Below, piece by piece: positions 1 through 64,000 of a stretch of DNA of 64,000 nt (position 1 is its first letter; each line of letters opens with the position of its first letter). The stretch lies in the NCBI RefSeq assembly GCF_017744095.1, contig NZ_JAGHQX010000013.1, forward strand, positions 1 to 64,000. The letters run 5' to 3'. Source of the stretch: Shimia sp. R10_1 (GTDB lineage Bacteria; Pseudomonadota; Alphaproteobacteria; Rhodobacterales; Rhodobacteraceae). The notes under the pieces are model-generated. The model worked only from the letters and a program-made list of their open reading frames with translations. It was not told the origin of the DNA and ran no database searches. A program made the translations under genes and the position numbers.

Positions 1-117
1 AAGATCATCGTCGCGATCAACAAAGACGAAGAAGCCCCAATCTTCCAGGTGGCAGACTACGGCCTCGTCGCAGACCTCTTTGACGCCGTTCCAGCCCTCA
101 CCGAAAAACTCGGATAA
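1..117 (+). CDS. etfA: Electron transfer flavoprotein alpha subunit, C-terminal end
   Basis: Only the last 38 codons are inside the window. They encode a tail with [15 protein letters not shown] and [12 protein letters not shown], which is the conserved C-terminal FAD-domain end of ETF alpha. The subunit carries electrons from acyl-CoA and other flavin dehydrogenases to ETF-ubiquinone oxidoreductase. An intrinsic terminator follows at 141-169. The 3-hydroxybutyryl-CoA dehydrogenase about 1 kb downstream on the same strand fits the common etfBA-hbd arrangement, here split by an oppositely oriented gene. Confidence 0.93.
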
Positions 118-140
118 GCTGGACAGCACACAGACACAGA

Positions 141-169
141 AAGGCCCGCCACTTTGGCGGGCCTTTTTT
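141..169 (+). terminator. Intrinsic terminator after etfA
   Basis: A 10-bp perfect stem (AAGGCCCGCC / GGCGGGCCTT) with a six-base loop runs into a T-rich tract, 23 bases after the etfA stop. The downstream gene is on the other strand, so it may work in both directions. Confidence 0.9.
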
Positions 170-205
170 GTCAGTACTTCGGTCTGTTCTCCGAAGACCT
201 GCGCC

Positions 206-1033
206 TTACACAAGCGCCTTCAGGCTCTCAGACACGGCCGCAGCGGTCTCCTCATGGGCTTTGACGCTCAGCATGCGTTGCGCGGCCCCACGCTCCAACG
301 TGCCAAACGCCATCCCCTCCACGCCTTGCGCCAAAGCGTCTTCGCTCAACACAACTTCAACCACGTCTTCCACCAAAGGCCGCAGCTCTTCGATCATCAG
401 TCGGTCCACAAACAGAGGGTCCGGCCCCAGCCCACTGGTGCCAAGCGCAGTCTCAGGCGCGTGATCGGCGACCCACAACAGCACCACTTTGCCACCAATG
501 GTATTGAGCAAAAGCTTCATCCGTGCGCTCCACGCCATCCGCAACTCATCGCGGACCATGGAATAGCGATCCGGCGTGCGGGCGCACAGCGTGCCCAACA
601 TATGACGCGTAAAATGAAACTCGCTAAAATCGATTTCGTTAAACACCATCTGCATCATATTGGAGGCGCCAATAAACCGATCGTTGCGGCGCGGATGCAC
701 CTTGTAATACCGGTTGGACATATTCTGCGCGCCCATGACCTGAACCACGGTCACCTCAGCCCTTTGCGCCATCTCCAAAACCGATGGCTCAGCCAGAAAG
801 GCGTCTATGCCAGCGTTCACATAGCCCAAATTCACACATGTAAGCGGCAGTGTCTGATCGACGATCTCCACAAACGGCTGCTGCACAAATTTCCCGTAGG
901 TTTCCGTCCCGCCAATAAATGCGACATACGGATCATCCAACGATTTCTGTGGCCCGCGAAACATCAGCCGCGACTCGCCATAATGACAGGGCTCGTACTC
1001 CAGCGCACCGCCATCCATCTTCTCGTAAGACAT
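206..1033 (-). CDS. DUF6473 family protein
   Basis: A 275-residue protein matching the DUF6473 family, common in Rhodobacterales and of unknown function. It has a GGTETYGKF segment near residue 41 that resembles the GDS/GxTxxxG nucleotide or ester-binding turn of SGNH-like folds, and a central motif with GAQNMSNRYY. No signal peptide or membrane segment is visible. The start ATG has GGGTGAG just upstream. It faces etfA tail to tail and is divergent from hbd. The resemblance to SGNH hydrolases is my inference only; in related genomes such proteins are often near sulfotransferase or glycan genes, which is not the case here. Confidence 0.8.
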   Translation of the reverse strand: MSYEKMDGGALEYEPCHYGESRLMFRGPQKSLDDPYVAFIGGTETYGKFVQQPFVEIVDQTLPLTCVNLGYVNAGIDAFLAEPSVLEMAQRAEVTVVQVMGAQNMSNRYYKVHPRRNDRFIGASNMMQMVFNEIDFSEFHFTRHMLGTLCARTPDRYSMVRDELRMAWSARMKLLLNTIGGKVVLLWVADHAPETALGTSGLGPDPLFVDRLMIEELRPLVEDVVEVVLSEDALAQGVEGMAFGTLERGAAQRMLSVKAHEETAAAVSESLKALV

Positions 1034-1192
1034 AATCTCACCCTAATTTTCTCACCCGTTTGGGAGAATCGCGCAAAGCTCTTGCTAAAAGGCTAATGCG
1101 CGCCTTTGACATAAGTTTTAGCGACTCCTCCCCCTTGCGGCTGTTGCGGAGGCAGGCATAAAGTCTGCGCAGAGCTCAGAGAGGATAATGAG

Positions 1193-2068
1193 ATGGACAT
1201 CAAAACGATTGGCGTCGTTGGCGCGGGCCAAATGGGCAACGGCATCGCACATGTTATGGCGCTTTCGGGATATGATGTGCTGCTCAATGACATCAATCAG
1301 GATGCGCTGGACGCCGCAGTCGCGCGCATCGACAAAAACCTAGAGCGGCAGGTCAGCCGTGAGAAGATTTCCGCCGATGCAAAGGCCGACGCCATGGGCC
1401 GCATCAACACCACGCTGAAACTGCCGGACCTTGGCACCACCGACCTGGTCATCGAAGCCGCGACGGAACGAGAAGAGATCAAACATCAGATCTTTGACAC
1501 CCTGAAGCCGCATCTCGCACCACATACGATTCTCACGTCAAACACCTCATCGATCTCTATCACACGTCTCGCCAGCCGCACGGACCGGCCAGAGCGTTTC
1601 ATGGGGTTCCACTTCATGAACCCTGTTCCGATGATGCAACTGGTCGAGCTGATCCGCGGCATCGCCACCGATGAGCCCACCTATAAAGCCTGTCTGAACA
1701 TCGTGGAGCGTCTTGGTAAAACTGCCGCCAGCGCCGAAGACTTCCCGGCCTTCATCGTGAACCGCATCCTGATCCCAATGATCAACGAAGCCTGCTACAC
1801 GCTCTATGAAGGCGTGGGCAACGTCGCCTCCATCGACAACGCCATGAAGCTGGGTGCAAACCATCCGATGGGGCCACTGGAACTCGCAGACTTCATCGGT
1901 CTGGACACCTGCCTTGCGATCATGAACGTGCTGCACGACGGCCTTGCAGACACCAAGTACCGCCCCTGCCCGCTGCTCACCAAATATGTCGAAGCGGGCT
2001 GGCTGGGTCGCAAAACCAAGCGCGGCTTTTATGACTACCGTGGCGAAACACCGGTTCCGACTCGCTGA
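1193..2068 (+). CDS. hbd: 3-hydroxybutyryl-CoA dehydrogenase
   Basis: A 291-residue cytosolic enzyme that interconverts acetoacetyl-CoA and 3-hydroxybutyryl-CoA with NAD(P)H, used in PHB turnover and short-chain fatty acid metabolism. The N-terminus has the Rossmann motif GVVGAGQMGNGIA (residues 7-19). The catalytic His lies in the segment MGFHFMNPVPMMQLVE, and the C-terminal domain has NHPMGPLELADFIGLD. Length is normal for the single-domain family. GAGAGG stands upstream of the start. It was probably inherited with the etfBA locus. A hexanoyl or longer substrate range cannot be excluded. Confidence 0.93.
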   Translation: MDIKTIGVVGAGQMGNGIAHVMALSGYDVLLNDINQDALDAAVARIDKNLERQVSREKISADAKADAMGRINTTLKLPDLGTTDLVIEAATEREEIKHQIFDTLKPHLAPHTILTSNTSSISITRLASRTDRPERFMGFHFMNPVPMMQLVELIRGIATDEPTYKACLNIVERLGKTAASAEDFPAFIVNRILIPMINEACYTLYEGVGNVASIDNAMKLGANHPMGPLELADFIGLDTCLAIMNVLHDGLADTKYRPCPLLTKYVEAGWLGRKTKRGFYDYRGETPVPTR

Positions 2069-2086
2069 TCCACACAGTGTGATCCA

Positions 2087-2120
2087 CAAAAAAAGGCGCG
2101 AGGATCTCCCTTCGCGCCTA
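2087..2120 (-). terminator. Terminator for the acyltransferase gene
   Basis: On the minus strand an 8-bp stem (AGGCGCGA / TCGCGCCT) is followed by seven T residues, just past the stop of the gene ending at 2147. Because it lies between convergent genes it may also limit readthrough from hbd. Confidence 0.85.
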
Positions 2121-2146
2121 ACATCAACAAGTGGATAAATCGCGCT

Positions 2147-3034
2147 TTATGCGCCCTTGCCCAGATCCAGTGTATGCTGGCGCAGCCACGCCATAAAACC
2201 ACGCGGATCCGTGTGCAGGCGTTCCATCTGTTCATCCGTCAAAGGCTTGCCAACCACCGGTTTCTGCGGCTTGTGACAAGAGCGCACGATCTCGTGCAAC
2301 AGCAGGCCCTGCCGCAAAATCGGTGAAATCTTGTTGGCAATTTGATAGGCACGGCTGTTTTGCCCCGGATAGAAAATCGGCACGACGCGCGCACCAGACC
2401 GGCGGATCATCTGTGCTGTGAACACATTCCATTCCCGCTCAATCGCCGGGCCAAACCAAGTGTCAGAGCTCATCACCACCCCGGATGGGAAAAGCGCGAC
2501 AACGCCCCCCTCTTTCAGATGCGCCATCGCTTTCCCGCGCATCTCAACCATCTTGCGCTGTGCGTCAGGATCATGCGGGAACGGCACCGGGATCATAAAA
2601 CTGGAGGCGGTCTCATCCAGTCCCGTCAATACGGAACGCGTCAAGATGCGATAGTCCTGGCGCACCCGTCCGATCAGGTCGGCAAAAATCATGCCGTCCA
2701 CCATACCATGGGGATGGTTGGCAACCACAACCACAGGGCCGTCTGTCGGAATATTATCCAGCTGCTCCAGCGGGGTGGTCAGATCAATGCCCATGACATT
2801 CAGCGCACCACGCCAGAAATTTTGGCCACGATACTGCTCGGTGCTGCGCTCAAACTTATTGACCATGCGCAACACAGTCAGCTTGCCTGTGAACCATTCG
2901 ATGGCGCGAATGGCGAAGGCCGTCCAACGGTCATCAAAAGAATTGGCATACGTCAACGTGCGCCGATCATAGATATGACCGTCGGTTTCGCTGGCAGGTT
3001 TGTTAACCTGCGCCTCTGGCACTGTGTCTACCAA
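2147..3034 (-). CDS. Lysophospholipid acyltransferase family protein (PlsC-like)
   Basis: A 295-residue PlsC-superfamily acyltransferase. The catalytic block NHPHGMVDG (residues 106-114) gives His107 and Asp113 in the HX5D spacing typical of the hemolysin-type or ornithine-lipid-type branch, rather than the HX4D of classic PlsC. A second conserved block, LFPSGVVMSS, lies near residue 206. It probably transfers an acyl group to a lysolipid at the inner membrane face. No clear transmembrane helix is seen, so it would be peripheral. It is a single gene with its own terminator. An ornithine-lipid or aminolipid role (OlsA-like) is possible. Confidence 0.85.
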   Translation of the reverse strand: MVDTVPEAQVNKPASETDGHIYDRRTLTYANSFDDRWTAFAIRAIEWFTGKLTVLRMVNKFERSTEQYRGQNFWRGALNVMGIDLTTPLEQLDNIPTDGPVVVVANHPHGMVDGMIFADLIGRVRQDYRILTRSVLTGLDETASSFMIPVPFPHDPDAQRKMVEMRGKAMAHLKEGGVVALFPSGVVMSSDTWFGPAIEREWNVFTAQMIRRSGARVVPIFYPGQNSRAYQIANKISPILRQGLLLHEIVRSCHKPQKPVVGKPLTDEQMERLHTDPRGFMAWLRQHTLDLGKGA

Positions 3035-3063
3035 GTCCGTCTTCCTGTGCCACCGCGGCCCGA

Positions 3064-3342
3064 TTAAAAGCCTTCGCCGAACTTGTCTGCGACAAGCGCC
3101 TCAATGGCGTCGGCCAAGGCCAAAGCATCTGGCCCGCTGGTTTCTACGTCAATGCTGGTGCCTTTGGAGGCCGCCAACATCAGCAAACCCATAATACTGT
3201 CCCCACCTGCACTCAAGCCATCCTTCGCGACTTCTGCGGTGGCGTCAAATCCTTCGACAACTTCAACAAGCTTGGCGGAGGCCCGCGCGTGCAGCCCTTT
3301 TTCGTTCACGATCTGCATCGTGCGTTGGACAATCTGGCTCAT
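3064..3342 (-). CDS. ptsH: HPr phosphocarrier protein
   Basis: A 92-residue HPr. The phosphoacceptor is His18 in GLHARASAK, and the regulatory serine is Ser49 in GGDSIMGLLML, the site used by HPr kinase. The chosen ATG starts MSQIVQRTM, preceded by CAGGGTAG. An upstream in-frame ATG at 3375 would add 11 unconserved residues. It is the last gene of the hprK-rapZ-EIIA-HPr block, 4 bases after the EIIA stop. No EI or sugar permease is nearby, so it is expected to act in regulation rather than sugar uptake. Confidence 0.95.
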   Translation of the reverse strand: MSQIVQRTMQIVNEKGLHARASAKLVEVVEGFDATAEVAKDGLSAGGDSIMGLLMLAASKGTSIDVETSGPDALALADAIEALVADKFGEGF

Positions 3343-3346
3343 GTCA

Positions 3347-3739
3347 CTACCCTGCTTGAATATTTTGGCTGTCAATATACTTGCGACCGGCCTCTAGCGC
3401 AGCGCGCACGGCCTCGGCCACATCTAAATGGCGGCTTTTGGCCAATTTGATCAACATTGGTAAATTTGCACCATAGAGAATGCGACGATTGCTCGGCGCA
3501 CAGGCGCGCAGACTCAAATTGGACGGCGATCCCCCAAACATATCGGTGACAATCACCACGCCATCGCCGCGATCAACGGCGTCGGCAGCCTCACAAATTT
3601 CACGCTGTTTCTGGGGGCGATCGTGATCGGCCTCAATCGTTATGGCCGCAACAGCACCCTGTGCGCCGACCACATGCTCCATGGCGGCCAGATACTCTTT
3701 GGCCAACCCGCCATGTGCGACGATGACTATTCCGATCAA
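3347..3739 (-). CDS. PTS EIIA-Man family regulatory protein
   Basis: With the TTG start at 3739 the protein is 130 residues and begins IGIVIVAHGG, placing the phosphorylatable His at residue 9. The segment VIVTDMFGGSPSNL is the second family hallmark. The TTG overlaps the rapZ stop as TTGA and is preceded by GGGGAAAG, so I prefer it to the ATG at 3766, which would add nine residues of rapZ overlap. It accepts phosphate from HPr and lacks IIB and IIC partners here, the pattern of the alphaproteobacterial PTS-Ntr-like signalling system that controls carbon use and ChvG/ChvI output. Confidence 0.93.
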   Translation of the reverse strand: MIGIVIVAHGGLAKEYLAAMEHVVGAQGAVAAITIEADHDRPQKQREICEAADAVDRGDGVVIVTDMFGGSPSNLSLRACAPSNRRILYGANLPMLIKLAKSRHLDVAEAVRAALEAGRKYIDSQNIQAG

Positions 3740-4659
3740 ACTGTTCTTTCCCCATCTTCCTGGCAAATCGGTCTGCGGGCAGGCAGCGAGGCAAACCGAT
3801 TAAGCTCGCGATGCCTTATAGACACCTGCCAGCCCCTGTTTGCAAGGGATTCGGCCATCGTTTCGGTGACAAAGACAGAGCGATGTTTGCCCCCCGTACA
3901 CCCAAACGCAATCATTAAATGGCTGCGCCCTTCGCGGATATATCCAGGCAATACCCCATCAATCATCTGCTGCGCTGTTGTCATGAAGGGGGCAAATCCC
4001 GGATCTTCAGCGACATAGGCGCCAACAGCGGCGTCCCCGCCATCCAACGCGCGCAGATCTTCCTGCCAGTGCGGATTGTGCAGAAATCTGCAATCAATCA
4101 CGATATCGGCGCCCTGCGGCAAGCCCCGCTTATAGCTGAACGATGTGATCGTCAGCCCGATCGCCTGATCGCTCAACTGTGAAAAGCGCCCCTGTACCGC
4201 CTGTCGCAACTCGTGCGGGCTCAGTTCAGACGTGTCGATCAAGACATCCGCATGGTTGCGCAATCCACTCAGCAGCGACAGTTCACGGTCAATGCCTTCG
4301 GTGGGATCTTCCTGTCGCGCCATCGGGTGGTTGCGACGCGTCTCATTGTACCGCCGGCGCAGCACGTCTGCGCGACAATCCAGATAAAGAAGATCCGCCG
4401 CAGCATTCGGAATCGCGCGCGCGATGTCCATCGCAGACAGCAAAGCGTCCCGAGAAAAGTCGCGGTTTCGCACATCCAGGCCCAGCGCCATCGGCTGGCA
4501 CAATGGCTCACCGGACAGCAACCGCTCAAGCAGTCCCAGCGGCAGGTTGTCGATGGTTTCGAACCCAACATCCTCCAGCGCTTTGATCGCGGTTGAACGT
4601 CCAGCGCCAGATGGCCCGGTCAGCAAAACAAGTGGATAAGTGTTCTCAGAGGCGGGCAT
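3736..4659 (-). CDS. rapZ: RNase adapter protein RapZ (YvcJ family nucleotide-binding protein)
   Basis: A 307-residue P-loop protein with Walker A GPSGAGRS at residues 15-22 and C-terminal blocks TSFSYKRGLP and FGCTGGKHRSVF, which are diagnostic for RapZ. In enterobacteria the family binds small RNAs and UDP-GlcNAc and directs RNase E; the alphaproteobacterial role is less well known. The gene lies between hprK (10 bases upstream) and EIIA (4-base overlap), so it is coupled to the phosphotransfer genes. The start is preceded by AAGGAC. Confidence 0.94.
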   Translation of the reverse strand: MPASENTYPLVLLTGPSGAGRSTAIKALEDVGFETIDNLPLGLLERLLSGEPLCQPMALGLDVRNRDFSRDALLSAMDIARAIPNAAADLLYLDCRADVLRRRYNETRRNHPMARQEDPTEGIDRELSLLSGLRNHADVLIDTSELSPHELRQAVQGRFSQLSDQAIGLTITSFSYKRGLPQGADIVIDCRFLHNPHWQEDLRALDGGDAAVGAYVAEDPGFAPFMTTAQQMIDGVLPGYIREGRSHLMIAFGCTGGKHRSVFVTETMAESLANRGWQVSIRHRELNRFASLPARRPICQEDGERTV

Positions 4660-4668
4660 GTTCCGTCC

Positions 4669-5145
4669 TTAAGCGTTTCGACCATGGCGCAGCATCTGCA
4701 AAATCGCCGCCGCAAAATAAGGGGCATCCACCCCCCAGAGCAAAGGGACCGGCTTGCCCAGAATATGCGCCTCGCGCGGGTGCGGCAAACGATCCATCTC
4801 TATCTGATCCAAATCCACAACCAGTTGCAAACGGGCCTGCAGCTCTGTCTCCGCACGTAAGATACCGACCCCACGCGCTTCGACAAGCCCACGTGTGGTG
4901 TCTGGCGCACGCACCCAAAGTCCGTCTCCGGCCTGCCGCACAAGCGTTTGGTCATCCGCAACCAGCATCGCACCATAAGCCATCAACTGAAGCGACAGAG
5001 AGGATTTTCCGCGCCCGGATGCCCCCCGGATGAACACAGCCCGCCCCGCATCTGCCACACAGGATCCGTGCAGCAAGACTTCGTCTGCTTGCCCTTTCGA
5101 TTGGTCTGTTGATGCGCTCACCATATTGCTGCGCGCCTGCTCCAT
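4669..5145 (-). CDS. hprK: HPr kinase/phosphorylase, short alphaproteobacterial type
   Basis: A 158-residue protein with Walker A GASGRGKS at residues 41-48 and AMLVADDQTLV just after it. It corresponds only to the C-terminal catalytic domain of Gram-positive HprK, as is usual in alphaproteobacteria. It phosphorylates or dephosphorylates the HPr serine. It begins 3 bases after the chvG stop, with no strong ribosome site, which suggests translational coupling to chvG. Confidence 0.93.
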   Translation of the reverse strand: MEQARSNMVSASTDQSKGQADEVLLHGSCVADAGRAVFIRGASGRGKSSLSLQLMAYGAMLVADDQTLVRQAGDGLWVRAPDTTRGLVEARGVGILRAETELQARLQLVVDLDQIEMDRLPHPREAHILGKPVPLLWGVDAPYFAAAILQMLRHGRNA

Positions 5146-5148
5146 AGC

Positions 5149-6843
5149 TCAGACCGGCAGGCCAACAACAAAGCGCGCGCCCAACGGCTCAGAGGTCACA
5201 TCCGCATCCGTGGGGCGAATGTTTTCGGCCCAGATCACACCGCCATGGGCTTCGACGATCTGTTTGGAAATCGCGAGACCAAGACCAGAGTTGTTGCCAA
5301 ACTGCGACTCGGGCCGATGGGAATAGAAACGGTTGAAGATCTTGTTCAGGGACTGCTCAGGAATGCCTGGCCCGGTGTCTTCCACCACCACCAGCACGCG
5401 GTTTTCACGCCGCCGCACCCAAATCCGGATCGCGTCACCCTCTTCACAGAAACTGATCGCATTGGTGATCAGATTGACAAACACCTGCGCCAAACGCGCT
5501 TCAAGCCCATGAATGTCAATCGGCCCCTCCGGCAGGTCGGCGATAAAATCGATGCTCTTTGATTTGGCATCTTCGCTCAGATACTGCGCCAGATTGCCAA
5601 TCATCACCAACAGATCGAAGGTCTCTTCTTCTTCTTTGACCAGCTCGCTATCAAGCCGCGACGCATTGGAAATATCGCTCACCAAACGGTCCAGACGACG
5701 CACATCATGTTCGATCACGTTCAGCAATTTCTCGCGATGCTCATCTTTTTTTACAACCCGCAGCGATCCCACCGCCGAACGCAGCGACGCCAAGGGGTTC
5801 TTGATCTCGTGGGCCACGTCGGCCGCAAATTGTTCGTTGCTGTCGATACGCTCATAAAGCGCAGAAACCATGCCGCGCAGCGCGCCGGACAAACGGCCAA
5901 TTTCATCAGGCCGCGCCGTAAGATCGGGAATGCGCACGCGCCCCGGATTGACCTTGCGGTTGTCTTTGTCACCGCCAAGCTCGGCCGCAGCCGCCAGATC
6001 AGACAGCGGGTTGGAAATCGTCGAGGCCAGCACCATCGACAATCCGACGGACACCACAATCGCGATCAAAAACATCTGCAGCACGCGTTCCCGCTCAGAG
6101 CTGACCATGTCATCAAGTTCACCAGACGCACTGGTCAGCGTCACGGCACCAACCACCTGCGCCCCCTGTCGGATCGGCACCGCCATCGCAAAGACACGAT
6201 CACCAGACATATCCGTCAACGTCACCAGGCGTTCTTCCCCAGTCACCGCTTCCTGGGCCAACACCAGTAGTTTTTCTTGCAACCCTGCACCACGTGGGGC
6301 TGTGGGCTCACTTGATCCCACCACCGCGTCCCAAAGACGGCTCAGCGCAGATGTCAGGGGCGTGCCATCTGGACGCTCGGCAAAATCATCAGCCGCAGAG
6401 GCTGACGCGCTGCCCTCATTCGCGCCCACCACATTGGGGGCCGTGTCAAATACAGTCACACTTGTGCCGGTCTGCAGCGGCAACTTTTGCAAAGTGGCCG
6501 CAACATCCACACCGTCATTTGTCGCAAGATTGACCGGCGCCCCCGCCGGAAGCTGCGCTTCAAAAGCCCCAGCTATCAACCGCGCCTCAGTGACAAGCCC
6601 AGACGCCCGCTGCACAGCAAAACTGTCGCGCGCACTGTTGAGATACAGGATACCCGCGACCAGAACGCACAGCGCGATCAGGTTAAACGTGATGATTTTC
6701 CGCGTGAGAGGCGATTTGCTCAGCGGCAACAGCCGGCGACGGTCACGCCGACCTCGCATTTCTCTTTCGGCACGGGCTTCAGGCGCGACCCAATCGTCAC
6801 CCAAAACAACGTCCCCGTCCCGCCCTTGCGCCATGTCTCGCAC
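5149..6843 (-). CDS. chvG: Sensor histidine kinase ChvG (ExoS family)
   Basis: A 564-residue membrane kinase. There is a first transmembrane helix at about 50-69, a periplasmic sensing region to about 255, a second helix at about 256-276, a HAMP-like linker, and a HisKA domain with phosphoacceptor His345 in FAADVAHEIKNPL. The ATPase boxes follow (NLITNAISF, DTGPGIP, NSGLGLAIS). It is the partner of the ChvI regulator 24 bases upstream. Orthologues respond to acid or envelope stress and control exopolysaccharide, motility and host interaction genes. The start codon is GTG with AAAGGA at good spacing; an ATG three codons in is the alternative. Confidence 0.95.
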   Translation of the reverse strand: MRDMAQGRDGDVVLGDDWVAPEARAEREMRGRRDRRRLLPLSKSPLTRKIITFNLIALCVLVAGILYLNSARDSFAVQRASGLVTEARLIAGAFEAQLPAGAPVNLATNDGVDVAATLQKLPLQTGTSVTVFDTAPNVVGANEGSASASAADDFAERPDGTPLTSALSRLWDAVVGSSEPTAPRGAGLQEKLLVLAQEAVTGEERLVTLTDMSGDRVFAMAVPIRQGAQVVGAVTLTSASGELDDMVSSERERVLQMFLIAIVVSVGLSMVLASTISNPLSDLAAAAELGGDKDNRKVNPGRVRIPDLTARPDEIGRLSGALRGMVSALYERIDSNEQFAADVAHEIKNPLASLRSAVGSLRVVKKDEHREKLLNVIEHDVRRLDRLVSDISNASRLDSELVKEEEETFDLLVMIGNLAQYLSEDAKSKSIDFIADLPEGPIDIHGLEARLAQVFVNLITNAISFCEEGDAIRIWVRRRENRVLVVVEDTGPGIPEQSLNKIFNRFYSHRPESQFGNNSGLGLAISKQIVEAHGGVIWAENIRPTDADVTSEPLGARFVVGLPV

Positions 6844-6867
6844 GTCGGTCCTTTCGGCCTTACGTCG

Positions 6868-7569
6868 TTACTCTTCGTTGTACCTATAGCCAATGCCATA
6901 CAGCGTCTCAATCGCGGAAAAATCCGAATCCGCGGTACGCATCTTCTTGCGCAAGCGTTTGATATGGCTGTCAATGGTACGGTCGTCCACATAGACCTGG
7001 TCGTCATAGGCGACATCCATCAGCTGGTCTCGGCTCTTTACAAAACCGGGGCGCTGCGCAAGCGCCTGCAACAGCAAGAACTCAGTGACAGTCAATGTCA
7101 CGTCCTTGCCTTTCCAGCTCACGGAATGGCGCAGCGGATCCATCGTCAGATCGCCGCGTTCCATAATTTTGGTGTCTTCGGTGTCACCCACGATGTCACC
7201 GTCCACAGCTTCCTGACGGCGGAGCAGGGCACGAATGCGCTCCACCAGAAGGCGCTGACTGAACGGTTTCTTGACGTAGTCATCCGCGCCCATGCGCAGA
7301 CCCAGAACTTCGTCGATCTCATCATCCTTGGAGGTCAGAAAAATCACAGGCATCGTGGTTTTCTGACGCAGCCGTTGCAACAGATCCATGCCATCCATGC
7401 GCGGCATTTTGATATCCAGCACAGCCATGTCGGGAAGTTTCTTGTTGAATGCGTCCAGCGCCTGCTGGCCATCATTATAGGTCTCGACTTCAAAACCCTC
7501 GGCCTCAAGGGTGATTGAAACCGACGTCAAAATGTTTCTGTCGTCGTCCACGAGGGCAATTCTTGACAT
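6868..7569 (-). CDS. chvI: Response regulator ChvI, OmpR/PhoB family
   Basis: A 233-residue regulator. The receiver domain has the acidic pair in LVDDD (residues 6-10) and phosphoacceptor Asp52 in [11 protein letters not shown]. The C-terminal winged helix ends with the characteristic [15 protein letters not shown]. It is the first gene of the chvI-chvG-hprK-rapZ-EIIA-HPr block and is divergent from pckA across a 374-bp spacer, a synteny conserved in many alphaproteobacteria. Confidence 0.96.
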
Positions 7570-7746
7570 CGGACGGATCCTCTTACTGCTCTTATTTTAT
7601 GCCTAATTTTTTAGACATTATGCGCATCTCACGTACCGGCAATCAACGCAAAAGTGCGATTCGGGTCTCAAACCGGACTTATTAGGCCGCAAAATCGCTA
7701 ACCAATGGCTAAATTGTCTCACTTTCAGAGACAAACAGCCCAACAA

Positions 7747-7797
7747 TGTTCCGATCGGAACACTTGGTTGCGCTAACCTGAATTTGGTTGCGCTAAC
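7747..7797. promoter_or_regulatory. Operator cluster in the chvI-pckA spacer
   Basis: The 374-bp spacer 7570-7943 holds a perfect 16-base palindrome TGTTCCGATCGGAACA (7747-7762). Two copies of TTGGTTGCGCTAAC follow at 7764-7777 and 7784-7797, exactly 20 bp apart. The GCGCTAAC part matches one half of the GTTAGCGCTAAC-type site I recall for the LacI-family regulators CceR (Rhodobacter) and PckR (Sinorhizobium), both of which control pckA. The repeats lie about 150 bp before pckA. I see nothing else in the spacer beyond AT-rich sequence near the chvI start. Confidence 0.55.
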
Positions 7798-7943
7798 TAT
7801 GCCAAAGCGTCCTGTTCTTCCAATAAATCCTCATGTTAAGACCGACGGACAACGCCGAGGAGACGGTGGTCGCGCAAGATTATTGCCCCCTCAAGTTCAT
7901 TAAAGATCGCCGCCAAAACCGCGCGGCTACAGGAGTGTAAGAA

Positions 7944-9542
7944 ATGACATTTGGACGGGTAAACCCGCAATTCCGCCTGCAAGATCAAGGGATCGAAGGT
8001 CTGGGCAATGTCTATTACAACTTTATGGAGCCCGCGCTGATTGAGCATGCTCTGAAGCGCAACGAAGGCACGCTGGGCAATGGCGGCACCTTCCTTGTGA
8101 GCACCGGCGAGTTCACCGGCCGCTCGCCCAAAGACAAGTTCACCGTGCGCACCCCGATGACCGAAGACACCATCTGGTGGGAAAACAACCACGAGATGGC
8201 CAGCGACGCCTTTGACCGCCTGCATGCCGACATGCTGGAGCACATGAAAGGCCGCGACTACTTCGTCCAGGATCTCACCGCCGGTGCCGATCCGACCCAC
8301 GCCATCAACGTGCGCGTTGTGAACGAGCTGGCTTGGCACAACCTCTTCATCCGTCACCTGCTGCGCCGCCCTGACCGCGATGCGCTGGATCAGTTTGTGG
8401 CTGATTACACCATCATCAACTGCCCAAGCTTCAAGGCCGACCCGGCCAAGCACGGCTGCCGCTCTGAGACCGTGATCGCGGTCAACATCGAGAAGAAGAT
8501 GATCCTGATCGGCAACACCGAATATGCTGGTGAAAACAAGAAATCCGTCTTTGGCCTCTTGAACTACCTGCTGCCGGAAAAAGGCATCATGCCGATGCAC
8601 TGTTCCGCCAACCACGCCAAAGACAACCCTGTGGATGCAGCGATCTTCTTCGGTCTCTCCGGCACCGGCAAGACCACGCTCTCCGCCGATCCAAACCGCA
8701 CGCTGATTGGCGATGACGAGCACGGCTGGTCTGACCGTGGCACCTTCAACTTTGAGGGCGGCTGCTATGCCAAGACCATCGGCCTGAACCCCGAAGCTGA
8801 GCCGGAGATCTACGCCACCACCAAGATGTTTGGCACCGTGATCGAGAATATGGTCTATGACGAAGAGACCAAAGAGCTCGACTTTGAGGACAAGAGCCTC
8901 ACCGAAAACATGCGCTGCGCCTATCCACTGGAGTCGATCCCGAACGCCTCCGACAACGGCCTTGGCGGTCACCCCAAAAACGTGATCATGCTGACCTGCG
9001 ACGCCTTCGGCATCCTGCCTCCGATCGCACGTCTGACCCCGGCGCAGGCAGAATACCACTTCCTGTCCGGCTTCACCGCCAAAATGGCGGGCACCGAGCG
9101 TGGTCTGACCGAGCCAACCCCGGCCTTCTCCACCTGCTACGGCGCGCCGTTCATGCCACGTCGCCCAGAAGCCTACGGTGCCCTGCTGCGCCAGAAGATT
9201 GCCGAATTCGGCACCACCTGCTGGCTGGTGAACACCGGCTGGACCGGCGGCGCCTATGGCACCGGCTCCCGCATGCCGATCAAAGCCACCCGCGCCCTGC
9301 TCACCGCAGCGCTCGACGGCTCCCTGAACCATGTGGAATTCCGCAAAGACGCCAACTTCGGCTTCGAAGTGCCCGTCTCTGTGCCGGGCGTAGACGACAG
9401 CCTGCTCGACCCACGCGGCACATGGGCGGACAAAGACGCCTATGACGCACAGGCCGCCAAGCTGGTGGGCATGTTTGCCGACAACTTCGAGCAATACCTG
9501 CCTTACATCGACGCAGACGTGAAAGCCGCCGCCATCGGCTAA
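7944..9542 (+). CDS. pckA: Phosphoenolpyruvate carboxykinase (ATP)
   Basis: A 532-residue enzyme making PEP from oxaloacetate and ATP, the first committed step of gluconeogenesis. The kinase-specific P-loop is in [13 protein letters not shown], followed by LIGDDEHGW, and the substrate loop includes [13 protein letters not shown] near the N-terminus. Length is standard for the ATP-dependent class. The ATG is preceded by AGGAG 8 bases away. Expression is probably set by the operators at 7747-7797. An intrinsic terminator closes the unit. Confidence 0.97.
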
Positions 9543-9564
9543 GCGACAACCCACCCCAAATTCG

Positions 9565-9595
9565 AAGGCCCCGCGTTCAGACGCGGGGCTTTTTG
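9565..9595 (+). terminator. Intrinsic terminator after pckA
   Basis: A GC-rich stem built from AGGCCCCGCGT and ACGCGGGGCT closes over a TCAG loop and is followed by TTTTT. It also separates pckA from the convergent DUF2938 gene. Confidence 0.88.
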
Positions 9596-9612
9596 TTTCT
9601 TGGTGCGTGTTT

Positions 9613-10104
9613 TCAGAACAACGGCCTGAGTGCGAGTGCGCTCACAAAGAGTCCCACCCCAAAAACACCGTGCGTGATCACGCTTCTCAATCGCAGCCTC
9701 CAAGGATCAGGGGTATTTGAGACCGCAACCCCCCATCCAAAGAGCGGCTGAAAGATGAGCCACGGCACGAGAACCGTCCCCAGTCCGAACCCAACACTTT
9801 GCACGCCAAGAATGGCGCTTGAGACGGTCGTGTCGAAAAGCAGGACAAAACAAACACCAAAGACCACACCCATCAAGATGTGCGCGCTCCACCCAAGCAA
9901 AGCCTCACCAGAAATAGCCTCTGACTTGCGAATGTCGTCATGTGCAAAGCCCGATCTTGGCAGCGACCCGATCCAGCGTCCAACAAGACAATAAAAGCCG
10001 TTTGTTCCAGACAAGCCCTGACGCAGAACAGCGACGACATCCATAAAAACCGTCGCCCCAAGACCCACCGACGTTCCAAAACCGAGCAACTCCGCGAAAT
10101 TCAT
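9613..10104 (-). CDS. DUF2938 family membrane protein
   Basis: A 163-residue hydrophobic protein with about four membrane segments (roughly 5-27, 71-91, 95-120 and 140-160). The segments FYCLVGRWIGSL and ALLGWSAHILMGVVFG are typical of DUF2938, which has no known function. It is divergent from the MerR regulator at 10169 with a 64-bp spacer, so that regulator probably controls it. Convergent with pckA. Confidence 0.8.
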   Translation of the reverse strand: MNFAELLGFGTSVGLGATVFMDVVAVLRQGLSGTNGFYCLVGRWIGSLPRSGFAHDDIRKSEAISGEALLGWSAHILMGVVFGVCFVLLFDTTVSSAILGVQSVGFGLGTVLVPWLIFQPLFGWGVAVSNTPDPWRLRLRSVITHGVFGVGLFVSALALRPLF

Positions 10105-10144
10105 TTTCTTTCCTTTCTGTGAAGAATCCCGCAGAGTTTTTGCA

Positions 10145-10164
10145 AGTTGAAGCGAGGTTTAAGT
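10145..10164. promoter_or_regulatory. Possible MerR operator
   Basis: An imperfect dyad, AGTTGAAGC and GGTTTAAGT separated by 2 bases (6 of 9 positions pair), lies in the short spacer between the DUF2938 gene and merR. Reading toward DUF2938, a TTGACT -35-like hexamer overlaps the dyad, as expected for MerR-type promoters. The -10 is weak, so the call is tentative. Confidence 0.35.
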
Positions 10165-10168
10165 CAAG

Positions 10169-10597
10169 ATGTACCGTCTCGATATTTCAGAGGTCGCAAA
10201 ACGCAGTGGCGTGTCGGCCTCCGCACTGCGCTATTATGAGAAACGCGGGCTGATCACCTCTGACGGGCGGCGCGGTTTGCGCCGGGAATATGACGACTCC
10301 GTTCTCACGCGCCTCGCCCTGATCGCGCTGGGGCAACGCGCGGGGTATTCCTTGGAAGAAATCTCGTCCCTGTTGCACGCCTCCGGTGGCAAACTGGAAC
10401 TGAACCGTCAAAACCTGAAGACGCAAGCAAAAAGCCTCCGATCTCAGGCTGAAGAACTGCTGGCCACCGCAGAGTTGCTGGATCACGTCGCGGCATGCAC
10501 CGCGCCGTCTCACTTGGAATGTCCCCGATTTCAGGCTTTGCTCAAAGCCGCGATAGAATACAGAGACGACTCTTCAAACACCCTTATTCAAGCATAG
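10169..10597 (+). CDS. MerR family transcriptional regulator
   Basis: A 142-residue regulator. Residues 3-30 form the MerR winged helix (DISEVAKRSGVSASALRYYEKRGL), and a long helix region at about 75-115 would form the dimer coiled coil. The C-terminal region has Cys113 and Cys120 near AACTAPSHLECPRF, resembling the metal- or redox-sensing tail of SoxR-type proteins, although the CxxCxRC cluster of SoxR is absent. It probably controls the divergent DUF2938 gene and perhaps the VOC gene 10 bases downstream. Confidence 0.88.
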   Translation: MYRLDISEVAKRSGVSASALRYYEKRGLITSDGRRGLRREYDDSVLTRLALIALGQRAGYSLEEISSLLHASGGKLELNRQNLKTQAKSLRSQAEELLATAELLDHVAACTAPSHLECPRFQALLKAAIEYRDDSSNTLIQA

Positions 10598-10607
10598 AGG
10601 CCCAGAT

Positions 10608-10994
10608 ATGATCGCCTATATCACCATCGGCGCAGACGATATCCCTGCCGCAGAACGCTTCTATTCTGCGTTCCTGCCCGCCCTCGGCTATCGGCTCGAG
10701 CACTACCACGGCGATCTCAGCTATATCCCACCGGGCGAGCCGCCAACGTCCCCGGACTTCTATATCAAATCCCCATTCAACGGCGCACCTGCCTCCGCAG
10801 GCAATGGCACGATGGTAGCCTTTCAGGCAAACAGCCAACAGCAGGTGCGTGATCTGCACGCCACCGCCCTATCCGAGGGCGGCACAGATGACGGCGCGCC
10901 CGGTTTCCGCGACGCCTACAGCGACAACTTTTATGTCGCCTACCTGCGTGATCCCCAAGGCAACAAACTCGCTCTCTTCACTACAAATCCGTAG
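10608..10994 (+). CDS. VOC family protein (glyoxalase/bleomycin-resistance fold)
   Basis: A 128-residue single VOC-fold protein beginning MIAYITIGADDIPAAERFYSAFLPALGY, with the C-terminal motif YVAYLRDPQGNKLALF that ends most members. Such proteins bind a metal and act on small electrophiles or antibiotics; the substrate cannot be told. It follows merR by 10 bases and is probably cotranscribed with it. Confidence 0.87.
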   Translation: MIAYITIGADDIPAAERFYSAFLPALGYRLEHYHGDLSYIPPGEPPTSPDFYIKSPFNGAPASAGNGTMVAFQANSQQQVRDLHATALSEGGTDDGAPGFRDAYSDNFYVAYLRDPQGNKLALFTTNP

Positions 10995-11013
10995 GATGCG
11001 CAGTCCCTGCGCA
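10994..11013. repeat. GGTGCGCA hairpin repeat, copy 1
   Basis: GGATGCGCAG and CTGCGCACC form a hairpin with one bulged base, preceded by CCGTAGG. A second copy of the same layout (CCGTAGGGTGCGCA...) lies at 41679-41699. This looks like a short dispersed hairpin element; no T-tract follows. Confidence 0.5.
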
Positions 11014-11042
11014 CCACCCGCTCTTTCCCAAAGGCACGCAAA

Positions 11043-11525
11043 ATGCACATCCGCCCTGAAACTTCAGCCGATATCGACGCCATCCATAGCCTGACCGAAG
11101 CCGCCTTTGGCCAGCCGGAAGAGGCGCGTCTTATCGACATGCTGCGCGCGGATGGTGATGCAGCGATCTCGCTTATCGCTGAAGACAAGGACCAGATCAT
11201 CGGCCATGTCCTGTTCTCCCCGATGGCCGCCCCGGTGCGCACGTTGGGTCTTGGCCCGCTGTCCGTTTCACCAGACCATCAGAAACAAGGCATCGGCGCA
11301 GCGCTTGTTCGCCACGGGCTTGCACAAGCGCAGAGGGAAGGCTGGCAAGCCAGCTTCGTTCTGGGCAATCCGGCCTACTACAGCCGCTTTGGCTATTCCG
11401 TAGATCTCGCCAAAGACTTCACCAACCAATTCGCAGGCCCTTATTTCATGGCGCTGGAACTTGCGGCAGGCGCGCTGAAAACCCCATTTGCAGTCTCCTA
11501 CGCACCCGCCTTCGCAAAGCTCTAG
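11043..11525 (+). CDS. GNAT family N-acetyltransferase (YhbS-like)
   Basis: A 160-residue acetyltransferase. It starts MHIRPETSADIDAIHSLTEAAF. The acetyl-CoA loop is in LSVSPDHQKQGIGAALVRHGL, and GNPAYYSRFGYS near residue 110 is diagnostic for the YhbS branch (COG3153). The substrate is unknown. It overlaps the 3' end of phnM by 4 bases in convergent orientation. A link to phosphonate chemistry (a PhnO-like role) is possible but not shown by the sequence. Confidence 0.88.
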   Translation: MHIRPETSADIDAIHSLTEAAFGQPEEARLIDMLRADGDAAISLIAEDKDQIIGHVLFSPMAAPVRTLGLGPLSVSPDHQKQGIGAALVRHGLAQAQREGWQASFVLGNPAYYSRFGYSVDLAKDFTNQFAGPYFMALELAAGALKTPFAVSYAPAFAKL

Positions 11526-12667
11526 GCAGAGCGCACCCCTTTGTGCCACGCCGCGCGCAAGGACGGCACGCCCTCAGTCAGCCGGAACCGGATCATATCC
11601 GCCTGCAAGCCCACCTCCAGACGCCCACGATCAGTCAGGTTGGTATATTTCGCAGGTGCCGCTGTCACCGTGTGCAGCCCCTTAGCCATATCGCCCCAGG
11701 TCTGCCCCAGCATCACCGCACCCAAAAGCAGGGAGGACGGCACATAGTCTGAGGAAATGATGTCCAGCAAGCCAAGCTCCGCCAGCTCGATCGCCGCCAC
11801 ATTGCCCGAATGGCTGCCGCCACGCACAAGGTTCGGCCCGCCCATGATATTGGCAATGCCATGGGCATGGTTGGCGCGCGCTGCCTCCACCGTGGTTGGG
11901 AACTCCGCCAGATGAATGCCATAGCCCGCCGAGGTCGCCACCTGCGCCACCGTGGTGTCATCATGGCTCGCCAGCACCGCGCCAAAGCGCTTGGCCTCCG
12001 CCACAGTGGCCTCCTCATGCGCTTTCCCAAGCTTGTCGTGCAGCCCATGCAGAAAGGCGACGTATTCCTCAAACCCTTCTGCATCCATGGCGTATTTGCC
12101 GCGAATATAGCTCTCAAACTTGCTCACATCCTGAAACTGGCGCTGCCCCGGCGTGTGATCCATCAGGCTCACGATCCCGATGCGGTCCTCCGGCCCAAAC
12201 TCCGCCAACTCTTCAATCAACGTCTCAGAACAGGTCTCCGCCCGCAGATGCAGATGGTGGCTGATCCGAAGCCCGCCACTGTCGCGCATCGACAGCAGCT
12301 CATCGGCCACCACCCGTGCATATTTGCCATATCTCTTATTGGGATCAGACAGGATCGAGCCGATGCGCAGCGCGTCAAACACCGTGGTGATGCCCACGCT
12401 CGCCAGCTCTGCGTCATGGGCCACAATCGCAGCCTGATGCGGCCAGTCCACCTTGGGGCGGGGGCGCATGTGACGCTCGAGATTGTCAGTGTGCAGCTCA
12501 ATCAGCCCCGGCGCAACAAAGTCGCCCTCGCAATCCTCCGCCCCAGCAGGCACCGCCGCGCCCTGGTCCATCTCTACAATCACCCCATCGCGCACCACAA
12601 CGGAGCCGGTCACGGTCTCGTTGGGCAAAACAAGGGTGGCATTTGCAAGGATCATCTCTTGTGTCAT
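11522..12667 (-). CDS. phnM: PhnM, ribose 1-methylphosphonate 5-triphosphate diphosphatase (copy 1)
   Basis: A 381-residue amidohydrolase-fold enzyme that removes pyrophosphate from the alpha-D-ribose 1-phosphonate 5-triphosphate made by PhnGHI, the step before C-P bond cleavage. Metal ligands are visible in FVAPGLIELHTDNLERH and in SHDDTT, and the C-terminus has NLTDRGRLEVGLQADMIRF. I chose the ATG at 12667 (MTQEMILANATL); an ATG at 12691 would add eight residues. It is divergent from the DUF1045 gene with a 52-bp gap. A second PhnM lies at 19644-20825. Confidence 0.93.
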   Translation of the reverse strand: MTQEMILANATLVLPNETVTGSVVVRDGVIVEMDQGAAVPAGAEDCEGDFVAPGLIELHTDNLERHMRPRPKVDWPHQAAIVAHDAELASVGITTVFDALRIGSILSDPNKRYGKYARVVADELLSMRDSGGLRISHHLHLRAETCSETLIEELAEFGPEDRIGIVSLMDHTPGQRQFQDVSKFESYIRGKYAMDAEGFEEYVAFLHGLHDKLGKAHEEATVAEAKRFGAVLASHDDTTVAQVATSAGYGIHLAEFPTTVEAARANHAHGIANIMGGPNLVRGGSHSGNVAAIELAELGLLDIISSDYVPSSLLLGAVMLGQTWGDMAKGLHTVTAAPAKYTNLTDRGRLEVGLQADMIRFRLTEGVPSLRAAWHKGVRSA

Positions 12668-12719
12668 GTGGGTGTCACGCATTTTTGGCATTCGCTGTCA
12701 AAAGGTTGAAAGAGGCAAC

Positions 12720-13403
12720 ATGCAGTTCAAACGATACGGCATTTATTACACGCCAGAGCCCGGCGCTCTGGCAGATTTTGGCGCCCAATGGCTGGGCTGG
12801 GATCCGGTGACGGGCGAACGCCGCGCGCATCCAGAGATCGCGGGCCTTCCGCGTCCCGTGGAAGAGATCACCGCCACCCCGCGCAAATACGGGCTGCACG
12901 GCACCATCAAGCCGCCCTTCTTTTTGGCGGAAGGCCAAAGCCCAGACGCCCTGCAAGAGGCGCTGGCCGCGCTCTGCGCCACGCTGGCCCCCGTCACGCT
13001 GCCCGGCTTGACCCTGTCCCGCCTCGGCAGCTTTCTGGCGCTGAAAATCGACGGGGATCAAACCCCACTGGCCGCACTGGCCGCGCGCGCGGTCAAAGAG
13101 CTCGACATGTTCCGCCGCTCCCCCTCTGACGCCGAACTGGCGCGTCGCCGTCAGGCAAACCTCTCGCCTGCGCAGGAAGCGCTGCTGGCGCAATGGGGAT
13201 ACCCTTACGTGATGGAGGAATTTCGCTTCCACATCACGCTCACGGGCCGGCTTGGCAAAGACGCCGAGGAAACCCAGGCCGCGCTTCTGCCCCACATCAC
13301 ACCGCTTTTGCCACAGCCCTTTGTGGTGAGCAGCCTGACCCTGGTGGGCGAAGACGACAGCCAGATGTTTCACGAAATCCAACGCTACGCCCTCACCGGT
13401 TGA
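12720..13403 (+). CDS. DUF1045 phosphonate-associated 2H-phosphoesterase-like protein
   Basis: A 227-residue protein of the DUF1045 family. Two HxT motifs, HGTIKPPF (about residue 60) and FHITLTGRLG (about 177), are spaced as in the 2H phosphoesterase fold, which opens cyclic phosphates. The family is tied to C-P lyase operons. No phnP is seen in the cluster, so this protein may hydrolyse the 5-phosphoribosyl 1,2-cyclic phosphate released by PhnJ; that is inference. GAAAGAGG precedes the ATG. It overlaps the end of phnN by 19 bases tail to tail. Confidence 0.85.
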   Translation: MQFKRYGIYYTPEPGALADFGAQWLGWDPVTGERRAHPEIAGLPRPVEEITATPRKYGLHGTIKPPFFLAEGQSPDALQEALAALCATLAPVTLPGLTLSRLGSFLALKIDGDQTPLAALAARAVKELDMFRRSPSDAELARRRQANLSPAQEALLAQWGYPYVMEEFRFHITLTGRLGKDAEETQAALLPHITPLLPQPFVVSSLTLVGEDDSQMFHEIQRYALTG

Positions 13404-13942
13404 AGCGCCTCAAGCGCGGCGGCCACCGTGGCCGCCAGCGCGCCATCATTGGCAACTTCCACCACATCTGCCCCCGCGGGGCGTGACACGCCAGCCCGGG
13501 CCAGACGGCCGGCAATCTCCGCTTCTGTCTCCCGTCCCCGCGCCGCCAGCCGTTGCGCCAGCGTCTCCACATCTGCAGTCAGCGAAAGCACGGCAAAATC
13601 CTCAAACGCCGCCCGCGCCTGATCCAGCACGCCACGGGACAGATTCACCAGAACAATCCGCGCGCCCGCCTGCTGAAGCGCCTCACGCGGCACGCCATAA
13701 CGCAGCCCATGTGCGGGCCACCAAAGCGCAAAAGCATCCTGCGCCACCAGCGCATCAAACTCCGCATCTGTGGCACCGATGGAGTTCTCGCCACCCGCGC
13801 CTGCTGCCCGCGTGATCACCCGGCGCGCCAAGACCACATCAGCACGCGCCGCCGCCATGGCCTCCATCACCGTGTCCTTGCCCACGCCCGAAGGCCCCAC
13901 GACCCCCACAACCCGCACAGGCAACGCCGTGTGTCCCATCAC
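13385..13942 (-). CDS. phnN: Ribose 1,5-bisphosphokinase PhnN
   Basis: A 185-residue guanylate-kinase-fold enzyme with P-loop GPSGVGKDT (residues 16-24) and the RRVITRAAGAGGENSIGATDAEF segment characteristic of PhnN. It phosphorylates ribose 1,5-bisphosphate to PRPP, so that the ribose scaffold of the C-P lyase pathway is recycled. Its start overlaps the phnL stop by 4 bases (translational coupling). It is the last gene of the phnG-to-N run. Confidence 0.93.
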   Translation of the reverse strand: MMGHTALPVRVVGVVGPSGVGKDTVMEAMAAARADVVLARRVITRAAGAGGENSIGATDAEFDALVAQDAFALWWPAHGLRYGVPREALQQAGARIVLVNLSRGVLDQARAAFEDFAVLSLTADVETLAQRLAARGRETEAEIAGRLARAGVSRPAGADVVEVANDGALAATVAAALEALQPVRA

Positions 13943-14628
13943 GCTGCTCCCTGCAGGCCAGGGGTAAAGACGGAGACATCAATCTCGCGGTCACAGACCT
14001 GATCACGCGCCGCCTCATCGTGGAAAATCCCGACAATCGCCGCCCCACGTGCCTTGGCCTCCTCAATCAGCCCCAGCACCGTGGCACGGTTCGTGGCATC
14101 CAGTGAGGCTGTCGGCTCATCCAAAAGCATCGCCGGGTAAGTATGGGCAAAGCCGCGCGCTATGTTTACCCGCTGCTGCTCCCCACCAGAGAAGGACGTC
14201 GGGCTCAGCTGCCAGAGCCGCTCCGGGATGCGCAGCTGGGTCAGCAAATCCCGCGCGCGGTCCCGCGCCGCCTCGGCCTCAACACCCACAGCCAGCAAGG
14301 GCTCCGCCACCACATCCAGCGTTGGCACCCGTGGCACCACCCGCAGAAACTGGCTCACATAGCCCAAAACCTCACGCCGCAGCGCCAGGATCTCACGCGG
14401 CTCGGCCTGCACCACATCCACGCCATCCACGACGATAGACCCACCCGCGGCCAGGTAGTTGCCATAAATCATCCGCATCAGGGTGGATTTCCCCGCACCA
14501 GATGCCCCGGTCAACGCGACGCACTCCCCCCGGGCCACACTCAGGTTGGCCCCATCCATCACCGGGATCACCGCGCTGCCCTGATTGTGCAGGGTGAAGG
14601 TCTTGCTCAGATCTTTAATTTCAATCAT
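13939..14628 (-). CDS. phnL: C-P lyase accessory ABC ATPase PhnL
   Basis: A 229-residue ATP-binding protein with Walker A GASGAGKST, signature FSGGEQQRVNIARGF and Walker B MLLDEPTASLD. PhnL has no membrane partner; with PhnK it belongs to the C-P lyase core machinery. I took the ATG giving MIEIKDLSKTF; ATGs at 14640 and 14646 are alternatives. The 57-base gap from phnK is occupied by a dispersed hairpin/ATATTT element whose tail ends just before this start. Confidence 0.94.
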   Translation of the reverse strand: MIEIKDLSKTFTLHNQGSAVIPVMDGANLSVARGECVALTGASGAGKSTLMRMIYGNYLAAGGSIVVDGVDVVQAEPREILALRREVLGYVSQFLRVVPRVPTLDVVAEPLLAVGVEAEAARDRARDLLTQLRIPERLWQLSPTSFSGGEQQRVNIARGFAHTYPAMLLDEPTASLDATNRATVLGLIEEAKARGAAIVGIFHDEAARDQVCDREIDVSVFTPGLQGAA

Positions 14629-14635
14629 CTGATTT

Positions 14636-14681
14636 CTCATTCCCAAATATCCTCGGGGGTTTGGGGGCAGACAGCCCCCAA
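14636..14681 (-). repeat. Dispersed GGATATTTGGG element, copy between phnK and phnL
   Basis: On the minus strand a perfect 8-bp stem (TTGGGGGC / GCCCCCAA, 5-base loop) begins just after the phnK stop. It is followed by the core GAGGATATTTGGGAATGAG, which runs to the phnL start. The same core occurs at 21507-21583 (twice), 29611-29660, 43225-43311 and 46899-46986. Confidence 0.65.
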
Positions 14682-14685
14682 CCTG

Positions 14686-15456
14686 TCAAACTTGTAGAAC
14701 GGAACTGACCAGCAGCTGCGTGTAGGCATGTTGCGGATCATCCAGCACCTGGTCTGTCAGCCCAGTCTCCACCACATGGCCATCCTTCATCACCATCAGC
14801 CGATCCGCGAGCAAACGCACCACCGCCAGATCATGGGTCACGATGATGGCGCTCAGCCCCATTTCGCGCACCAATCCGCGCAACAGATCCAAGAGCCTCG
14901 CCTGCACAGAGACATCAAGCCCGCCCGTTGGTTCATCCATGAACACCAACCGCGGCCCAGTCACCAGATTGCGCGCAATCTGCAGGCGCTGCTGCATCCC
15001 GCCGGAAAACTGCGTCGGGCGGTCATCCACGCGACCCTCGTTGATCTCCACACGACCCAACCAGTCAATCGCCTCTGCGCGGATGTTGCCGTAATGGCGT
15101 GCGCCCACGGCCATCAGCCGCTCACCCACATTGCCGCCTGCGCTCACATTCATGCGCAACCCATCCCGGGCATGCTGATGCACAAAAGCCCAGTCCGTGC
15201 GGCTCAGCATACGCCGTTCCGGCTCACTCATGGTGACCGTATCCCGCATCGCACCATCGCGCATCTCAAACAGCACCTCGCCCGTCTCCGGGCTCAGATG
15301 ACCGGCAAGGCAGTTGAGCAAAGTGGACTTCCCAGAACCACTCTCCCCAACAATCCCCATGACCTCTCCGGGGTAGAGATCAAAGTTCACATTCTGGCAG
15401 CCAATACGGTTGCCATAGTATTTGCTGATGTTTTCAACTTTCAGAAGCGGCGTCAT
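14686..15456 (-). CDS. phnK: C-P lyase complex ABC ATPase PhnK
   Basis: A 256-residue ATP-binding protein with Walker A GESGSGKST, signature FSGGMQQRLQIARNL and Walker B LVFMDEPTGGLD. It resembles oligopeptide importer ATPases but binds the PhnGHIJ core, where ATP hydrolysis drives the cycle. It overlaps the phnJ stop by 4 bases. Confidence 0.95.
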   Translation of the reverse strand: MTPLLKVENISKYYGNRIGCQNVNFDLYPGEVMGIVGESGSGKSTLLNCLAGHLSPETGEVLFEMRDGAMRDTVTMSEPERRMLSRTDWAFVHQHARDGLRMNVSAGGNVGERLMAVGARHYGNIRAEAIDWLGRVEINEGRVDDRPTQFSGGMQQRLQIARNLVTGPRLVFMDEPTGGLDVSVQARLLDLLRGLVREMGLSAIIVTHDLAVVRLLADRLMVMKDGHVVETGLTDQVLDDPQHAYTQLLVSSVLQV

Positions 15457-16322
15457 GCGGCGGTCTCCTCAAGGGCTGCGGCCTGCGCGCCCACGTGCCC
15501 GGCGGCACGGCGGCTGGCGCAATAGTCGGTGTCAGAACAGACAAACATCCGGTTGCCCGCATCATCCATGATGACCTCATCCAGATAGCTGTCCTCGGCA
15601 CCACACATGTCACAGGGGTGGTCGGCCTTGCTGGCCTCAAAGGGGAAATCCTCAAAATCAAGGCTCACCACTTGGCAATAGGGCGGCAGCGCATAGATCC
15701 GCTGCTCACGCCCCGCGCCAAACAGCTGGATCGCCGCCATTTCCATCTTCGGATTGTCAAACTTCGGGATCGGGCTCGGATCCATCACATAACGGCCCTC
15801 CACCTTCACCGGATAGGCATAAGAGGTGGCAATCGCCCCATGTTTGGCAATGTCCTCATAGAGCTTCACATGCATGAGGCCATATTCCTCAAGGCTGTGC
15901 ATCTTGCGGGTTTCCACCTCAGACGGCTCCAGAAAGCGCAGCGGTTCCGGGATCGGCACCTGATAAACCAGAATCTGATCCTCGCGCAGCGACTCTTCGG
16001 GAATGCGGTGGCGGGTCTGAATGACACTCGCCTGCGCGGTTTCCTCTGTGGTGGCCACACCTGCGGTCTTTTCAAAGAACTTGCGGATTGAGACCGCATT
16101 CGTGGTGTCATCCGCGCCTTGGTCGATCACCTTCAGCGTATCATCCGGCGTCAGCGTCGCGGCAGAGACCTGCACGCCCCCCGTGCCCCAGCCATAAGGC
16201 ATCGGCATCTCTCGGCTGGCAAAAGGCACCTGATAGCCCGGGATCGCCAGCCCCTTGAGGATCGCCCGGCGGATCATCCGCTTGGTCTGCTCATCCAGAT
16301 AGGCAAAGTTGTAGTCAGACAT
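15453..16322 (-). CDS. phnJ: Alpha-D-ribose 1-methylphosphonate 5-phosphate C-P lyase PhnJ
   Basis: A 289-residue radical-SAM enzyme that breaks the carbon-phosphorus bond. The catalytic cysteines are Cys237, Cys240, Cys262 and Cys268, with the same spacing as the four essential cysteines of the E. coli enzyme (241, 244, 266, 272). The N-terminal GYQVPFASREMPMPYGWGTGG is family-typical. It is separated from phnI by an unusual 243-bp gap, unlike the tight coupling elsewhere in the cluster. Confidence 0.96.
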   Translation of the reverse strand: MSDYNFAYLDEQTKRMIRRAILKGLAIPGYQVPFASREMPMPYGWGTGGVQVSAATLTPDDTLKVIDQGADDTTNAVSIRKFFEKTAGVATTEETAQASVIQTRHRIPEESLREDQILVYQVPIPEPLRFLEPSEVETRKMHSLEEYGLMHVKLYEDIAKHGAIATSYAYPVKVEGRYVMDPSPIPKFDNPKMEMAAIQLFGAGREQRIYALPPYCQVVSLDFEDFPFEASKADHPCDMCGAEDSYLDEVIMDDAGNRMFVCSDTDYCASRRAAGHVGAQAAALEETAA

Positions 16323-16565
16323 GTTCTGGCCCTCTCAAGGTAAGCCCTAAATTGCGTGCATGTGGTTTGCCGACGATAAGATATGGCACCCGGAGTGCGT
16401 GCCGCAGGCACGGACCGCGCCCGACCCTCCCCACGGGAGGGCGCATTGCGCCGTTCTGCACATCACCTGCGTTGGCGCGCATGGCGGCTGAACTATCACC
16501 AACACGACGTGTCAAAGCGCCCACCCAGGCTCGGGCGCGCTCCTCTCTGTTTACGCACCCAAGCT
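16323..16565 (-). other. Hairpin-rich spacer inside the phnI-phnJ junction
   Basis: This 243-bp gap carries stacked hairpins at 16398-16452: a CGTGCC/GGCACG stem (16398-16412), a CCCTCCC/GGGAGGG stem (16425-16441) and a partly overlapping GGCGC/GCGCC stem (16440-16452). No T-tract follows, so it is not a classic terminator. An 84-codon open frame across it has no family resemblance. It may be a dispersed repeat or a processing or attenuation site. Confidence 0.5.
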
Positions 16566-17672
16566 TCATTCCGCCGCCTCCTGCACAGGCGCTTGATCTG
16601 ATGCCACATTTTCCATCGCCTCACGGCGCAGCTTGCGGATCAACTCCAGTTCAGATTGGAAATCCACGTAATGCGGCAGCTTGATGTGCTCCAAAAACCC
16701 CGTCGCCTGAATGTTGTCGGAGTGATAGAGCACAAACTCTTCATCCTGCGCAGGCGCGCCGAGGTTGTCTTCGCCCAGCTCCTGCCAGCGCAGCGCGCGG
16801 TCTACGAGCGCCATGGAAATCGACTTACGCTCAGACTGGCCAAACACCAGCCCATAGCCGCGCGTGAACTGCGGCGGCTCGGTTTTGGAGCCCTGAAACT
16901 GGTTCACCGTCTCACATTCGGTCAGCTCAATTTCGCCAATCTCAATGGCGAATCCCAGCTCCGGGATCTCCATCTCCACCGCAACCTTGCCGATGCGCAG
17001 CTCCCCCACAAAAGCGTGGTTGCGCGCATAGCCCCGCTGCGTGGAGTAGGCCATCGACAGCACAAACCCCTCATCGCCCCGCGTCAGCGCCTGCAGGCGC
17101 AGCGGGCGGTTTGCGGGCAGCTCCAGCGGCTCTCGCGTCAAATCCCCCGGCGTTTCTTCCGAGCTGACCTCTGTCTGGATCAGCCCCTCTTTGTTCAGAA
17201 ACTCCGTGATATGCGGCGTCGGCTCTGCGCGCGCTTCGCCACGCTCCACCACCGGTGTTTCCCCCTCAGCGGCCAGAGCAAAATCCAGCAGGCGGTGGGT
17301 GTAATCAAACGTCGGCCCCAAGACCTGCCCACCCGGCGCATCCTTGAAGGTTGCGGAAACCCGGCGATCACAGGCCATCTCTTCGGTTTGCACCGGCAGG
17401 GATGCGCCAAAACGTGGCAATGTGGTGCGGTAAGCGCGAATGAGGAAAATCGCCTCAATCATATCACCGCGCGCCTGCTTGATCGCAAGTGCGGCCAAAT
17501 CCGGATCATAAAGCGATCCCTCAGCCATCACCCGGTTCACCGCAAGGCTCAGCTGCTCGCGGATCTGCGCAACGGACAGTTCCGCCACACTCAGATCACC
17601 ACGCCGCTCTTCGGCCAACCACGCATGCGCATTGTCAATCGCGCGTTCGCCGCCTTTCACTGCAACATACAT
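16566..17672 (-). CDS. phnI: C-P lyase core subunit PhnI
   Basis: A 368-residue protein starting MYVAVKGGERAIDNAHAWLAEERRGD, the standard PhnI N-terminus, with RGYGLVFGQSERKSISMALVDRAL in the C-terminal half. PhnI with PhnG and PhnH transfers methylphosphonate onto the ribose of ATP, displacing adenine. The ATG overlaps the phnH stop by one base. Length is normal. Confidence 0.95.
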   Translation of the reverse strand: MYVAVKGGERAIDNAHAWLAEERRGDLSVAELSVAQIREQLSLAVNRVMAEGSLYDPDLAALAIKQARGDMIEAIFLIRAYRTTLPRFGASLPVQTEEMACDRRVSATFKDAPGGQVLGPTFDYTHRLLDFALAAEGETPVVERGEARAEPTPHITEFLNKEGLIQTEVSSEETPGDLTREPLELPANRPLRLQALTRGDEGFVLSMAYSTQRGYARNHAFVGELRIGKVAVEMEIPELGFAIEIGEIELTECETVNQFQGSKTEPPQFTRGYGLVFGQSERKSISMALVDRALRWQELGEDNLGAPAQDEEFVLYHSDNIQATGFLEHIKLPHYVDFQSELELIRKLRREAMENVASDQAPVQEAAE

Positions 17673-18241
17673 CAGGCCGCCTCCACTTTCGTTGTTCTTG
17701 GCAGCGCGGAGACCTGATCCCCGCAGGTGAAGAAGAAATCGAGCCCCAGCGGGAACAGCAGCGCGTTCATCTGAAACGCCTCTGTTTCCGGCAGAGCCAT
17801 CTCAGCCGTCTCTTTGATGCCCGGCCCCCGCAATGTTGCGCCTTCCTGTGCAAGCGCCTCACGCTCCACAATCAGCGTGGCAGAGCGATCCGGATATTCC
17901 GGCGTGCCAATCGCAAAGCGGCTGAGCGGCGCAAGGCTCTCCCAATCGCCCACAGCAAACATCGCGCTGTCTGCACCGACAATCGGAGCACCTACGTGGA
18001 ATGCGACCCAATCCCGCACCGCTTGGCAATCAAAGTCTCCTGCCAGATGCAGCGGCGTGTCCGGATCACAGAGCGTCAGGATCAGCGTGCCCGCCGCCGT
18101 CGATAACGGCGCAGGTGGCACAGCCCCCTTCAGCCTTTCAACGGTGCCGGGCCGCGCCATCACATTCATCGCCGCGCGAAACGCATGCGCCGCATCGACC
18201 GGCGCATCGGCAAATCCGCCTTTCAGAACATCTGCGTTCAT
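17672..18241 (-). CDS. phnH: C-P lyase core subunit PhnH
   Basis: A 189-residue protein with FRAAMNVMARPGTVERL (residues 22-38) and LILTLCDPDTPLHLA, both characteristic of PhnH, and C-terminal FPLGLDFFFTCGDQVSALPRTTKVE. It is a structural subunit of the PhnGHIJ complex. It overlaps its neighbours phnG and phnI by single bases, so translation is coupled. Confidence 0.95.
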   Translation of the reverse strand: MNADVLKGGFADAPVDAAHAFRAAMNVMARPGTVERLKGAVPPAPLSTAAGTLILTLCDPDTPLHLAGDFDCQAVRDWVAFHVGAPIVGADSAMFAVGDWESLAPLSRFAIGTPEYPDRSATLIVEREALAQEGATLRGPGIKETAEMALPETEAFQMNALLFPLGLDFFFTCGDQVSALPRTTKVEAA

Positions 18242-18684
18242 CAGTCCTCTCCCCGCACCATGGTGAAGAAATCCACCTTTGTGGCCGCCGCCTTTTCCGC
18301 ACGTGTGGTCTTGGCCTCTGCAAGCTCATCGCCCAGCGGCTTCAGGATCGCGACTTCCACCGCCGCCGCCTCTGGCCCCTGCATCAGCGCATCCACCAGC
18401 GCGGCAATCTCTGCCTTCTGCTTGTCACGCCCCTGCACATAGCCATGGCCGACCTCCCCGCTCTCCAGCTGCAACGCGCAGCGGGTCAGCGTCATCTCCC
18501 CGAGGTTGAAAGGCGCACCCGTGCCGCCAAGGCGTCCACGCACCATGGTCGCGCCTATTTCTGGCGCACGCAGCCAGTGAAAGGCTGGCGCGGCGCCATG
18601 CTCTTGCCAAAGCGCCAAAAGCCGGTCTGCGGGCGCTTTGGCGAGCAGCGACATCCAGGCGCGTCTTTGATTTTCTGCGGTCAT
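18241..18684 (-). CDS. phnG: C-P lyase core subunit PhnG
   Basis: A 147-residue subunit with WMSLLAKAPADRL near the start and LGEMTLTRCALQL in the middle, the PhnG hallmarks. It is the first gene of the phnGHIJKLN run. AAGGTG precedes the ATG. Its start codon lies one base from the first half-site of the probable PhnF operator array, so repression is likely to act directly on this promoter. Confidence 0.95.
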   Translation of the reverse strand: MTAENQRRAWMSLLAKAPADRLLALWQEHGAAPAFHWLRAPEIGATMVRGRLGGTGAPFNLGEMTLTRCALQLESGEVGHGYVQGRDKQKAEIAALVDALMQGPEAAAVEVAILKPLGDELAEAKTTRAEKAAATKVDFFTMVRGED

Positions 18685-18685
18685 C

Positions 18686-18729
18686 TAGACACCTTGTCGA
18701 TTTGTCTATTTTCCTATACAACTAGACAA
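18686..18729. promoter_or_regulatory. Probable PhnF operator array
   Basis: Three related half-sites lie in the 113-bp phnF-phnG spacer: TAGACA (18686-18691), TTGTCTA (18702-18708) and TAGACAA (18723-18729). The last two form a perfect 7-bp inverted repeat around a 14-bp centre and are 21 bp apart start to start. HutC/GntR-type regulators such as PhnF bind short TNTA/TANA inverted sites, so this would be autoregulation plus repression of phnG. Confidence 0.6.
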
Positions 18730-18797
18730 ATCCTAGCGACACATCGCGAGTCGCGCAATCCGTCCCCCCATGAAGTTTTCATGACAGAGACCGCAAC

Positions 18798-19511
18798 ATG
18801 AGCGCCAAACGCACCCCGATCTGGCAATCCATCGCCAGCACCCTGACCGAAGACATCGCAGAGGGCCGCTATGGTCCAGGCGACAAGCTGCCCACCGAGG
18901 CCGAGCTCTCTGGCCGCTTTGGCGTCAACCGCCACACCGTGCGCCACGCACTAAAATCGCTGGCGGACAACGGCTTGGTACACGCGCGGCGCGGCGCTGG
19001 CGTCTTTGTCGCGCAGGTTCCCACCGACTATGCCATCGGCAAACGCGTGCGATTTCACCGCAACCTCGAACAGGCTGGTCGCTTGCCGGGCAAAGAAGTG
19101 CTGCATCTTGAAACCCGCAGCGCAGATGCGGCAGAAGCAAGCGCCCTCGCGCTGCCTGAGGGCGCAGACGTCCATGTCTATGACGGCCTGTCCCTCGCTG
19201 ATGGCAACCCAATTGCACTCTTTAAAAGCGTCTTCCCCGCCGCGCGTTTCCCTGATCTGCCCGCCCAGCTCTCACGCCTGCGCTCTGTCACCGCCGCGCT
19301 CAAGGAAAATGGCGTCGCCGATTACACACGCGCCTCCACCCGTCTGACAGCCCGCCGCGCCAGCGCAACCGAAGCCTTGCACATGCGCATCGCAGAGGGG
19401 GATCCCGTCCTGCGCACCAAAGCCATCAACATCGACCCCGAAGGCACGCCAGTGGAATATGGCATCACCTGGTTTGCCGGTGACCGCGTCACCCTCACGC
19501 TGACCGAATAA
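18798..19511 (+). CDS. phnF: Phosphonate operon repressor PhnF, GntR/HutC family
   Basis: A 237-residue regulator. The N-terminal GntR winged helix contains YGPGDKLPTEAELSGRFGVNRHTVRHAL (residues 27-54). The C-terminal UTRA ligand domain runs from about 90 to the end. It is divergent from phnG across the operator array and is expected to repress the cluster until a phosphonate or pathway intermediate binds. Confidence 0.93.
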   Translation: MSAKRTPIWQSIASTLTEDIAEGRYGPGDKLPTEAELSGRFGVNRHTVRHALKSLADNGLVHARRGAGVFVAQVPTDYAIGKRVRFHRNLEQAGRLPGKEVLHLETRSADAAEASALALPEGADVHVYDGLSLADGNPIALFKSVFPAARFPDLPAQLSRLRSVTAALKENGVADYTRASTRLTARRASATEALHMRIAEGDPVLRTKAINIDPEGTPVEYGITWFAGDRVTLTLTE

Positions 19512-19581
19512 CCTGCCCGATCTGTAGCCACCGATGGCAGAAAAACGCGCAAACGTGGTTTTTTACGGATTTCATCCCCCA

Positions 19582-19599
19582 ACGTCACGCAGCCGACAC
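19582..19599 (+). promoter_or_regulatory. Weak Pho-box-like site before the second phnM
   Basis: ACGTCAC, four bases, then CCGACAC give an 11-bp repeated pair; each half matches the PhoB half-site CTGTCAC at 5 of 7 positions. A CTTAGA hexamer lies about 8 bases downstream as a possible -10. The site lies about 45 bp upstream of the start codon. Evidence is weak. Confidence 0.25.
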
Positions 19600-19643
19600 A
19601 TAACAGGCTTAGAGAGAGCAAAAACACCCACAAGAGCATTCTT

Positions 19644-20825
19644 ATGTCCAGTTCTCCTCTCTCTTTGCGCCTGACGGGCGCACAAGTCCTTCGTGACGGC
19701 GCTTTGCAGGACACCGCTCTGGCGTTTTCCGAAGGTCACATTGTCGATCATGCGCTGCCCGAAGTTGACCTGTCCGGCTATCTGTTGATGCCGGGCATCA
19801 TCGACCTGCACGGCGATGCATTTGAACGCCACATCGCGCCACGCCCCAGCGCGCCTTTCCCTGTCGCCATGGGCCTGCGCGGCACCGATCGCGATGCGGC
19901 CGCAAACGGCGTGACCACGGCGTGGCTTGCGCAAAGTTGGAGTTGGGAAGGCGGCCACCGTGGCCCGGATGCGGCGGAAAACCTGCTGGCGGCACTGGAC
20001 GCCTACCGCCCGCACGCCCAGACCGACCTGCGCATTCAGATCCGTTGCGAGACCCATACGGTCCACACCCGTGATCGCCTGATTGCAGCGGTGGAACAGC
20101 ACAACGTCGACTATGTGGTGTTCAACAACCACCTCGAAGAAGCGCTCTATCTGTCACGCGTCAATCCAGAAGCGCTGGCCCATTGGGCAAAAGGTGCCGG
20201 GCGCACCCCACAAGAGCATCTGGCGCTGGTCCACGCCGCCTTTGACGAAAGTCCGCAGGTGCCGCGTCACCTCTGCGCGCTGGCCGAAGCCTTTGACCGG
20301 ATCGGTGTACGCTACGGCAGTCACGACGATCCTGATGGCGACACGCGGGAGCGGTATTCCGTGCTTGGTGCGCGGGTGTGTGAGTTCCCAACCGCGCGCA
20401 GCGCGGCAGCCGTGGCCAAAGCGGTTGGCGATCACGTGGTGATGGGCGCGCCCAACATCGTGCGCGGCGGCAGCCAGGCTGGCAACATTCAGGCCGCGCG
20501 CCTTGTGGCCGATGATCTCTGTGATGCACTGGTGTCTGATTATCACTACCCGGCCCTGTCCAAGGCGGCCTTCCGCATGGTGGACGACGGCTTGCGCGAT
20601 CTGCCCTCCGCCTGGGCGATGATCTCCACCAATGCCGCCAAAATCATGGACATGACCGATCGCGGCACGCTCGCGCCGGGCCAGCGCGCCGATATCGTCA
20701 TTGTTCACCCGGACACCCACGCGATTGAAGGCACCATCGCGGGCGGGCGCATCAGCCATCTGTCTGGCGACGTGGCCCACCGCTTCTTTGACGCGGCCTC
20801 CGAAACAAAACTGGCGGCGGAATAA
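19644..20825 (+). CDS. phnM: PhnM family diphosphatase, second copy
   Basis: A 393-residue amidohydrolase-fold protein clearly of the PhnM family, with LLMPGIIDLHGDAFERH for the metal site, SHDDPDGDTRERY in the middle, and GAPNIVRGGSQAGN, close to the GGPNLVRGGSHSGN of copy 1. The two copies are only moderately alike and differ in the N-terminal metal motif (LHGDAFERH here, LHTDNLERH in copy 1). It is downstream of phnF on the same strand, with a 132-bp gap. It may be specific for a different phosphonate intermediate or be a backup. Confidence 0.9.
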   Translation: MSSSPLSLRLTGAQVLRDGALQDTALAFSEGHIVDHALPEVDLSGYLLMPGIIDLHGDAFERHIAPRPSAPFPVAMGLRGTDRDAAANGVTTAWLAQSWSWEGGHRGPDAAENLLAALDAYRPHAQTDLRIQIRCETHTVHTRDRLIAAVEQHNVDYVVFNNHLEEALYLSRVNPEALAHWAKGAGRTPQEHLALVHAAFDESPQVPRHLCALAEAFDRIGVRYGSHDDPDGDTRERYSVLGARVCEFPTARSAAAVAKAVGDHVVMGAPNIVRGGSQAGNIQAARLVADDLCDALVSDYHYPALSKAAFRMVDDGLRDLPSAWAMISTNAAKIMDMTDRGTLAPGQRADIVIVHPDTHAIEGTIAGGRISHLSGDVAHRFFDAASETKLAAE

Positions 20826-20857
20826 CCCGCCGCCTCAGGGAGGGGGAGAGTAACGCC

Positions 20858-21475
20858 TCAGCCCCCGTATTTCTCCAGAAACGCCTCTGCCTTCAGCGCG
20901 CGAAAATCCGTCAGCGCCGCGCGCAGGCGGCTGTGCTCCCAGTCCCACCACGCCAGCGCCATCAATCGCTCAGACACATTCTCGCTGAACCGTCGCCGCA
21001 GCGGTGTCGCGGGCATCCCCGCTACAATCATGTACGGCGGCACATCTTTGGTCACCACCGCACCACTCGCCACCACGCAGCCATGGCCCAGTGTCACCTC
21101 CGGCTTGATCATCGCGCCATGGCCAATCCATGTGTCATGGCCAATGGTCGCCACCCGGCTCTGGCGATGGGCAAAAAACGCCGCATCCGGTTCTGCATCG
21201 TCAAAATAGTCGTCTGAGCGATAGAGAAAATGGTGCAACGAGGCATTTTCCATCGGGTGATCTGTTGCGCCGATCCGGCTGAAAGCGGCGATATTGGCAA
21301 ACTTACCGATCCTGGCATTCGCCACTTCCGCCATTCGATCACAATAAGAATAATCGTCAAAATGCGCCGAAATGATCCGGCTGCCCTGCCCAATTTCCAC
21401 ATAACGCCCAAAAGTCGCGTCATGCAAAATGCAGTCAGGATGGATCAGCGGCGTCTCTGCTGAGAGCTTGGCCAT
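20858..21475 (-). CDS. Phosphonate-metabolism hexapeptide-repeat transferase
   Basis: A 205-residue left-handed beta-helix protein resembling chloramphenicol/streptogramin acetyltransferases; the match is to the phosphonate-linked transferase hexapeptide family found beside C-P lyase genes. The hexapeptide region includes GHDTWIGHGAMIKPEVTLGHGCVVASGAVVTKDV with the active-site-like His in TDHPMENASLHHF. It presumably acylates an aminoalkylphosphonate, by analogy with PhnO. The substrate is unproven. Confidence 0.85.
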   Translation of the reverse strand: MAKLSAETPLIHPDCILHDATFGRYVEIGQGSRIISAHFDDYSYCDRMAEVANARIGKFANIAAFSRIGATDHPMENASLHHFLYRSDDYFDDAEPDAAFFAHRQSRVATIGHDTWIGHGAMIKPEVTLGHGCVVASGAVVTKDVPPYMIVAGMPATPLRRRFSENVSERLMALAWWDWEHSRLRAALTDFRALKAEAFLEKYGG

Positions 21476-21506
21476 ATGCGGCTCCTGTGTCTTTTAAAGG
21501 TATTAT

Positions 21507-21583
21507 GCCTCCGGCGGGGATATTTTTGGCAAGAGGAAAACCACCACGCTTCCTCTTGCGCCAAATATCCTCGCCGAAGGCAC
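21507..21583. repeat. Inverted pair of dispersed ATATTT elements
   Basis: A plus-strand copy (GCCTCCGGCGGGGATATTTT at 21507-21526, then GGCAAGAGGAA) faces a minus-strand copy whose reverse complement reads GCCTTCGGCGAGGATATTT then GGCGCAAGAGGAA. The arms are about 32 bases with few mismatches around an 11-base centre, so the transcript can form one long hairpin. It sits between the phnE end and the hexapeptide transferase start. Confidence 0.7.
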
Positions 21584-21598
21584 ATTCTGTGGCGCGGA

Positions 21599-22924
21599 TC
21601 AGTGTCCGCTCTCGTCGCCATTGATCAGCTTGCGGCGCAGCCAGCCAGAGAACCAGTCCATCACCATGACCATCAACACGATCAGCACGATGTAATAGGT
21701 CACCTCTTCCCAGTCTTTCTGGGTGATCATCGCCTGTGTCAGCAAAAGCCCGATGCCGCCCCCAGTGATCGCACCGATGATGGTGGCGCTGCGGGTGTTG
21801 GATTCCAGGAAATACAGCACCTGGCTCATCAGGATCGGCGTCACCTGCGGGATCACCCCAAAGCGATAGCGCTGCACCGGCTTGGCCCCGGTGGACTGAA
21901 TGCCCTCGATCTGCTTTTGATCTACGTTTTCCAGCGCTTCAGAGAACATTTTACCAAACGACCCTGTGTCGGTGATCAGGATCGCCAGAGCGCCGGTGAG
22001 CGGCCCCGGCCCAAAAGCGCGCGCCAGAACAATTGTCCAGATCAGCGCATCCACACCACGGAAGAAATCAAAGAAACGGCGCGTGATCTGGCGCACAACC
22101 ACCAGCGGGGTAAAGTTCTTCGCCGCAAGAAACGCCAGCGGCAGCGCCACAATGGCCGCCCCCATGGTGCCAAGGAAGGCCATCAGGATCGTTTCAAAGA
22201 TCGCCCAGGCCACATCTTGGTGACGCCACATCTTGTTGGTCCAGAAATCCTGCCAGATCGCAGAGGCTTCACCGCCCAACGCGCGCGCCATCACCTCGCC
22301 CACAGGCATCCCGTGATAGGGGCTGTCGAGCGTGAAGAAGAACAGCTCCCAGCCAGTGAAATAGCGGAACACCTCAGTGCGGTTGCGCGTCACCGTCAGA
22401 CGCCCCGCATCCGTGGTGATGGTCATCCGGTTTTTAGAGGCGTTGATCCACTCAGGGGTCTCCCCCTCCGGCAGCACCGCCTGCACGCCTTTAGCCCGGC
22501 TCGGCTGCGCCGTGATCAGGCCATAGCCCGGCACATCATAGCTGACAAAATTGTCGGCGCCATAAGTCACCACATGGCCATCACCCAGATCAATCACCGT
22601 GTCGGTGTCCCCCAGCGTGACCCACTCAGGAGAGGTGCCCTCAGGATATGTGCCTTTGCGTTCCCCTTCGATGGCGACAGACACCGCGCCGGAGCGATTG
22701 TCACGCGCCACATGGGTTTTGTAGCTGTAGCTGTCCGCCACAAGCGCGCGGGCATTGTCCGCCTCAAAACGCTGCGCCAGACCGGGAATGTCAAAGATGA
22801 AGAAGATATAGGTCAGATAGGCAATCACCAGCGCTGGCAGCCCAAAGCTCACAAGCTTCTTTCTGGCAAAATGGCGATCCGCCTGAACCTTCAGGAAATC
22901 GGTTTCATTGGCTGCGATACTCAT
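21599..22924 (-). CDS. phnE: Phosphonate ABC transporter permease PhnE (long form)
   Basis: A 441-residue permease. After a first membrane helix (about 25-47) there is an extra-cytoplasmic insertion of roughly 170 residues. The standard PhnE permease core follows, with the EAA-type loop LVTPILMSQVLYFLESNTRSATIIGAITGGGIG near the C-terminus. The start overlaps the stop of the other permease by 4 bases. The large insertion makes it longer than the usual 270-300 residues. It pairs with the shorter PhnE upstream. Confidence 0.92.
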   Translation of the reverse strand: MSIAANETDFLKVQADRHFARKKLVSFGLPALVIAYLTYIFFIFDIPGLAQRFEADNARALVADSYSYKTHVARDNRSGAVSVAIEGERKGTYPEGTSPEWVTLGDTDTVIDLGDGHVVTYGADNFVSYDVPGYGLITAQPSRAKGVQAVLPEGETPEWINASKNRMTITTDAGRLTVTRNRTEVFRYFTGWELFFFTLDSPYHGMPVGEVMARALGGEASAIWQDFWTNKMWRHQDVAWAIFETILMAFLGTMGAAIVALPLAFLAAKNFTPLVVVRQITRRFFDFFRGVDALIWTIVLARAFGPGPLTGALAILITDTGSFGKMFSEALENVDQKQIEGIQSTGAKPVQRYRFGVIPQVTPILMSQVLYFLESNTRSATIIGAITGGGIGLLLTQAMITQKDWEEVTYYIVLIVLMVMVMDWFSGWLRRKLINGDESGH

Positions 22925-23823
22925 GCCGAGGCCTTCTCAAGTTTTTGCTCAGATTTGCCGTGCGTCAGACGCTCGCGCACCAGCGAGGACAGCTGATCCA
23001 CCACCACAATGGTGACAAACAGCAGAATGAAGATCGCGGCAGCCTCATCATATTGGCCTTTGCCCCAGCTCATCGCGTTGCGCAGCTCATAGCCAATACC
23101 GCCCGCACCCACGAAGCCGAGGATGGCAGAGGCGCGGATGTTCACCTCAAACCGCAGCAGGGCGTAGCTGAAGTAGTTGGGCGCCACCTGCGGGATCACC
23201 CCAAGCCACATGCGCTGGGTCCAGCTCGCGCCCACCGACTGCAACCCTTCCACAGGCTTGAGAGACGCGTTTTCATTGACCTCGGAGAACAGCTTGCCCA
23301 TCGCACCTGCGGTGTGAAACGCAATCGCCACCATCGCAGGCACCGGCCCGCCACCCATCACAAAGATCAGAACCAGCGCAATCACGATTTCAGGCATCGC
23401 ACGCATGATGTCCATGATCCGGCGAAACAGTGGAATGAGGCGCGGCCACTTGGCCATGCCGCGTGTCGACAGCAGCGACAGCACCATGCCCATCATCGTG
23501 CCAATCAGGGTGGAGGCCGCCGCGATATTGATGGTTTCCATCAGCGAGGGCAGGAATTTGAGCAGATGCGCAGGCAGATCAGCGGCTTTTTCAAAAGCCT
23601 CGCCCAGCACCTCTTTGGGGAAATCAAACAGACGGTGCAGCCCGTCCCAGAACCCACCGGCATTGCGGTCATCCGCAATCATGAAACCCGTGGTCATCAA
23701 GGCGATGAAAACGATGAGGATGATGCCATCCATCATCCGCTTGCGTCGCACCTGCGCCATGTAATCCGCGCGCACATGGCCCGCGTCACGGCTGCCAGTG
23801 CCGCTACCGGTCAAATCTGTCAT
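22921..23823 (-). CDS. phnE: Phosphonate ABC transporter permease PhnE
   Basis: A 300-residue inner-membrane permease with about six helices and the coupling loop VAPNYFSYALLRFEVNIRASAILGFVGAGGIGYEL. It forms the channel of the PhnCDE importer together with the long PhnE. A 9-bp hairpin separates it from phnD upstream. Confidence 0.94.
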   Translation of the reverse strand: MTDLTGSGTGSRDAGHVRADYMAQVRRKRMMDGIILIVFIALMTTGFMIADDRNAGGFWDGLHRLFDFPKEVLGEAFEKAADLPAHLLKFLPSLMETINIAAASTLIGTMMGMVLSLLSTRGMAKWPRLIPLFRRIMDIMRAMPEIVIALVLIFVMGGGPVPAMVAIAFHTAGAMGKLFSEVNENASLKPVEGLQSVGASWTQRMWLGVIPQVAPNYFSYALLRFEVNIRASAILGFVGAGGIGYELRNAMSWGKGQYDEAAAIFILLFVTIVVVDQLSSLVRERLTHGKSEQKLEKASA

Positions 23824-23844
23824 GGGAGCCCCTTAGTCAGGAAA

Positions 23845-23874
23845 CAGGCCCCGCGCGCATCTGCACGGGGCCTG
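23845..23874 (-). other. Hairpin between phnD and phnE
   Basis: A perfect 9-bp stem (CAGGCCCCG / CGGGGCCTG) with a 12-base loop lies just after the phnD stop. Only three T residues follow on the minus strand, so it is more likely an mRNA 3'-end stabiliser or partial terminator that keeps binding-protein mRNA abundant. Confidence 0.6.
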
Positions 23875-23894
23875 CTCAATGTGGTGAAGTCGTC

Positions 23895-24797
23895 TTAGTT
23901 GGACTTCAGTTTGCGCGCTTCGATGATCACTTCGTAAGCGTCATGACTGATTGGCTGCACACCTTTGGCTTCGCCAGACAGCACGCCATAGGCGCAGTCA
24001 GGGTCGATGGATGGCAGGGAAGCCATCAGCGCGGTGAACTTCACTTTCACGTCTTCCGGCAGCGCTTTACGCAGCACGATTGGGCCTTCTGGGATCGGCT
24101 TGGACTGCCAGATTTTGACCAGCTCGTTCATGTCCACGAGGCCCGCATCAACCGCACGACGCAGCGCGCCGGAGTTGTAGCCATCTTCCCACTCACCCAG
24201 ACCATCGGCCCAGGTCACACCGCCATCAAAGTCGCCGTTGTTCACACCAACAATGGTCTGCTCGTGGCCACCGGAGAATTTCACTTCGCCGAAGTAGTCG
24301 CCAGAGGTCATGGTGGAACCGGTGGCTTCTGGGATCTCGATGGATGGGATCAGGAAGCCGGAAGTGGAGTTCGGGTCACCAAAGCCAAACACTTTGCCCT
24401 TCATGTCTTCCAGCGAGGTGATGCCGCTGTCTTTGCGGGCAAAACCGATGGAGTAGTAGCCATAGCCACCGTCCACATTCACTTTCACGAGGATCGGCTC
24501 AACCGCTTCTGGGTCAGACAGGTAGGTCTTTGCATAACCAGACGCGCCCAGCCACGCCATGTCGATGGTGCCGCCCAGCAGGCCCTGGATCACGCCGTTG
24601 TAATCGGCAGGGGCGAACAATTTGGTCGGCACACCCAGAACTTCTTCGGTTTTGGCGCGCAGGCACTCGTTGTTGTTCAGACGGTCCTGGGCGTTTTCGC
24701 CACCCAGCAGACCAATGCGGAATTCGCTGATTTCTTCAGCAAACGCAGGGGCCGTCAGGGCAGTGGTCGCCAGAACGGCAGCAATCAGTTTTTTCAT
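23895..24797 (-). CDS. phnD: Phosphonate ABC transporter substrate-binding protein PhnD
   Basis: A 300-residue periplasmic protein. The start at 24797 gives a signal peptide (MKKLIAAVLATTALTAPAFA, cleavage after AFA) and has GGAGAG upstream; the longer open frame is not used. The mature part begins EEISEFRIGLLGGENAQDRL and has WLGASGYAKTYL and FGFGDPNSTSGFLIP, typical of PhnD ligand-binding loops. It captures phosphonates for the PhnE permeases. Confidence 0.95.
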   Translation of the reverse strand: MKKLIAAVLATTALTAPAFAEEISEFRIGLLGGENAQDRLNNNECLRAKTEEVLGVPTKLFAPADYNGVIQGLLGGTIDMAWLGASGYAKTYLSDPEAVEPILVKVNVDGGYGYYSIGFARKDSGITSLEDMKGKVFGFGDPNSTSGFLIPSIEIPEATGSTMTSGDYFGEVKFSGGHEQTIVGVNNGDFDGGVTWADGLGEWEDGYNSGALRRAVDAGLVDMNELVKIWQSKPIPEGPIVLRKALPEDVKVKFTALMASLPSIDPDCAYGVLSGEAKGVQPISHDAYEVIIEARKLKSN

Positions 24798-24814
24798 CGT
24801 TTCTCTCCAGTTGA

Positions 24815-24846
24815 TAAAAAACCCCACGCTTCTGTGACGTGGGGTG
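24815..24846 (-). terminator. Intrinsic terminator/attenuator between phnC and phnD
   Basis: On the minus strand a perfect 8-bp stem (ACCCCACG / CGTGGGGT) with a 9-base loop is followed by TTTTTT. It ends only about 20 bases before the phnD start and follows the phnC stop by about 10 bases. It should stop part of the transcripts leaving phnC unless read through. Confidence 0.75.
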
Positions 24847-24855
24847 TGATGAAAC

Positions 24856-25680
24856 TCAGGCGTATTCAGGGGTCTTGCGACCGACTTCTGCGTCGGTGCG
24901 GTCCAGCGTCTCGATCTCGGTCGAGGTGGCCGCTTCGCTAAAGGTGGCATCTGCGCCGTAAATGTCGCGCGCCACACCGGTGGTCAGCTGCGCGGGCGTG
25001 CCGTCAAACACGATACGCCCGTCACGCATGCCAATCACCCGGTCACAATAGCGCCGGGCGGTGTCCAGCGTGTGCAGGTTGGCAATCACCATCCGGCCAT
25101 CTTCTTCGTGGATCTGGCGCAGCGACTGCATCACCACTTGTGCATTCATTGGATCGAGCGAGGCAATCGGCTCATCCGCCAGAATGATCTTTGGATCCTG
25201 CATCAGAGCACGGGCAATCGCCACGCGCTGCTGCTGGCCACCAGACAGCGCTTCGGCGCGTTTGGCCGCATGTTCGGCAATGCCGAGACGATCCAGAATA
25301 TCAATCGCGCGGTGGATGTCCTCATTGGGGAACAGATTGAACATCGTCGCCAGCGTGCTGCGACGGTTGAGCGTGCCATGCAGCACATTGCTCACCACAT
25401 CCATACGCGGCACGAGGTTGAACTGCTGAAAAATCATCGCGCATTCGCTCTGCCAGCGGCGCTTGTCTCCGTTTTTCAACGCGGTCACATCGGTGCCGTC
25501 AAAGATGATCTGCCCGCTGGTTTCCTCGGTCAGACGGTTCAGCATCCGCAGCAGGGTGGACTTACCCGCACCTGACCGCCCAATAATCCCGATCATCGCA
25601 GGCTTTTCGACAACGAAATTGGCCGCGTCGACAGCCACGTTTGGACCAAAGGCTTTGGTCAGTTTGTTCACTTGTAGCAC
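24856..25680 (-). CDS. phnC: Phosphonate ABC transporter ATP-binding protein PhnC
   Basis: A 274-residue importer ATPase with Walker [10 protein letters not shown], signature [15 protein letters not shown] and Walker [14 protein letters not shown]. The start codon is GTG with GGGGATA upstream. First gene of the phnCDEE importer, with a Pho-box-like triple repeat about 55-85 bp upstream. Phosphate and phosphite transporters of this family are similar, but context favours phosphonate. Confidence 0.95.
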
Positions 25681-25734
25681 GGCTTATCCCCACCATTTGA
25701 TGGGCGCTGCCTACAGGCCGAATCCAAAGCTTAA

Positions 25735-25763
25735 TTGTCAGAACGGTGAAGTTTCTGTAACGG
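25735..25763 (-). promoter_or_regulatory. Pho-box-like triple repeat before phnC
   Basis: Read on the minus strand, three 7-base units are spaced exactly 11 bp apart: CCGTTAC, ACTTCAC and CTGACAA. They match the PhoB half-site CTGTCAC at 5, 4 and 5 of 7 positions. The rest of the 300-bp spacer up to the tRNA is AT-rich with no gene. PhoB control of phosphonate uptake under phosphate limitation would be expected. Confidence 0.45.
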
Positions 25764-25981
25764 CGCCGCGCGCAATTTTACGGTTTTGTAACCACGCAAA
25801 TTTTTTTGAGCCGCGTAAACCACCCAAAGATTGCGCCAAACACCTGCGTTTTCAGGGCGATGACCCCGCAAGCCAACCGCCGATAGGGTCTCCGCATTCC
25901 CGCGCTGAAAAAAGTCACATAAGAATGCCGATTTCTCTCTTGACCCCACCTCAGGAACACCCTAAATCGCACCTCACTTAC

Positions 25982-26058
25982 GGCGGTATAGCTCAGTTGG
26001 TTAGAGCAGCGGAATCATAATCCGCGTGTCCGGGGTTCAAGTCCCTGTACCGCCACCA
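25982..26058 (+). tRNA. tRNA with CAU anticodon, probably elongator tRNA-Met
   Basis: A 77-base cloverleaf: 7-bp acceptor stem GGCGGTA/TACCGCC, D arm GCTC...GAGC, anticodon stem GCGGA/TCCGC with loop ATCATAA (anticodon CAT), T arm containing GGTTCAAGTCC, and an encoded CCA end. The sequence resembles alphaproteobacterial elongator tRNA-Met. A lysidine-modified tRNA-Ile2 has the same anticodon and is the alternative. Confidence 0.93.
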
Positions 26059-26067
26059 AGAATTCCA

Positions 26068-26105
26068 GAAGCCCGGATGGATCGCCATCCGGGCTTCGCT
26101 TTTTG
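26068..26105 (+). terminator. Intrinsic terminator after the tRNA
   Basis: A 13-bp stem (GAAGCCCGGATGG / CCATCCGGGCTTC) with an ATCG loop runs into TTTTT, 10 bases after the tRNA CCA. Confidence 0.9.
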
Positions 26106-26155
26106 GGGTCCGTGAGTGGAAGTCTGCGCCCCCAACAGGTGCGGCTGGGCCGGCC

Positions 26156-26608
26156 CTACGCAGCCACCTCTTCCGCCACGACCTCTGCAAACTGGGTAAA
26201 GAACTTCGCCGACAGTTTCTTCGCCGTGCCTTGAATGAGCCGGCTGCCCAGCTGCGCGATCTTGCCGCCGACTTCTGCTTTGGCTTCATAGGTCAGAACG
26301 GTCTCATCACCGTCTTCCGTCAAGGTCACTTCGGCCCCGCCTTTGGCAAATCCCGCCGCGCCGCCTTTGCCTTCCCCTTTCAGGGTAAACCCGTCTGGCG
26401 CGCCGCTGGTGTCCAGAAACACCTCTCCAGCAAATTTGGCTTTCACCGGCCCGATCTTCAGCACCACTTTGGCCTCCAGATGCTCCGGCGTGTGCTGCTC
26501 CAGCTCTTCACACCCCGGAATGCACTGTTTCAGCACCTCAGGGTCATTCAGGGCCCGGTACACCACGTCACGTGGCGCCGCGATGCGGATTTCGTCTTTC
26601 AGTTCCAT
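26156..26608 (-). CDS. coxG: CoxG, SRPBCC-family CO dehydrogenase accessory protein
   Basis: A 150-residue protein of the CoxG/SRPBCC fold with ALNDPEVLKQCIPGCEEL near the N-terminus and VGGKIAQLGSRLIQGTAKKLSAKFFTQF near the C-terminus, both typical of CoxG. In Oligotropha it helps attach CO dehydrogenase to the membrane; recent work on homologues suggests quinone delivery. The C-terminal membrane anchor of longer CoxG proteins is absent. It is the last gene of the cox run. Confidence 0.92.
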   Translation of the reverse strand: MELKDEIRIAAPRDVVYRALNDPEVLKQCIPGCEELEQHTPEHLEAKVVLKIGPVKAKFAGEVFLDTSGAPDGFTLKGEGKGGAAGFAKGGAEVTLTEDGDETVLTYEAKAEVGGKIAQLGSRLIQGTAKKLSAKFFTQFAEVVAEEVAA

Positions 26609-26647
26609 TTGGTCTCTGCCTTTCCTCGTCTCATCAGATTTTCAATC

Positions 26648-26755
26648 TCAGCAACATTTGGGAAACACCCGAAGCGCCTCTTCGGCCGCTTCCTCCGGTG
26701 TCAGATCTTTGCGCGGTGCCCAAAAGGCCCGCCATTTCTCACGCAAGCTTTTCAT
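26648..26755 (-). CDS. Small protein overlapping the coxF end
   Basis: A 35-residue open frame beginning MKSLREKWRAFWAPRKDL and ending VFPKCC. Its ATG lies inside the last codons of coxF and is preceded by GGGAGGG at about 5 bases, a strong ribosome site. It ends about 40 bases before coxG. A basic, tryptophan-containing N-terminal half is followed by an acidic EEAAEE helix and a terminal Cys-Cys. I do not recognise a family. Position and ribosome site argue for translation. Confidence 0.55.
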   Translation of the reverse strand: MKSLREKWRAFWAPRKDLTPEEAAEEALRVFPKCC

Positions 26756-27509
26756 CGCTGCCCTCCCCCAGTTCCGCTTTGTCCGCCCGGCGCCACTGGA
26801 TGATCTCCGCCAAAATCGACAGCGCGATCTCATGGGGGTCCACAGCCCCGATATCGAGCCCCGCCGGGCTTTTCAGTCGCGCCACTTTGGCCTCCGCCAA
26901 CCCCGCCGCAATCAGCTTGTCACACAGCACCGCGGCTTTCTTGCGGCTCGCCACCATCGACACCCGCCGCGCTGGCGTCTCCAGCGCCGAGCGCAGCGCA
27001 TCGCTGTCCCGTTGCCCTTGGGAGGCGACCAGCACAAAATCACGTGCCTCGATCTGCCCCACACCTTCATCCCCACGACACACGCGAAACCCGGCCAGCG
27101 TGGCATGGGCCGCCACCGACTGCGCAATTGGTGTGTCGCCAAAAATCACCAGCCGCTGCGCCTGCTGATAGGGCTCAATCAGCACATCCACCGTGCCGCC
27201 AGACGGGCAGCCGCTCTTGAAGGTCTGAACCCCATCTGGATCCAGCAAGGACACCACTTTGTCAGAGGGTTTCACCCGGATCATCCGTGGGGTTGCGGCC
27301 ACCAGCGCGGCTACTGCGGCTTCTTTCACCGCGCGCTTCACGCAAGCCCCCCCCAGATGGCCAATGATTTCGCCATGCTCCGTCACCGCGGCCTTCGCCC
27401 CTGCTTTGGCAGAGGTCACATCAGCGGTACGCACCACAGTTGCGACACAAAACGGCGCTCCTTCTTCACGCAAGCGCGCCACCGTATCAAATATGTCAAA
27501 CGCCTCCAT
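26739..27509 (-). CDS. coxF: XdhC/CoxI family maturation protein, CoxF position
   Basis: A 256-residue protein of the XdhC-CoxI family. The N-terminal domain includes GEIIGHLGGACVKRAV and SGCPSGGTVDVLIEP, and a C-terminal Rossmann half contains LVIFGDTPIAQSV. Such proteins bind molybdenum cofactor and help insert or sulfurate it in the large subunit. GGGAGGAG lies 3-5 bases before the ATG at 27509, so I reject the ATG at 27530. By gene order (coxD-E-F-G) it corresponds to coxF. Confidence 0.9.
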   Translation of the reverse strand: MEAFDIFDTVARLREEGAPFCVATVVRTADVTSAKAGAKAAVTEHGEIIGHLGGACVKRAVKEAAVAALVAATPRMIRVKPSDKVVSLLDPDGVQTFKSGCPSGGTVDVLIEPYQQAQRLVIFGDTPIAQSVAAHATLAGFRVCRGDEGVGQIEARDFVLVASQGQRDSDALRSALETPARRVSMVASRKKAAVLCDKLIAAGLAEAKVARLKSPAGLDIGAVDPHEIALSILAEIIQWRRADKAELGEGSDEKLA

Positions 27510-27536
27510 GCGCTCCTCCCTCAAAGCCACGCCGTT

Positions 27537-28727
27537 TCATAAGCGGGCAAACTCGTGCTCAAGCGCCCCCAGCGCCTCAAGCGTGTTCGCCGGCAGATGT
27601 GCATCCAGATAGGGCAGCGCCGCCTGCATGCTTGCCGCCACTGGCGCATAGTCCCGCCAGCCTTTCAGCGGGTTCAGCCAGACAATCCGCCGCGCCTTTT
27701 TCCTCAGTTTGGCCAAAGCCGCGCCCAGCGCCTCCGGATCAGAGGTGCAATAGCCATCCGACAGAATGATCACGACCGTCCGCCCATTCAGAGCCCGCGC
27801 GCCATAACCATTCAGGAAACGCTCCAGCGATCCGGAAATATCCGTCCCCCCGCCAAAGCCTTCCGCCATCAGCGACAGCCGCGAGGCCGCCCGCAGCGTG
27901 TCATGATCGCGCATCGCATCCGTGACCCGCATCAGCCGCGTGTGAAACAGATAGGCATCGGTGCGCGTCTCACTGCTCACCAGCCCTTTGAGAAAGGCCA
28001 AAAACACCCGCGCATAAACCGTCATCGACCCGCTCACATCACACAGCGCGACAATCTGCATCGGTCTTGGTGGCCGCGCCCGCCGATGCAGCTCCATCGG
28101 CTCGCCACCACGTGCCAGCGACGCCCGCTGAATGCGCCGCATGTCGAGCTGCGGGCCGCGCAGCGCCTGCTTGCGCCGCCGTGAGCGCCGATCCCGTATC
28201 ACGCGCGCAATCCGCACCGTCGCCGCTTCGGCGCGACGCAGGCTGTCCTCATCCATCAACTCCCGCAGATCCCGCCGGGTCAGGTTGTCTGTCTCAGTCG
28301 CAATCAGCCGCCCATCGGTGCCTTCTGCCTCACCGTCCCCGCCATCCGGGGCCAAGGCCTCTTCAGCACTCTCTACGCCACCTTCAGCACTCTCGCCAAA
28401 ATGCGTCTGCCACAACAAGGGCCGCGCCGCCTGCACCTTCACATGATCGCTTTTTGCCGCCCCTTGCTTCTGTTTGCCTGCGTTGAACCAATAGGCATCA
28501 AACAGGTCGTCAAACTTGCGCCAGCTCTCAGCATCCCCAGACAACAGAACACAAAGCGCTTCACGCGCCTGCGCTACATCCGTCGCCTCCACCGCCGCCA
28601 AAGCGGCCAGCGCACCGCCGGTTTCCGCCACCCCCACTGGCAGGCCATTCATACGCAAATGCGCCATGAACCCCGCCATGCGGTCGGCCAAACCTTCGGC
28701 ACGGGAGGGAAACCGCGTCACCTGCAT
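27537..28727 (-). CDS. coxE: VWA-domain protein CoxE
   Basis: A 396-residue protein. The C-terminal von Willebrand A domain carries a MIDAS-type DVSGSM (about residue 228), with TDISGSLERF and IILSDG further on. The N-terminal half is rich in acidic and charged residues. With the MoxR ATPase CoxD it is thought to act as a chaperone pair that assembles the copper-sulfur-molybdenum centre. Its start overlaps the coxD stop by one base. Confidence 0.93.
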   Translation of the reverse strand: MQVTRFPSRAEGLADRMAGFMAHLRMNGLPVGVAETGGALAALAAVEATDVAQAREALCVLLSGDAESWRKFDDLFDAYWFNAGKQKQGAAKSDHVKVQAARPLLWQTHFGESAEGGVESAEEALAPDGGDGEAEGTDGRLIATETDNLTRRDLRELMDEDSLRRAEAATVRIARVIRDRRSRRRKQALRGPQLDMRRIQRASLARGGEPMELHRRARPPRPMQIVALCDVSGSMTVYARVFLAFLKGLVSSETRTDAYLFHTRLMRVTDAMRDHDTLRAASRLSLMAEGFGGGTDISGSLERFLNGYGARALNGRTVVIILSDGYCTSDPEALGAALAKLRKKARRIVWLNPLKGWRDYAPVAASMQAALPYLDAHLPANTLEALGALEHEFARL

Positions 28728-29593
28728 CAGGCGACCTTTCCAATCAGCCGGTCCATCACTTCTCGCGGAGCCGCATCATAATCTGCCGCAGTCTTCAGCA
28801 GACACACCAGTGTCGCTTGCACCGCCTCCGGGCTCTGCGCCAAATCATTGACCCCCAGCCCAGCCAACGCCGCCGCCCAGTCCAGCATCTCCGCCACACC
28901 CGGCGCCTTCTCCAGCTCCTCACGGCGCAAATCCTGCACCACACCCACAATCTGACGCGCCAACAGACCTTCCATCTCCGGCATCCGCGTGCGCAAGATC
29001 GCCAGCTCGGTCTCCCGATCAGGGTATTCCACATAGGCATAAAGACACCGCCGCCGCAGCGCGTCTGAAAGCTCCCGCGTGCCATTGGCGGTCAAAATCA
29101 CCATTGGCCGCGTGACCGCCTCAACGGTTCCCACCTCCGGAATGGTGATCTGGAAATCAGACAGCACCTCCAACAGATAAGCCTCGAATTCCTCATCCGC
29201 CCGATCGATCTCATCAATCAGCAGTACCGGCGGCTGCTCCTGTGTGATCGCTTCCAGAAGCGGGCGTTTCAGCAGGTAGTCTTCCCCAAACAGCGCCGCT
29301 TCCGCCATGCCGCCCTGCGCCTCAGACGCGCGGATCGCCAACAGCTGCCGCTGATAGTTCCACTCATAAATCGCGTGGCTCGCGTCCAAGCCCTCATAAC
29401 ACTGCAGGCGGATCAACTTGGTCTCATGCACCGCCGCCATTGCCTTGGCGACCTCGGTCTTGCCAACCCCCGCAGGCCCCTCAAGCAGCAAGGGCCGCCC
29501 CAGGGTCTCCGCCAGATGCAACGCCATCGCAAGGCGCGCATCCGCCACATAGCCCTCTTCCGCCAAGGCAGATTGCACATCGTTCACGCTCAT
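28727..29593 (-). CDS. coxD: MoxR-family AAA+ ATPase CoxD
   Basis: A 288-residue AAA+ ATPase with Walker A GPAGVGKTE (about residue 39), Walker B VLLIDEIDRAD and sensor 1 ILTANGTREL. The family partner of CoxE. In Oligotropha CoxD partly unfolds apo-CO dehydrogenase so that sulfur and copper can be added. The 80-base gap from coxL holds a copy of the dispersed ATATTT element. Confidence 0.94.
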   Translation of the reverse strand: MSVNDVQSALAEEGYVADARLAMALHLAETLGRPLLLEGPAGVGKTEVAKAMAAVHETKLIRLQCYEGLDASHAIYEWNYQRQLLAIRASEAQGGMAEAALFGEDYLLKRPLLEAITQEQPPVLLIDEIDRADEEFEAYLLEVLSDFQITIPEVGTVEAVTRPMVILTANGTRELSDALRRRCLYAYVEYPDRETELAILRTRMPEMEGLLARQIVGVVQDLRREELEKAPGVAEMLDWAAALAGLGVNDLAQSPEAVQATLVCLLKTAADYDAAPREVMDRLIGKVA

Positions 29594-29610
29594 CGCGCGC
29601 CCCTCACCTT

Positions 29611-29660
29611 CTTATTCTCAAAATATCCCCGCCGGAGGCCCCCGCCCGCAACGCGGGCGA
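29611..29660 (-). repeat. Dispersed ATATTT element, copy between coxL and coxD
   Basis: On the minus strand a 7-bp hairpin (CGCCCGC GTT GCGGGCG) is followed by GGCCTCCGGCGGGGATATTT and a purine-rich tail ending 18 bases before coxD. The left half, GCCTCCGGCGGGGATATTTT, is identical to the plus copy at 21507. Confidence 0.65.
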
Positions 29661-29673
29661 GGTCATAAGCGGC

Positions 29674-32099
29674 TCAGCCATGCAAGCCCAGCTCATTGGC
29701 GGTCTTCCAGATCCGCCAGTGATCATGCGGCATATTGGTCTGGGTCAACCCAAAGGCGCGGAAGGCATCATGCACCGCATTGGAGAAACAGGGCACACCA
29801 CCCACATGCGGGCTCTCGCCCACGCCCTTCGCACCAATCGGATGATGCGGGCTTGGGGTCACTGTGTAGTCTGTTTCATAGTTGGGCACTTCCCAGGATG
29901 TGGGCAGGAAGAAATCCATCAAGGTGCCGGTCTTCACATTACCCATCTCGTCATAGGCAATCTCCTGCCCCAGCGCCACGGCCAGCGCCTCAGTCAGGCC
30001 ACCATGGATCTGCCCTTCGATGATCATCGGGTTGATCCGCGTGCCACAGTCATCCAGCGCATAGAAACGGCGGATCTCCGGCACACCGGTGTCCACGTCA
30101 ATGTCCATCACACAGACATAGGCACCAAACGGATAGGTCATATTGGGCGGGTCATAATAGCTCACCGCCTCAAGCCCCGGCTCAATCCCCGGAATGGCCT
30201 GATTATAGGCGGCAAAGGCGATCTCTTTCATCGTCTTGAACCGTTCCGGCGCACCTTTGACCACAAAACGATCCACGTCAAATTCGACGTCATCGTCATG
30301 CACCTCAAGCAAATAGGCCGCAATCATCTGCGCCTTCGCACGGATCTTGCGCCCAGCCATCGCCGTGGCCGCCCCCGCCACCGGGGTAGAGCGTGACCCA
30401 TAGGTGCCAAGCCCATAAGGGGCTGTGTCTGTATCGCCTTCCTCAATGGTGATGCTGTCCGCAGGCAGGCCAATCTCGGTTGCAAGGATCTGCGCAAATG
30501 TGGTCGCATGCCCCTGCCCCTGACTGATCGTACCCAGCCGCGCAATCGCAGAGCCTGTCGGGTGAATGCGGATCTCACAGCTGTCAAACATGCCCAGCCC
30601 AAGGATATCGCAATTCTTCACAGGCCCCGCGCCGACAATCTCGGTAAAGAAGGTCAGGCCAATGCCCATCAGGCTGCGGGTCTTGCCGGCTTTGAAATCC
30701 TCAATCCGCTGCGCCTGCTCGGCGCGCAGACCTTGGTAATCCACAGCCTCCATCGCCTTGTCCCAGGCGGTGTGATAATCCCCGCTGTCATATTCCCAGC
30801 CAAGGGCCGACTGATAGGGGAACTGCTCTTTCTTGATGAAGTTGATCCGGCGCAGCTCGGCGGCATCCATGTTCAGCTTGATCGCCAGAACCTCAATCAT
30901 CCGCTCGATGAAGTAGACCGCCTCCGTCACGCGGAAGGAACAGCGATAGCTCACCCCACCCGGCGCTTTGTTGGTATAAACCCCATCCACAGCCAGATAG
31001 GCTGTCGGAATGTCATAAGAGCCGGTGCAGATGTTCATGAACCCAGCCGGGAATTTGGTCGGATCAGCGCAGGCGTCAAAGCCGCCGTGATCTGCGGTCA
31101 CATGACAGTGCAGCCCGGTGATCTTGCCCTCTTTGGTGGCGGAAATCTTGCCGCTCATCCAATAGTCCCGCGCGAAAGCCGTGGTCATCAGATTTTCCAT
31201 GCGGTCTTCGACCCATTTCACCGGCCGCCCGGTGACAATGGAGGCCACAACCGAACAGACATAGCCCGAATACGCGCCCACTTTGTTGCCAAAGCCGCCG
31301 CCGATATCGGGGCTGATCACCCGGATATTGTGCTCCTCAATGCCGGAAATCAGCGACACCACGGTGCGGATCGCATGGGGGGCCTGAAACGTGCCCCAAA
31401 GTGTGAGCTTGCCGGTCACCTTGTCCATTGAGGCCACAGAGCCGCAGGTTTCCAGCGGGCAGGGATGCGTGCGGTGGTAATACATGGTCTCTTCCGCAAC
31501 CACTTCCGCCTCCGCCATCACCGCGTCTGTTGCCGCCTCATCACCCTGCTCCCAGGTGAAGATGTGGTTGGGGTGATTGCGCGGCCCATGCGCGCCATCA
31601 GTGGCCTTGCCGTTTTCATCCACGGTGTCTTCGCGCAGCACCACATCGGATTTCAGCGCCTCAAACGGATCCACGATGACAGGAAGCTCTTCATATTCGA
31701 CTTCCACCAGTTCCACCGCATCCGCCGCCGCGTAGCGATCTTCCGCCACCACAAAGGCCACTTCTTGGCCTTGAAACAGCACTTTACCATCGGCCAGCAC
31801 CATCTGCTTGTCACCGGCCAAAGTCGGCATCCAGTGCAAACCAAGCGGCTCCAGATCCGCCGCGGTGATCACAGCCACCACACCGGGCACCTTCATGGCC
31901 TCTTCCGCGTTGATGCTCACCACCCGCGCATGGGCATAGGGCGAGCGCACAAAGTCGCCAAACAACATGCCATCAAGCTTGATGTCATCCACATAGTTGC
32001 CGCGCCCTTGGGTAAAGCGCACATCTTCCACGCGTTTGCGGGCACAGCCCATGCCTTTCAGATTGGCAGCGCGTTCTTCGGGGGTCGGTGTCATGTCAT

Positions 32100-32103
<4 letters not shown>
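29674..32103 (-). CDS. coxL: Aerobic CO dehydrogenase large subunit, form I
   Basis: With the ATG at 32103 the protein is 809 residues, the same length as Oligotropha CoxL. The active-site loop SYRCSFR occupies residues 385-391, placing the copper-ligating Cys at 388, as in the characterised enzyme. The base Glu763 is present in [10 protein letters not shown]. The form I consensus is AYxCSFR, so Ala385 is Ser here. Further molybdopterin contacts lie in GGGFGNKVG and QGQGHATTF. The longer open frame upstream overlaps coxS and is rejected. The enzyme oxidises CO to CO2 and passes electrons via CoxS and CoxM. Confidence 0.97.
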
Positions 32104-32594
<491 letters not shown>

Positions 32595-32605
32595 GATGTC
32601 CCCCC

Positions 32606-33439
32606 TCAGCTTGCACGGCTCTGAGCACGCGCAATCGCGCGGCGCAGGATCACGGCAGCCACATGTTTCTTGAATTCAATCGGGCCGCGGTTGTCCGCCA
32701 CCGGATCAATCGCGCCCATCATCGCGCTGACACAGCCGTCAACATCCCCCGCCGCCAGCGCCGCGCCAGCCTCCTCAGACCAGATCGGCGTGTCCGCAAG
32801 GTTGGTCATCGCCACCGACGCCGTACCGCCACCAATCATCACAGCCGCCGCCGCCGTGGCATAATCGCCAATTTTGCGCTTCTGCTTTTCATAGGCATAA
32901 CCGGTGCCGCCTGCGGGCACAGGAATGGAGATCCGTGTCAGGATCTCCTCATCATCACGCGCAGTGAAATAGGCCGCCTCATAGAACTCGCGTGCCGCAA
33001 CGGTGCGCCCCCCATCTGGCCCGCTCAACTCAAAATGTGCGTTCAGGCATTGCATCAACCCCGGCATGTCATTGCCCGGATCGCCGTTGGCGACATTGCC
33101 GCCCACCGTGCCCATGTAGCGCACCTGCGGATCCGCAATCAAAAGCGCCGCCTCTTTGATCAACGGCACGGCGTTTGACAGCCCCTCATGTGTGATCAGC
33201 TCATGCTGCGTCACCATCGCCCCGATCGTCACCACATCGCTGCCAATCTCAATGCCCTTCAAGGCATCAATATCCTGCAGATCAATCAGGTGGCCCATGT
33301 CGGCCATGCGCAGTTTCATCATCGGGATCAGGCTGTGCCCGCCCGCGATCACCCGCGCCTCATCTCCATGTTCCTGTAAAATCGACACTGCGCCGGCAAT
33401 GTCAGACGGCCGGTGGTATTCGAACCCCGCTGGTATCAT
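32606..33439 (-). CDS. coxM: CO dehydrogenase FAD-binding medium subunit
   Basis: A 277-residue subunit with the FAD motifs [15 protein letters not shown] (residues 32-46) and [14 protein letters not shown] (about 109). It is the first gene of coxMSLDEFG. GGGAGGA stands before the ATG. Its promoter region contains a 20-bp direct repeat described separately. Confidence 0.96.
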
Positions 33440-33540
33440 CTGGCTTGTCCTCCCTCACCCGCACAACGCAGGTTTCAAACACCAGTCCGCCAGCCAACTC
33501 CCAACGAGGCGAGCCTTTAAAAACAGGCCACGCCGTTCGT

Positions 33541-33580
33541 TGCACGAAATGCGAATAGGCTGCACGAGTTGCGAAATGCG
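33541..33580. promoter_or_regulatory. Direct repeat in the coxM promoter, candidate LytTR site
   Basis: TGCACGAAATGCGAATAGGC (33541-33560) is repeated as TGCACGAGTTGCGAAATGCG (33561-33580). TGCACGA and TGCGAA are conserved in both, at an exact 20-bp period. LytTR regulators bind direct repeats about two helical turns apart. The repeat lies about 100-140 bp upstream of coxM, just past the 3' end of the MHYT-LytTR gene. The rest of the 350-bp spacer (33440-33789) shows no gene; a TATAAT lies at 33705-33710. Confidence 0.45.
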
Positions 33581-33789
33581 GCAATTTCACCAAGACTCAC
33601 GTTCAGTCAGGCCAACGAAAACAGACACCTGTTCGCACGCCTTTGTTGCCATAAAATCCGACGCAGCCGCCTGCTGAACAGGCGCCATGGAACAAGTATA
33701 GGGGTATAATCACCCAGCTCAGTCTGAATGCTGTAAATCGGACGTCACTGTGCAAGAAAGGACGCAGGCCCTGCGCGATCAGCGCGTTC

Positions 33790-34899
33790 TCAAAGCCCCA
33801 GTGTCTCGCGCAACGCCGCCATACGCGACCGGCTCACAGGCACCTTGGGCAGGCTCTCCACCGCATCAAAATAGAGCGTTCCATTGTCTTTGTTGCGCTC
33901 AAAACTGCTCACATGCGCCGGATTGATCAGATAGCTCCGGTGCGCCCGTAAAAACCCGCTTGCCTCCAGCCGGTTGTCTGCCTCCGTGATCGACCAGGGG
34001 CAAAACAGCTTCTCCGCGTCCAGATAGAGCACCGTATAGTGCCCCTCCGCGCGTATGGCCGCAATCTGCATAGGTTCGGCAAAAAACGTCTGACCTTCGC
34101 GTTCAAACGGCACCCCAGCAGAGGCCACCACCGGCCGCACGGCCGTCTCTGGCTCGCTGCTGACAGGCGCGAGGTCAATTTCCTCCACCTCCTGAGGCAG
34201 CACAAAGGTGATGCTGGTCAGCATAAAGGCCCCGCAAATCAGAAACACAGCAAAGGTCACCCCCATGGCCATCACATAGTTGTCCAGCGCGGCCCCCTGC
34301 ACGCCACCGGCCCCTGTGACCTCAAAACTGGTCATCGCAACCGCCCCGTAGTGCAAAGAGAAAAGCGCAATGCCAAATCCCAGCGTGCCAAGCACCGTGC
34401 TGCGCTGTGTCCGCTCCGAATATGCAACCCAGACCACCACAATCCACAACAGCACAGACGCCCCCGTCGGGATCACAATATCCAGCACATCATAAATCGG
34501 CCGACAGACCTGCATCCCCGCCATACCGATGTAATGCATCGCCATCACACCAATCCCGAGTATGCTCCCCGCACTGATCAAAATCTGTGGCGTGCGTTCA
34601 CGGAAATGCAGCAACAACAGCGCAATCCCAGTCACCAGAATCGCCACCAGCACCGAAATCATCGTGATCAGCGCGTCATAGAAAAACATCACCGGCAGCT
34701 GCAAACCGAGCATGCCAATAAAATGCACCGACCAGACGCCGCCCCCCAAAACGACCGACGACAGAGCCACAACAATTTTGCGACGCGTGCTCGGCAGTGC
34801 GCTCGCACCACGCGTCAAGGAAAAGCCTGTGAACCCCGCCATCAGCGCCACCGCAAGAGACAAAGCCACAAGCACAGGGTTGTGCGAAACCTCCAACAC
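33790..34899 (-). CDS. MHYT-LytTR membrane regulator, CoxC/CoxH type
   Basis: With the GTG start at 34899 (GGGGAGGA upstream) the protein is 369 residues and begins LEVSHNPVLVALSLAVALMAG. About seven membrane helices carry three MHYT-type motifs (VHFIGM, MHYIGM and LHYGAV), proposed to bind a metal and sense diatomic gases. The C-terminal ~100 residues form a LytTR DNA-binding domain (AIRAEGHYTVLYLD, FLRAHRSYLINPAHV). CoxC and CoxH of Oligotropha share this architecture. It precedes coxM on the same strand, so it is a likely CO-responsive activator. An ATG at 34983 would add 28 residues. Confidence 0.88.
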   Translation of the reverse strand: MLEVSHNPVLVALSLAVALMAGFTGFSLTRGASALPSTRRKIVVALSSVVLGGGVWSVHFIGMLGLQLPVMFFYDALITMISVLVAILVTGIALLLLHFRERTPQILISAGSILGIGVMAMHYIGMAGMQVCRPIYDVLDIVIPTGASVLLWIVVVWVAYSERTQRSTVLGTLGFGIALFSLHYGAVAMTSFEVTGAGGVQGAALDNYVMAMGVTFAVFLICGAFMLTSITFVLPQEVEEIDLAPVSSEPETAVRPVVASAGVPFEREGQTFFAEPMQIAAIRAEGHYTVLYLDAEKLFCPWSITEADNRLEASGFLRAHRSYLINPAHVSSFERNKDNGTLYFDAVESLPKVPVSRSRMAALRETLGL

Positions 34900-35029
34900 G
34901 CCTGTGATCCTCCCCTGATCGCTGCCGTTTGGTTGCTGGGGGAACGCTAACAAATGCCTCATGCAAAGGCAATTTTCTCTCACACTTTTATGGTCTTAGC
35001 TGCGGTGCGCCACAGGAAGCCCACAACAA

Positions 35030-35045
35030 GGCCACCGAAGTGGCC
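35030..35045 (+). other. Small stable hairpin upstream of aroQ
   Basis: GGCCAC CGAA GTGGCC is a perfect 6-bp stem with a GNRA-like CGAA tetraloop about 130 bp before aroQ. The remaining 34900-35172 spacer shows no gene; it must hold the promoters of the divergent regulator and aroQ. Confidence 0.4.
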
Positions 35046-35172
35046 CTCCGGGTGTCACTGCACGCACCGTTAGGCGCACCCCAGCCACAGATTTCTGATG
35101 CGTTTTTGCCCCCTATTGCCCCAGTCGCGCATTTGCGGCTAGGTCAGAGCCAGCACAAAAGGCAGAGCGCAC

Positions 35173-35610
35173 ATGAGCAGCACAATTTACATCCTCAACG
35201 GTCCCAACCTGAACCTTCTGGGCAAACGTGAACCGGAGATTTATGGCCATGACACGCTGGCCGATGTTGAAACCTCCTGCGCCGCGGTCGGGGCCTCGCA
35301 CGGGTTGTCGGTGAAGCTGCTGCAATCCAATCACGAAGGAGAACTGGTGGATTGGATTCATGAGGCCCGCGACCACGCCGCCGGGATCATCATCAACCCA
35401 GCCGCCTACAGCCACACATCCGTGGCCATTCTGGACGCGCTCAACACCTTCGACGGCCCGGTGCTGGAGGTGCATATCTCCAACATCCACAAACGCGAGG
35501 CCTTCCGGCATCACTCCTATGTCTCTGCCCGCGCAGAGGGCGTGATCGCTGGCTTTGGCGTGGAAGGCTACGCACTGGCCATGCGCCGCATGGGCACGCT
35601 GCTCGGTTAA
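35173..35610 (+). CDS. aroQ: Type II 3-dehydroquinate dehydratase
   Basis: A 145-residue shikimate-pathway enzyme converting 3-dehydroquinate to 3-dehydroshikimate. It has [19 protein letters not shown] with the catalytic Tyr, [25 protein letters not shown] and [18 protein letters not shown] with the catalytic His. Length is standard. In many relatives accB and accC follow; here a strong hairpin and the convergent tex gene follow instead. Confidence 0.97.
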
Positions 35611-35636
35611 TCCTTCCGACCGACCGCAGGGAGTTC

Positions 35637-35664
35637 TGCGCCTGCCTGCCCCCCGGCAGGCGCA
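35637..35664. terminator. Strong hairpin between aroQ and tex
   Basis: A perfect 10-bp stem (TGCGCCTGCC / GGCAGGCGCA) with an 8-base loop lies 26 bases after the aroQ stop between convergent genes. No T-tract follows, so termination may need Rho or the hairpin may protect the 3' end. Confidence 0.5.
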
Positions 35665-35768
35665 TCTGCAACGGCTCAATAGATAGTGAGCCAAGTGGTT
35701 TGGGGAACCAAAGCGCAGCCTTTCACGCTGCAAAATCGCCTACCCAGGCAGGCGCCGCCCTCCCCTCA

Positions 35769-38135
35769 TCACTTCTTCCGCATCGCATCCATCAACGCCG
35801 CCCCCAGCGCACCATTGCCGCTGTCTTGCTGCTTGGGCTTGGCACCGTGATTGCCACCGCCACCACCACGCGACCCTTTCCCACGCGGCCCGCCGCCGGA
35901 TCCCCCCGGACCACCGCGCCCCTTACCGCCAAAACCAGCCCGCGCGTTGCGGTCTTCCTTGGCTGAGGCCCCGCCATCCTTGCGCATGGAAAGCCCAATC
36001 CGTTTGCGCGGCACATCCACCTCGGTAACAGTAACCTTCACCACATCCCCGGCTTTCACCACTTCATGTGGGTCTTTCACAAAGCGATCCGCCAACTGGC
36101 TCACATGCACCAGACCATCCTGATGCACGCCCACATCCACGAAGGCTCCAAAAGCCGCCACATTGGTCACCGTCCCTTCCAACACCATGCCGGGCTTGAG
36201 ATCAGAGATCTCCTCAACCCCATCAGCAAAGGTCGCGGTCTTAAACGTCGGGCGCGGGTCACGCCCCGGTTTTTCCAGCTCACTCAAAATATCGCGCACG
36301 GTTGGCAGGCCGAATTTCTCGGAGACAAACTCCTCCGCCCGTAAGCGTTTCAACGCCGCGCCATCGCCCATCAGGCTGCGCACATCCCGGCCACAGGCCG
36401 AGACAATCTTGCGCGCCACATCATAGGCTTCCGGGTGCACCGCGCTGGCGTCTAGCGGCTCATTCCCTTCGGTGATCCGCAAGAACCCCGCGCATTGTTC
36501 AAAGGCCACCGGCCCCAAGCGGGCTACCTTCAACAGCTCTTTGCGCGAGCCAAAGGCGCCATTGGCATCCCGATGCGCCACAATCGCTTCCGCCAGACCG
36601 GGCCCAAGACCGGACACATGCGCCAAGAGCGGGGCCGACGCCATGTTCAGATCCACACCCACCGCGTTCACCGCATCTTCCACCACCGCTTCCAGCGACT
36701 TGCCCAAACGGTGCTGATCCACATCGTGCTGATACTGGCCAACCCCGATGGACTTTGGCTCAATCTTCACCAGTTCCGCCAGCGGATCCTGCAAACGCCG
36801 CGCAATCGACACCGCCCCGCGCAACGACACATCCAGCTCCGGGAACTCCCGCGCCGCCAGCTCGCTTGCGGAATAGACCGAGGCCCCTGCCTCGCTCACA
36901 ACCACTTTGGTCGGCGCTTTCACACCTTTTGGCAGATGCTTCAGCACCTCGCCCACCAGCTTCTCGCTCTCCCGGCTTGCGGTGCCATTGCCAATCGCGA
37001 CCAGCTCCACGCCATGTTTGGCAATCAGCGCCATCAAGGTCGCCTCAGCGCCGCGCACATCATTCTTCGGCTGGAAGGGGTAAATCGTGGCCGTATCCAA
37101 CAGCTTACCGGTGGCATCCACCACCGCCACTTTACAGCCGGTGCGAATGCCCGGGTCCAGACCCAGCGTCGCCTTCGCCCCCGCAGGAGCCGCAAGCAAG
37201 AGGTCTTTCAGGTTGCGCGCAAATACCTGAATGGCCTCTTCCTGCGCCCGCGCACGCAGCTCGCCCATCAGATCCACGGTCATCGTCAGGCTCAGCTTCA
37301 CCCGCCAGGTCCAGCCCGCCACTTTGCGCAACCACAGATCACCGGGCGCCTCACTACGGGTGTCGAGATAGCTCGCCACCATCGCCTCGGCCCGCTCTTT
37401 GCCGCCCTCGGGATCAGGGCCAATGTCCAGCGAGATCACGCCTTCTTTGGAGGCGCGCATCATCGCCAGCGCACGGTGGCTTGGCACTTTGGACCACGGC
37501 TCTGAATGCTCAAAGTAGTCCGAAAACTTCGCGCCCGCCTGTTCCTGACCGGAAATCACTTTGGCCGCCACAATCGCCTCTTTCTGCAAGAAGCTGCGCA
37601 GCTCGCCCAAAAGCGCGGCATTCTCTGTCAGCCCTTCGGCCACAATATCGCGCGCGCCATCCAGCGCTGCTTTCACATCGGCCACGTTTTCGGTGATGTA
37701 ACCCGCCGCCAGCGCCTCAGGGTCCGCCGTGCGATCCGCCAAAATCGCCTCTGCCAGCGGGGCCAACCCGTTTTCCCGCGCGATCATCGCCTTGGTGCGG
37801 CGTTTGGGTTTGTAAGGCAGGTAAATATCTTCCAGCGCGGCTTTGGTCTCAGCCCCCACAATGGCTTTGGCCAGCGCATCGGTCATCTTGCCCTGCTCGG
37901 TGATCGAGGCCGAAACCGTCTCCCGCCGTGCTTCCAGCTCCCGCAAGTAAGCCAGTCGATCCGCCAAGGTCCGCAGCTGGCTGTCATCCAGCCCGCCTGT
38001 CACCTCTTTGCGGTAACGCGCCACAAATGGCACCGTCGCGCCCTCATCCAAAAGCTTCACAGCCGCCCCAACCTGATCGGGTTTGGCGGCAATCTCGCCA
38101 GCAATGGTGCGGAAAATGCGCGTGCTCGTGTCCAA
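35769..38135 (-). CDS. tex: Tex family RNA-binding transcription accessory protein
   Basis: A 788-residue protein with the Tex N-terminal helices, a YqgF-like core ([22 protein letters not shown]), helix-hairpin-helix repeats ([23 protein letters not shown]), and an S1 RNA-binding domain ([30 protein letters not shown]) near residue 660-730. It ends in a glycine/arginine-rich tail of about 45 residues, which probably adds nonspecific RNA affinity. The TTG at 38135 has AGGAGA upstream; the ATG at 38156 lies before that ribosome site and is less likely. Confidence 0.94.
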
Positions 38136-38280
38136 GGGGGCTCTCCTGAAAATCATTGGAGCACCCTTCTTAGCATTGCCTGCCGCAGGGCCAAGAGCGG
38201 ATCGCCCCGCTCAGAGAAATACCGCCGAAAGAGCAAACAAGGATGCCGCCGACATGGCGACACCCCAAAGTCATGCAGCG

Positions 38281-38979
38281 TTAACCGTCAAGCTCAAGCT
38301 TCTGCAAAAGCGCCTTCATGGTCGCGCGCTCCGCATCCGTCATCGCCGCCTTGCGGCTTTTGAACAGCGTCGCCTGCGACTTCAGCACAAGCGCATCAGA
38401 CAGGATTTTCAGGTGGTTGGCCCGCAGCGTATCGCCTGTCGAGGTGATATCCGCCACGCCTTCCGCCGTCATATTCTTGATCGTGCCTTCGGTCGCGCCT
38501 TGGCTGTCCACCAGCTGATAATCCGCCACACCATTGTCACGCAGGAACTCCCGCACCAAACGGTGATATTTGGTGGCAATCCGCATCCGGAACCCATGGG
38601 TTTCGCGAAAGGCCGCTGCCGCTGCATCCAGATCTTCCAGCGTGTCCACATCGGCCCAACAGCCCGGCACCGCAATGATCAGATCCGCATGGCCAAAACC
38701 CAACAGCGCCAGTTCTGCCACCTGCTGCTCCCACTGGCCGAGCTTTTCGCGCACAAGATCCGTGCCCGTGACACCCAAATGAATGCGCCCCGCCGCCAGC
38801 TCGCGCGGGATTTCCCCGGCAGAGAGCAGCACCAGCTCCACGCCATCCACACCCTCAACCGCACCGGCATATTCCCGATCCGATCCCGTCCGGCTCAGCT
38901 GCACACCGCGCGCACCAAACCAGTCAAAGGTCTTCTCCATCAGCCGCCCTTTGGAGGGCACACCCAGCTTAATGCTCAT
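38281..38979 (-). CDS. hisG: ATP phosphoribosyltransferase, short form
   Basis: A 232-residue catalytic subunit for the first step of histidine synthesis. It starts MSIKLGVPSKGRLMEKT and carries EGVADITSTGDTLRANHLKIL, the PRPP-binding loop. It lacks the C-terminal regulatory ACT-like domain, so it needs HisZ, whose gene overlaps it by 4 bases. Confidence 0.96.
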   Translation of the reverse strand: MSIKLGVPSKGRLMEKTFDWFGARGVQLSRTGSDREYAGAVEGVDGVELVLLSAGEIPRELAAGRIHLGVTGTDLVREKLGQWEQQVAELALLGFGHADLIIAVPGCWADVDTLEDLDAAAAAFRETHGFRMRIATKYHRLVREFLRDNGVADYQLVDSQGATEGTIKNMTAEGVADITSTGDTLRANHLKILSDALVLKSQATLFKSRKAAMTDAERATMKALLQKLELDG

Positions 38980-40061
38980 GCTGCATCCTCCAGATCGACC
39001 AACACACCAGGGCGGATCACACCACCCACGGCAGGAATCTCACGCCCCTGACCCAGCACTTGGGTCAGCGCATCATAGCGCCCGCCCGTTGCCACCGCAG
39101 GCAGATCCGCACGCCCCGGCACATAAAAGCCAAAGACAAACCCGTCGTAATATTCCATCGACGTGCGGCCATAGCTGGCCTCAAACTCAAGGCGCGCCAC
39201 ATCCACACCGCGCGCATCGAGCGCCTCCATACGTTCGCGCAACCGCCGTGCCGCGCCGCTAATTGCGGGCATATCCACCGCCAGATCACGGATATGCTCC
39301 AGCGCGTTGGGCAGGGTTTCCCGCACCGCCAACAGCGCCTCGATCAGCTCCACTTGCAGGGCCGAAATTGGCTCCGCCGCCGCATCCTCGCGCAGCGCAT
39401 CAATCCGTGCGGCCACCTCTGTCTGTGACCGCAGGCCAATGTCGCTATAGCCATGCGCCATCGGAACGTCTGCCGCCAAAAGCGCCGCCCGGCTCGCAGG
39501 CACCTCAGACCGCCCGGCAAAGCGTTCCAGCAACGCTTTGAACTTGCGCGGCCGCCAGATATGACGCGCCAGCGCCCGCTTGCGGTGCTCTGTGGTCTCA
39601 AGCCCAGCCACCGCTGCGGCCAGAATGCCAATGTCCCCGGTGGCAGCGCGCAGCTCCACGCCTTTCAGCGCATCTTGAATGACCGCAAACACCTCGGCAT
39701 CGCTCGCCGCTGGGTTCTCGCGGTCAAACACCTCATAGCCGACCTGCATATATTCATTGGCCCGCGCAGGATCATCTTCCTGCCGCCGAAACACCTCACC
39801 CGCATAGGTATAGCGCGCCGGTTCCGCGCCGTGGGCCATATGCATCTGCACCACAGGCACGGTGAAATCAGGGCGCAGCATCTGCTCCCCGCGCAACGCA
39901 TCAGAGGTCACATAGGCGCGGCCCCGAATGTCCTCACCATAAAGGTCGAGCAGAGCCTCAGCTGGCAAAAGCACAGGTGTCTCCACCGGCACCGCCCCCG
40001 CCGCTTCAAAGCCGGCAGCCAGCGCCGCCGCCCGCGCGCGGATTTTGGATTTCTGTGCCAT
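38976..40061 (-). CDS. hisZ: ATP phosphoribosyltransferase regulatory subunit HisZ
   Basis: A 361-residue class II tRNA-synthetase paralogue without aminoacylation activity. It shows the motif 2-like YTYAGEVFRRQEDDPARANEYMQVGYEVF and a degenerate C-terminal motif (VATGGRYDALTQVLG). It allosterically activates the short HisG. The ATG overlaps the hisS stop by one base, and the genes are likely one transcript hisS-hisZ-hisG. Confidence 0.95.
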   Translation of the reverse strand: MAQKSKIRARAAALAAGFEAAGAVPVETPVLLPAEALLDLYGEDIRGRAYVTSDALRGEQMLRPDFTVPVVQMHMAHGAEPARYTYAGEVFRRQEDDPARANEYMQVGYEVFDRENPAASDAEVFAVIQDALKGVELRAATGDIGILAAAVAGLETTEHRKRALARHIWRPRKFKALLERFAGRSEVPASRAALLAADVPMAHGYSDIGLRSQTEVAARIDALREDAAAEPISALQVELIEALLAVRETLPNALEHIRDLAVDMPAISGAARRLRERMEALDARGVDVARLEFEASYGRTSMEYYDGFVFGFYVPGRADLPAVATGGRYDALTQVLGQGREIPAVGGVIRPGVLVDLEDAA

Positions 40062-41563
40062 CAGCCCGCCTGCTCTTCGCTCTGAGACGCCAGAATTTCG
40101 CGCACCTTCGCCACCAGATCACCGCGTGGCACCTCAAACTGGCTCGGGCGTTCTTTCCACTCTTCAAGCGTGGCGCTCTCGGCAATTTTTGCGCCCAAAA
40201 TCAGGTCTTTGAGCTGCACCACACCGTTGGCTTTCTCGTCACCACCTTCGATCACAGCCACAGGACTGTTGCGCTTATCCGCGTATTTCAGCTGGTTGCC
40301 GAAGTTCTTCGGATTGCCAAGATAGACCTCGGCGCGAATGCCCGCATTGCGCAGCTCGGCCACCATCGCCTGATAATCCGCCATCCGGTCGCGATCCATC
40401 ACGGTGACCACCACTGGCCCCGTGGCCACGCCACCCATCCGGCCCTTTTCACGCAGCGCCGCCAGCAGGCGATCCACCCCGATCGACACCCCAACCGCAG
40501 GCACTTCCTGACCCGTGAACCGCTTCACCAGACCATCGTAACGCCCGCCGCCAGAGACCGAGCCAAACTGCCGCTTGCGGCCCTTCTCATCAAGAATTTC
40601 AAAGGTCAGCTCCGCCTCAAACACCGGCCCGGTGTAATAGCCCAGACCGCGCACAATGGAGGGGTCGATCTCAATCCGGTCACTGCCATAGCCACCAGCG
40701 GCCAGCAGCTCACCAATCTGTTCCAGCTCGGCAATGCCCTCAGCCCCCACCTTGGAGGCGCCAACAGCGCCACGCAGGTTGTCAAAGGTCTTGGCAACAT
40801 CACCCGCTTTGGAGGTCAGGAAGGCAATCACCGGCTCGATCTGGTCGTCAGACAGGCCCACACCATCGATATAAGCGCCAGAGGCGTCCAGACGGCCTTT
40901 GCCCAGCAGCTCACGCACGCCGCTTTCGCCCACCTTGTCGAATTTGTCGATGGTGCGCAGCACGTTGTCACGAGCAACCGGGTCTTCACCAAGCCCCATC
41001 ACTTCCAGCACGCCGTTCATGACCTTGCGGTTGTTCACCCGCACAAGGAAATCCCCGCGCGGAATGCCCACGGTCTCCAGCGTGTCAGACAGCATCGCGC
41101 AGATTTCCGCATCCGCCGCCATGCTCGCCGTGCCCACAGTGTCCGCATCACATTGATAAAACTGACGATAACGCCCCGGTCCCGGCTTTTCATTGCGCCA
41201 CACAGGCCCCATCGCATAGCGACGGTAGGGATTGGGCAAATCATTGCGGTGCTGTGCATAAACCCGCGCCAGCGGCGCGGTCAGATCATAGCGCAGCGCC
41301 ATCCAGTCACCCTGATCTTTCTCGTCAAACTCCTGCCAGGCAAACACGCCTTCATTGGGGCGATCGACATCCGGCAAAAACTTGCCCAGCGCCTCAACGG
41401 TTTCCACCGCGCTGCTTTCCAGGGCCTCAAACCCATAGCGATGATAGACCCCAGCGATCTGATGCAGCATCTCGGTGCGCTCTGTCACCTCCACACCAAA
41501 ATAGTCGCGGAACCCCTTTGGCGTAACTGCCTTGGGGCGGGGGGCTTTCTTCTGCTTGGCCAT
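40061..41563 (-). CDS. hisS: Histidyl-tRNA synthetase
   Basis: A 500-residue class II synthetase. It has motif 2 ([23 protein letters not shown]), histidine A box ([15 protein letters not shown]) and motif 3 ([14 protein letters not shown]), followed by the anticodon-binding domain. It carries the N-terminal GFRDYF segment. First gene of the hisS-hisZ-hisG unit. Confidence 0.97.
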
Positions 41564-41678
41564 TGCTATGGTCCCTGTGAAATAATTACGCCTGTGCCTT
41601 TACAGAATGCCCCGCACAGGAGCAAGGAAAGGCTTTATGACAGTCTCAAGAACCGTGGCATTTCCGGTGCTTCCGTAG

Positions 41679-41699
41679 GGTGCGCATTCACTGCGCACC
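41679..41699. repeat. GGTGCGCA hairpin repeat, copy 2
   Basis: A perfect 8-bp stem (GGTGCGCA / TGCGCACC) with a five-base loop, preceded by TTCCGTAG. It matches the copy at 10994-11013 in stem sequence and 5' flank. It lies between hisS and the tetR 3' end, with no T-tract. Confidence 0.55.
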
Positions 41700-41706
41700 T
41701 GTGCCG

Positions 41707-42279
41707 TCACAACGACGACAGGCCTTCCGCGATATCCTCCGCAATCTCCGCAGCACCTTCTGGATTGTGTTCCGCCAGAACCCGCACCCCCAAGAGGTCA
41801 GACTGATAGCGCCGCGCAAGCTTGTTGGGATCATGACTGGCGCGGATCTGACCCGCAGCCTGAGCCTGGGCAAAAACATCTGCAAAAACCTGCTCAAAGG
41901 TATTCAGATGCGCTGCCGCCTGATCCGCCAGAGGGTGGGCATGCGTGCGCAGCTCCAGCAGCGTTTTGGACAGCATACAGGCCATCGCGGGCGCTTGCGC
42001 ATCCTGAACAGACAGCATCGGCCAAGACTTGAGCGCGTTGAGCGGGCCAATCTCATTGACCAGCACCGCAATCGCCTTTGCGCCATCGCGCGCAAATCGA
42101 TCAAGCGCCAATTCAAACAAAGCATCCTTGGAGCCAAACGCCGCATAAAAGCTGCCCGGCTTGAGTTTGAGTTCATTTTCAAGATCTTTCAACGACGTGC
42201 CCGCCCAGCCACGCCGCCAGAACAAATCCGTGGCACGGTCAATCAACTCATCTTTGTCAAAACTCGGGCGGCGGGGCAT
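41707..42279 (-). CDS. TetR/AcrR family regulator
   Basis: A 190-residue repressor. The N-terminal helix-turn-helix is in ATDLFWRRGWAGTSLKDLENELKLKPGSFYAAFGSKDALF (residues 16-55). The C-terminal part resembles the TetR_C domain of the AcuR/NemR-like group. It is divergent from the AhpD-like gene, with two palindromic operators between them, so it almost certainly regulates that gene and itself. Confidence 0.93.
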   Translation of the reverse strand: MPRRPSFDKDELIDRATDLFWRRGWAGTSLKDLENELKLKPGSFYAAFGSKDALFELALDRFARDGAKAIAVLVNEIGPLNALKSWPMLSVQDAQAPAMACMLSKTLLELRTHAHPLADQAAAHLNTFEQVFADVFAQAQAAGQIRASHDPNKLARRYQSDLLGVRVLAEHNPEGAAEIAEDIAEGLSSL

Positions 42280-42291
42280 GGCTCACACTTT

Positions 42292-42334
42292 CTTGAACGA
42301 TCACTCAAAATATATACTTGAGTGATCACTCAAG
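42292..42334. promoter_or_regulatory. Twin TetR operators
   Basis: CTTGAGTGATCACTCAAG (42317-42334) is a perfect 18-bp palindrome. CTTGAACGATCACTCAAA (42292-42309) differs from it at three positions. They are 25 bp apart in the 98-bp spacer between the divergent tetR and AhpD-like genes, with a TATATA -10-like run between them. Confidence 0.85.
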
Positions 42335-42377
42335 AAACCCTAATTCCACATCACCAACCCAGAAAAGGAACCCTCCG

Positions 42378-42944
42378 ATGTCTTTCCCCTCCCACGACCT
42401 CACCTCCGCCCCAGAAGAGTCCAAACCACAGTTGGAGGCGGCACAGAAAGCCTACGGCACCATCCCCGGCCTGTACAAAGTGCTGTCTGAAAGCCCGCAG
42501 GCGTATCAGGCCTACAACGCCCTGCACCAACTGTTCACCGCCACCGCATTTGACGCCGAAGAGCTGACCGTTGTGTGGCAATCCATCAATGTTGAGCATG
42601 GCTGCCACTACTGCGTGCCCGCCCACAGCGGCATCGCCAAAAGCATGAAAGTGGCAGATGAGATCACTGAAGCACTGCGCAACGAAACCCCGCTGCCCTC
42701 TCCAAAGCTTGAAGCACTGCGCACCTTCACCGTGCAGATGGTGCGCGAGCGCGGCAATGTGACCGATGCACAGATGCAGGCGTTTTTTGAGGCAGGTTAC
42801 GGCCACCGCGCCGTGCTCGATGTGATCTTGGGTCTGTCTCAGAAAACCATTTCCAACTACGTCAACCACGTGGCCAAGACGCCTGTGGATGCGATGTTTG
42901 AACCCCTGAAATGGGAGCGCAGCACCACGCCACTGGCGGTGTAA
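42378..42944 (+). CDS. Carboxymuconolactone decarboxylase/AhpD-like protein
   Basis: A 188-residue protein of the CMD/AhpD fold. The redox motif ExxxxCxxCxxxH is present in VEHGCHYCVPAHSG (about residues 72-85), so a peroxidase or thiol reductase activity is likely. AAAGGA precedes the ATG at 42378. It is under the TetR regulator encoded divergently. The natural inducer, perhaps an electrophile or peroxide, cannot be read from sequence. Confidence 0.9.
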   Translation: MSFPSHDLTSAPEESKPQLEAAQKAYGTIPGLYKVLSESPQAYQAYNALHQLFTATAFDAEELTVVWQSINVEHGCHYCVPAHSGIAKSMKVADEITEALRNETPLPSPKLEALRTFTVQMVRERGNVTDAQMQAFFEAGYGHRAVLDVILGLSQKTISNYVNHVAKTPVDAMFEPLKWERSTTPLAV

Positions 42945-43019
42945 CCCTCCCGAATGTGACCCATGCTCACACAGGGGCTGCGCTTGACGGCGCGGCCCTT
43001 TCGCGCCTATGGCAGCGCT

Positions 43020-43214
43020 ATGGAACAGCTTGAAGAACAGATTGCCCACCTGACCCGCACCATCGAGGATCTCAGCGATGTGGTGGCCCGCCAGGACAGC
43101 GAAATCGCCCTGCTCACCCGCCGCGTGCACATGCTGATGGAACGCGAAGCCAGCCGCGAGTCTGAGGGCGGCGGTGGCGTGGTCATCGGCGACGAACGCC
43201 CGCCACACTATTGA
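43020..43214 (+). CDS. slyX: SlyX family protein
   Basis: With the ATG at 43020 the protein is 64 residues, starting MEQLEEQIAHLTRTIEDLSDVVARQ, a short coiled coil, and ending GDERPPHY, the SlyX C-terminal signature. Function is unknown in general. No strong ribosome site is seen; an in-frame ATG at 42963 would add 19 residues that do not look conserved. Confidence 0.82.
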   Translation: MEQLEEQIAHLTRTIEDLSDVVARQDSEIALLTRRVHMLMEREASRESEGGGGVVIGDERPPHY

Positions 43215-43224
43215 CCGTCCGGTC

Positions 43225-43311
43225 GCTCAGCTGCGCTGAGCCTGCGTGAGGGCGCTGCCCTCGTCACATCAATGATGTGACTTCACCCGGGATATTTTTG
43301 GAATGAGAAAG
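43225..43311 (+). repeat. Three-hairpin ATATTT element upstream of dnaE
   Basis: Three consecutive hairpins, GCTCAG/CTGAGC (43225-43241), GAGGGC GCT GCCCTC (43248-43262) and GTCACATC AAT GATGTGAC (43263-43281), are followed by TTCACCCGGGATATTTTTGG and a purine tail. A near-identical element follows dnaE at 46899. The third stem differs between the copies at two base pairs with pairing kept. Confidence 0.75.
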
Positions 43312-43350
43312 CTGGCGGGTGTTTCCTCCTCCGCGGGGCTGAGATAGCCT

Positions 43351-46300
43351 GTGGCAATGACCACAGCTCCCCGATTCATTCACCTGCGCACCCACACGGA
43401 ATACTCTCTGCTGGAGGGCGCCGTGCGCGTGAAAAAACTGCCCGCGCTTTGTGAAAGCATGGGCATGCCTGCGGTGGCCATCACCGACACCAACAGCCTG
43501 TTTGCCGCGCTTGAGTTTTCGGTGGGCGCGCAGAAAGCCGGCATTCAGCCCATCGTGGGCTGTCAGGTCGATCTGCACATGCCGCACAACGACCCGACCG
43601 GGCGCACCGCGCCGCCGCCCCCCGCCCCCATCGTGCTGCTCAGCCAGCGCGAGGAAGGCTATGAAAACCTCATGAAGCTGTCCTCCTGCCTCTACGTGGA
43701 CAAGGGCGGGCAGCTGCCGCAGGTCACGATGGAAGAGCTGGCGGCGCATTCGACTGGGCTGATCTGTCTCACGGGTGGGCCGGACGGGCCGATGGGGCGC
43801 ATGATGCGCGCAGGCCAGCACGCCGCCGCGCAGGCCATGATGACCCGCTTCAAAGAGATCTTCGCCGACCGGCTCTATGTAGAGCTGCAGCGCCATCCCG
43901 GTGAACATGGCAAACCCGAAGCCGAACAGCGGACCGAGCGCGGCTTTATCGAAATGGCCTACGCCATGGACATCCCGCTGGTCGCCACCAATGATGTCTA
44001 CTTCCCTACAACCGATATGTATGAGGCGCATGATGCGCTGATCTGTATCTCGGAAGGGGCCTATGTGGATCAGCAGGAGGGCCGCCGCCGCCTGACCCCG
44101 CAGCACTATTTCAAATCGCAAGAAGAGATGATCACGCTGTTTGCCGATCTCCCTGAAGCGATTGAAAACACGGTGGAAATCGCCAAACGCTGCGCCTTTG
44201 CCACCTATCTGCGCGACCCGATCCTGCCCAAATTTGCCGACGATGAGGTGGCTGAGCTGCGCCGCATCGCCAATGAGGGCCTGCAGGCCCGCCTTGCGGT
44301 GATCCCCCACGCCGTCAGTGTGGAGGAATATCAGGAACGGCTCGATTTTGAGCTCGGCATCATCGAAGGCATGGGCTTTCCCGGCTACTTCCTGATCGTT
44401 GCGGACTTCATCCAATGGGGCAAGGATCAGGGCATCCCCGTGGGGCCGGGCCGGGGCTCCGGTGCGGGCAGCCTTGTGGCCTACGCGCTCACCATCACCG
44501 ACCTGGATCCGCTGCGCTACTCGCTGCTGTTTGAACGCTTCCTCAACCCGGAACGGGTGTCGATGCCCGACTTTGACATCGACTTCTGCATGGACCGCCG
44601 CGAGGAGGTCATCAAATATGTGCAGCAGAAATACGGCCGCGACAAAGTGGGACAGATCATCACCTTTGGTGCGCTTCTGTCCAAAGCCGCCGTGCGTGAC
44701 ATCGGCCGCGTGTTGCAGATGCCTTATGGCCAAGTGGATCGCCTCTCCAAGCTGATCCCGGTGGAGGGCGTGAAGCCCATGTCCATCGCCGACAGCCTCA
44801 AGGAAGAGCCCCGCCTGCGCGAAGAGGCCGAAAACGAAGAGGTGGTGAACCGCCTCCTGACCTACGGCCAGCAGGTTGAAGGGCTGTTGCGCAACGCCTC
44901 TACCCACGCCGCTGGTGTGGTGATTGGTGACCGTCCGCTGGATGCGCTGGTGCCGCTTTACCAAGATCCCCGTTCTGACATGCCCGCCACCCAGTTCAAC
45001 ATGAAATGGGTCGAACAGGCGGGTCTGGTGAAGTTCGACTTCTTGGGTCTGAAAACCCTCACGGTAATCCAGAACGCCATCGAGCAGATCCACAGCTCGG
45101 GCCGCCCGCTGCATGTGGCCGCCGATGGCACCCAGCTCTATGAGCCTGCCGATGGGGCTGAGAACCAGATCAACGCCATCCCGCTGGATGACAAACCCAC
45201 CTACGATCTCTATTCCGCCGCCAAAACTGTGGCCGTGTTTCAGGTGGAATCCACCGGCATGATGGATGCGCTCAAGCGCATGAAACCCACCTGTATTGAG
45301 GACATCGTTGCCCTTGTGGCGCTCTATCGCCCCGGCCCGATGGAGAACATCCCGGTCTATTGCGAGGTCAAAAACGGGCAGCGCGAGATCGAATCCGTCC
45401 ACCCGCTGATCGACCACATCCTTGAGGAAACTCAGGGCATCATCGTTTATCAGGAACAGGTGATGCAGATCGCGCAGGTCATGGCGGGCTACTCCCTTGG
45501 CGGCGCCGACCTGTTGCGCCGCGCCATGGGTAAGAAGATCAAAGAGGCGATGGACGCCGAGCGCCCGAAATTCGAAAAAGGCGCGGCCGAAAACGGCGTT
45601 CCGGCCAAGAAAGCCTCCGAGGTTTTCGACCTTCTGGAAAAATTCGCCAACTACGGCTTTAACAAATCCCACGCGGCCGCCTATGCGGTGGTGAGCTATC
45701 AGACCGCCTGGCTCAAAGCCAACCATCCGGTTGAATTCATGGCCGGGGTGATGAACTGCGATATCCACCTCACTGATAAGCTCGCGGTCTATTTTGAAGA
45801 GGTCAAAAAAGCCCTCAAACTGCCCTATGTGCCACCCTGCGTGAACCGCTCTGACGCCACCTTCAAAGTGGTCGATGGCGCGCTGGTCTACGCCCTTGGG
45901 GCGCTGAAAAACGTCGGTGTGGAGGCGATGAAGCTCGTCACCGAAGGCCGCAAGGTCGACGGGCAGGATAAGCCTTTTGCCACGCTCTTTGATTTCGCCC
46001 GTCGGGTGGATCTCAAAAAAGTGGGCAAACGCCCGCTGGAAATGCTCGCCCGCTCCGGCGCCTTTGATCAGCTCGATGGCAACCGCCGCCGTGTGCTGGA
46101 AAGCCTCGATGGTCTGGTCAACTACTCCGCCGCCATTCAGGAACAGAAGACCTCAAATCAGGTCTCGCTCTTTGGCGAGGCCGGGGATGACCTGCCAGAG
46201 CCGCGCCTCTCCCCCGCCGGGGACTGGTTGCAGGCTGAGCGTCTGGATGAGGAAGCCAAGGCTATCGGCTTCTTCCTCTCCGGTCACCCGCTCGAAGATT

Positions 46301-46875
46301 ACATGGCCGCTCTGAAACGCAAGCAGGTGATGACGCTGGATGAGCTCACCGACAAGGCGCGCGGCGGGGCCTGTATCGCCAAACTTGCCGGTCGTGTTTC
46401 TGGCCGCCAAGAACGCAAATCCGCGCGCGGCAACCGCTTCGCCTTTGCCCAGCTTTCCGACCCAACCGGGGCCTATGAGGTCACGATCTTCTCGGACACG
46501 CTGGAAAAATGCCGCGACTATCTGGAGACTGGCTCCAAGGTGGTGGTGACCGTGAAGGCGGAAATGGAAAGTGATCAGCTCAAGCTACTGGCCCAATCCA
46601 TGACCCCGGTGGACACCATTGTTGCCGATGCCGGAAATGCGGGCCTCAAGATTTTCCTCGATGATGCCAACGCCGTGGGGCCAGTGGCAAACATCCTGCA
46701 GGGCGCAAAGGAAAGCATGCCAAAGGCCCCCAAAGGGCCGATCATGTTCTGCCTCACCAATATGGAGCTGCCCGGCGAGGTGGAGATCGACGTGGGCGCA
46801 GGCTTCCCGGTCAATCCGCAGATCAAAAGCGCGCTGAAATCTGTCGAAGGCGTGATGGCGGTGCAGGAGGTCTGA
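43351..46875 (+). CDS. dnaE: DNA polymerase III alpha subunit
   Basis: A 1174-residue replicative polymerase. In order: PHP domain (FIHLRTHTEYSLLEGAVRV), polymerase core with VGPGRGSGAGSLVAYAL and the catalytic acidic motif PDFDIDFCMDRR, tandem fingers region, helix-hairpin-helix, and an OB-fold near 980-1070 (IAKLAGRVSGRQERKSARGNRFAF). The length and order are those of DnaE1. The GTG at 43351 and the ATG at 43357 are both possible starts; neither has a clear ribosome site. It is flanked on both sides by matching hairpin elements. Confidence 0.97.
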   Translation: MAMTTAPRFIHLRTHTEYSLLEGAVRVKKLPALCESMGMPAVAITDTNSLFAALEFSVGAQKAGIQPIVGCQVDLHMPHNDPTGRTAPPPPAPIVLLSQREEGYENLMKLSSCLYVDKGGQLPQVTMEELAAHSTGLICLTGGPDGPMGRMMRAGQHAAAQAMMTRFKEIFADRLYVELQRHPGEHGKPEAEQRTERGFIEMAYAMDIPLVATNDVYFPTTDMYEAHDALICISEGAYVDQQEGRRRLTPQHYFKSQEEMITLFADLPEAIENTVEIAKRCAFATYLRDPILPKFADDEVAELRRIANEGLQARLAVIPHAVSVEEYQERLDFELGIIEGMGFPGYFLIVADFIQWGKDQGIPVGPGRGSGAGSLVAYALTITDLDPLRYSLLFERFLNPERVSMPDFDIDFCMDRREEVIKYVQQKYGRDKVGQIITFGALLSKAAVRDIGRVLQMPYGQVDRLSKLIPVEGVKPMSIADSLKEEPRLREEAENEEVVNRLLTYGQQVEGLLRNASTHAAGVVIGDRPLDALVPLYQDPRSDMPATQFNMKWVEQAGLVKFDFLGLKTLTVIQNAIEQIHSSGRPLHVAADGTQLYEPADGAENQINAIPLDDKPTYDLYSAAKTVAVFQVESTGMMDALKRMKPTCIEDIVALVALYRPGPMENIPVYCEVKNGQREIESVHPLIDHILEETQGIIVYQEQVMQIAQVMAGYSLGGADLLRRAMGKKIKEAMDAERPKFEKGAAENGVPAKKASEVFDLLEKFANYGFNKSHAAAYAVVSYQTAWLKANHPVEFMAGVMNCDIHLTDKLAVYFEEVKKALKLPYVPPCVNRSDATFKVVDGALVYALGALKNVGVEAMKLVTEGRKVDGQDKPFATLFDFARRVDLKKVGKRPLEMLARSGAFDQLDGNRRRVLESLDGLVNYSAAIQEQKTSNQVSLFGEAGDDLPEPRLSPAGDWLQAERLDEEAKAIGFFLSGHPLEDYMAALKRKQVMTLDELTDKARGGACIAKLAGRVSGRQERKSARGNRFAFAQLSDPTGAYEVTIFSDTLEKCRDYLETGSKVVVTVKAEMESDQLKLLAQSMTPVDTIVADAGNAGLKIFLDDANAVGPVANILQGAKESMPKAPKGPIMFCLTNMELPGEVEIDVGAGFPVNPQIKSALKSVEGVMAVQEV

Positions 46876-46898
46876 CCTCCCGCGCTGCGCTTGGGTCC

Positions 46899-46986
46899 GG
46901 CTCAGCTGCGCTGAGCCTGTGGAGGGCGCTGCCCTCGCCCCATCACAGATGGGGCTTCACCCGGGATATTTTGGGCAAGAGGAAGG
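46899..46986 (+). repeat. Three-hairpin ATATTT element downstream of dnaE
   Basis: It repeats the layout of the upstream element: GGCTCAG/CTGAGCC (46899-46917), GAGGGC GCT GCCCTC (46922-46936) and GCCCCATC ACA GATGGGGC (46937-46955), then TTCACCCGGGATATTTTGGG and a purine tail. It starts 23 bases after the dnaE stop. The rest of the 327-bp gap to 47202 shows no gene, only a short tandem ATACCGACG pair near 47050-47070. Confidence 0.75.
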
Positions 46987-47088
46987 CGCAACGCGCGGCG
47001 CCTTAAGGTTTTGCAGCCGCCTGAATTTGGCACCTACGCAATACAGCCGTGATACCGACGCAATACCGACGTCGCGATTTAGGGTTAA

Positions 47089-49242
<2,154 letters not shown>

Positions 49243-49260
49243 AGCTCTGATAAGAAAACC

Positions 49261-49291
49261 AAAAGGGGAGCGCTGGCCGCTCCCCTTTTTT
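49261..49291 (+). terminator. Intrinsic terminator after fadH
   Basis: An 11-bp stem (AAAGGGGAGCG / CGCTCCCCTTT) with a five-base loop continues into TTTTTT. Confidence 0.92.
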
Positions 49292-49302
49292 GTGGTCCGC
49301 AC

Positions 49303-49337
49303 AAAAGAAAAAGCCCGAGTTCGCGAAGAACCCGAGC
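49303..49337 (-). terminator. Intrinsic terminator after the LysR gene
   Basis: On the minus strand GCTCGGGTTC and GAACTCGGGC pair, with two G-U pairs, around a TTCGC loop, followed by TTTTTCTTTT. It closes the LysR gene ending at 49369. Confidence 0.85.
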
Positions 49338-49368
49338 CAAGGTTGCTTTCATAGAAAGCCAGGGAAAG

Positions 49369-50274
49369 TTACCAGTTGGTCGGGCCTTTGTCGCCAAAAG
49401 CGTGGACCATAAAGTCAATAAACGCGCGCACTTTAGGCTGGGTAAAACGCCCGGGTGGATAGACCGCATAGATGCCTTGTGTCTCTACCGGCAGATCTGG
49501 GATTGCCTCCTCGACCAGCCCCTGTTCCAGCGCTTCGCCGTAAAGAAAGCTCGGCAGATAGGCGATGCCAAGGCCAGACTGCGCAGCGTTGAGCAATGAC
49601 TGACCATCATTCACCGAAAGCCATCCGGCCGTGCGCACCTGCCGCTTTTCGCCAGACGGTGCGGTCAGCTTCCATACTGCGCCATTGGCCTGGCTCGAAT
49701 AGTGCAACAGTTTATGGTGGTTCAGATCGTCGATTTTTTCCGGGCGTCCGTATTTTTCAAAATAGGCCGGACTCGCAATCATACGTTTCGTCGTCTCGGT
49801 CAGCTTACGCGCCCGAAGGGTGCTGTCTTCAAGCTCCCCAATTCTGATAGCCACGTCAAACCCTTCAGAGATCAGCTCCACATAGCGATTATTGAGCACC
49901 ATATTCACAGTGATATCAGGGAATTCCGCCAAGAAGTCTCCCAGCACCGGGGAGAGGTGATTGACGCCAAAATCCGTCGCCACCGATATCCGCAACAGGC
50001 CCGAGGGCGCTGACTGCATGGAGGTCACCAACGCGTCCGCTTCGCCAGCATCATTCAGGACGCGGCGGGCACGATCATAATAGGCCAACCCAATCTCTGT
50101 AGGTGAAACACGGCGGGTCGTACGGTTCAACAGACGCGCGCCCAAACGGGCTTCAAGGGAAGAAACGTGTTTTGACACCGCCGACTTGGAAATGCCCATC
50201 TTCTTGGCGGCATCCGTGAATCCGCCTTGATCCACAACAGTGGCGAAAGCTTCCATCTCGGTCAGGCGATCCAT
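49369..50274 (-). CDS. LysR family transcriptional regulator
   Basis: A 301-residue regulator. The N-terminal winged helix is in FATVVDQGGFTDAAKKMGISKSAVSKHVSSLEARLGARLLNRTTRRVSPTE (residues 10-60), and the C-terminal substrate-binding domain includes TDFGVNHLSPVLGDFLAEFPDI. It resembles the DhaR/AaeR-type branch. It is convergent with fadH, has no divergent partner, and the 264-bp region 50275-50538 upstream shows no gene. Target unknown. Confidence 0.92.
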   Translation of the reverse strand: MDRLTEMEAFATVVDQGGFTDAAKKMGISKSAVSKHVSSLEARLGARLLNRTTRRVSPTEIGLAYYDRARRVLNDAGEADALVTSMQSAPSGLLRISVATDFGVNHLSPVLGDFLAEFPDITVNMVLNNRYVELISEGFDVAIRIGELEDSTLRARKLTETTKRMIASPAYFEKYGRPEKIDDLNHHKLLHYSSQANGAVWKLTAPSGEKRQVRTAGWLSVNDGQSLLNAAQSGLGIAYLPSFLYGEALEQGLVEEAIPDLPVETQGIYAVYPPGRFTQPKVRAFIDFMVHAFGDKGPTNW

Positions 50275-50520
50275 GCTGGTGTCCTTTAGTTACTCGCTTG
50301 AACACCATCTATGCCCCCAGAATCAGGCAGGATATGGGCAGAGGCCGGACAATATCGGGGTTTTCATGGGATCGTTTGCGGCATGGAAACAGGGAAACAC
50401 TCGGTTTCCACGTTTCGTAAGCCCCCAGAGACACATCAAAACCGCACTCGACTTAGGTGTAAATCTACCTAAACAGCGCAGGCCACAAAACATCTGTGTT
50501 GTGCCCAGCTTCGCCAAACA

Positions 50521-50544
50521 GACTGATCTGCCTGCCGATCAGTC
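50521..50544 (-). terminator. Hairpin at the sulfotransferase 3' end
   Basis: A perfect 8-bp stem (GACTGATC / GATCAGTC) with an 8-base loop includes the stop codon of the sulfotransferase gene in its first arm and is followed on the minus strand by TGTTTG. It is a weak intrinsic terminator candidate. Confidence 0.45.
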
Positions 50545-51357
50545 GCCCAGTTTGGCGTGGACCTCATCCAAGTCAATTTCTCCAATCGGCATTTTGTTGG
50601 CCGGATTCTCAAAATCATATTTGAACAGGTGAAAGTCGCGCTTGTAGATTTCATAGACCAGATGCATCGAAAGATCGTCGAAATAGTCTTCCACCGGATG
50701 CGCGCGCTTGGGGCCGTGGCCCTCAGATTCGTTGAAGCGCGGGATGTTTGTTAGATCCACCGCATGCGGCGTCTCAATCTGATCCAACACGCTCTGCATG
50801 CCGTCGTTGAACTGTTCGGTCCAGAAAATCTTGTCGTAAGCCCCACCATTCACGATGAATGTAGAGATATGGCCGGACATGGCGGACCAGTGAATGTCAG
50901 GATCCATCGGGCGACGCCAGCGAATGGTGTCGCGTGCAAACAAGAGAAAACGGCGGAAGCTCTGAATCTGGTCAAACTCCTGCTTGCCGTCATCGCCGCC
51001 CACTTCGATTCCATACTTCTGAACCAACATCGGCACCAGATTGCCCCGATAGCGCTTGCCGTTGCGCTGGATGCCGCAAATCTTGTCAAAGAAAGACGAA
51101 AGAATGCGCGTGTAAGGATTGCGCACGCAGGTGAACGCATACGAGCGATGGTCACGCACATTGTCGGTGATGTGTTGGTGACTGCCTTCGAGCGCCCATT
51201 TGTGCATCCCACCTTTGGCATCATGGATATCGCCATCAAAAAACGCGCCATGATCGGAGTAATACATGATCTGTCCGATCGTGGAGCACGCACACTTCGG
51301 CACAACGCGGTATACCACGCTCTCGCTTTCCGTCATCCAAGTGCCGGGAAATCCCAT
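50539..51357 (-). CDS. Sulfotransferase family 2 protein
   Basis: A 272-residue sulfotransferase. The PAPS 5'-phosphosulfate loop is in RVVPKCACSTIGQIMYY near the N-terminus, and the 3'-phosphate motif is in FTCVRNPYTRILSSFFD. It transfers sulfate from PAPS, probably to a carbohydrate. I chose the ATG at 51357 because GGAGG lies 7 bases before it; a GTG at 51387 and an ATG at 51363 are alternatives. Its start is 150 bp from the divergent GT14 glycosyltransferase, so a shared sulfated glycan is a reasonable inference. Confidence 0.88.
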   Translation of the reverse strand: MGFPGTWMTESESVVYRVVPKCACSTIGQIMYYSDHGAFFDGDIHDAKGGMHKWALEGSHQHITDNVRDHRSYAFTCVRNPYTRILSSFFDKICGIQRNGKRYRGNLVPMLVQKYGIEVGGDDGKQEFDQIQSFRRFLLFARDTIRWRRPMDPDIHWSAMSGHISTFIVNGGAYDKIFWTEQFNDGMQSVLDQIETPHAVDLTNIPRFNESEGHGPKRAHPVEDYFDDLSMHLVYEIYKRDFHLFKYDFENPANKMPIGEIDLDEVHAKLGD

Positions 51358-51506
51358 TGCCATGCCTCCGCTATCGCCGTGTTTCACGCAAATACCACGG
51401 TCTTGCTTTTGTATTTCAAAATTCCAAACAATGCCTGTTTATTCAACGTGCGTTCATCTTTAAATGGATAATTACAGAACGTCAAAGCGGGGATCGAATA
51501 GGCTAC

Positions 51507-53084
51507 ATGGCGAGAATTGCTTACATTCTTTTGTGCCACAAGGATCCAGAGGCGATCATCAAACAGGCGCAGCGTCTTACGGCCACCGGCGATCACATTT
51601 GCATTCATTTTGACGGTCGTGCCAAACCAGAGCATTTTCGACTGCTGCAAGAGGCGTTAGGCAACAACGAGAATGTGGCCTTTGCTGAGAAGCGTGTTAA
51701 ATGCGGTTGGGGAGAGTGGTCACTGGTTGAGGCCACACTGAACGCTGTTGAAACGGCTGTCAAAAAATTCCCGCGCGCCTCCCATTTTTATATGGTTTCG
51801 GGTGACTGCATGGTCATCAAATCGTCTGAGTACATCCATAACTTTCTCGACGAAAACGATGTCGACTTCATCGAAAGCTTTGATTTCTTTGAGAGCAACT
51901 GGATCAAAACTGGCATGAAGGCTGAGCGCCTGATCTATCGCCATTGGTTCAACGAGCGCACTCAGAAGCGCCGCTTTTATGCGACCTTTAACCTGCAGAA
52001 AAAGCTGGGCCTGAAACGCGAGATCCCCGCCGACATCCAAGTGATGATTGGCAGCCAATGGTGGTGTTTGCGCCGCCAGACCATCGAAGCGGTGCTGAAT
52101 TTCACGCGAAAACGCCGCGATGTGATGCGCTTTTTCCGCACCACGTGGATACCGGATGAGACGTTTTTCCAGACACTTGTGCGTCATCTCGTGCCAACCG
52201 AAGAAATCCGCTCCCGCACGCTGACCTTCCTGATGTTCACCGACTACGGGATGCCGTTGACATTTTACAACGATCACTACGACCTGCTGATCAGCCAGGA
52301 TTACCTCTTCGCGCGCAAGATCAGCCCTGATGCCCTGGAGCTCAAGGAGCGCCTCGGGCAACTTTACGCGGAGAAGGGCGTACAATTCCAAATCTCCGCT
52401 GAAGGCCCGAGCCTGTTCCGCTTCCTCACCGGGCGCGGAAGACAAGGCAAGCGTTTTGCCAGCCGCTTCTGGGAAACAGAAAGCACATTGGGCCGAGATC
52501 GTGAATTGATGTTATTGGTGTGCAAGAAGTGGCACGTGGCCAAACGCTTGCTGGACAAAATCAGCCAGACAACAAACATCCCAACAATTGCTTATCTGTT
52601 TAACGAGGAAGGGACAGAGTTGCCTGACCTGGGCGGCATTCAATCCACCCTTGGCAAACGCACGCGCCATCGTCGGGCGCTTATGCGTATGTTGTTTGAC
52701 TACTACGACACTGACCGCCTTCTGATTTGCCTTGATCCCAGCGCGCTTGAACTGATGCAGGATTTCTTCAGTGATCGATCCACCACGCGGATGCTGGAAA
52801 TTCAGTGTGATTTTTCAGATCAGTATCTTACCGGCCATGCTATCCGGATCGGCCTCGCAGGCGAGCAGACCCCGGCGGAAACACTGGAACGTCTCCTGCC
52901 AACCATCAAGCGCGACATTTTCAATGAGAGTGACCGCATTCGGGATGCAGGTTTTGAAAACCTATCACGCATGATTGAGGGCAGCTCAGAGGACAGTCAC
53001 ACCAACGCCATAAAGAACTTTTTGCATGTCACAGATGAGACCGCTCAAGAAATTGTGCGAACGGACTATCTGTTCAGCGACTAA
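51507..53084 (+). CDS. GT14 beta-1,6-N-acetylglucosaminyltransferase-like protein with DUF5928
   Basis: A 525-residue protein. The N-terminal part (about 1-250) is a Branch-type GT14 domain: MARIAYILLCHKDPEAI, DGRAKPEHF, HFYMVSGDCMVIKS and a conserved SQWWCLRRQTIEAVL acceptor region. The C-terminal part (about 270-525) matches DUF5928, found mostly in Rhodobacterales. No signal peptide, so it acts in the cytoplasm. It probably adds a sugar to a glycan or lipid carrier; donor and acceptor are unknown. Paired divergently with the sulfotransferase. Confidence 0.87.
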   Translation: MARIAYILLCHKDPEAIIKQAQRLTATGDHICIHFDGRAKPEHFRLLQEALGNNENVAFAEKRVKCGWGEWSLVEATLNAVETAVKKFPRASHFYMVSGDCMVIKSSEYIHNFLDENDVDFIESFDFFESNWIKTGMKAERLIYRHWFNERTQKRRFYATFNLQKKLGLKREIPADIQVMIGSQWWCLRRQTIEAVLNFTRKRRDVMRFFRTTWIPDETFFQTLVRHLVPTEEIRSRTLTFLMFTDYGMPLTFYNDHYDLLISQDYLFARKISPDALELKERLGQLYAEKGVQFQISAEGPSLFRFLTGRGRQGKRFASRFWETESTLGRDRELMLLVCKKWHVAKRLLDKISQTTNIPTIAYLFNEEGTELPDLGGIQSTLGKRTRHRRALMRMLFDYYDTDRLLICLDPSALELMQDFFSDRSTTRMLEIQCDFSDQYLTGHAIRIGLAGEQTPAETLERLLPTIKRDIFNESDRIRDAGFENLSRMIEGSSEDSHTNAIKNFLHVTDETAQEIVRTDYLFSD

Positions 53085-53096
53085 GGCACGGCAGGG

Positions 53097-54029
53097 TCAG
53101 CGACTGCTGGTCAGCTTCAGGAAGACATCTTCCAAGTCAGCTTGCTCGGTTTTCACATCTTGGATTGAGATCCCAGCGACACGTACCGCATTGAGCACAT
53201 CTTCGGCTGAGGTGGTATTGGCCTGATAGCTGATCGCCAAAGCGCCATCCGGGCGACGCTCCACTGAAATACCTTCAGCTTCGGGCAAGATATCAACGGC
53301 GCCAGCAGGCTGGATCAACATACATTTCTGATCGATATGCCCCAAGAGATTGCGGGTGCTGTCCTGCGCCACCAACTCTCCCTGATTGATGATCGCAATC
53401 TCATCACACATCTCCTCAGCTTCTTCGAGGTAATGCGTGGTCAGGATGATCGTTGTGCCCTGCTCTTCATTCAGACGCCGCACATTGCGCCAAAGCATCT
53501 GTCGCAGTTCGATATCCACACCGGCGGTTGGCTCGTCCAAGACCAGGACTTGTGGCGCATGTACCAACGCCTTACCAAGCAACAGGCGTCGCCGCATCCC
53601 ACCTGACAAAGTGCGCGCATATGCGTCGGCCTTATCAGACAGCCCAATCATTTCCAAAATGGCATCACTCTGTCGCTGTGCCTTGGGCACACCATAGAGC
53701 CCCGCTTGAACCTCCAGCGCCCCACGCGGCGTAAAGAAAGGGTCCAGGTTCAGCTCTTGTGGCATCACCCCAATCGCCGCGCGCGACTGGCGCGGATTTT
53801 CATCCTGATCAAATCCCCAGATGCGCACGCTGCCTGCGGTCTTGGTCACGAGGCCTGCCATAATATTGATCATGGTGGATTTGCCGGCTCCGTTCGGCCC
53901 CAGCAGGCCAAAAATGCATCCCGCTGGCACAGCCAAATCTACGCCCTTAAGCGCCTGTTTCTCTGGCTCACCACGGCCACCCTTGTAGGTCTTCTGCAGC
54001 CCGCGGATTTCAATCGCATTCTGAACCAT
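53097..54029 (-). CDS. ABC transporter ATP-binding protein, ABC-2 type
   Basis: A 310-residue ATPase with Walker A GPNGAGKST, signature LSGGMRRRLLLGKAL and Walker B VLVLDEPTAGVD, plus a C-terminal extension of about 70 residues as in YadG/CcmA-type exporters. The ATG at 54029 gives MVQNAIEIRGLQKTY; the longer open frame is not supported. No permease gene is adjacent in the window, which is unusual, so the partner must be elsewhere. Confidence 0.92.
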   Translation of the reverse strand: MVQNAIEIRGLQKTYKGGRGEPEKQALKGVDLAVPAGCIFGLLGPNGAGKSTMINIMAGLVTKTAGSVRIWGFDQDENPRQSRAAIGVMPQELNLDPFFTPRGALEVQAGLYGVPKAQRQSDAILEMIGLSDKADAYARTLSGGMRRRLLLGKALVHAPQVLVLDEPTAGVDIELRQMLWRNVRRLNEEQGTTIILTTHYLEEAEEMCDEIAIINQGELVAQDSTRNLLGHIDQKCMLIQPAGAVDILPEAEGISVERRPDGALAISYQANTTSAEDVLNAVRVAGISIQDVKTEQADLEDVFLKLTSSR

Positions 54030-54158
54030 GACCGCTCTTGCCCCTCGCTGTGCAATCCATAATATTTGCCCTATCGAAACGGGGCCGGTACCACAACCAA
54101 ATCCCGGGAAATTGCCAAGTGACGGGCCAGCGCCTAACCCAGCCAAAGGATGTTTGCG

Positions 54159-54341
54159 ATGACGATTGCCGCCCCTGAAACCAAGATCGTTGACAGCTAT
54201 CGCATTGCCTGTGACGGCGGCGAGGGTGCCTTGGGCCATCCCCGTGTCTGGTTGCAGATCCCAAATGAACACGGCTGGGTCGAGTGCCCCTATTGCGACT
54301 GCAAATATATCCACAAAGACTTCGAAGACAAAGTTGCCTAA
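54159..54341 (+). CDS. CHCC-type zinc-finger domain protein
   Basis: A 60-residue protein with Cys, His and two Cys in the order of the zf-CHCC domain ([28 protein letters not shown]). It is the bacterial homologue of the NDUFS6 complex I subunit. AAAGGA is 7-9 bases before the ATG at 54159; the ATG at 54150 overlaps that site and is rejected. It stands alone between divergent and convergent genes. Confidence 0.9.
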
Positions 54342-54391
54342 GCAATCCATCCGCGCCGAGGTGCCCCTCCGAGGCACCCATCGCATCGGTT

Positions 54392-55051
54392 TTACAAATG
54401 GGTCTGTGCAAACTGCCGATCTGGGGCTTCAAGATGCGCCACAGAATTGAACTGTGCCAGCAAAGGCTTGCCCAGGACCATCTGCCAGCGGTGCACTGAG
54501 GTGTTCTGGATCGCCAGACACATCTGCGCCCAACCGTCTACGTCAAGCGAAAGCGTCTGCCGCAGTACCGCGCCAATCAAGCCACCAGAGGTGACCACCA
54601 GCGCGCGCCCCTCACCGGAGGCGATGTCCACCATCGCCGCCTTCACCCGCGCATCAAAATCGGCATAGCTTTCCGGTACACCTTTGATCTCGCCCTCCTG
54701 CCAGGCGCGTAAAACACGCGGCATGTGACGTACAAACCCTTCACGATCTGACGGCACCTCCAGCCCGAACTGCTCTTCCATCAAACGGGACAGATCAAAA
54801 TAGGCAAATTCATTCAAACGGGGATCTTCCACGATCTCGGAAAACTCTGCCGCGCCAAGGCTCTCCGCTGTCTCCCGATGCCGCCGCATACTGCCCACAT
54901 AGACGCGCTGAAACCGCTCACCATTGCCTCGCAGATGCGCACCGAGCCATGCGGCCTGTTGATGACCCAAAGGCGACAGCTTGTCATAGCTGTGCTCATC
55001 GCGGGCTTCGGTGTTGGCCTGTCCGTGGCGCACAAGGGTGATGTGAGGCAT
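54392..55051 (-). CDS. Histidine phosphatase family protein
   Basis: A 219-residue phosphoglycerate-mutase-fold phosphatase with the phosphohistidine motif LVRHGQANTEA (residues 5-15), LSPLGHQQA, and a second catalytic region ALVVTSGGLIG, where Ser replaces the more common His. The substrate is not defined. A single gene, convergent with the zinc-finger gene. Confidence 0.9.
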   Translation of the reverse strand: MPHITLVRHGQANTEARDEHSYDKLSPLGHQQAAWLGAHLRGNGERFQRVYVGSMRRHRETAESLGAAEFSEIVEDPRLNEFAYFDLSRLMEEQFGLEVPSDREGFVRHMPRVLRAWQEGEIKGVPESYADFDARVKAAMVDIASGEGRALVVTSGGLIGAVLRQTLSLDVDGWAQMCLAIQNTSVHRWQMVLGKPLLAQFNSVAHLEAPDRQFAQTHL

Positions 55052-55187
55052 CTGCGACCTTTCTCAACTGCAGCGGTGGCCCATGCGTAGCGAAGACACG
55101 CGTCTTCGGAAAGCAAATTCGCTACCACCGGCTTGCGCTTCGCGTTCTGAGGTTTAGGGTTTGGCCATTCACAAATGAGGCCCCTCC

Positions 55188-56384
55188 ATGCTCAACCCCG
55201 ACCGTTTTCTTCAAGACCTACATGCGCTGCGCGCCATTGGAGCGGCGGGTGGTGGCAAAGGTGTGCAACGACGGGCCTTTAGTGCAGATGACATTGCCGC
55301 CCGCCAATGGCTTGCCACCCGATTTGAAGAGGCAGGGCTGACGCCACATTTTGATCCGGCTGGTTCGGTCTGGGGACTGGTAGAGGCACCCTCGTTGCTG
55401 CTCGGCTCACACACCGACACCCAGCCCGAAGGCGGCTGGCTCGATGGGGCGCTTGGCGTCATCGCCGGGCTTGAAATCGCTCGTGCCCATAAAGAGGGCG
55501 GCGGCCCACCCGTGTCCGTTGTGTCCTTTCAGGACGAGGAAGGCCGCTTTGGCGGCACCACTGCCAGCGCGCTCTGGAGTGGCGTGACCCAGCTCGAAGA
55601 GATAGACCAAGTGACAGATGACGCGGGCATCACCTTCGCAGAGGCCCGTCAGAGCATGGCCCATCTGGATCAGGGCTGGGTGGATCCTGCACAGTTCACT
55701 GGCTTTCTGGAAATGCACATTGAACAGGGCCCGTGGCTTGATCTGGCAGGTGAGCAAATCGGTATTGTGACCGAGATTGTCGGCATCCGCGATCTCAAGA
55801 TCACCTTCGACGGCGCACAGAACCATGCTGGCACCACACCCATGTCCACCCGCAAAGACGCGTTTCAGATGCTTTCCGCGTTTAATCAATCGCTGAATGC
55901 CGCCCTGCCGGATATCGTCACAGACACCACAGTCTGGACCATCGGCCATGTCTCCCTGCACCCCAACGCCAGCTCCGTGGTGCCCGGCAGCGTGACCTTC
56001 TCCATGCAATGGCGCGACGGATCAGAGGGCCGCCTGCAAGACATGGACACACTGATCAGAAAGCTCGCCAAAGACTGTGCCTCTCGTTTTGGAGGAACCG
56101 TTTCTTTTGGTGGCGCGTGGTCCCTGCCCCCGACACAGATGGATCCGCGCTTTAAGGCCGCTCTTTCCGATGCCGCTGCCGAGCTGGCCCCGGATGCGCA
56201 TCGCATGATGCCCTCAGGCGCGCTGCATGACGCAGCCAATGTGGCCAAAATCCTACCTGTCGGAATGCTGTTTGTGCCCTCCATAAATGGAGTCAGCCAT
56301 GTATTTGAGGAAGACACCAAAGAAGCCGACTTGGTAAAGGGACTGCAGGTCCTGTCGCGTGCTGTGTCACGGCTTGCGAATTAG
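55188..56384 (+). CDS. M20-family hydantoinase/carbamoylase-type amidohydrolase
   Basis: A 398-residue zinc enzyme of the allantoate amidohydrolase / N-carbamoyl-L-amino acid hydrolase group. Metal and catalytic residues lie in [39 protein letters not shown] and EMHIEQG, and [22 protein letters not shown] starts the dimerisation domain. It splits carbamoyl or ureido groups in purine or pyrimidine and amino acid catabolism. Which substrate cannot be told; no allantoin genes are adjacent. Confidence 0.9.
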
Positions 56385-56445
56385 ACTAATAGAGCTTTGA
56401 CAGACACCAAAGGCATAAGAATGTGTATGCGCCGCGGAAAACATT

Positions 56446-56694
56446 TCATGAAACAGAGAATGTATGCGTGTCGCGCGCATACCCGCGTCTAAGCGCTTTA
56501 CGTCGAAAAGAATCTGCCGCCAGCGATGCGTCACGCAAGTTGCCAAACATATTGACCACCGTGCGCCCTTTGCCGCCCTGCACGCCCCACTCTCGCAAAA
56601 CCGAGACTTCATCAAATAAGTTCATCGCGATTTCAACCCGGTAGTACCTTGGGCGCGCCCAGCGCGTGGGTTTATACATCATGCAGATCGACAT
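56446..56694 (-). CDS. Stand-alone WGR-domain protein
   Basis: An 82-residue protein with YYRVEIAMNLFDEVSVLREWG and GGKGRTVVNMFGNLRDASLAADSFRRKALRRGY, which follows the WGR domain pattern (the third letter of WGR is changed, VLREWGVQGGKGR). WGR domains occur in PARPs and bind nucleic acid ends; alone in bacteria their role is unknown. It lies in a 397-bp stretch between the hydrolase and the OmpA operon and looks like a single gene. Confidence 0.72.
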   Translation of the reverse strand: MSICMMYKPTRWARPRYYRVEIAMNLFDEVSVLREWGVQGGKGRTVVNMFGNLRDASLAADSFRRKALRRGYARDTHTFSVS

Positions 56695-56781
56695 AACGCA
56701 TTGTCTATGTCAGGCACACTCACAGCGCAACGCAGCTTCGCCCCACCCGAGAAAACCTGCCCTTTGCAAACCGCTCAGTAT

Positions 56782-57756
56782 TTAATTGTCAAAGCTTAGC
56801 AAAACTGCCTCGACACGCCGATTGGCGTTGCGCCCTGTATCGGTCAAATTGCTTCCCACAGGTGCGAGATAGCCTGCGCCACGCGCTTCGATTTGTTTAC
56901 TAGGCACGCCATGGAGCTCAACAAGCCTATTCTTCACCGCCTGCGCCCGCTGCTGCGAGATCCGGGTATTGACCTCTAACGTGCCCTGACTGTCCGTGTG
57001 ACCGACCAGCGCGATGCGCATGTCCTCACGTGCTTTCAGATACTCCGCCAAGGCCGTCAGAGACTTAAATTCTTGATCAGCCAATTTCGATGCACCGGTT
57101 TCAAAAGAAAGATCGGAAAGAACCACATGGCCGTTCTGCTCCAATTCCGAGCCAAGATTTCTGATAGCGGCTATTGGCAAGACGGAATGACTTTCTGAAA
57201 CTTGTACTTGAGTTTCATTTTGCGACGCATCCTGCGCTGCTTTCCCACTGGGCTCGTCAGTTTTTTGAACTGCAACGCTATCAATTTGGATCATGCCTGC
57301 CTGCACTGTCTGACTGACCATAACCCACGTGGCCTGCAACGAGTCGCTGGTTTCATTCACGCCGGCCAGATAGAAATAGTTGGAGAGATCCACAAACATC
57401 TTAGGTGGCGGGAACACATTGATGCCAAATCGAAAATCAAACCCACCACATGCATTTGTTTCACACTTAAATACAACGTCATAACCTTGGTCGCGCATCT
57501 GCGATTCAAGCTCAACCGCAAGCGCGGCCACACCAGGGTAATTGCGTGACAGCCGCCAACTGCGTCGGGTTACATTTCCTGGCAGGCTTCGGGAGGGAAC
57601 AAAACCATCCTCGAAGGGGCCGGTTGACAACAACAATAGACCTTGCGGCTCCACCGTATCAGCCATCAGCTGACCTGCACCGTCAAACTGGGGTTCAAAC
57701 GCCCAGCACGCAAACGGCATAACAATCGCCGCGCCTATTGCCAGGACAGTTTTCAT
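56782..57756 (-). CDS. OmpA-family outer membrane protein
   Basis: A 324-residue exported protein with a signal peptide (MKTVLAIGAAIVMPFACWAF). An N-terminal domain (about 25-170) of uncertain family, possibly DUF4892-like, has a CETNACGGFDFRFG pair of cysteines. The C-terminal OmpA peptidoglycan-binding domain (about 205-324) contains LSFETGASKLADQEF, IALVGHTDSQGTLEVNTRISQQRAQAVKNRL and GRNANRRVEAVL. Its ATG overlaps the stop of the CMD-like gene by 4 bases, so the two are translated together. Confidence 0.88.
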   Translation of the reverse strand: MKTVLAIGAAIVMPFACWAFEPQFDGAGQLMADTVEPQGLLLLSTGPFEDGFVPSRSLPGNVTRRSWRLSRNYPGVAALAVELESQMRDQGYDVVFKCETNACGGFDFRFGINVFPPPKMFVDLSNYFYLAGVNETSDSLQATWVMVSQTVQAGMIQIDSVAVQKTDEPSGKAAQDASQNETQVQVSESHSVLPIAAIRNLGSELEQNGHVVLSDLSFETGASKLADQEFKSLTALAEYLKAREDMRIALVGHTDSQGTLEVNTRISQQRAQAVKNRLVELHGVPSKQIEARGAGYLAPVGSNLTDTGRNANRRVEAVLLSFDN

Positions 57757-58325
57757 CTTGCTAGCGCGTGATACTCTTCGTTGGGTGTCATGTTGGTTGC
57801 GGAGGCCACACGATTGGACATGTTATAGAACCCCGCCACATTGGCGATATCCCAGATGTCCTGATCGGAGAAACCAACATCGCGCAGCTTTTGACGGTCA
57901 TTTCCTTCAATTGTACTCGAAGCCACCGTCATCTTTTCAGCAAAGGCCAGCATCGCATATTGCCGCGCATCCAGATCCGCCACACGCCAGTTCATCACCA
58001 TCTTTTCGCCCAGACTCGGATCACCCGAAAGCTGCCGCACCGCGGCCCCATGCGCCACCAGACAGTAAAAACACTTGTTGATCGAGCTCACCGCTACCGC
58101 AATCATCTCGCGCTCAAGCTTACTCAGCCCGCTCTCGCCCAGCATCAGATCATTGTAGAGCGCGGTGAAAGCATTGAGCTTCTCCACCGTGATGGCATAG
58201 GCCTTCAGAACGTTGGGCACCATGCCCAGCTTTTCCTGACAAATCTCAAAATAGCGCTGCGTCTCCGGCGGCAGCGGGTCCATCATCGGAATGTCGAGTG
58301 CGGTTGGCATCTCTGCTGTGCTCAT
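57753..58325 (-). CDS. Peroxidase-related CMD/AhpD-fold protein
   Basis: A 190-residue protein with the CxxC motif in SSINKCFYCLVAHGAAVR (about residues 88-105) and FSDQDIWDIANVAGFYNMSNRVASATN near the C-terminus, typical of the uncharacterised peroxidase-related enzyme group (YciW/PA2744-like). Probably an alkylhydroperoxidase-type activity. It lies 15 bases after the GNAT gene and is coupled to the OmpA gene. Confidence 0.9.
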   Translation of the reverse strand: MSTAEMPTALDIPMMDPLPPETQRYFEICQEKLGMVPNVLKAYAITVEKLNAFTALYNDLMLGESGLSKLEREMIAVAVSSINKCFYCLVAHGAAVRQLSGDPSLGEKMVMNWRVADLDARQYAMLAFAEKMTVASSTIEGNDRQKLRDVGFSDQDIWDIANVAGFYNMSNRVASATNMTPNEEYHALAR

Positions 58326-58340
58326 GGTCTTTCCCCTCCC

Positions 58341-59072
58341 TCAAGCGTTTGTTTTCTGGCGGTAATGATACTGTCCCACAACGCGCATCCCGAGGGAAGC
58401 ATAGAGGGCGTTCGCCCCTTCGTTCGCTGTGGTGCAGATCACTGAAAGATGCGTGCCCCCGCGCTGCTGCACCCAGATCGCGGCGCGGCGCATCAAAAAC
58501 CGCGCAACGCCCTGACGGCGCTGATGCGGAAGAATTTCAAGCGAGTGCACCATGCCGACACCCTCATGCATGGCGAGGAAGGACGCCCCCGCAGGCTTGT
58601 CGTTCCAGCGCGAAATCATCCCGGTTTTCGGGCCTTCTGCACGGCGCATCACATCGATACGTTCGGGGCCAACCCCACCTGTGGCCCAGATCTCTTCCAT
58701 GATCTTGAGCGGCTCCCAAGCGGGGATTGCCGCCGTGCGCGGCGGCTCTTCTTGCGAAAGCGCCTCCACCTCGATCACATACATGGTGACAGGATCAATG
58801 ACCTCATAGCCGCGCGCAGCCAGCGCCGCATCCAGGGCCTCTTCACCCTCACGCAGCTGAAACAACAAGCCCTGCCCGAGCGCGGTCATAGCCTGTTCTG
58901 CGCGAGCAATATCGCTGTCATCAAAGGAGCCCAGCGCGGTGGCTGCGGACACCCGCTTGCCCCCGCCTTTACCTTCGCGAATGAGAAACGGCCCAACGGC
59001 GAAACTCCGCGCTGCGGGCCATGTGGCGTCTACGACATCATAGAGCTGCCGCGCGTCCGGCGTCGCACTCAT
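58341..59072 (-). CDS. GNAT family N-acetyltransferase
   Basis: A 243-residue protein whose C-terminal half is a GNAT domain (VHSLEILPHQRRQGVARFLMRRAAIWVQQRGGTHLSVICTTANEGANALYASLGM). The N-terminal half is a partial duplicate fold. The substrate is unknown. The start overlaps the stop of the cinA-like gene by 4 bases. Confidence 0.88.
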   Translation of the reverse strand: MSATPDARQLYDVVDATWPAARSFAVGPFLIREGKGGGKRVSAATALGSFDDSDIARAEQAMTALGQGLLFQLREGEEALDAALAARGYEVIDPVTMYVIEVEALSQEEPPRTAAIPAWEPLKIMEEIWATGGVGPERIDVMRRAEGPKTGMISRWNDKPAGASFLAMHEGVGMVHSLEILPHQRRQGVARFLMRRAAIWVQQRGGTHLSVICTTANEGANALYASLGMRVVGQYHYRQKTNA

Positions 59073-59788
59073 GAGAACAGCCCAGACAGCCGTGCCATCG
59101 CCGCATCAATGCGCGCACCATCTGTGCCGCGCACCACCACATTCGCCCCGTAAACGCCGTTGCGCTGATAGGGGTACGAGCCAATCGACAGATCAGAAAA
59201 TTCCTCAGCCAGCGCCGCCAGCGGCCCGGCAATCTCACCTTCTCCCCGCTCGATGCGCAGGGTTTGGCTCAGCAACGGCGCGCCGCCTGTGAGGGTTGGC
59301 AGAACACTCGCCACCATCGCCTGAAACACAGAAGGCACACCGGCCATCACATAAACATTTTCCACCACAAACCCCGGCGCAACCGACACCGGATTGTCGA
59401 TCAGGGTGGCACCATCGGGAATACGCGCCATCCGCTGGCGCGCCGCATTAAAATCCTGCCCGGAATTGTCATAATGCGCCTGCAACAGCGCACGCGCATC
59501 ATCGCGAATGTCGATATGAACGCCAAAAGCCTCGGCTACGCAATCGGCCGTGATGTCATCATGGGTCGGCCCTATGCCACCGGAGGTGAATACACTGCCA
59601 TACTCTGCCGACAGCGCACGCAGCGCACCAACGATTTTTTCCGGTACATCCGGCACTACGCGCACCTCAGCCAGCGTGATCCCTTGCTTGGTCAGCTCAC
59701 CTGCCAGATAGTGCATATTCGCGTCGCGCGTTCTGCCCGACAGAATTTCGTCACCGATGACCAGCATGGCGGCAGTAGGGTTTGTCAT
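59069..59788 (-). CDS. Competence/damage-inducible protein A, molybdopterin-binding domain only
   Basis: A 239-residue protein beginning AAMLVIGDEILSGRTRDANMHYLAGEL and containing FTSGGIGPTHDDITADCVAEAFG, the CinA N-terminal (MoCF-like) motif. The C-terminal nicotinamide-nucleotide deamidase domain of full CinA is absent. Likely a nucleotide or ADP-ribose pyrophosphatase activity by homology. First gene of cinA-GNAT-CMD-OmpA. Confidence 0.9.
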   Translation of the reverse strand: MTNPTAAMLVIGDEILSGRTRDANMHYLAGELTKQGITLAEVRVVPDVPEKIVGALRALSAEYGSVFTSGGIGPTHDDITADCVAEAFGVHIDIRDDARALLQAHYDNSGQDFNAARQRMARIPDGATLIDNPVSVAPGFVVENVYVMAGVPSVFQAMVASVLPTLTGGAPLLSQTLRIERGEGEIAGPLAALAEEFSDLSIGSYPYQRNGVYGANVVVRGTDGARIDAAMARLSGLFS

Positions 59789-59834
59789 GATCTCATTCCT
59801 TGTCAGCAGCTTAGTGCAGGTATAGGCCTGTCAC

Positions 59835-60560
59835 ATGCGCTTTCAAACCCCTCTTATCCCCGCCACGCTGATCCGTCGCTACAAACGCTTTCTCGCCGAT
59901 GCGGTGCTGGAAAATGGCACAGAGGTGACCGCCCATTGTGCCAATCCCGGCTCAATGATGGGGCTGGCCGAACCGGGGATGAAAATCTGGCTTGAGCCCA
60001 ATGATGACTCGAAGAAAAAGCTCAAGTACGGCTGGCGCTTGGTGGAGCATGAGAGCGGTGATTTCACCGGTGTGGACACTTCGGTGCCCAACCGCGCATT
60101 AAAAACCGCGCTGATGGCAGGCGAAATCCCCGAATACGCCAGCTACGACATGATCCGCCCGGAGGTGAAATACGGCCAAAACAGCCGGATTGATTTCCTG
60201 CTGTCCGGTGCCAGTCGCCCTGACCTCTATCTCGAGGTCAAATCCGTCACCCTGTCGCGCCAACCCGGTGTGGCCGAGTTTCCCGACAGCGTGACCGCGC
60301 GCGGGGCCAAACACCTGCAAGAGCTGATCGAGATGCGCGCCGAGGGTCATGACGCCGCCATGTTCTATCTGGTGCAACGCACCGATGCGAAGCAGGTGAC
60401 ACTGGCTCATGACATCGACCCGACCTATGCCGCGACCTTCATCAAGGCGCAGGCCGCCGGGGTCGAGGTGATCGCCTATCGCTGCGACATAACTCCAGAA
60501 CAGATCATCATCGGAAAACGCCTGCCTTTTCACCTCCCTGAAACCCTTTCTGGCGCATAG
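59835..60560 (+). CDS. sfsA: DNA/RNA nuclease SfsA
   Basis: A 241-residue protein with RYKRFLADAVLENGTEVTAHCANPGSMMGL at the N-terminus and RIDFLLSGASRPDLYLEVKSVTL, the PD-(D/E)xK-like nuclease core. The family was named for sugar fermentation stimulation and has DNA-binding and nuclease activity. Divergent from the cinA-like gene. Confidence 0.94.
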   Translation: MRFQTPLIPATLIRRYKRFLADAVLENGTEVTAHCANPGSMMGLAEPGMKIWLEPNDDSKKKLKYGWRLVEHESGDFTGVDTSVPNRALKTALMAGEIPEYASYDMIRPEVKYGQNSRIDFLLSGASRPDLYLEVKSVTLSRQPGVAEFPDSVTARGAKHLQELIEMRAEGHDAAMFYLVQRTDAKQVTLAHDIDPTYAATFIKAQAAGVEVIAYRCDITPEQIIIGKRLPFHLPETLSGA

Positions 60561-60633
60561 CATAAGCCCCCTCTGGCGCTTTGAGGCATTTGCCCTTACA
60601 TAGCGTCGAAACCTAGGTGATGGAGCAGTTCAG

Positions 60634-61500
60634 ATGATCGGCAAAGGCCGCCAAACTCGCGATGGCATTCGCATTTACGCCCCAGGCGACCATGCCGGCA
60701 TGCACAAAGCAGGCGCGCTTGCCTCTCAGATCCTTGATGAAATCGCAGAGCACGTGTTCCCCGGCCAGACCACGGCAGAGCTCGACCGCCTGATTGAGTC
60801 CAAAGTCGACGCGGCTGGCGCTGAATCCGCCACCATCGGCTATCGCGGCTACCAGCACGCCAGCTGCATCAGCGTAAATCACGTTGTGTGCCACGGCATC
60901 CCCGGCAGCCCGATCCCCAAGTGGAACAAAGAGACCAGCGCCCGCAAAGAAGACCCGATGCGCGCCGATGACAAACTGCAAGATGGCGATATTCTCAATA
61001 TCGATGTCACCGTGATCGTTGATGGCTGGTTTGGCGACACAAGCCGCATGTATGTGGCTGGTAAGCCAAAACCATTTGCGAAAAAGCTCATTCAGGTTAC
61101 CCATGATGCGCTGATGGTTGGTATTGACGCCGTTAAACCCGGCAATACCTTCGGTGATATCGGCAACGCCATTCAAACTTATGTCGAGCGTCAGCGGATG
61201 TCTGTCGTGCGCGACTTTTGTGGTCATGGCCTGGGTTTGGTGTTTCACGCGCCGCCAAACGTTCTGCACTACGGACGTGCAGGTAGCGGGCCAGTGCTGG
61301 AAGAAGGCATGTTCTTCACCATTGAGCCAATGGTGAACTTGGGCCGCGCTGAAACCAAAGTTCTGGATGACGATTGGACGGCTGTAACGCGCGACAAGTC
61401 TCTTTCCGCCCAGTTTGAGCATTCCGTCGGCGTAACATCTGACGGGGTAGATATCTTCACTTTGTCAAACGCCGGACGGTTTCATCCAACTTGGTCTTGA
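60634..61500 (+). CDS. map: Type I methionine aminopeptidase
   Basis: A 288-residue enzyme removing the initiator methionine. Metal ligands follow the DDHEE pattern: two Asp in NIDVTVIVDGWFGD, His in CGHGLGLVFH, Glu in FFTIEPM and Glu in QFEHSVGVT. NHVVCHGIPG is the substrate loop. Length is slightly above the usual 255-275 residues because of the PKWNKETSARKEDP insertion, which is common in Rhodobacterales. It follows sfsA by 73 bases. Confidence 0.96.
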   Translation: MIGKGRQTRDGIRIYAPGDHAGMHKAGALASQILDEIAEHVFPGQTTAELDRLIESKVDAAGAESATIGYRGYQHASCISVNHVVCHGIPGSPIPKWNKETSARKEDPMRADDKLQDGDILNIDVTVIVDGWFGDTSRMYVAGKPKPFAKKLIQVTHDALMVGIDAVKPGNTFGDIGNAIQTYVERQRMSVVRDFCGHGLGLVFHAPPNVLHYGRAGSGPVLEEGMFFTIEPMVNLGRAETKVLDDDWTAVTRDKSLSAQFEHSVGVTSDGVDIFTLSNAGRFHPTWS

Positions 61501-61552
61501 TGGCGACATATCCAAAGCGTTGCGTGTTCGCCACCTGTGACGCTTTTGAGAA

Positions 61553-61660
61553 ATGTCTTACCAAACCCTGACAATCACTGAATTCCGTCACGGAACCCCG
61601 CTCAAACTCATGGTTCTTGGGCTTGCAACCGCAAAGCTGCACATCAAAACTACCGCGTAG
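61553..61660 (+). CDS. Possible 35-residue protein
   Basis: An open frame in the map-GMC gap encodes MSYQTLTITEFRHGTPLKLM and a short basic tail. GAG lies immediately before the ATG, too close for a good ribosome site. No family is recognised. Codon use is ordinary. Low confidence. Confidence 0.2.
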   Translation: MSYQTLTITEFRHGTPLKLMVLGLATAKLHIKTTA

Positions 61661-61684
61661 AAAAGACCGACGCGGGAGCGCACT

Positions 61685-63304
61685 ATGGAATTTGACTATG
61701 TGATTGTTGGTGGCGGCTCTGCTGGCTGTGTTCTCGCCAATCGGTTGTCGGAGGATCCAAATACATCGGTTTGCCTGCTGGAAGCCGGTGGTGGTGGCAA
61801 CAGCATTCTTGTGCGCATGCCGGCAGCTGTCGTCGCAATGTTGCCCGGGAAACCCGCCAAGATAAACAACTGGGCCTTTTCCACACTCCCCCAACCCGGG
61901 CTCAATGGTCGCATTGGCTACCAACCCCGTGGGAAAACGCTCGGCGGCTCCAGTGCGATCAATGCAATGCTCTATGTGCGTGGACAGCGACAGGACTATG
62001 ACGATTGGGCAGCGCAGGGCTGTGAAGGGTGGGACTGGGAAAACGTCCTGCCGTATTTCCTAAAATCTGAAAACAATGAGCGCGGGCCAGACCCCCTGCA
62101 TGGCACTTCTGGCCCGCTGCAGGTGTCTGAGCAAAAAGCACCACGCCCGATTTCAAAAGCCTTTGTAGATGCCGCCACTCAGATGCAACACCGTAGCAGC
62201 GCTGACTTCAATCGCGGCGACAACGAAGGTGTTGGACTCTATCAGGTCACCCAGTTTCACGAAAAGGACAAAAACGGCGAACGCTGTTCCGTCGCTGCGG
62301 CTTACCTTTTTCCCGTAATGTCACGCCCAAACCTCACAGTGGTTACTCAAGCATACGCCAGCCGTGTCACCTTTGAAGGCAAACGAGCAACGGGTGTTGT
62401 ATACAAAAAGAGCGCCAAAGACGCTGACATCACGGTCACCGCCAAACGTGAAGTTTTGCTGTGTGGCGGCGCATTGAAATCGCCGCAAATCCTACAACTC
62501 TCTGGCGTGGGTGACCCAGATGATCTTAAAAAGCATGGCATCACCGTGCGCCATGCCCTACCTGGTGTTGGCAAGAACCTTCAAGATCATTTGGATTTCG
62601 TTCTGGCCTACAAGTCCAAAGACACAGACAATTTTGGGATCGGTTTCTCAGGAGCGGTAAACATGCTGCGCCATCTTTGGAACTGGCGCAAACATGGCAA
62701 CTCAATGGCCGCTACGCCGTTTGCAGAAGGCGGCGCCTTTCTAAAGACCGACCCCATGATGGATCGTCCAGACATCCAATTGCACTTTGTCATCTCGATC
62801 GTGGACGACCACGCGCGTAAGTTACATCCGGGATATGGCTTCAGCTGCCATATTTGCAAATTGCGCCCAGAAAGTCGGGGAACCGTAACCCTAAAAAGCC
62901 CAGATCCTTTTGCGGCTCCAGCAATTGATCCCGCGTTCCTGGCAGACCGCAGAGACCTGGACACCATGATCAAAGGCGCGCGCATAACCAGAGAAATCAT
63001 GCAAGCGCCCGCGATGAACAGCTATCGATACAAAGAGCTTTTTGGAACGGAACACGCGGTGTCCGATGCTGATTGGGAGGACCACATCAGGGCGCGCGCA
63101 GACACGATTTATCATCCTGCAGGGACCTGTAAAATGGGTACAGACGCCTTAGCTGTTGTGGACAACCAGCTGCGTGTTCAGGGGATGGAGGGATTACGCG
63201 TTGTAGATGCATCCATCATGCCCAATCTCATTTCAGGAAATACCAATGCGCCAACCGTAATGATTGCGGAAAAAGCGGCCCAAATGATAAAAGACGGACA
63301 CTAG
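61685..63304 (+). CDS. GMC family oxidoreductase (choline/alcohol dehydrogenase-like)
   Basis: A 539-residue FAD enzyme. The N-terminal FAD motif is DYVIVGGGSAGCVLANRLSE, and the GMC signatures are GKTLGGSSAINAMLYVRG and LKSPQILQLSGVGDP. The C-terminal active-site region contains YHPAGTCKMG and NTNAPTVMIAEKAA. It resembles AlkJ/BetA-type dehydrogenases acting on primary alcohols. Which alcohol is unknown. No betaine genes are adjacent, so I do not call it betA. Confidence 0.92.
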   Translation: MEFDYVIVGGGSAGCVLANRLSEDPNTSVCLLEAGGGGNSILVRMPAAVVAMLPGKPAKINNWAFSTLPQPGLNGRIGYQPRGKTLGGSSAINAMLYVRGQRQDYDDWAAQGCEGWDWENVLPYFLKSENNERGPDPLHGTSGPLQVSEQKAPRPISKAFVDAATQMQHRSSADFNRGDNEGVGLYQVTQFHEKDKNGERCSVAAAYLFPVMSRPNLTVVTQAYASRVTFEGKRATGVVYKKSAKDADITVTAKREVLLCGGALKSPQILQLSGVGDPDDLKKHGITVRHALPGVGKNLQDHLDFVLAYKSKDTDNFGIGFSGAVNMLRHLWNWRKHGNSMAATPFAEGGAFLKTDPMMDRPDIQLHFVISIVDDHARKLHPGYGFSCHICKLRPESRGTVTLKSPDPFAAPAIDPAFLADRRDLDTMIKGARITREIMQAPAMNSYRYKELFGTEHAVSDADWEDHIRARADTIYHPAGTCKMGTDALAVVDNQLRVQGMEGLRVVDASIMPNLISGNTNAPTVMIAEKAAQMIKDGH

Positions 63305-64000
63305 CACCCAATTCTCGTGAGCAGATCTTGTTTGGAGACTGGCTTTCCCAGCACCTCATCAATGCCTTCTGCCAAATATTCTTCGATTTGGTGCTTCATG
63401 ACATTCGCCGTCACTGCGATGATTTGAGCCGCTTGCGCCCCTGTTGCGGCTTCGGTTTTTCTGATTTCGTTTGCGGCAGTGATCCCATCCATGACAGGCA
63501 TTTGAATGTCCATCAGTATAACGTCATACGCCTTCGTTGAGGCCGCATTGACGGCTTCGAGACCGTCCACCGCCTCGTCTACATGTACCGGTGCATCTTT
63601 CAAAAATCTCTTTAGCACAAACCGGTTTGTTGCGTTGTCGTCGACGATCAGAAGCTTCTTGAGATCACCACGGCAGGCTTCGCTTCCGATCCCTGAGCCA
63701 CCTTCAGTGGCATATCCATTCGGGGACTGAGGCGGCGCATGTTCTGTGTAGGGCAGCTCAAACCAGAAAACGGATCCATTCCCCGCATTGCTTGCCACAC
63801 CGATGCGCCCTCCCATAGCTTCGCAAAAGCTACGTGAAATGGCCAAGCCAAGACCTGTTCCTCCCTTTGAGCGTGTCACACTCCCATCTGCCTGCGAAAA
63901 GGGCTCAAAGATCTTATCATACACCCCAGGATCAATCCCAAGGCCCGTATCACGCACCTCAAAGCGACAGACTTTACGATCCGGAAGGTACATGGCTTGC
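63301..64000 (-). CDS. Hybrid sensor histidine kinase, C-terminal part
   Basis: The open frame runs off the window edge, so only about 233 residues are seen. First the end of the ATPase domain (VRDTGLGIDPGVYDKIFEPFSQADGSVTRS and GTGLGLAISRSF). Then a linker, then a receiver domain with VDDNATNRFVLKRFL, the phosphoacceptor Asp in VILMDIQMPVMDG, and VTANVMKHQIEEYLAEGIDEVLGKPV. This order (kinase then receiver) marks a hybrid kinase of the BarA/LuxQ class. The sensor domain is outside the window. Its stop overlaps the GMC stop by 4 bases. Confidence 0.93.
   Translation of the reverse strand, partial: QAMYLPDRKVCRFEVRDTGLGIDPGVYDKIFEPFSQADGSVTRSKGGTGLGLAISRSFCEAMGGRIGVASNAGNGSVFWFELPYTEHAPPQSPNGYATEGGSGIGSEACRGDLKKLLIVDDNATNRFVLKRFLKDAPVHVDEAVDGLEAVNAASTKAYDVILMDIQMPVMDGITAANEIRKTEAATGAQAAQIIAVTANVMKHQIEEYLAEGIDEVLGKPVSKQDLLTRIGC

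Follow-up and report, generated by a model that had tools for sequence, protein, structure and literature searches.

In Shimia sp. R10_1, dnaE lies between two copies of a short palindromic mosaic repeat found across the Rhodobacteraceae

In the 64,000-nucleotide stretch of DNA that we analyzed (the window), dnaE (43351..46875, + strand) lies between two copies of a short element with three hairpins and a purine tail, as the first-pass annotation had described, and we were able to place each part by position. Copy 1 (43225-43311, +) follows a slyX gene (42963-43214, Pfam SlyX match), and copy 2 is positioned after dnaE. On the + strand, copy 1 consists of hairpin 0, an optional module (GCTCAGC-TGC-GCTGAGC, 43225..43241), hairpin 1 (GAGGGC-GCT-GCCCTC, 43248..43262) and hairpin 2, whose stem covaries (GTCACATC-AAT-GATGTGAC, 43263..43281). 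In both copies TTCACCCGG follows hairpin 2, and then come GATATTT, a spacer and the tail; in copy 1, CACCCGG and the core GATATTT span 43284..43297, and a free 3-base spacer, TTG, with the purine tail GAATGAGAAAG spans 43298..43311. Copy 2, also on the + strand, has hairpin 0 (GGCTCAGC-TGC-GCTGAGCC) at 46899..46917, hairpin 1 (GAGGGC-GCT-GCCCTC) at 46922..46936, hairpin 2 (GCCCCATC-ACA-GATGGGGC) at 46937..46955, CACCCGG and the core GATATTT at 46958..46971, and the free 3-base spacer TGG with the purine tail GCAAGAGGAAG at 46972..46985. The copies are 84% identical across 64 nt, and in the third hairpin two base pairs differ with pairing kept, again as claimed. On either strand, each copy folds better than shuffled sequences, with z from -1.8 to -3.4. 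The folds of copies 1 and 2 also had an outer helix in which CCGG pairs with CCGG; we dropped it, as it is absent, by eye, from the printed copies of the family. Searching the window with the Rfam 15 covariance models at the gathering threshold returned one tRNA only, with no match for either dnaE-side element up to E=1. Copies also stand on both sides of dnaE in G436 (L242); in G438 (L235) they do so in decayed form.

With at most one mismatch allowed, the core pattern is found five times in the window, where 0.61 matches would be expected. Three copies in the window are of type A: one with the GCCTCCGGCGG module (21507..21539, +), its tail towards the next copy; its inverted partner, with the GCCTTCGGCGAG variant (21549..21581, -); and a third at 29607..29639 (-). 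The genome as a whole holds about 60 copies, of which the dnaE-side elements are two; the pattern matched 59 times, and setting aside by eye five matches without any module left 54, two of the five remaining in the gene-context figures for this genome. Neighboring copies 300-4200 bp apart number 4, against 3.4 or 4.8 expected under two random placements, in a test that covers closeness of copies rather than flanking of one gene as such and that used about 63 copies, nine of them uninspected (eight found by the model only, at E 4e-10 to 0.004, and one by the type A pattern only). The tie to dnaE is at chance level in this genome. Because copies are genome-wide and such close pairs no more frequent than chance, dnaE-specific regulation is unsupported.

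A model of the repeat matched 62 of 80 sampled Rhodobacteraceae genomes and had no match in the other 18; outside the genus, one of 113 class genomes gave a match, a marginal one. Copy counts per genome in the family survey are read as lower bounds (67 means at least 67), and an order-wide pattern search supplied example loci, not counts. The suggestion that the elements could be a dispersed repeat with hairpins is supported: those beside dnaE belong to a family of short, palindromic mosaic repeats that spans the Rhodobacteraceae and is found at gene 3' ends. Among the titles and abstract openings listed, the repeat is undescribed, though subscription papers lie largely outside that scope and an earlier description is possible.

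A copy of the repeat opens with hairpins or the GCCTCCGGCGG module, continues with GGGATATTT and, past three free spacer bases, closes with a purine tail; AGTATTT is used in copies seen in other genera. Hairpin 0, as scored by a script pattern, is present in 2 of 54 copies in this genome, 4 of 48 in the copy-rich genome G440 and 0 of 46 in another, G041. GATATTT begins about 2 bases after a C-run, and longer T-runs occur only in some copies. The length of this final C-run matches those of the runs in hairpin 1 among the 146 of 185 candidates that could be parsed (among the 39 left out are type A copies from both G440 and G041), by a parser whose preference for equal hairpin-1 runs favors that equality but not equality with the final C-run.

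Some species have a uniform tail that differs from the tails of their congeners. Across the 48 copies of G440, variation is 0 bits at six tail positions left free by the search, 0.39 at the final base of the tail and 1.2-1.8 at the three positions of the spacer. Tail subfamilies occur in different shares in different species. Between slyX and dnaE, five relatives have a CCAAATGAAG-type tail; some congeners have the copy upstream of dnaE and others lack it, and species with a copy there differ from one another in its tail class and its hairpin 2. The subfamily shares and this patchy presence would suit a selfish REP/BIME-like repeat, spread and homogenized by some enzyme, without host function and surviving where it is harmless, namely at gene ends. 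The dispersed, mostly intergenic copies in both orientations point the same way, as do the inverted pairs of some genomes; by a simple pattern, a tail-to-tail partner lies within 75 nt of 3 of 54 copies in this genome, 14 of 48 in G440 and 0 of 46 in G041. However, a variable spacer between fixed sides is not expected from simple copying, and in this genome every combination of tail and 5' module occurs. The differences in tail class and hairpin 2 at the slyX-dnaE site fit conversion or selection, although a fresh insertion may also account for them. As for an enzyme, this genome has one match to the Y1 transposase (PF01797), with a stop inside, and 8 of 25 genus genomes match, but none was found in G440 or G041, the genomes richest in pattern matches; RAYT-driven mobility is unsupported by this search. 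Taken together, a selfish repeat is possible but somewhat unlikely. Separately, one 96-base query in distant mode (E 0.01) gave no support for a phage origin, with no match in 50,697 phage records, or for a plasmid origin, with two weak matches, both Tritonibacter, in 72,556 plasmid records.

We next consider where copies lie with respect to genes, as called by a simple codon-usage finder. Of 241 copies, 40 that overlapped a predicted gene or lay at a locus edge were excluded; the 201 placed between two genes, which include both members of inverted pairs, comprise 87 in convergent gaps, 49 and 51 in tandem gaps, and 14 in divergent gaps (80 of 119 loci were used in one set, and in one set a rule was applied to reassign 15 copies that overlapped a predicted gene). 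Among 381 distinct gaps without the core, 55 are convergent, 220 tandem and 106 divergent (versus copies, p=7e-14 for convergent and p=4e-10 for divergent). Restricting the comparison to distinct gaps of 40-400 bp at the loci of this genome, G440 and G041 gives 50 convergent, 46 tandem and 4 divergent gaps with a copy, against 9, 58 and 35 without (p=6e-11 and 2e-8). Orientation in tandem gaps is even: 49 elements run with transcription and 51 run against it (p=0.92). A canonical terminator stands at 14 of 146 gene ends adjoining a copy and at 18 of 76 other ends (p=0.008), a small comparison at loci picked around copies. At ends beside copies of a single orientation, it is present in 10 of 70 that read along the element and 4 of 61 that read against it, so the two directions may be unequal. 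By eye, a canonical terminator lies immediately before or after some of the copies.

If the copies were ordinary intrinsic terminators whose U-tract is unusual (GGGAUAUUU), their 3' location, the hairpins ahead of a T-rich stretch and the scarcity of other terminators nearby would all follow. Against this stand the even orientation, about ten conserved bases beyond the T-rich stretch, and a T-run that is often just ATATTT, with A, C or G as the next base, and we regard this explanation as improbable.

The annotation preferred a structured RNA, with hairpins that work in the 3' UTR of an mRNA or yield a small RNA, and the compensatory change that it noted does extend far past the two dnaE-side copies. 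Hairpin 2 forms in 98 of 99 eligible copies and in 133 of 495 shuffled stretches; across 74 different arms, 96.8% of positions are paired, and exchanging arms among copies brings this down to 62.6%. This strong covariation and the better-than-shuffled folding favor an RNA, but the elements oppose the tandem gene as often as they follow it. Moreover, mismatches are few in hairpin 2 (24 of 695), with 2 G-T against 15 A-C; in 94 control intrinsic terminators taken at these loci, G-T numbers 34 (of 850) and A-C 11. Hairpin 2 is nearly without wobble pairs, unlike these terminators, and selection on a sense RNA, as the annotation read the covariation, is therefore unsupported. If real, the asymmetry points to an RNA from the opposite strand. 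It is not proof of one: collapsing a recurrent allele to a single count reduces it to 9 to 2 (p=0.065), so that it is significant only without such collapsing, and the other stems disagree, hairpin 1 having 17 A-C and 11 G-T and the hairpins before type A 15 G-T and 6 A-C. We consider a structured RNA quite unlikely, and caution that in palindromic repeats covariation alone is no evidence for a functional RNA.

Pairing could also be kept by mutation, through template switching at quasi-palindromes, and not by selection, in which case the covariation says nothing about function. The few mismatches and near absence of wobble pairs in hairpin 2 are consistent with this, and slippage or template switching could give the equal lengths of the final C-run and the hairpin-1 runs. 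Such a process is compatible with the other readings but leaves the fixed core, the tail and the gene-end position unexplained, and as the explanation in itself it seems unlikely.

We favor, with a probability of roughly 0.4, a model in which the repeat is a DNA-defined, two-way, terminator-like gene-end element, resembling REP/BIME without their transposase, whose function we infer. The element would be defined on double-stranded DNA at gene 3' ends, where transcription arriving from either side may be stopped or limited. The hairpins would be its structural part, and the block of GGGATATTT, spacer and tail a putative recognition site for a host factor whose preference would drift from species to species. 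A selfish repeat is a close rival here, as one tolerated only at gene ends would be expected at the same positions. A more elaborate form of the two-way element, which we hold to be doubtful, is a family-wide punctuation of gene ends: a composite site of hairpins, GGGATATTT, free spacer and tail, read both ways by a trans-acting factor whose tail recognition changes fast, with genomes shifting their tail dialect in concert and the equal lengths of three runs (the G-run and the C-run of hairpin 1, and the C-run ahead of the core) reflecting two alternative pairings or an intramolecular triplex within the mechanism. If transcription does end at the element from both sides, then a large share of the punctuation of genomes in a widespread bacterial family is unannotated, and the repeats would readily supply two-way insulators. 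With their tail dialects, they lend themselves to a clean test of how short bacterial repeats evolve in concert, and to the search for a binding factor that co-evolves with the tail.

Several known systems share features with the repeat. DNA uptake sequences of Neisseriaceae and Pasteurellaceae have lineage dialects and often form inverted pairs near terminators, with about a thousand copies, many inside genes. The repeat is likewise a short site with lineage-specific dialects, but it occurs in tens of copies, mostly intergenic, with hairpin modules attached. RIME and CIR are intergenic mosaic repeats of rhizobia and Caulobacter; they too are alphaproteobacterial intergenic mosaic palindromes, in other lineages, and the likeness is one of description. 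Like intrinsic terminators, the repeat sits at gene 3' ends with a hairpin and then a T-rich stretch, and has fewer other terminators nearby; unlike them, it occurs in either orientation, has conserved bases past the T-rich stretch, and lacks the wobble signature in hairpin 2. REP and BIME of enterobacteria, pseudomonads and others are dispersed, extragenic, hairpin-forming sequences that occur singly or as inverted pairs and fall into subfamilies, with suggested roles in termination and protein binding (PMC2817692). The repeat resembles them in being dispersed, palindromic, hairpin-forming and extragenic, and in its inverted pairs and subfamilies. A GTAG/GTGG-type REP head was seen at the hairpin foot in none of the printed copies, as judged by eye; the repeat instead carries the GGGATATTT core, a free spacer and a species-specific tail.

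Two three-hairpin elements had been described beside dnaE (43351-46875), and compensatory changes in one stem, here called hairpin 2, had been taken as a sign of selection on RNA structure. Rechecked on the sequence, both elements and their stems are as the first-pass annotation had them: copy 1 (43225-43311) comes after slyX (42963-43214), and copy 2 (46899-46985) lies between dnaE and a flavin oxidoreductase gene. Neither element matched Rfam at up to E=1. In the slyX-dnaE gap of 24 relatives, judged by eye, a recognisable copy is kept in seven, carrying the tail of our genome in the congener G443, CCAAATGAAG-type tails in five, and a different core and tail in the congener G438; two or three further relatives look decayed, and one locus is incomplete. 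A same-site counterpart of copy 2 was found in G443 only. Copies stand on both sides of dnaE at the locus L242 of the congener G436, as do decayed copies at L235 of G438. Our genome also encodes a second DnaE-type polymerase (G000:C38:253444-255984, locus L248), 33% identical across the aligned part. The finding is real but its frame changes, from a structured RNA linked to dnaE, which was not borne out, to a family-wide repeat at gene ends.

A pattern of the core, GATATTT, and the purine tail, allowing up to three mismatches, occurs at 59 places in the Shimia sp. R10_1 genome, against 5 for a reversed control pattern. Five of the 59, without any module, were excluded by eye, and a script divided the remaining 54 into type B, which has hairpin modules (36 copies), and type A, which has a GCCTCCGGCGG module (18 copies). 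The covariance-model search that had been proposed for the two elements was run with a model of 57 type B copies (alignment A1); it finds 41 places in the same genome (43 under other filter limits), 8 of them outside the 54, and a type A pattern adds one more, for a total of about 60 copies. Across 80 Rhodobacteraceae genomes (80 genera), 62 match the model, ten of them with at least 67 scored candidates each, and 18 have no match. In a class sample of 115 genomes, the model matches three: our own, a single congener and, with E=0.006, an outsider. This outsider is the only match among 113 genomes of other genera, of which 21 are listed, all outside Rhodobacteraceae, and 92 unlisted. The type A pattern agrees with this distribution, with a single match in each of 2/285 genomes outside Rhodobacteraceae and 13, 1, 15 and zero matches in four genomes within it. 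Searching named genomes for exact type A matches gave at least 119 stretches. Rhodobacterales names predominate among the 80 listed; for a few the label goes no deeper than class or phylum, and a single metagenome bin is labelled Hyphomicrobiales.

Type B copies consist of an optional hairpin 0, hairpin 1 (G-run, short loop, C-run), an optional hairpin 2, a C-run, GG, GATATTT, a 3-base spacer and the purine tail, while type A copies read GCCTCCGGCGGG, GATATTT, spacer, tail. A strong hairpin lies within 45 bases upstream of 51/171 type A copies, compared with 14/171 shuffled stretches. In our genome, the tail classes CAAGAGGAAG and AATGAGAAAG each occur with both types. A type A pair at 21507-21581 in the window stands tail to tail between two genes both on the minus strand, its tails complementary over about ten bases; another pair, at locus L096, is head to head, with GCCTCCGG modules inward and tails outward. 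Of 25 genus genomes, 19 contain matches to GGGATATTT-NNN-G with three further A positions fixed; a control pattern matches in none of the 25. Among the genus genomes listed, the free tail positions are species-specific and in several species near-uniform: GCGAAAGGAA in G434, GCAAAAGGAA in G435, GCAAGAGGAA in G436, GCCAAAAGAA in G440 (51/51 matches) and GAATGAGAAA in G441 (11/13). Tail classes are mixed in G041, G442, G443, G445 and our genome. In 48 copies fetched from G440, six free tail positions are invariant and the last base varies slightly (0.39 bits); the spacer takes 16 different triplets. In other genomes AGTATTT or GGTATTT replaces GATATTT (matches in G003; loci L088, L119, L127, L140 and L235), so the core also has dialects.

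Covariation beyond chance across copies, which the first-pass annotation had named as a test, was found. The interval between hairpin 1 and the C-run has a suitable length in 99 copies, and hairpin 2 forms in 98 of these, compared with 133/495 shuffled stretches. Its 74 different arms are Watson-Crick paired at 671/695 positions (96.8%), against a mean of 62.6% and a maximum of 68.6% when arms of equal length were swapped, and of 8 pairs predicted by RNAalifold on A1, 5 are changed on both sides. The mismatches in hairpin 2 are A-C 15, G-T 2 and other 7, compared with G-T 34, A-C 11 and other 8 in 94 intrinsic terminators found at the loci of these copies (G-T against A-C, p=6.8e-6); with one recurrent allele counted once, A-C to G-T stands at 9 to 2 (p=0.065). 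Hairpin 1 has A-C 17 and G-T 11, and the hairpins before type A have G-T 15 and A-C 6. The palindromes are thus kept nearly perfect, without a consistent RNA-strand signature. Pairing is possibly maintained at the DNA level, through template-switching correction, or as RNA from either strand.

Run lengths were parsed in 146 type B copies. The G-run of hairpin 1 is as long as the C-run before the core in 110, against 56 expected by shuffling (rho 0.70; 0/2000 shuffles as high), and the C-run of hairpin 1 equals the final C-run in 125, against 62.5 expected. Shared descent in subfamilies may explain part of this equality; a bolder, speculative reading is that the runs would alternate between two pairings or form a triplex.

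We examined the position of 241 copies (59 from our genome, 88 type A from 80 of the 119 named loci, 48 from G440 and 46 from G041), and 201 were assigned to a gap between two genes: 87 to convergent gaps, 49 to tandem gaps with the element running along transcription, 51 to tandem gaps with it running against, and 14 to divergent gaps. Distinct coreless gaps taken from these sources number 55 convergent (57 with duplicates), 220 tandem and 106 divergent; against this background, copies are over-represented in convergent gaps (p=7e-14) and avoid divergent ones (p=4e-10). Both orientations are equally common in tandem gaps (p=0.92), and the pattern is unchanged when distinct gaps are counted rather than copies. 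Canonical terminators stand at 14/146 gene ends beside a copy and 18/76 elsewhere (p=0.008), the latter a small control drawn from loci chosen around copies; beside single-orientation copies, they stand at 10/70 ends reading along and 4/61 reading against. Our leading reading, at a probability of about 0.4, is that the gene-end repeat acts as a putative two-way, terminator-like element. A selfish repeat ranks close behind this terminator-like role.

The sole Y1 transposase match in our genome (G000:C32:405452-405730) carries an in-frame stop. As no REP head was seen in the gene-end repeat, a difference from REP/BIME, and no Y1 transposase was found in the copy-rich genomes G440 and G041, we do not class the repeat as REP. 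In its behaviour, the gene-end repeat is nevertheless like REP/BIME.
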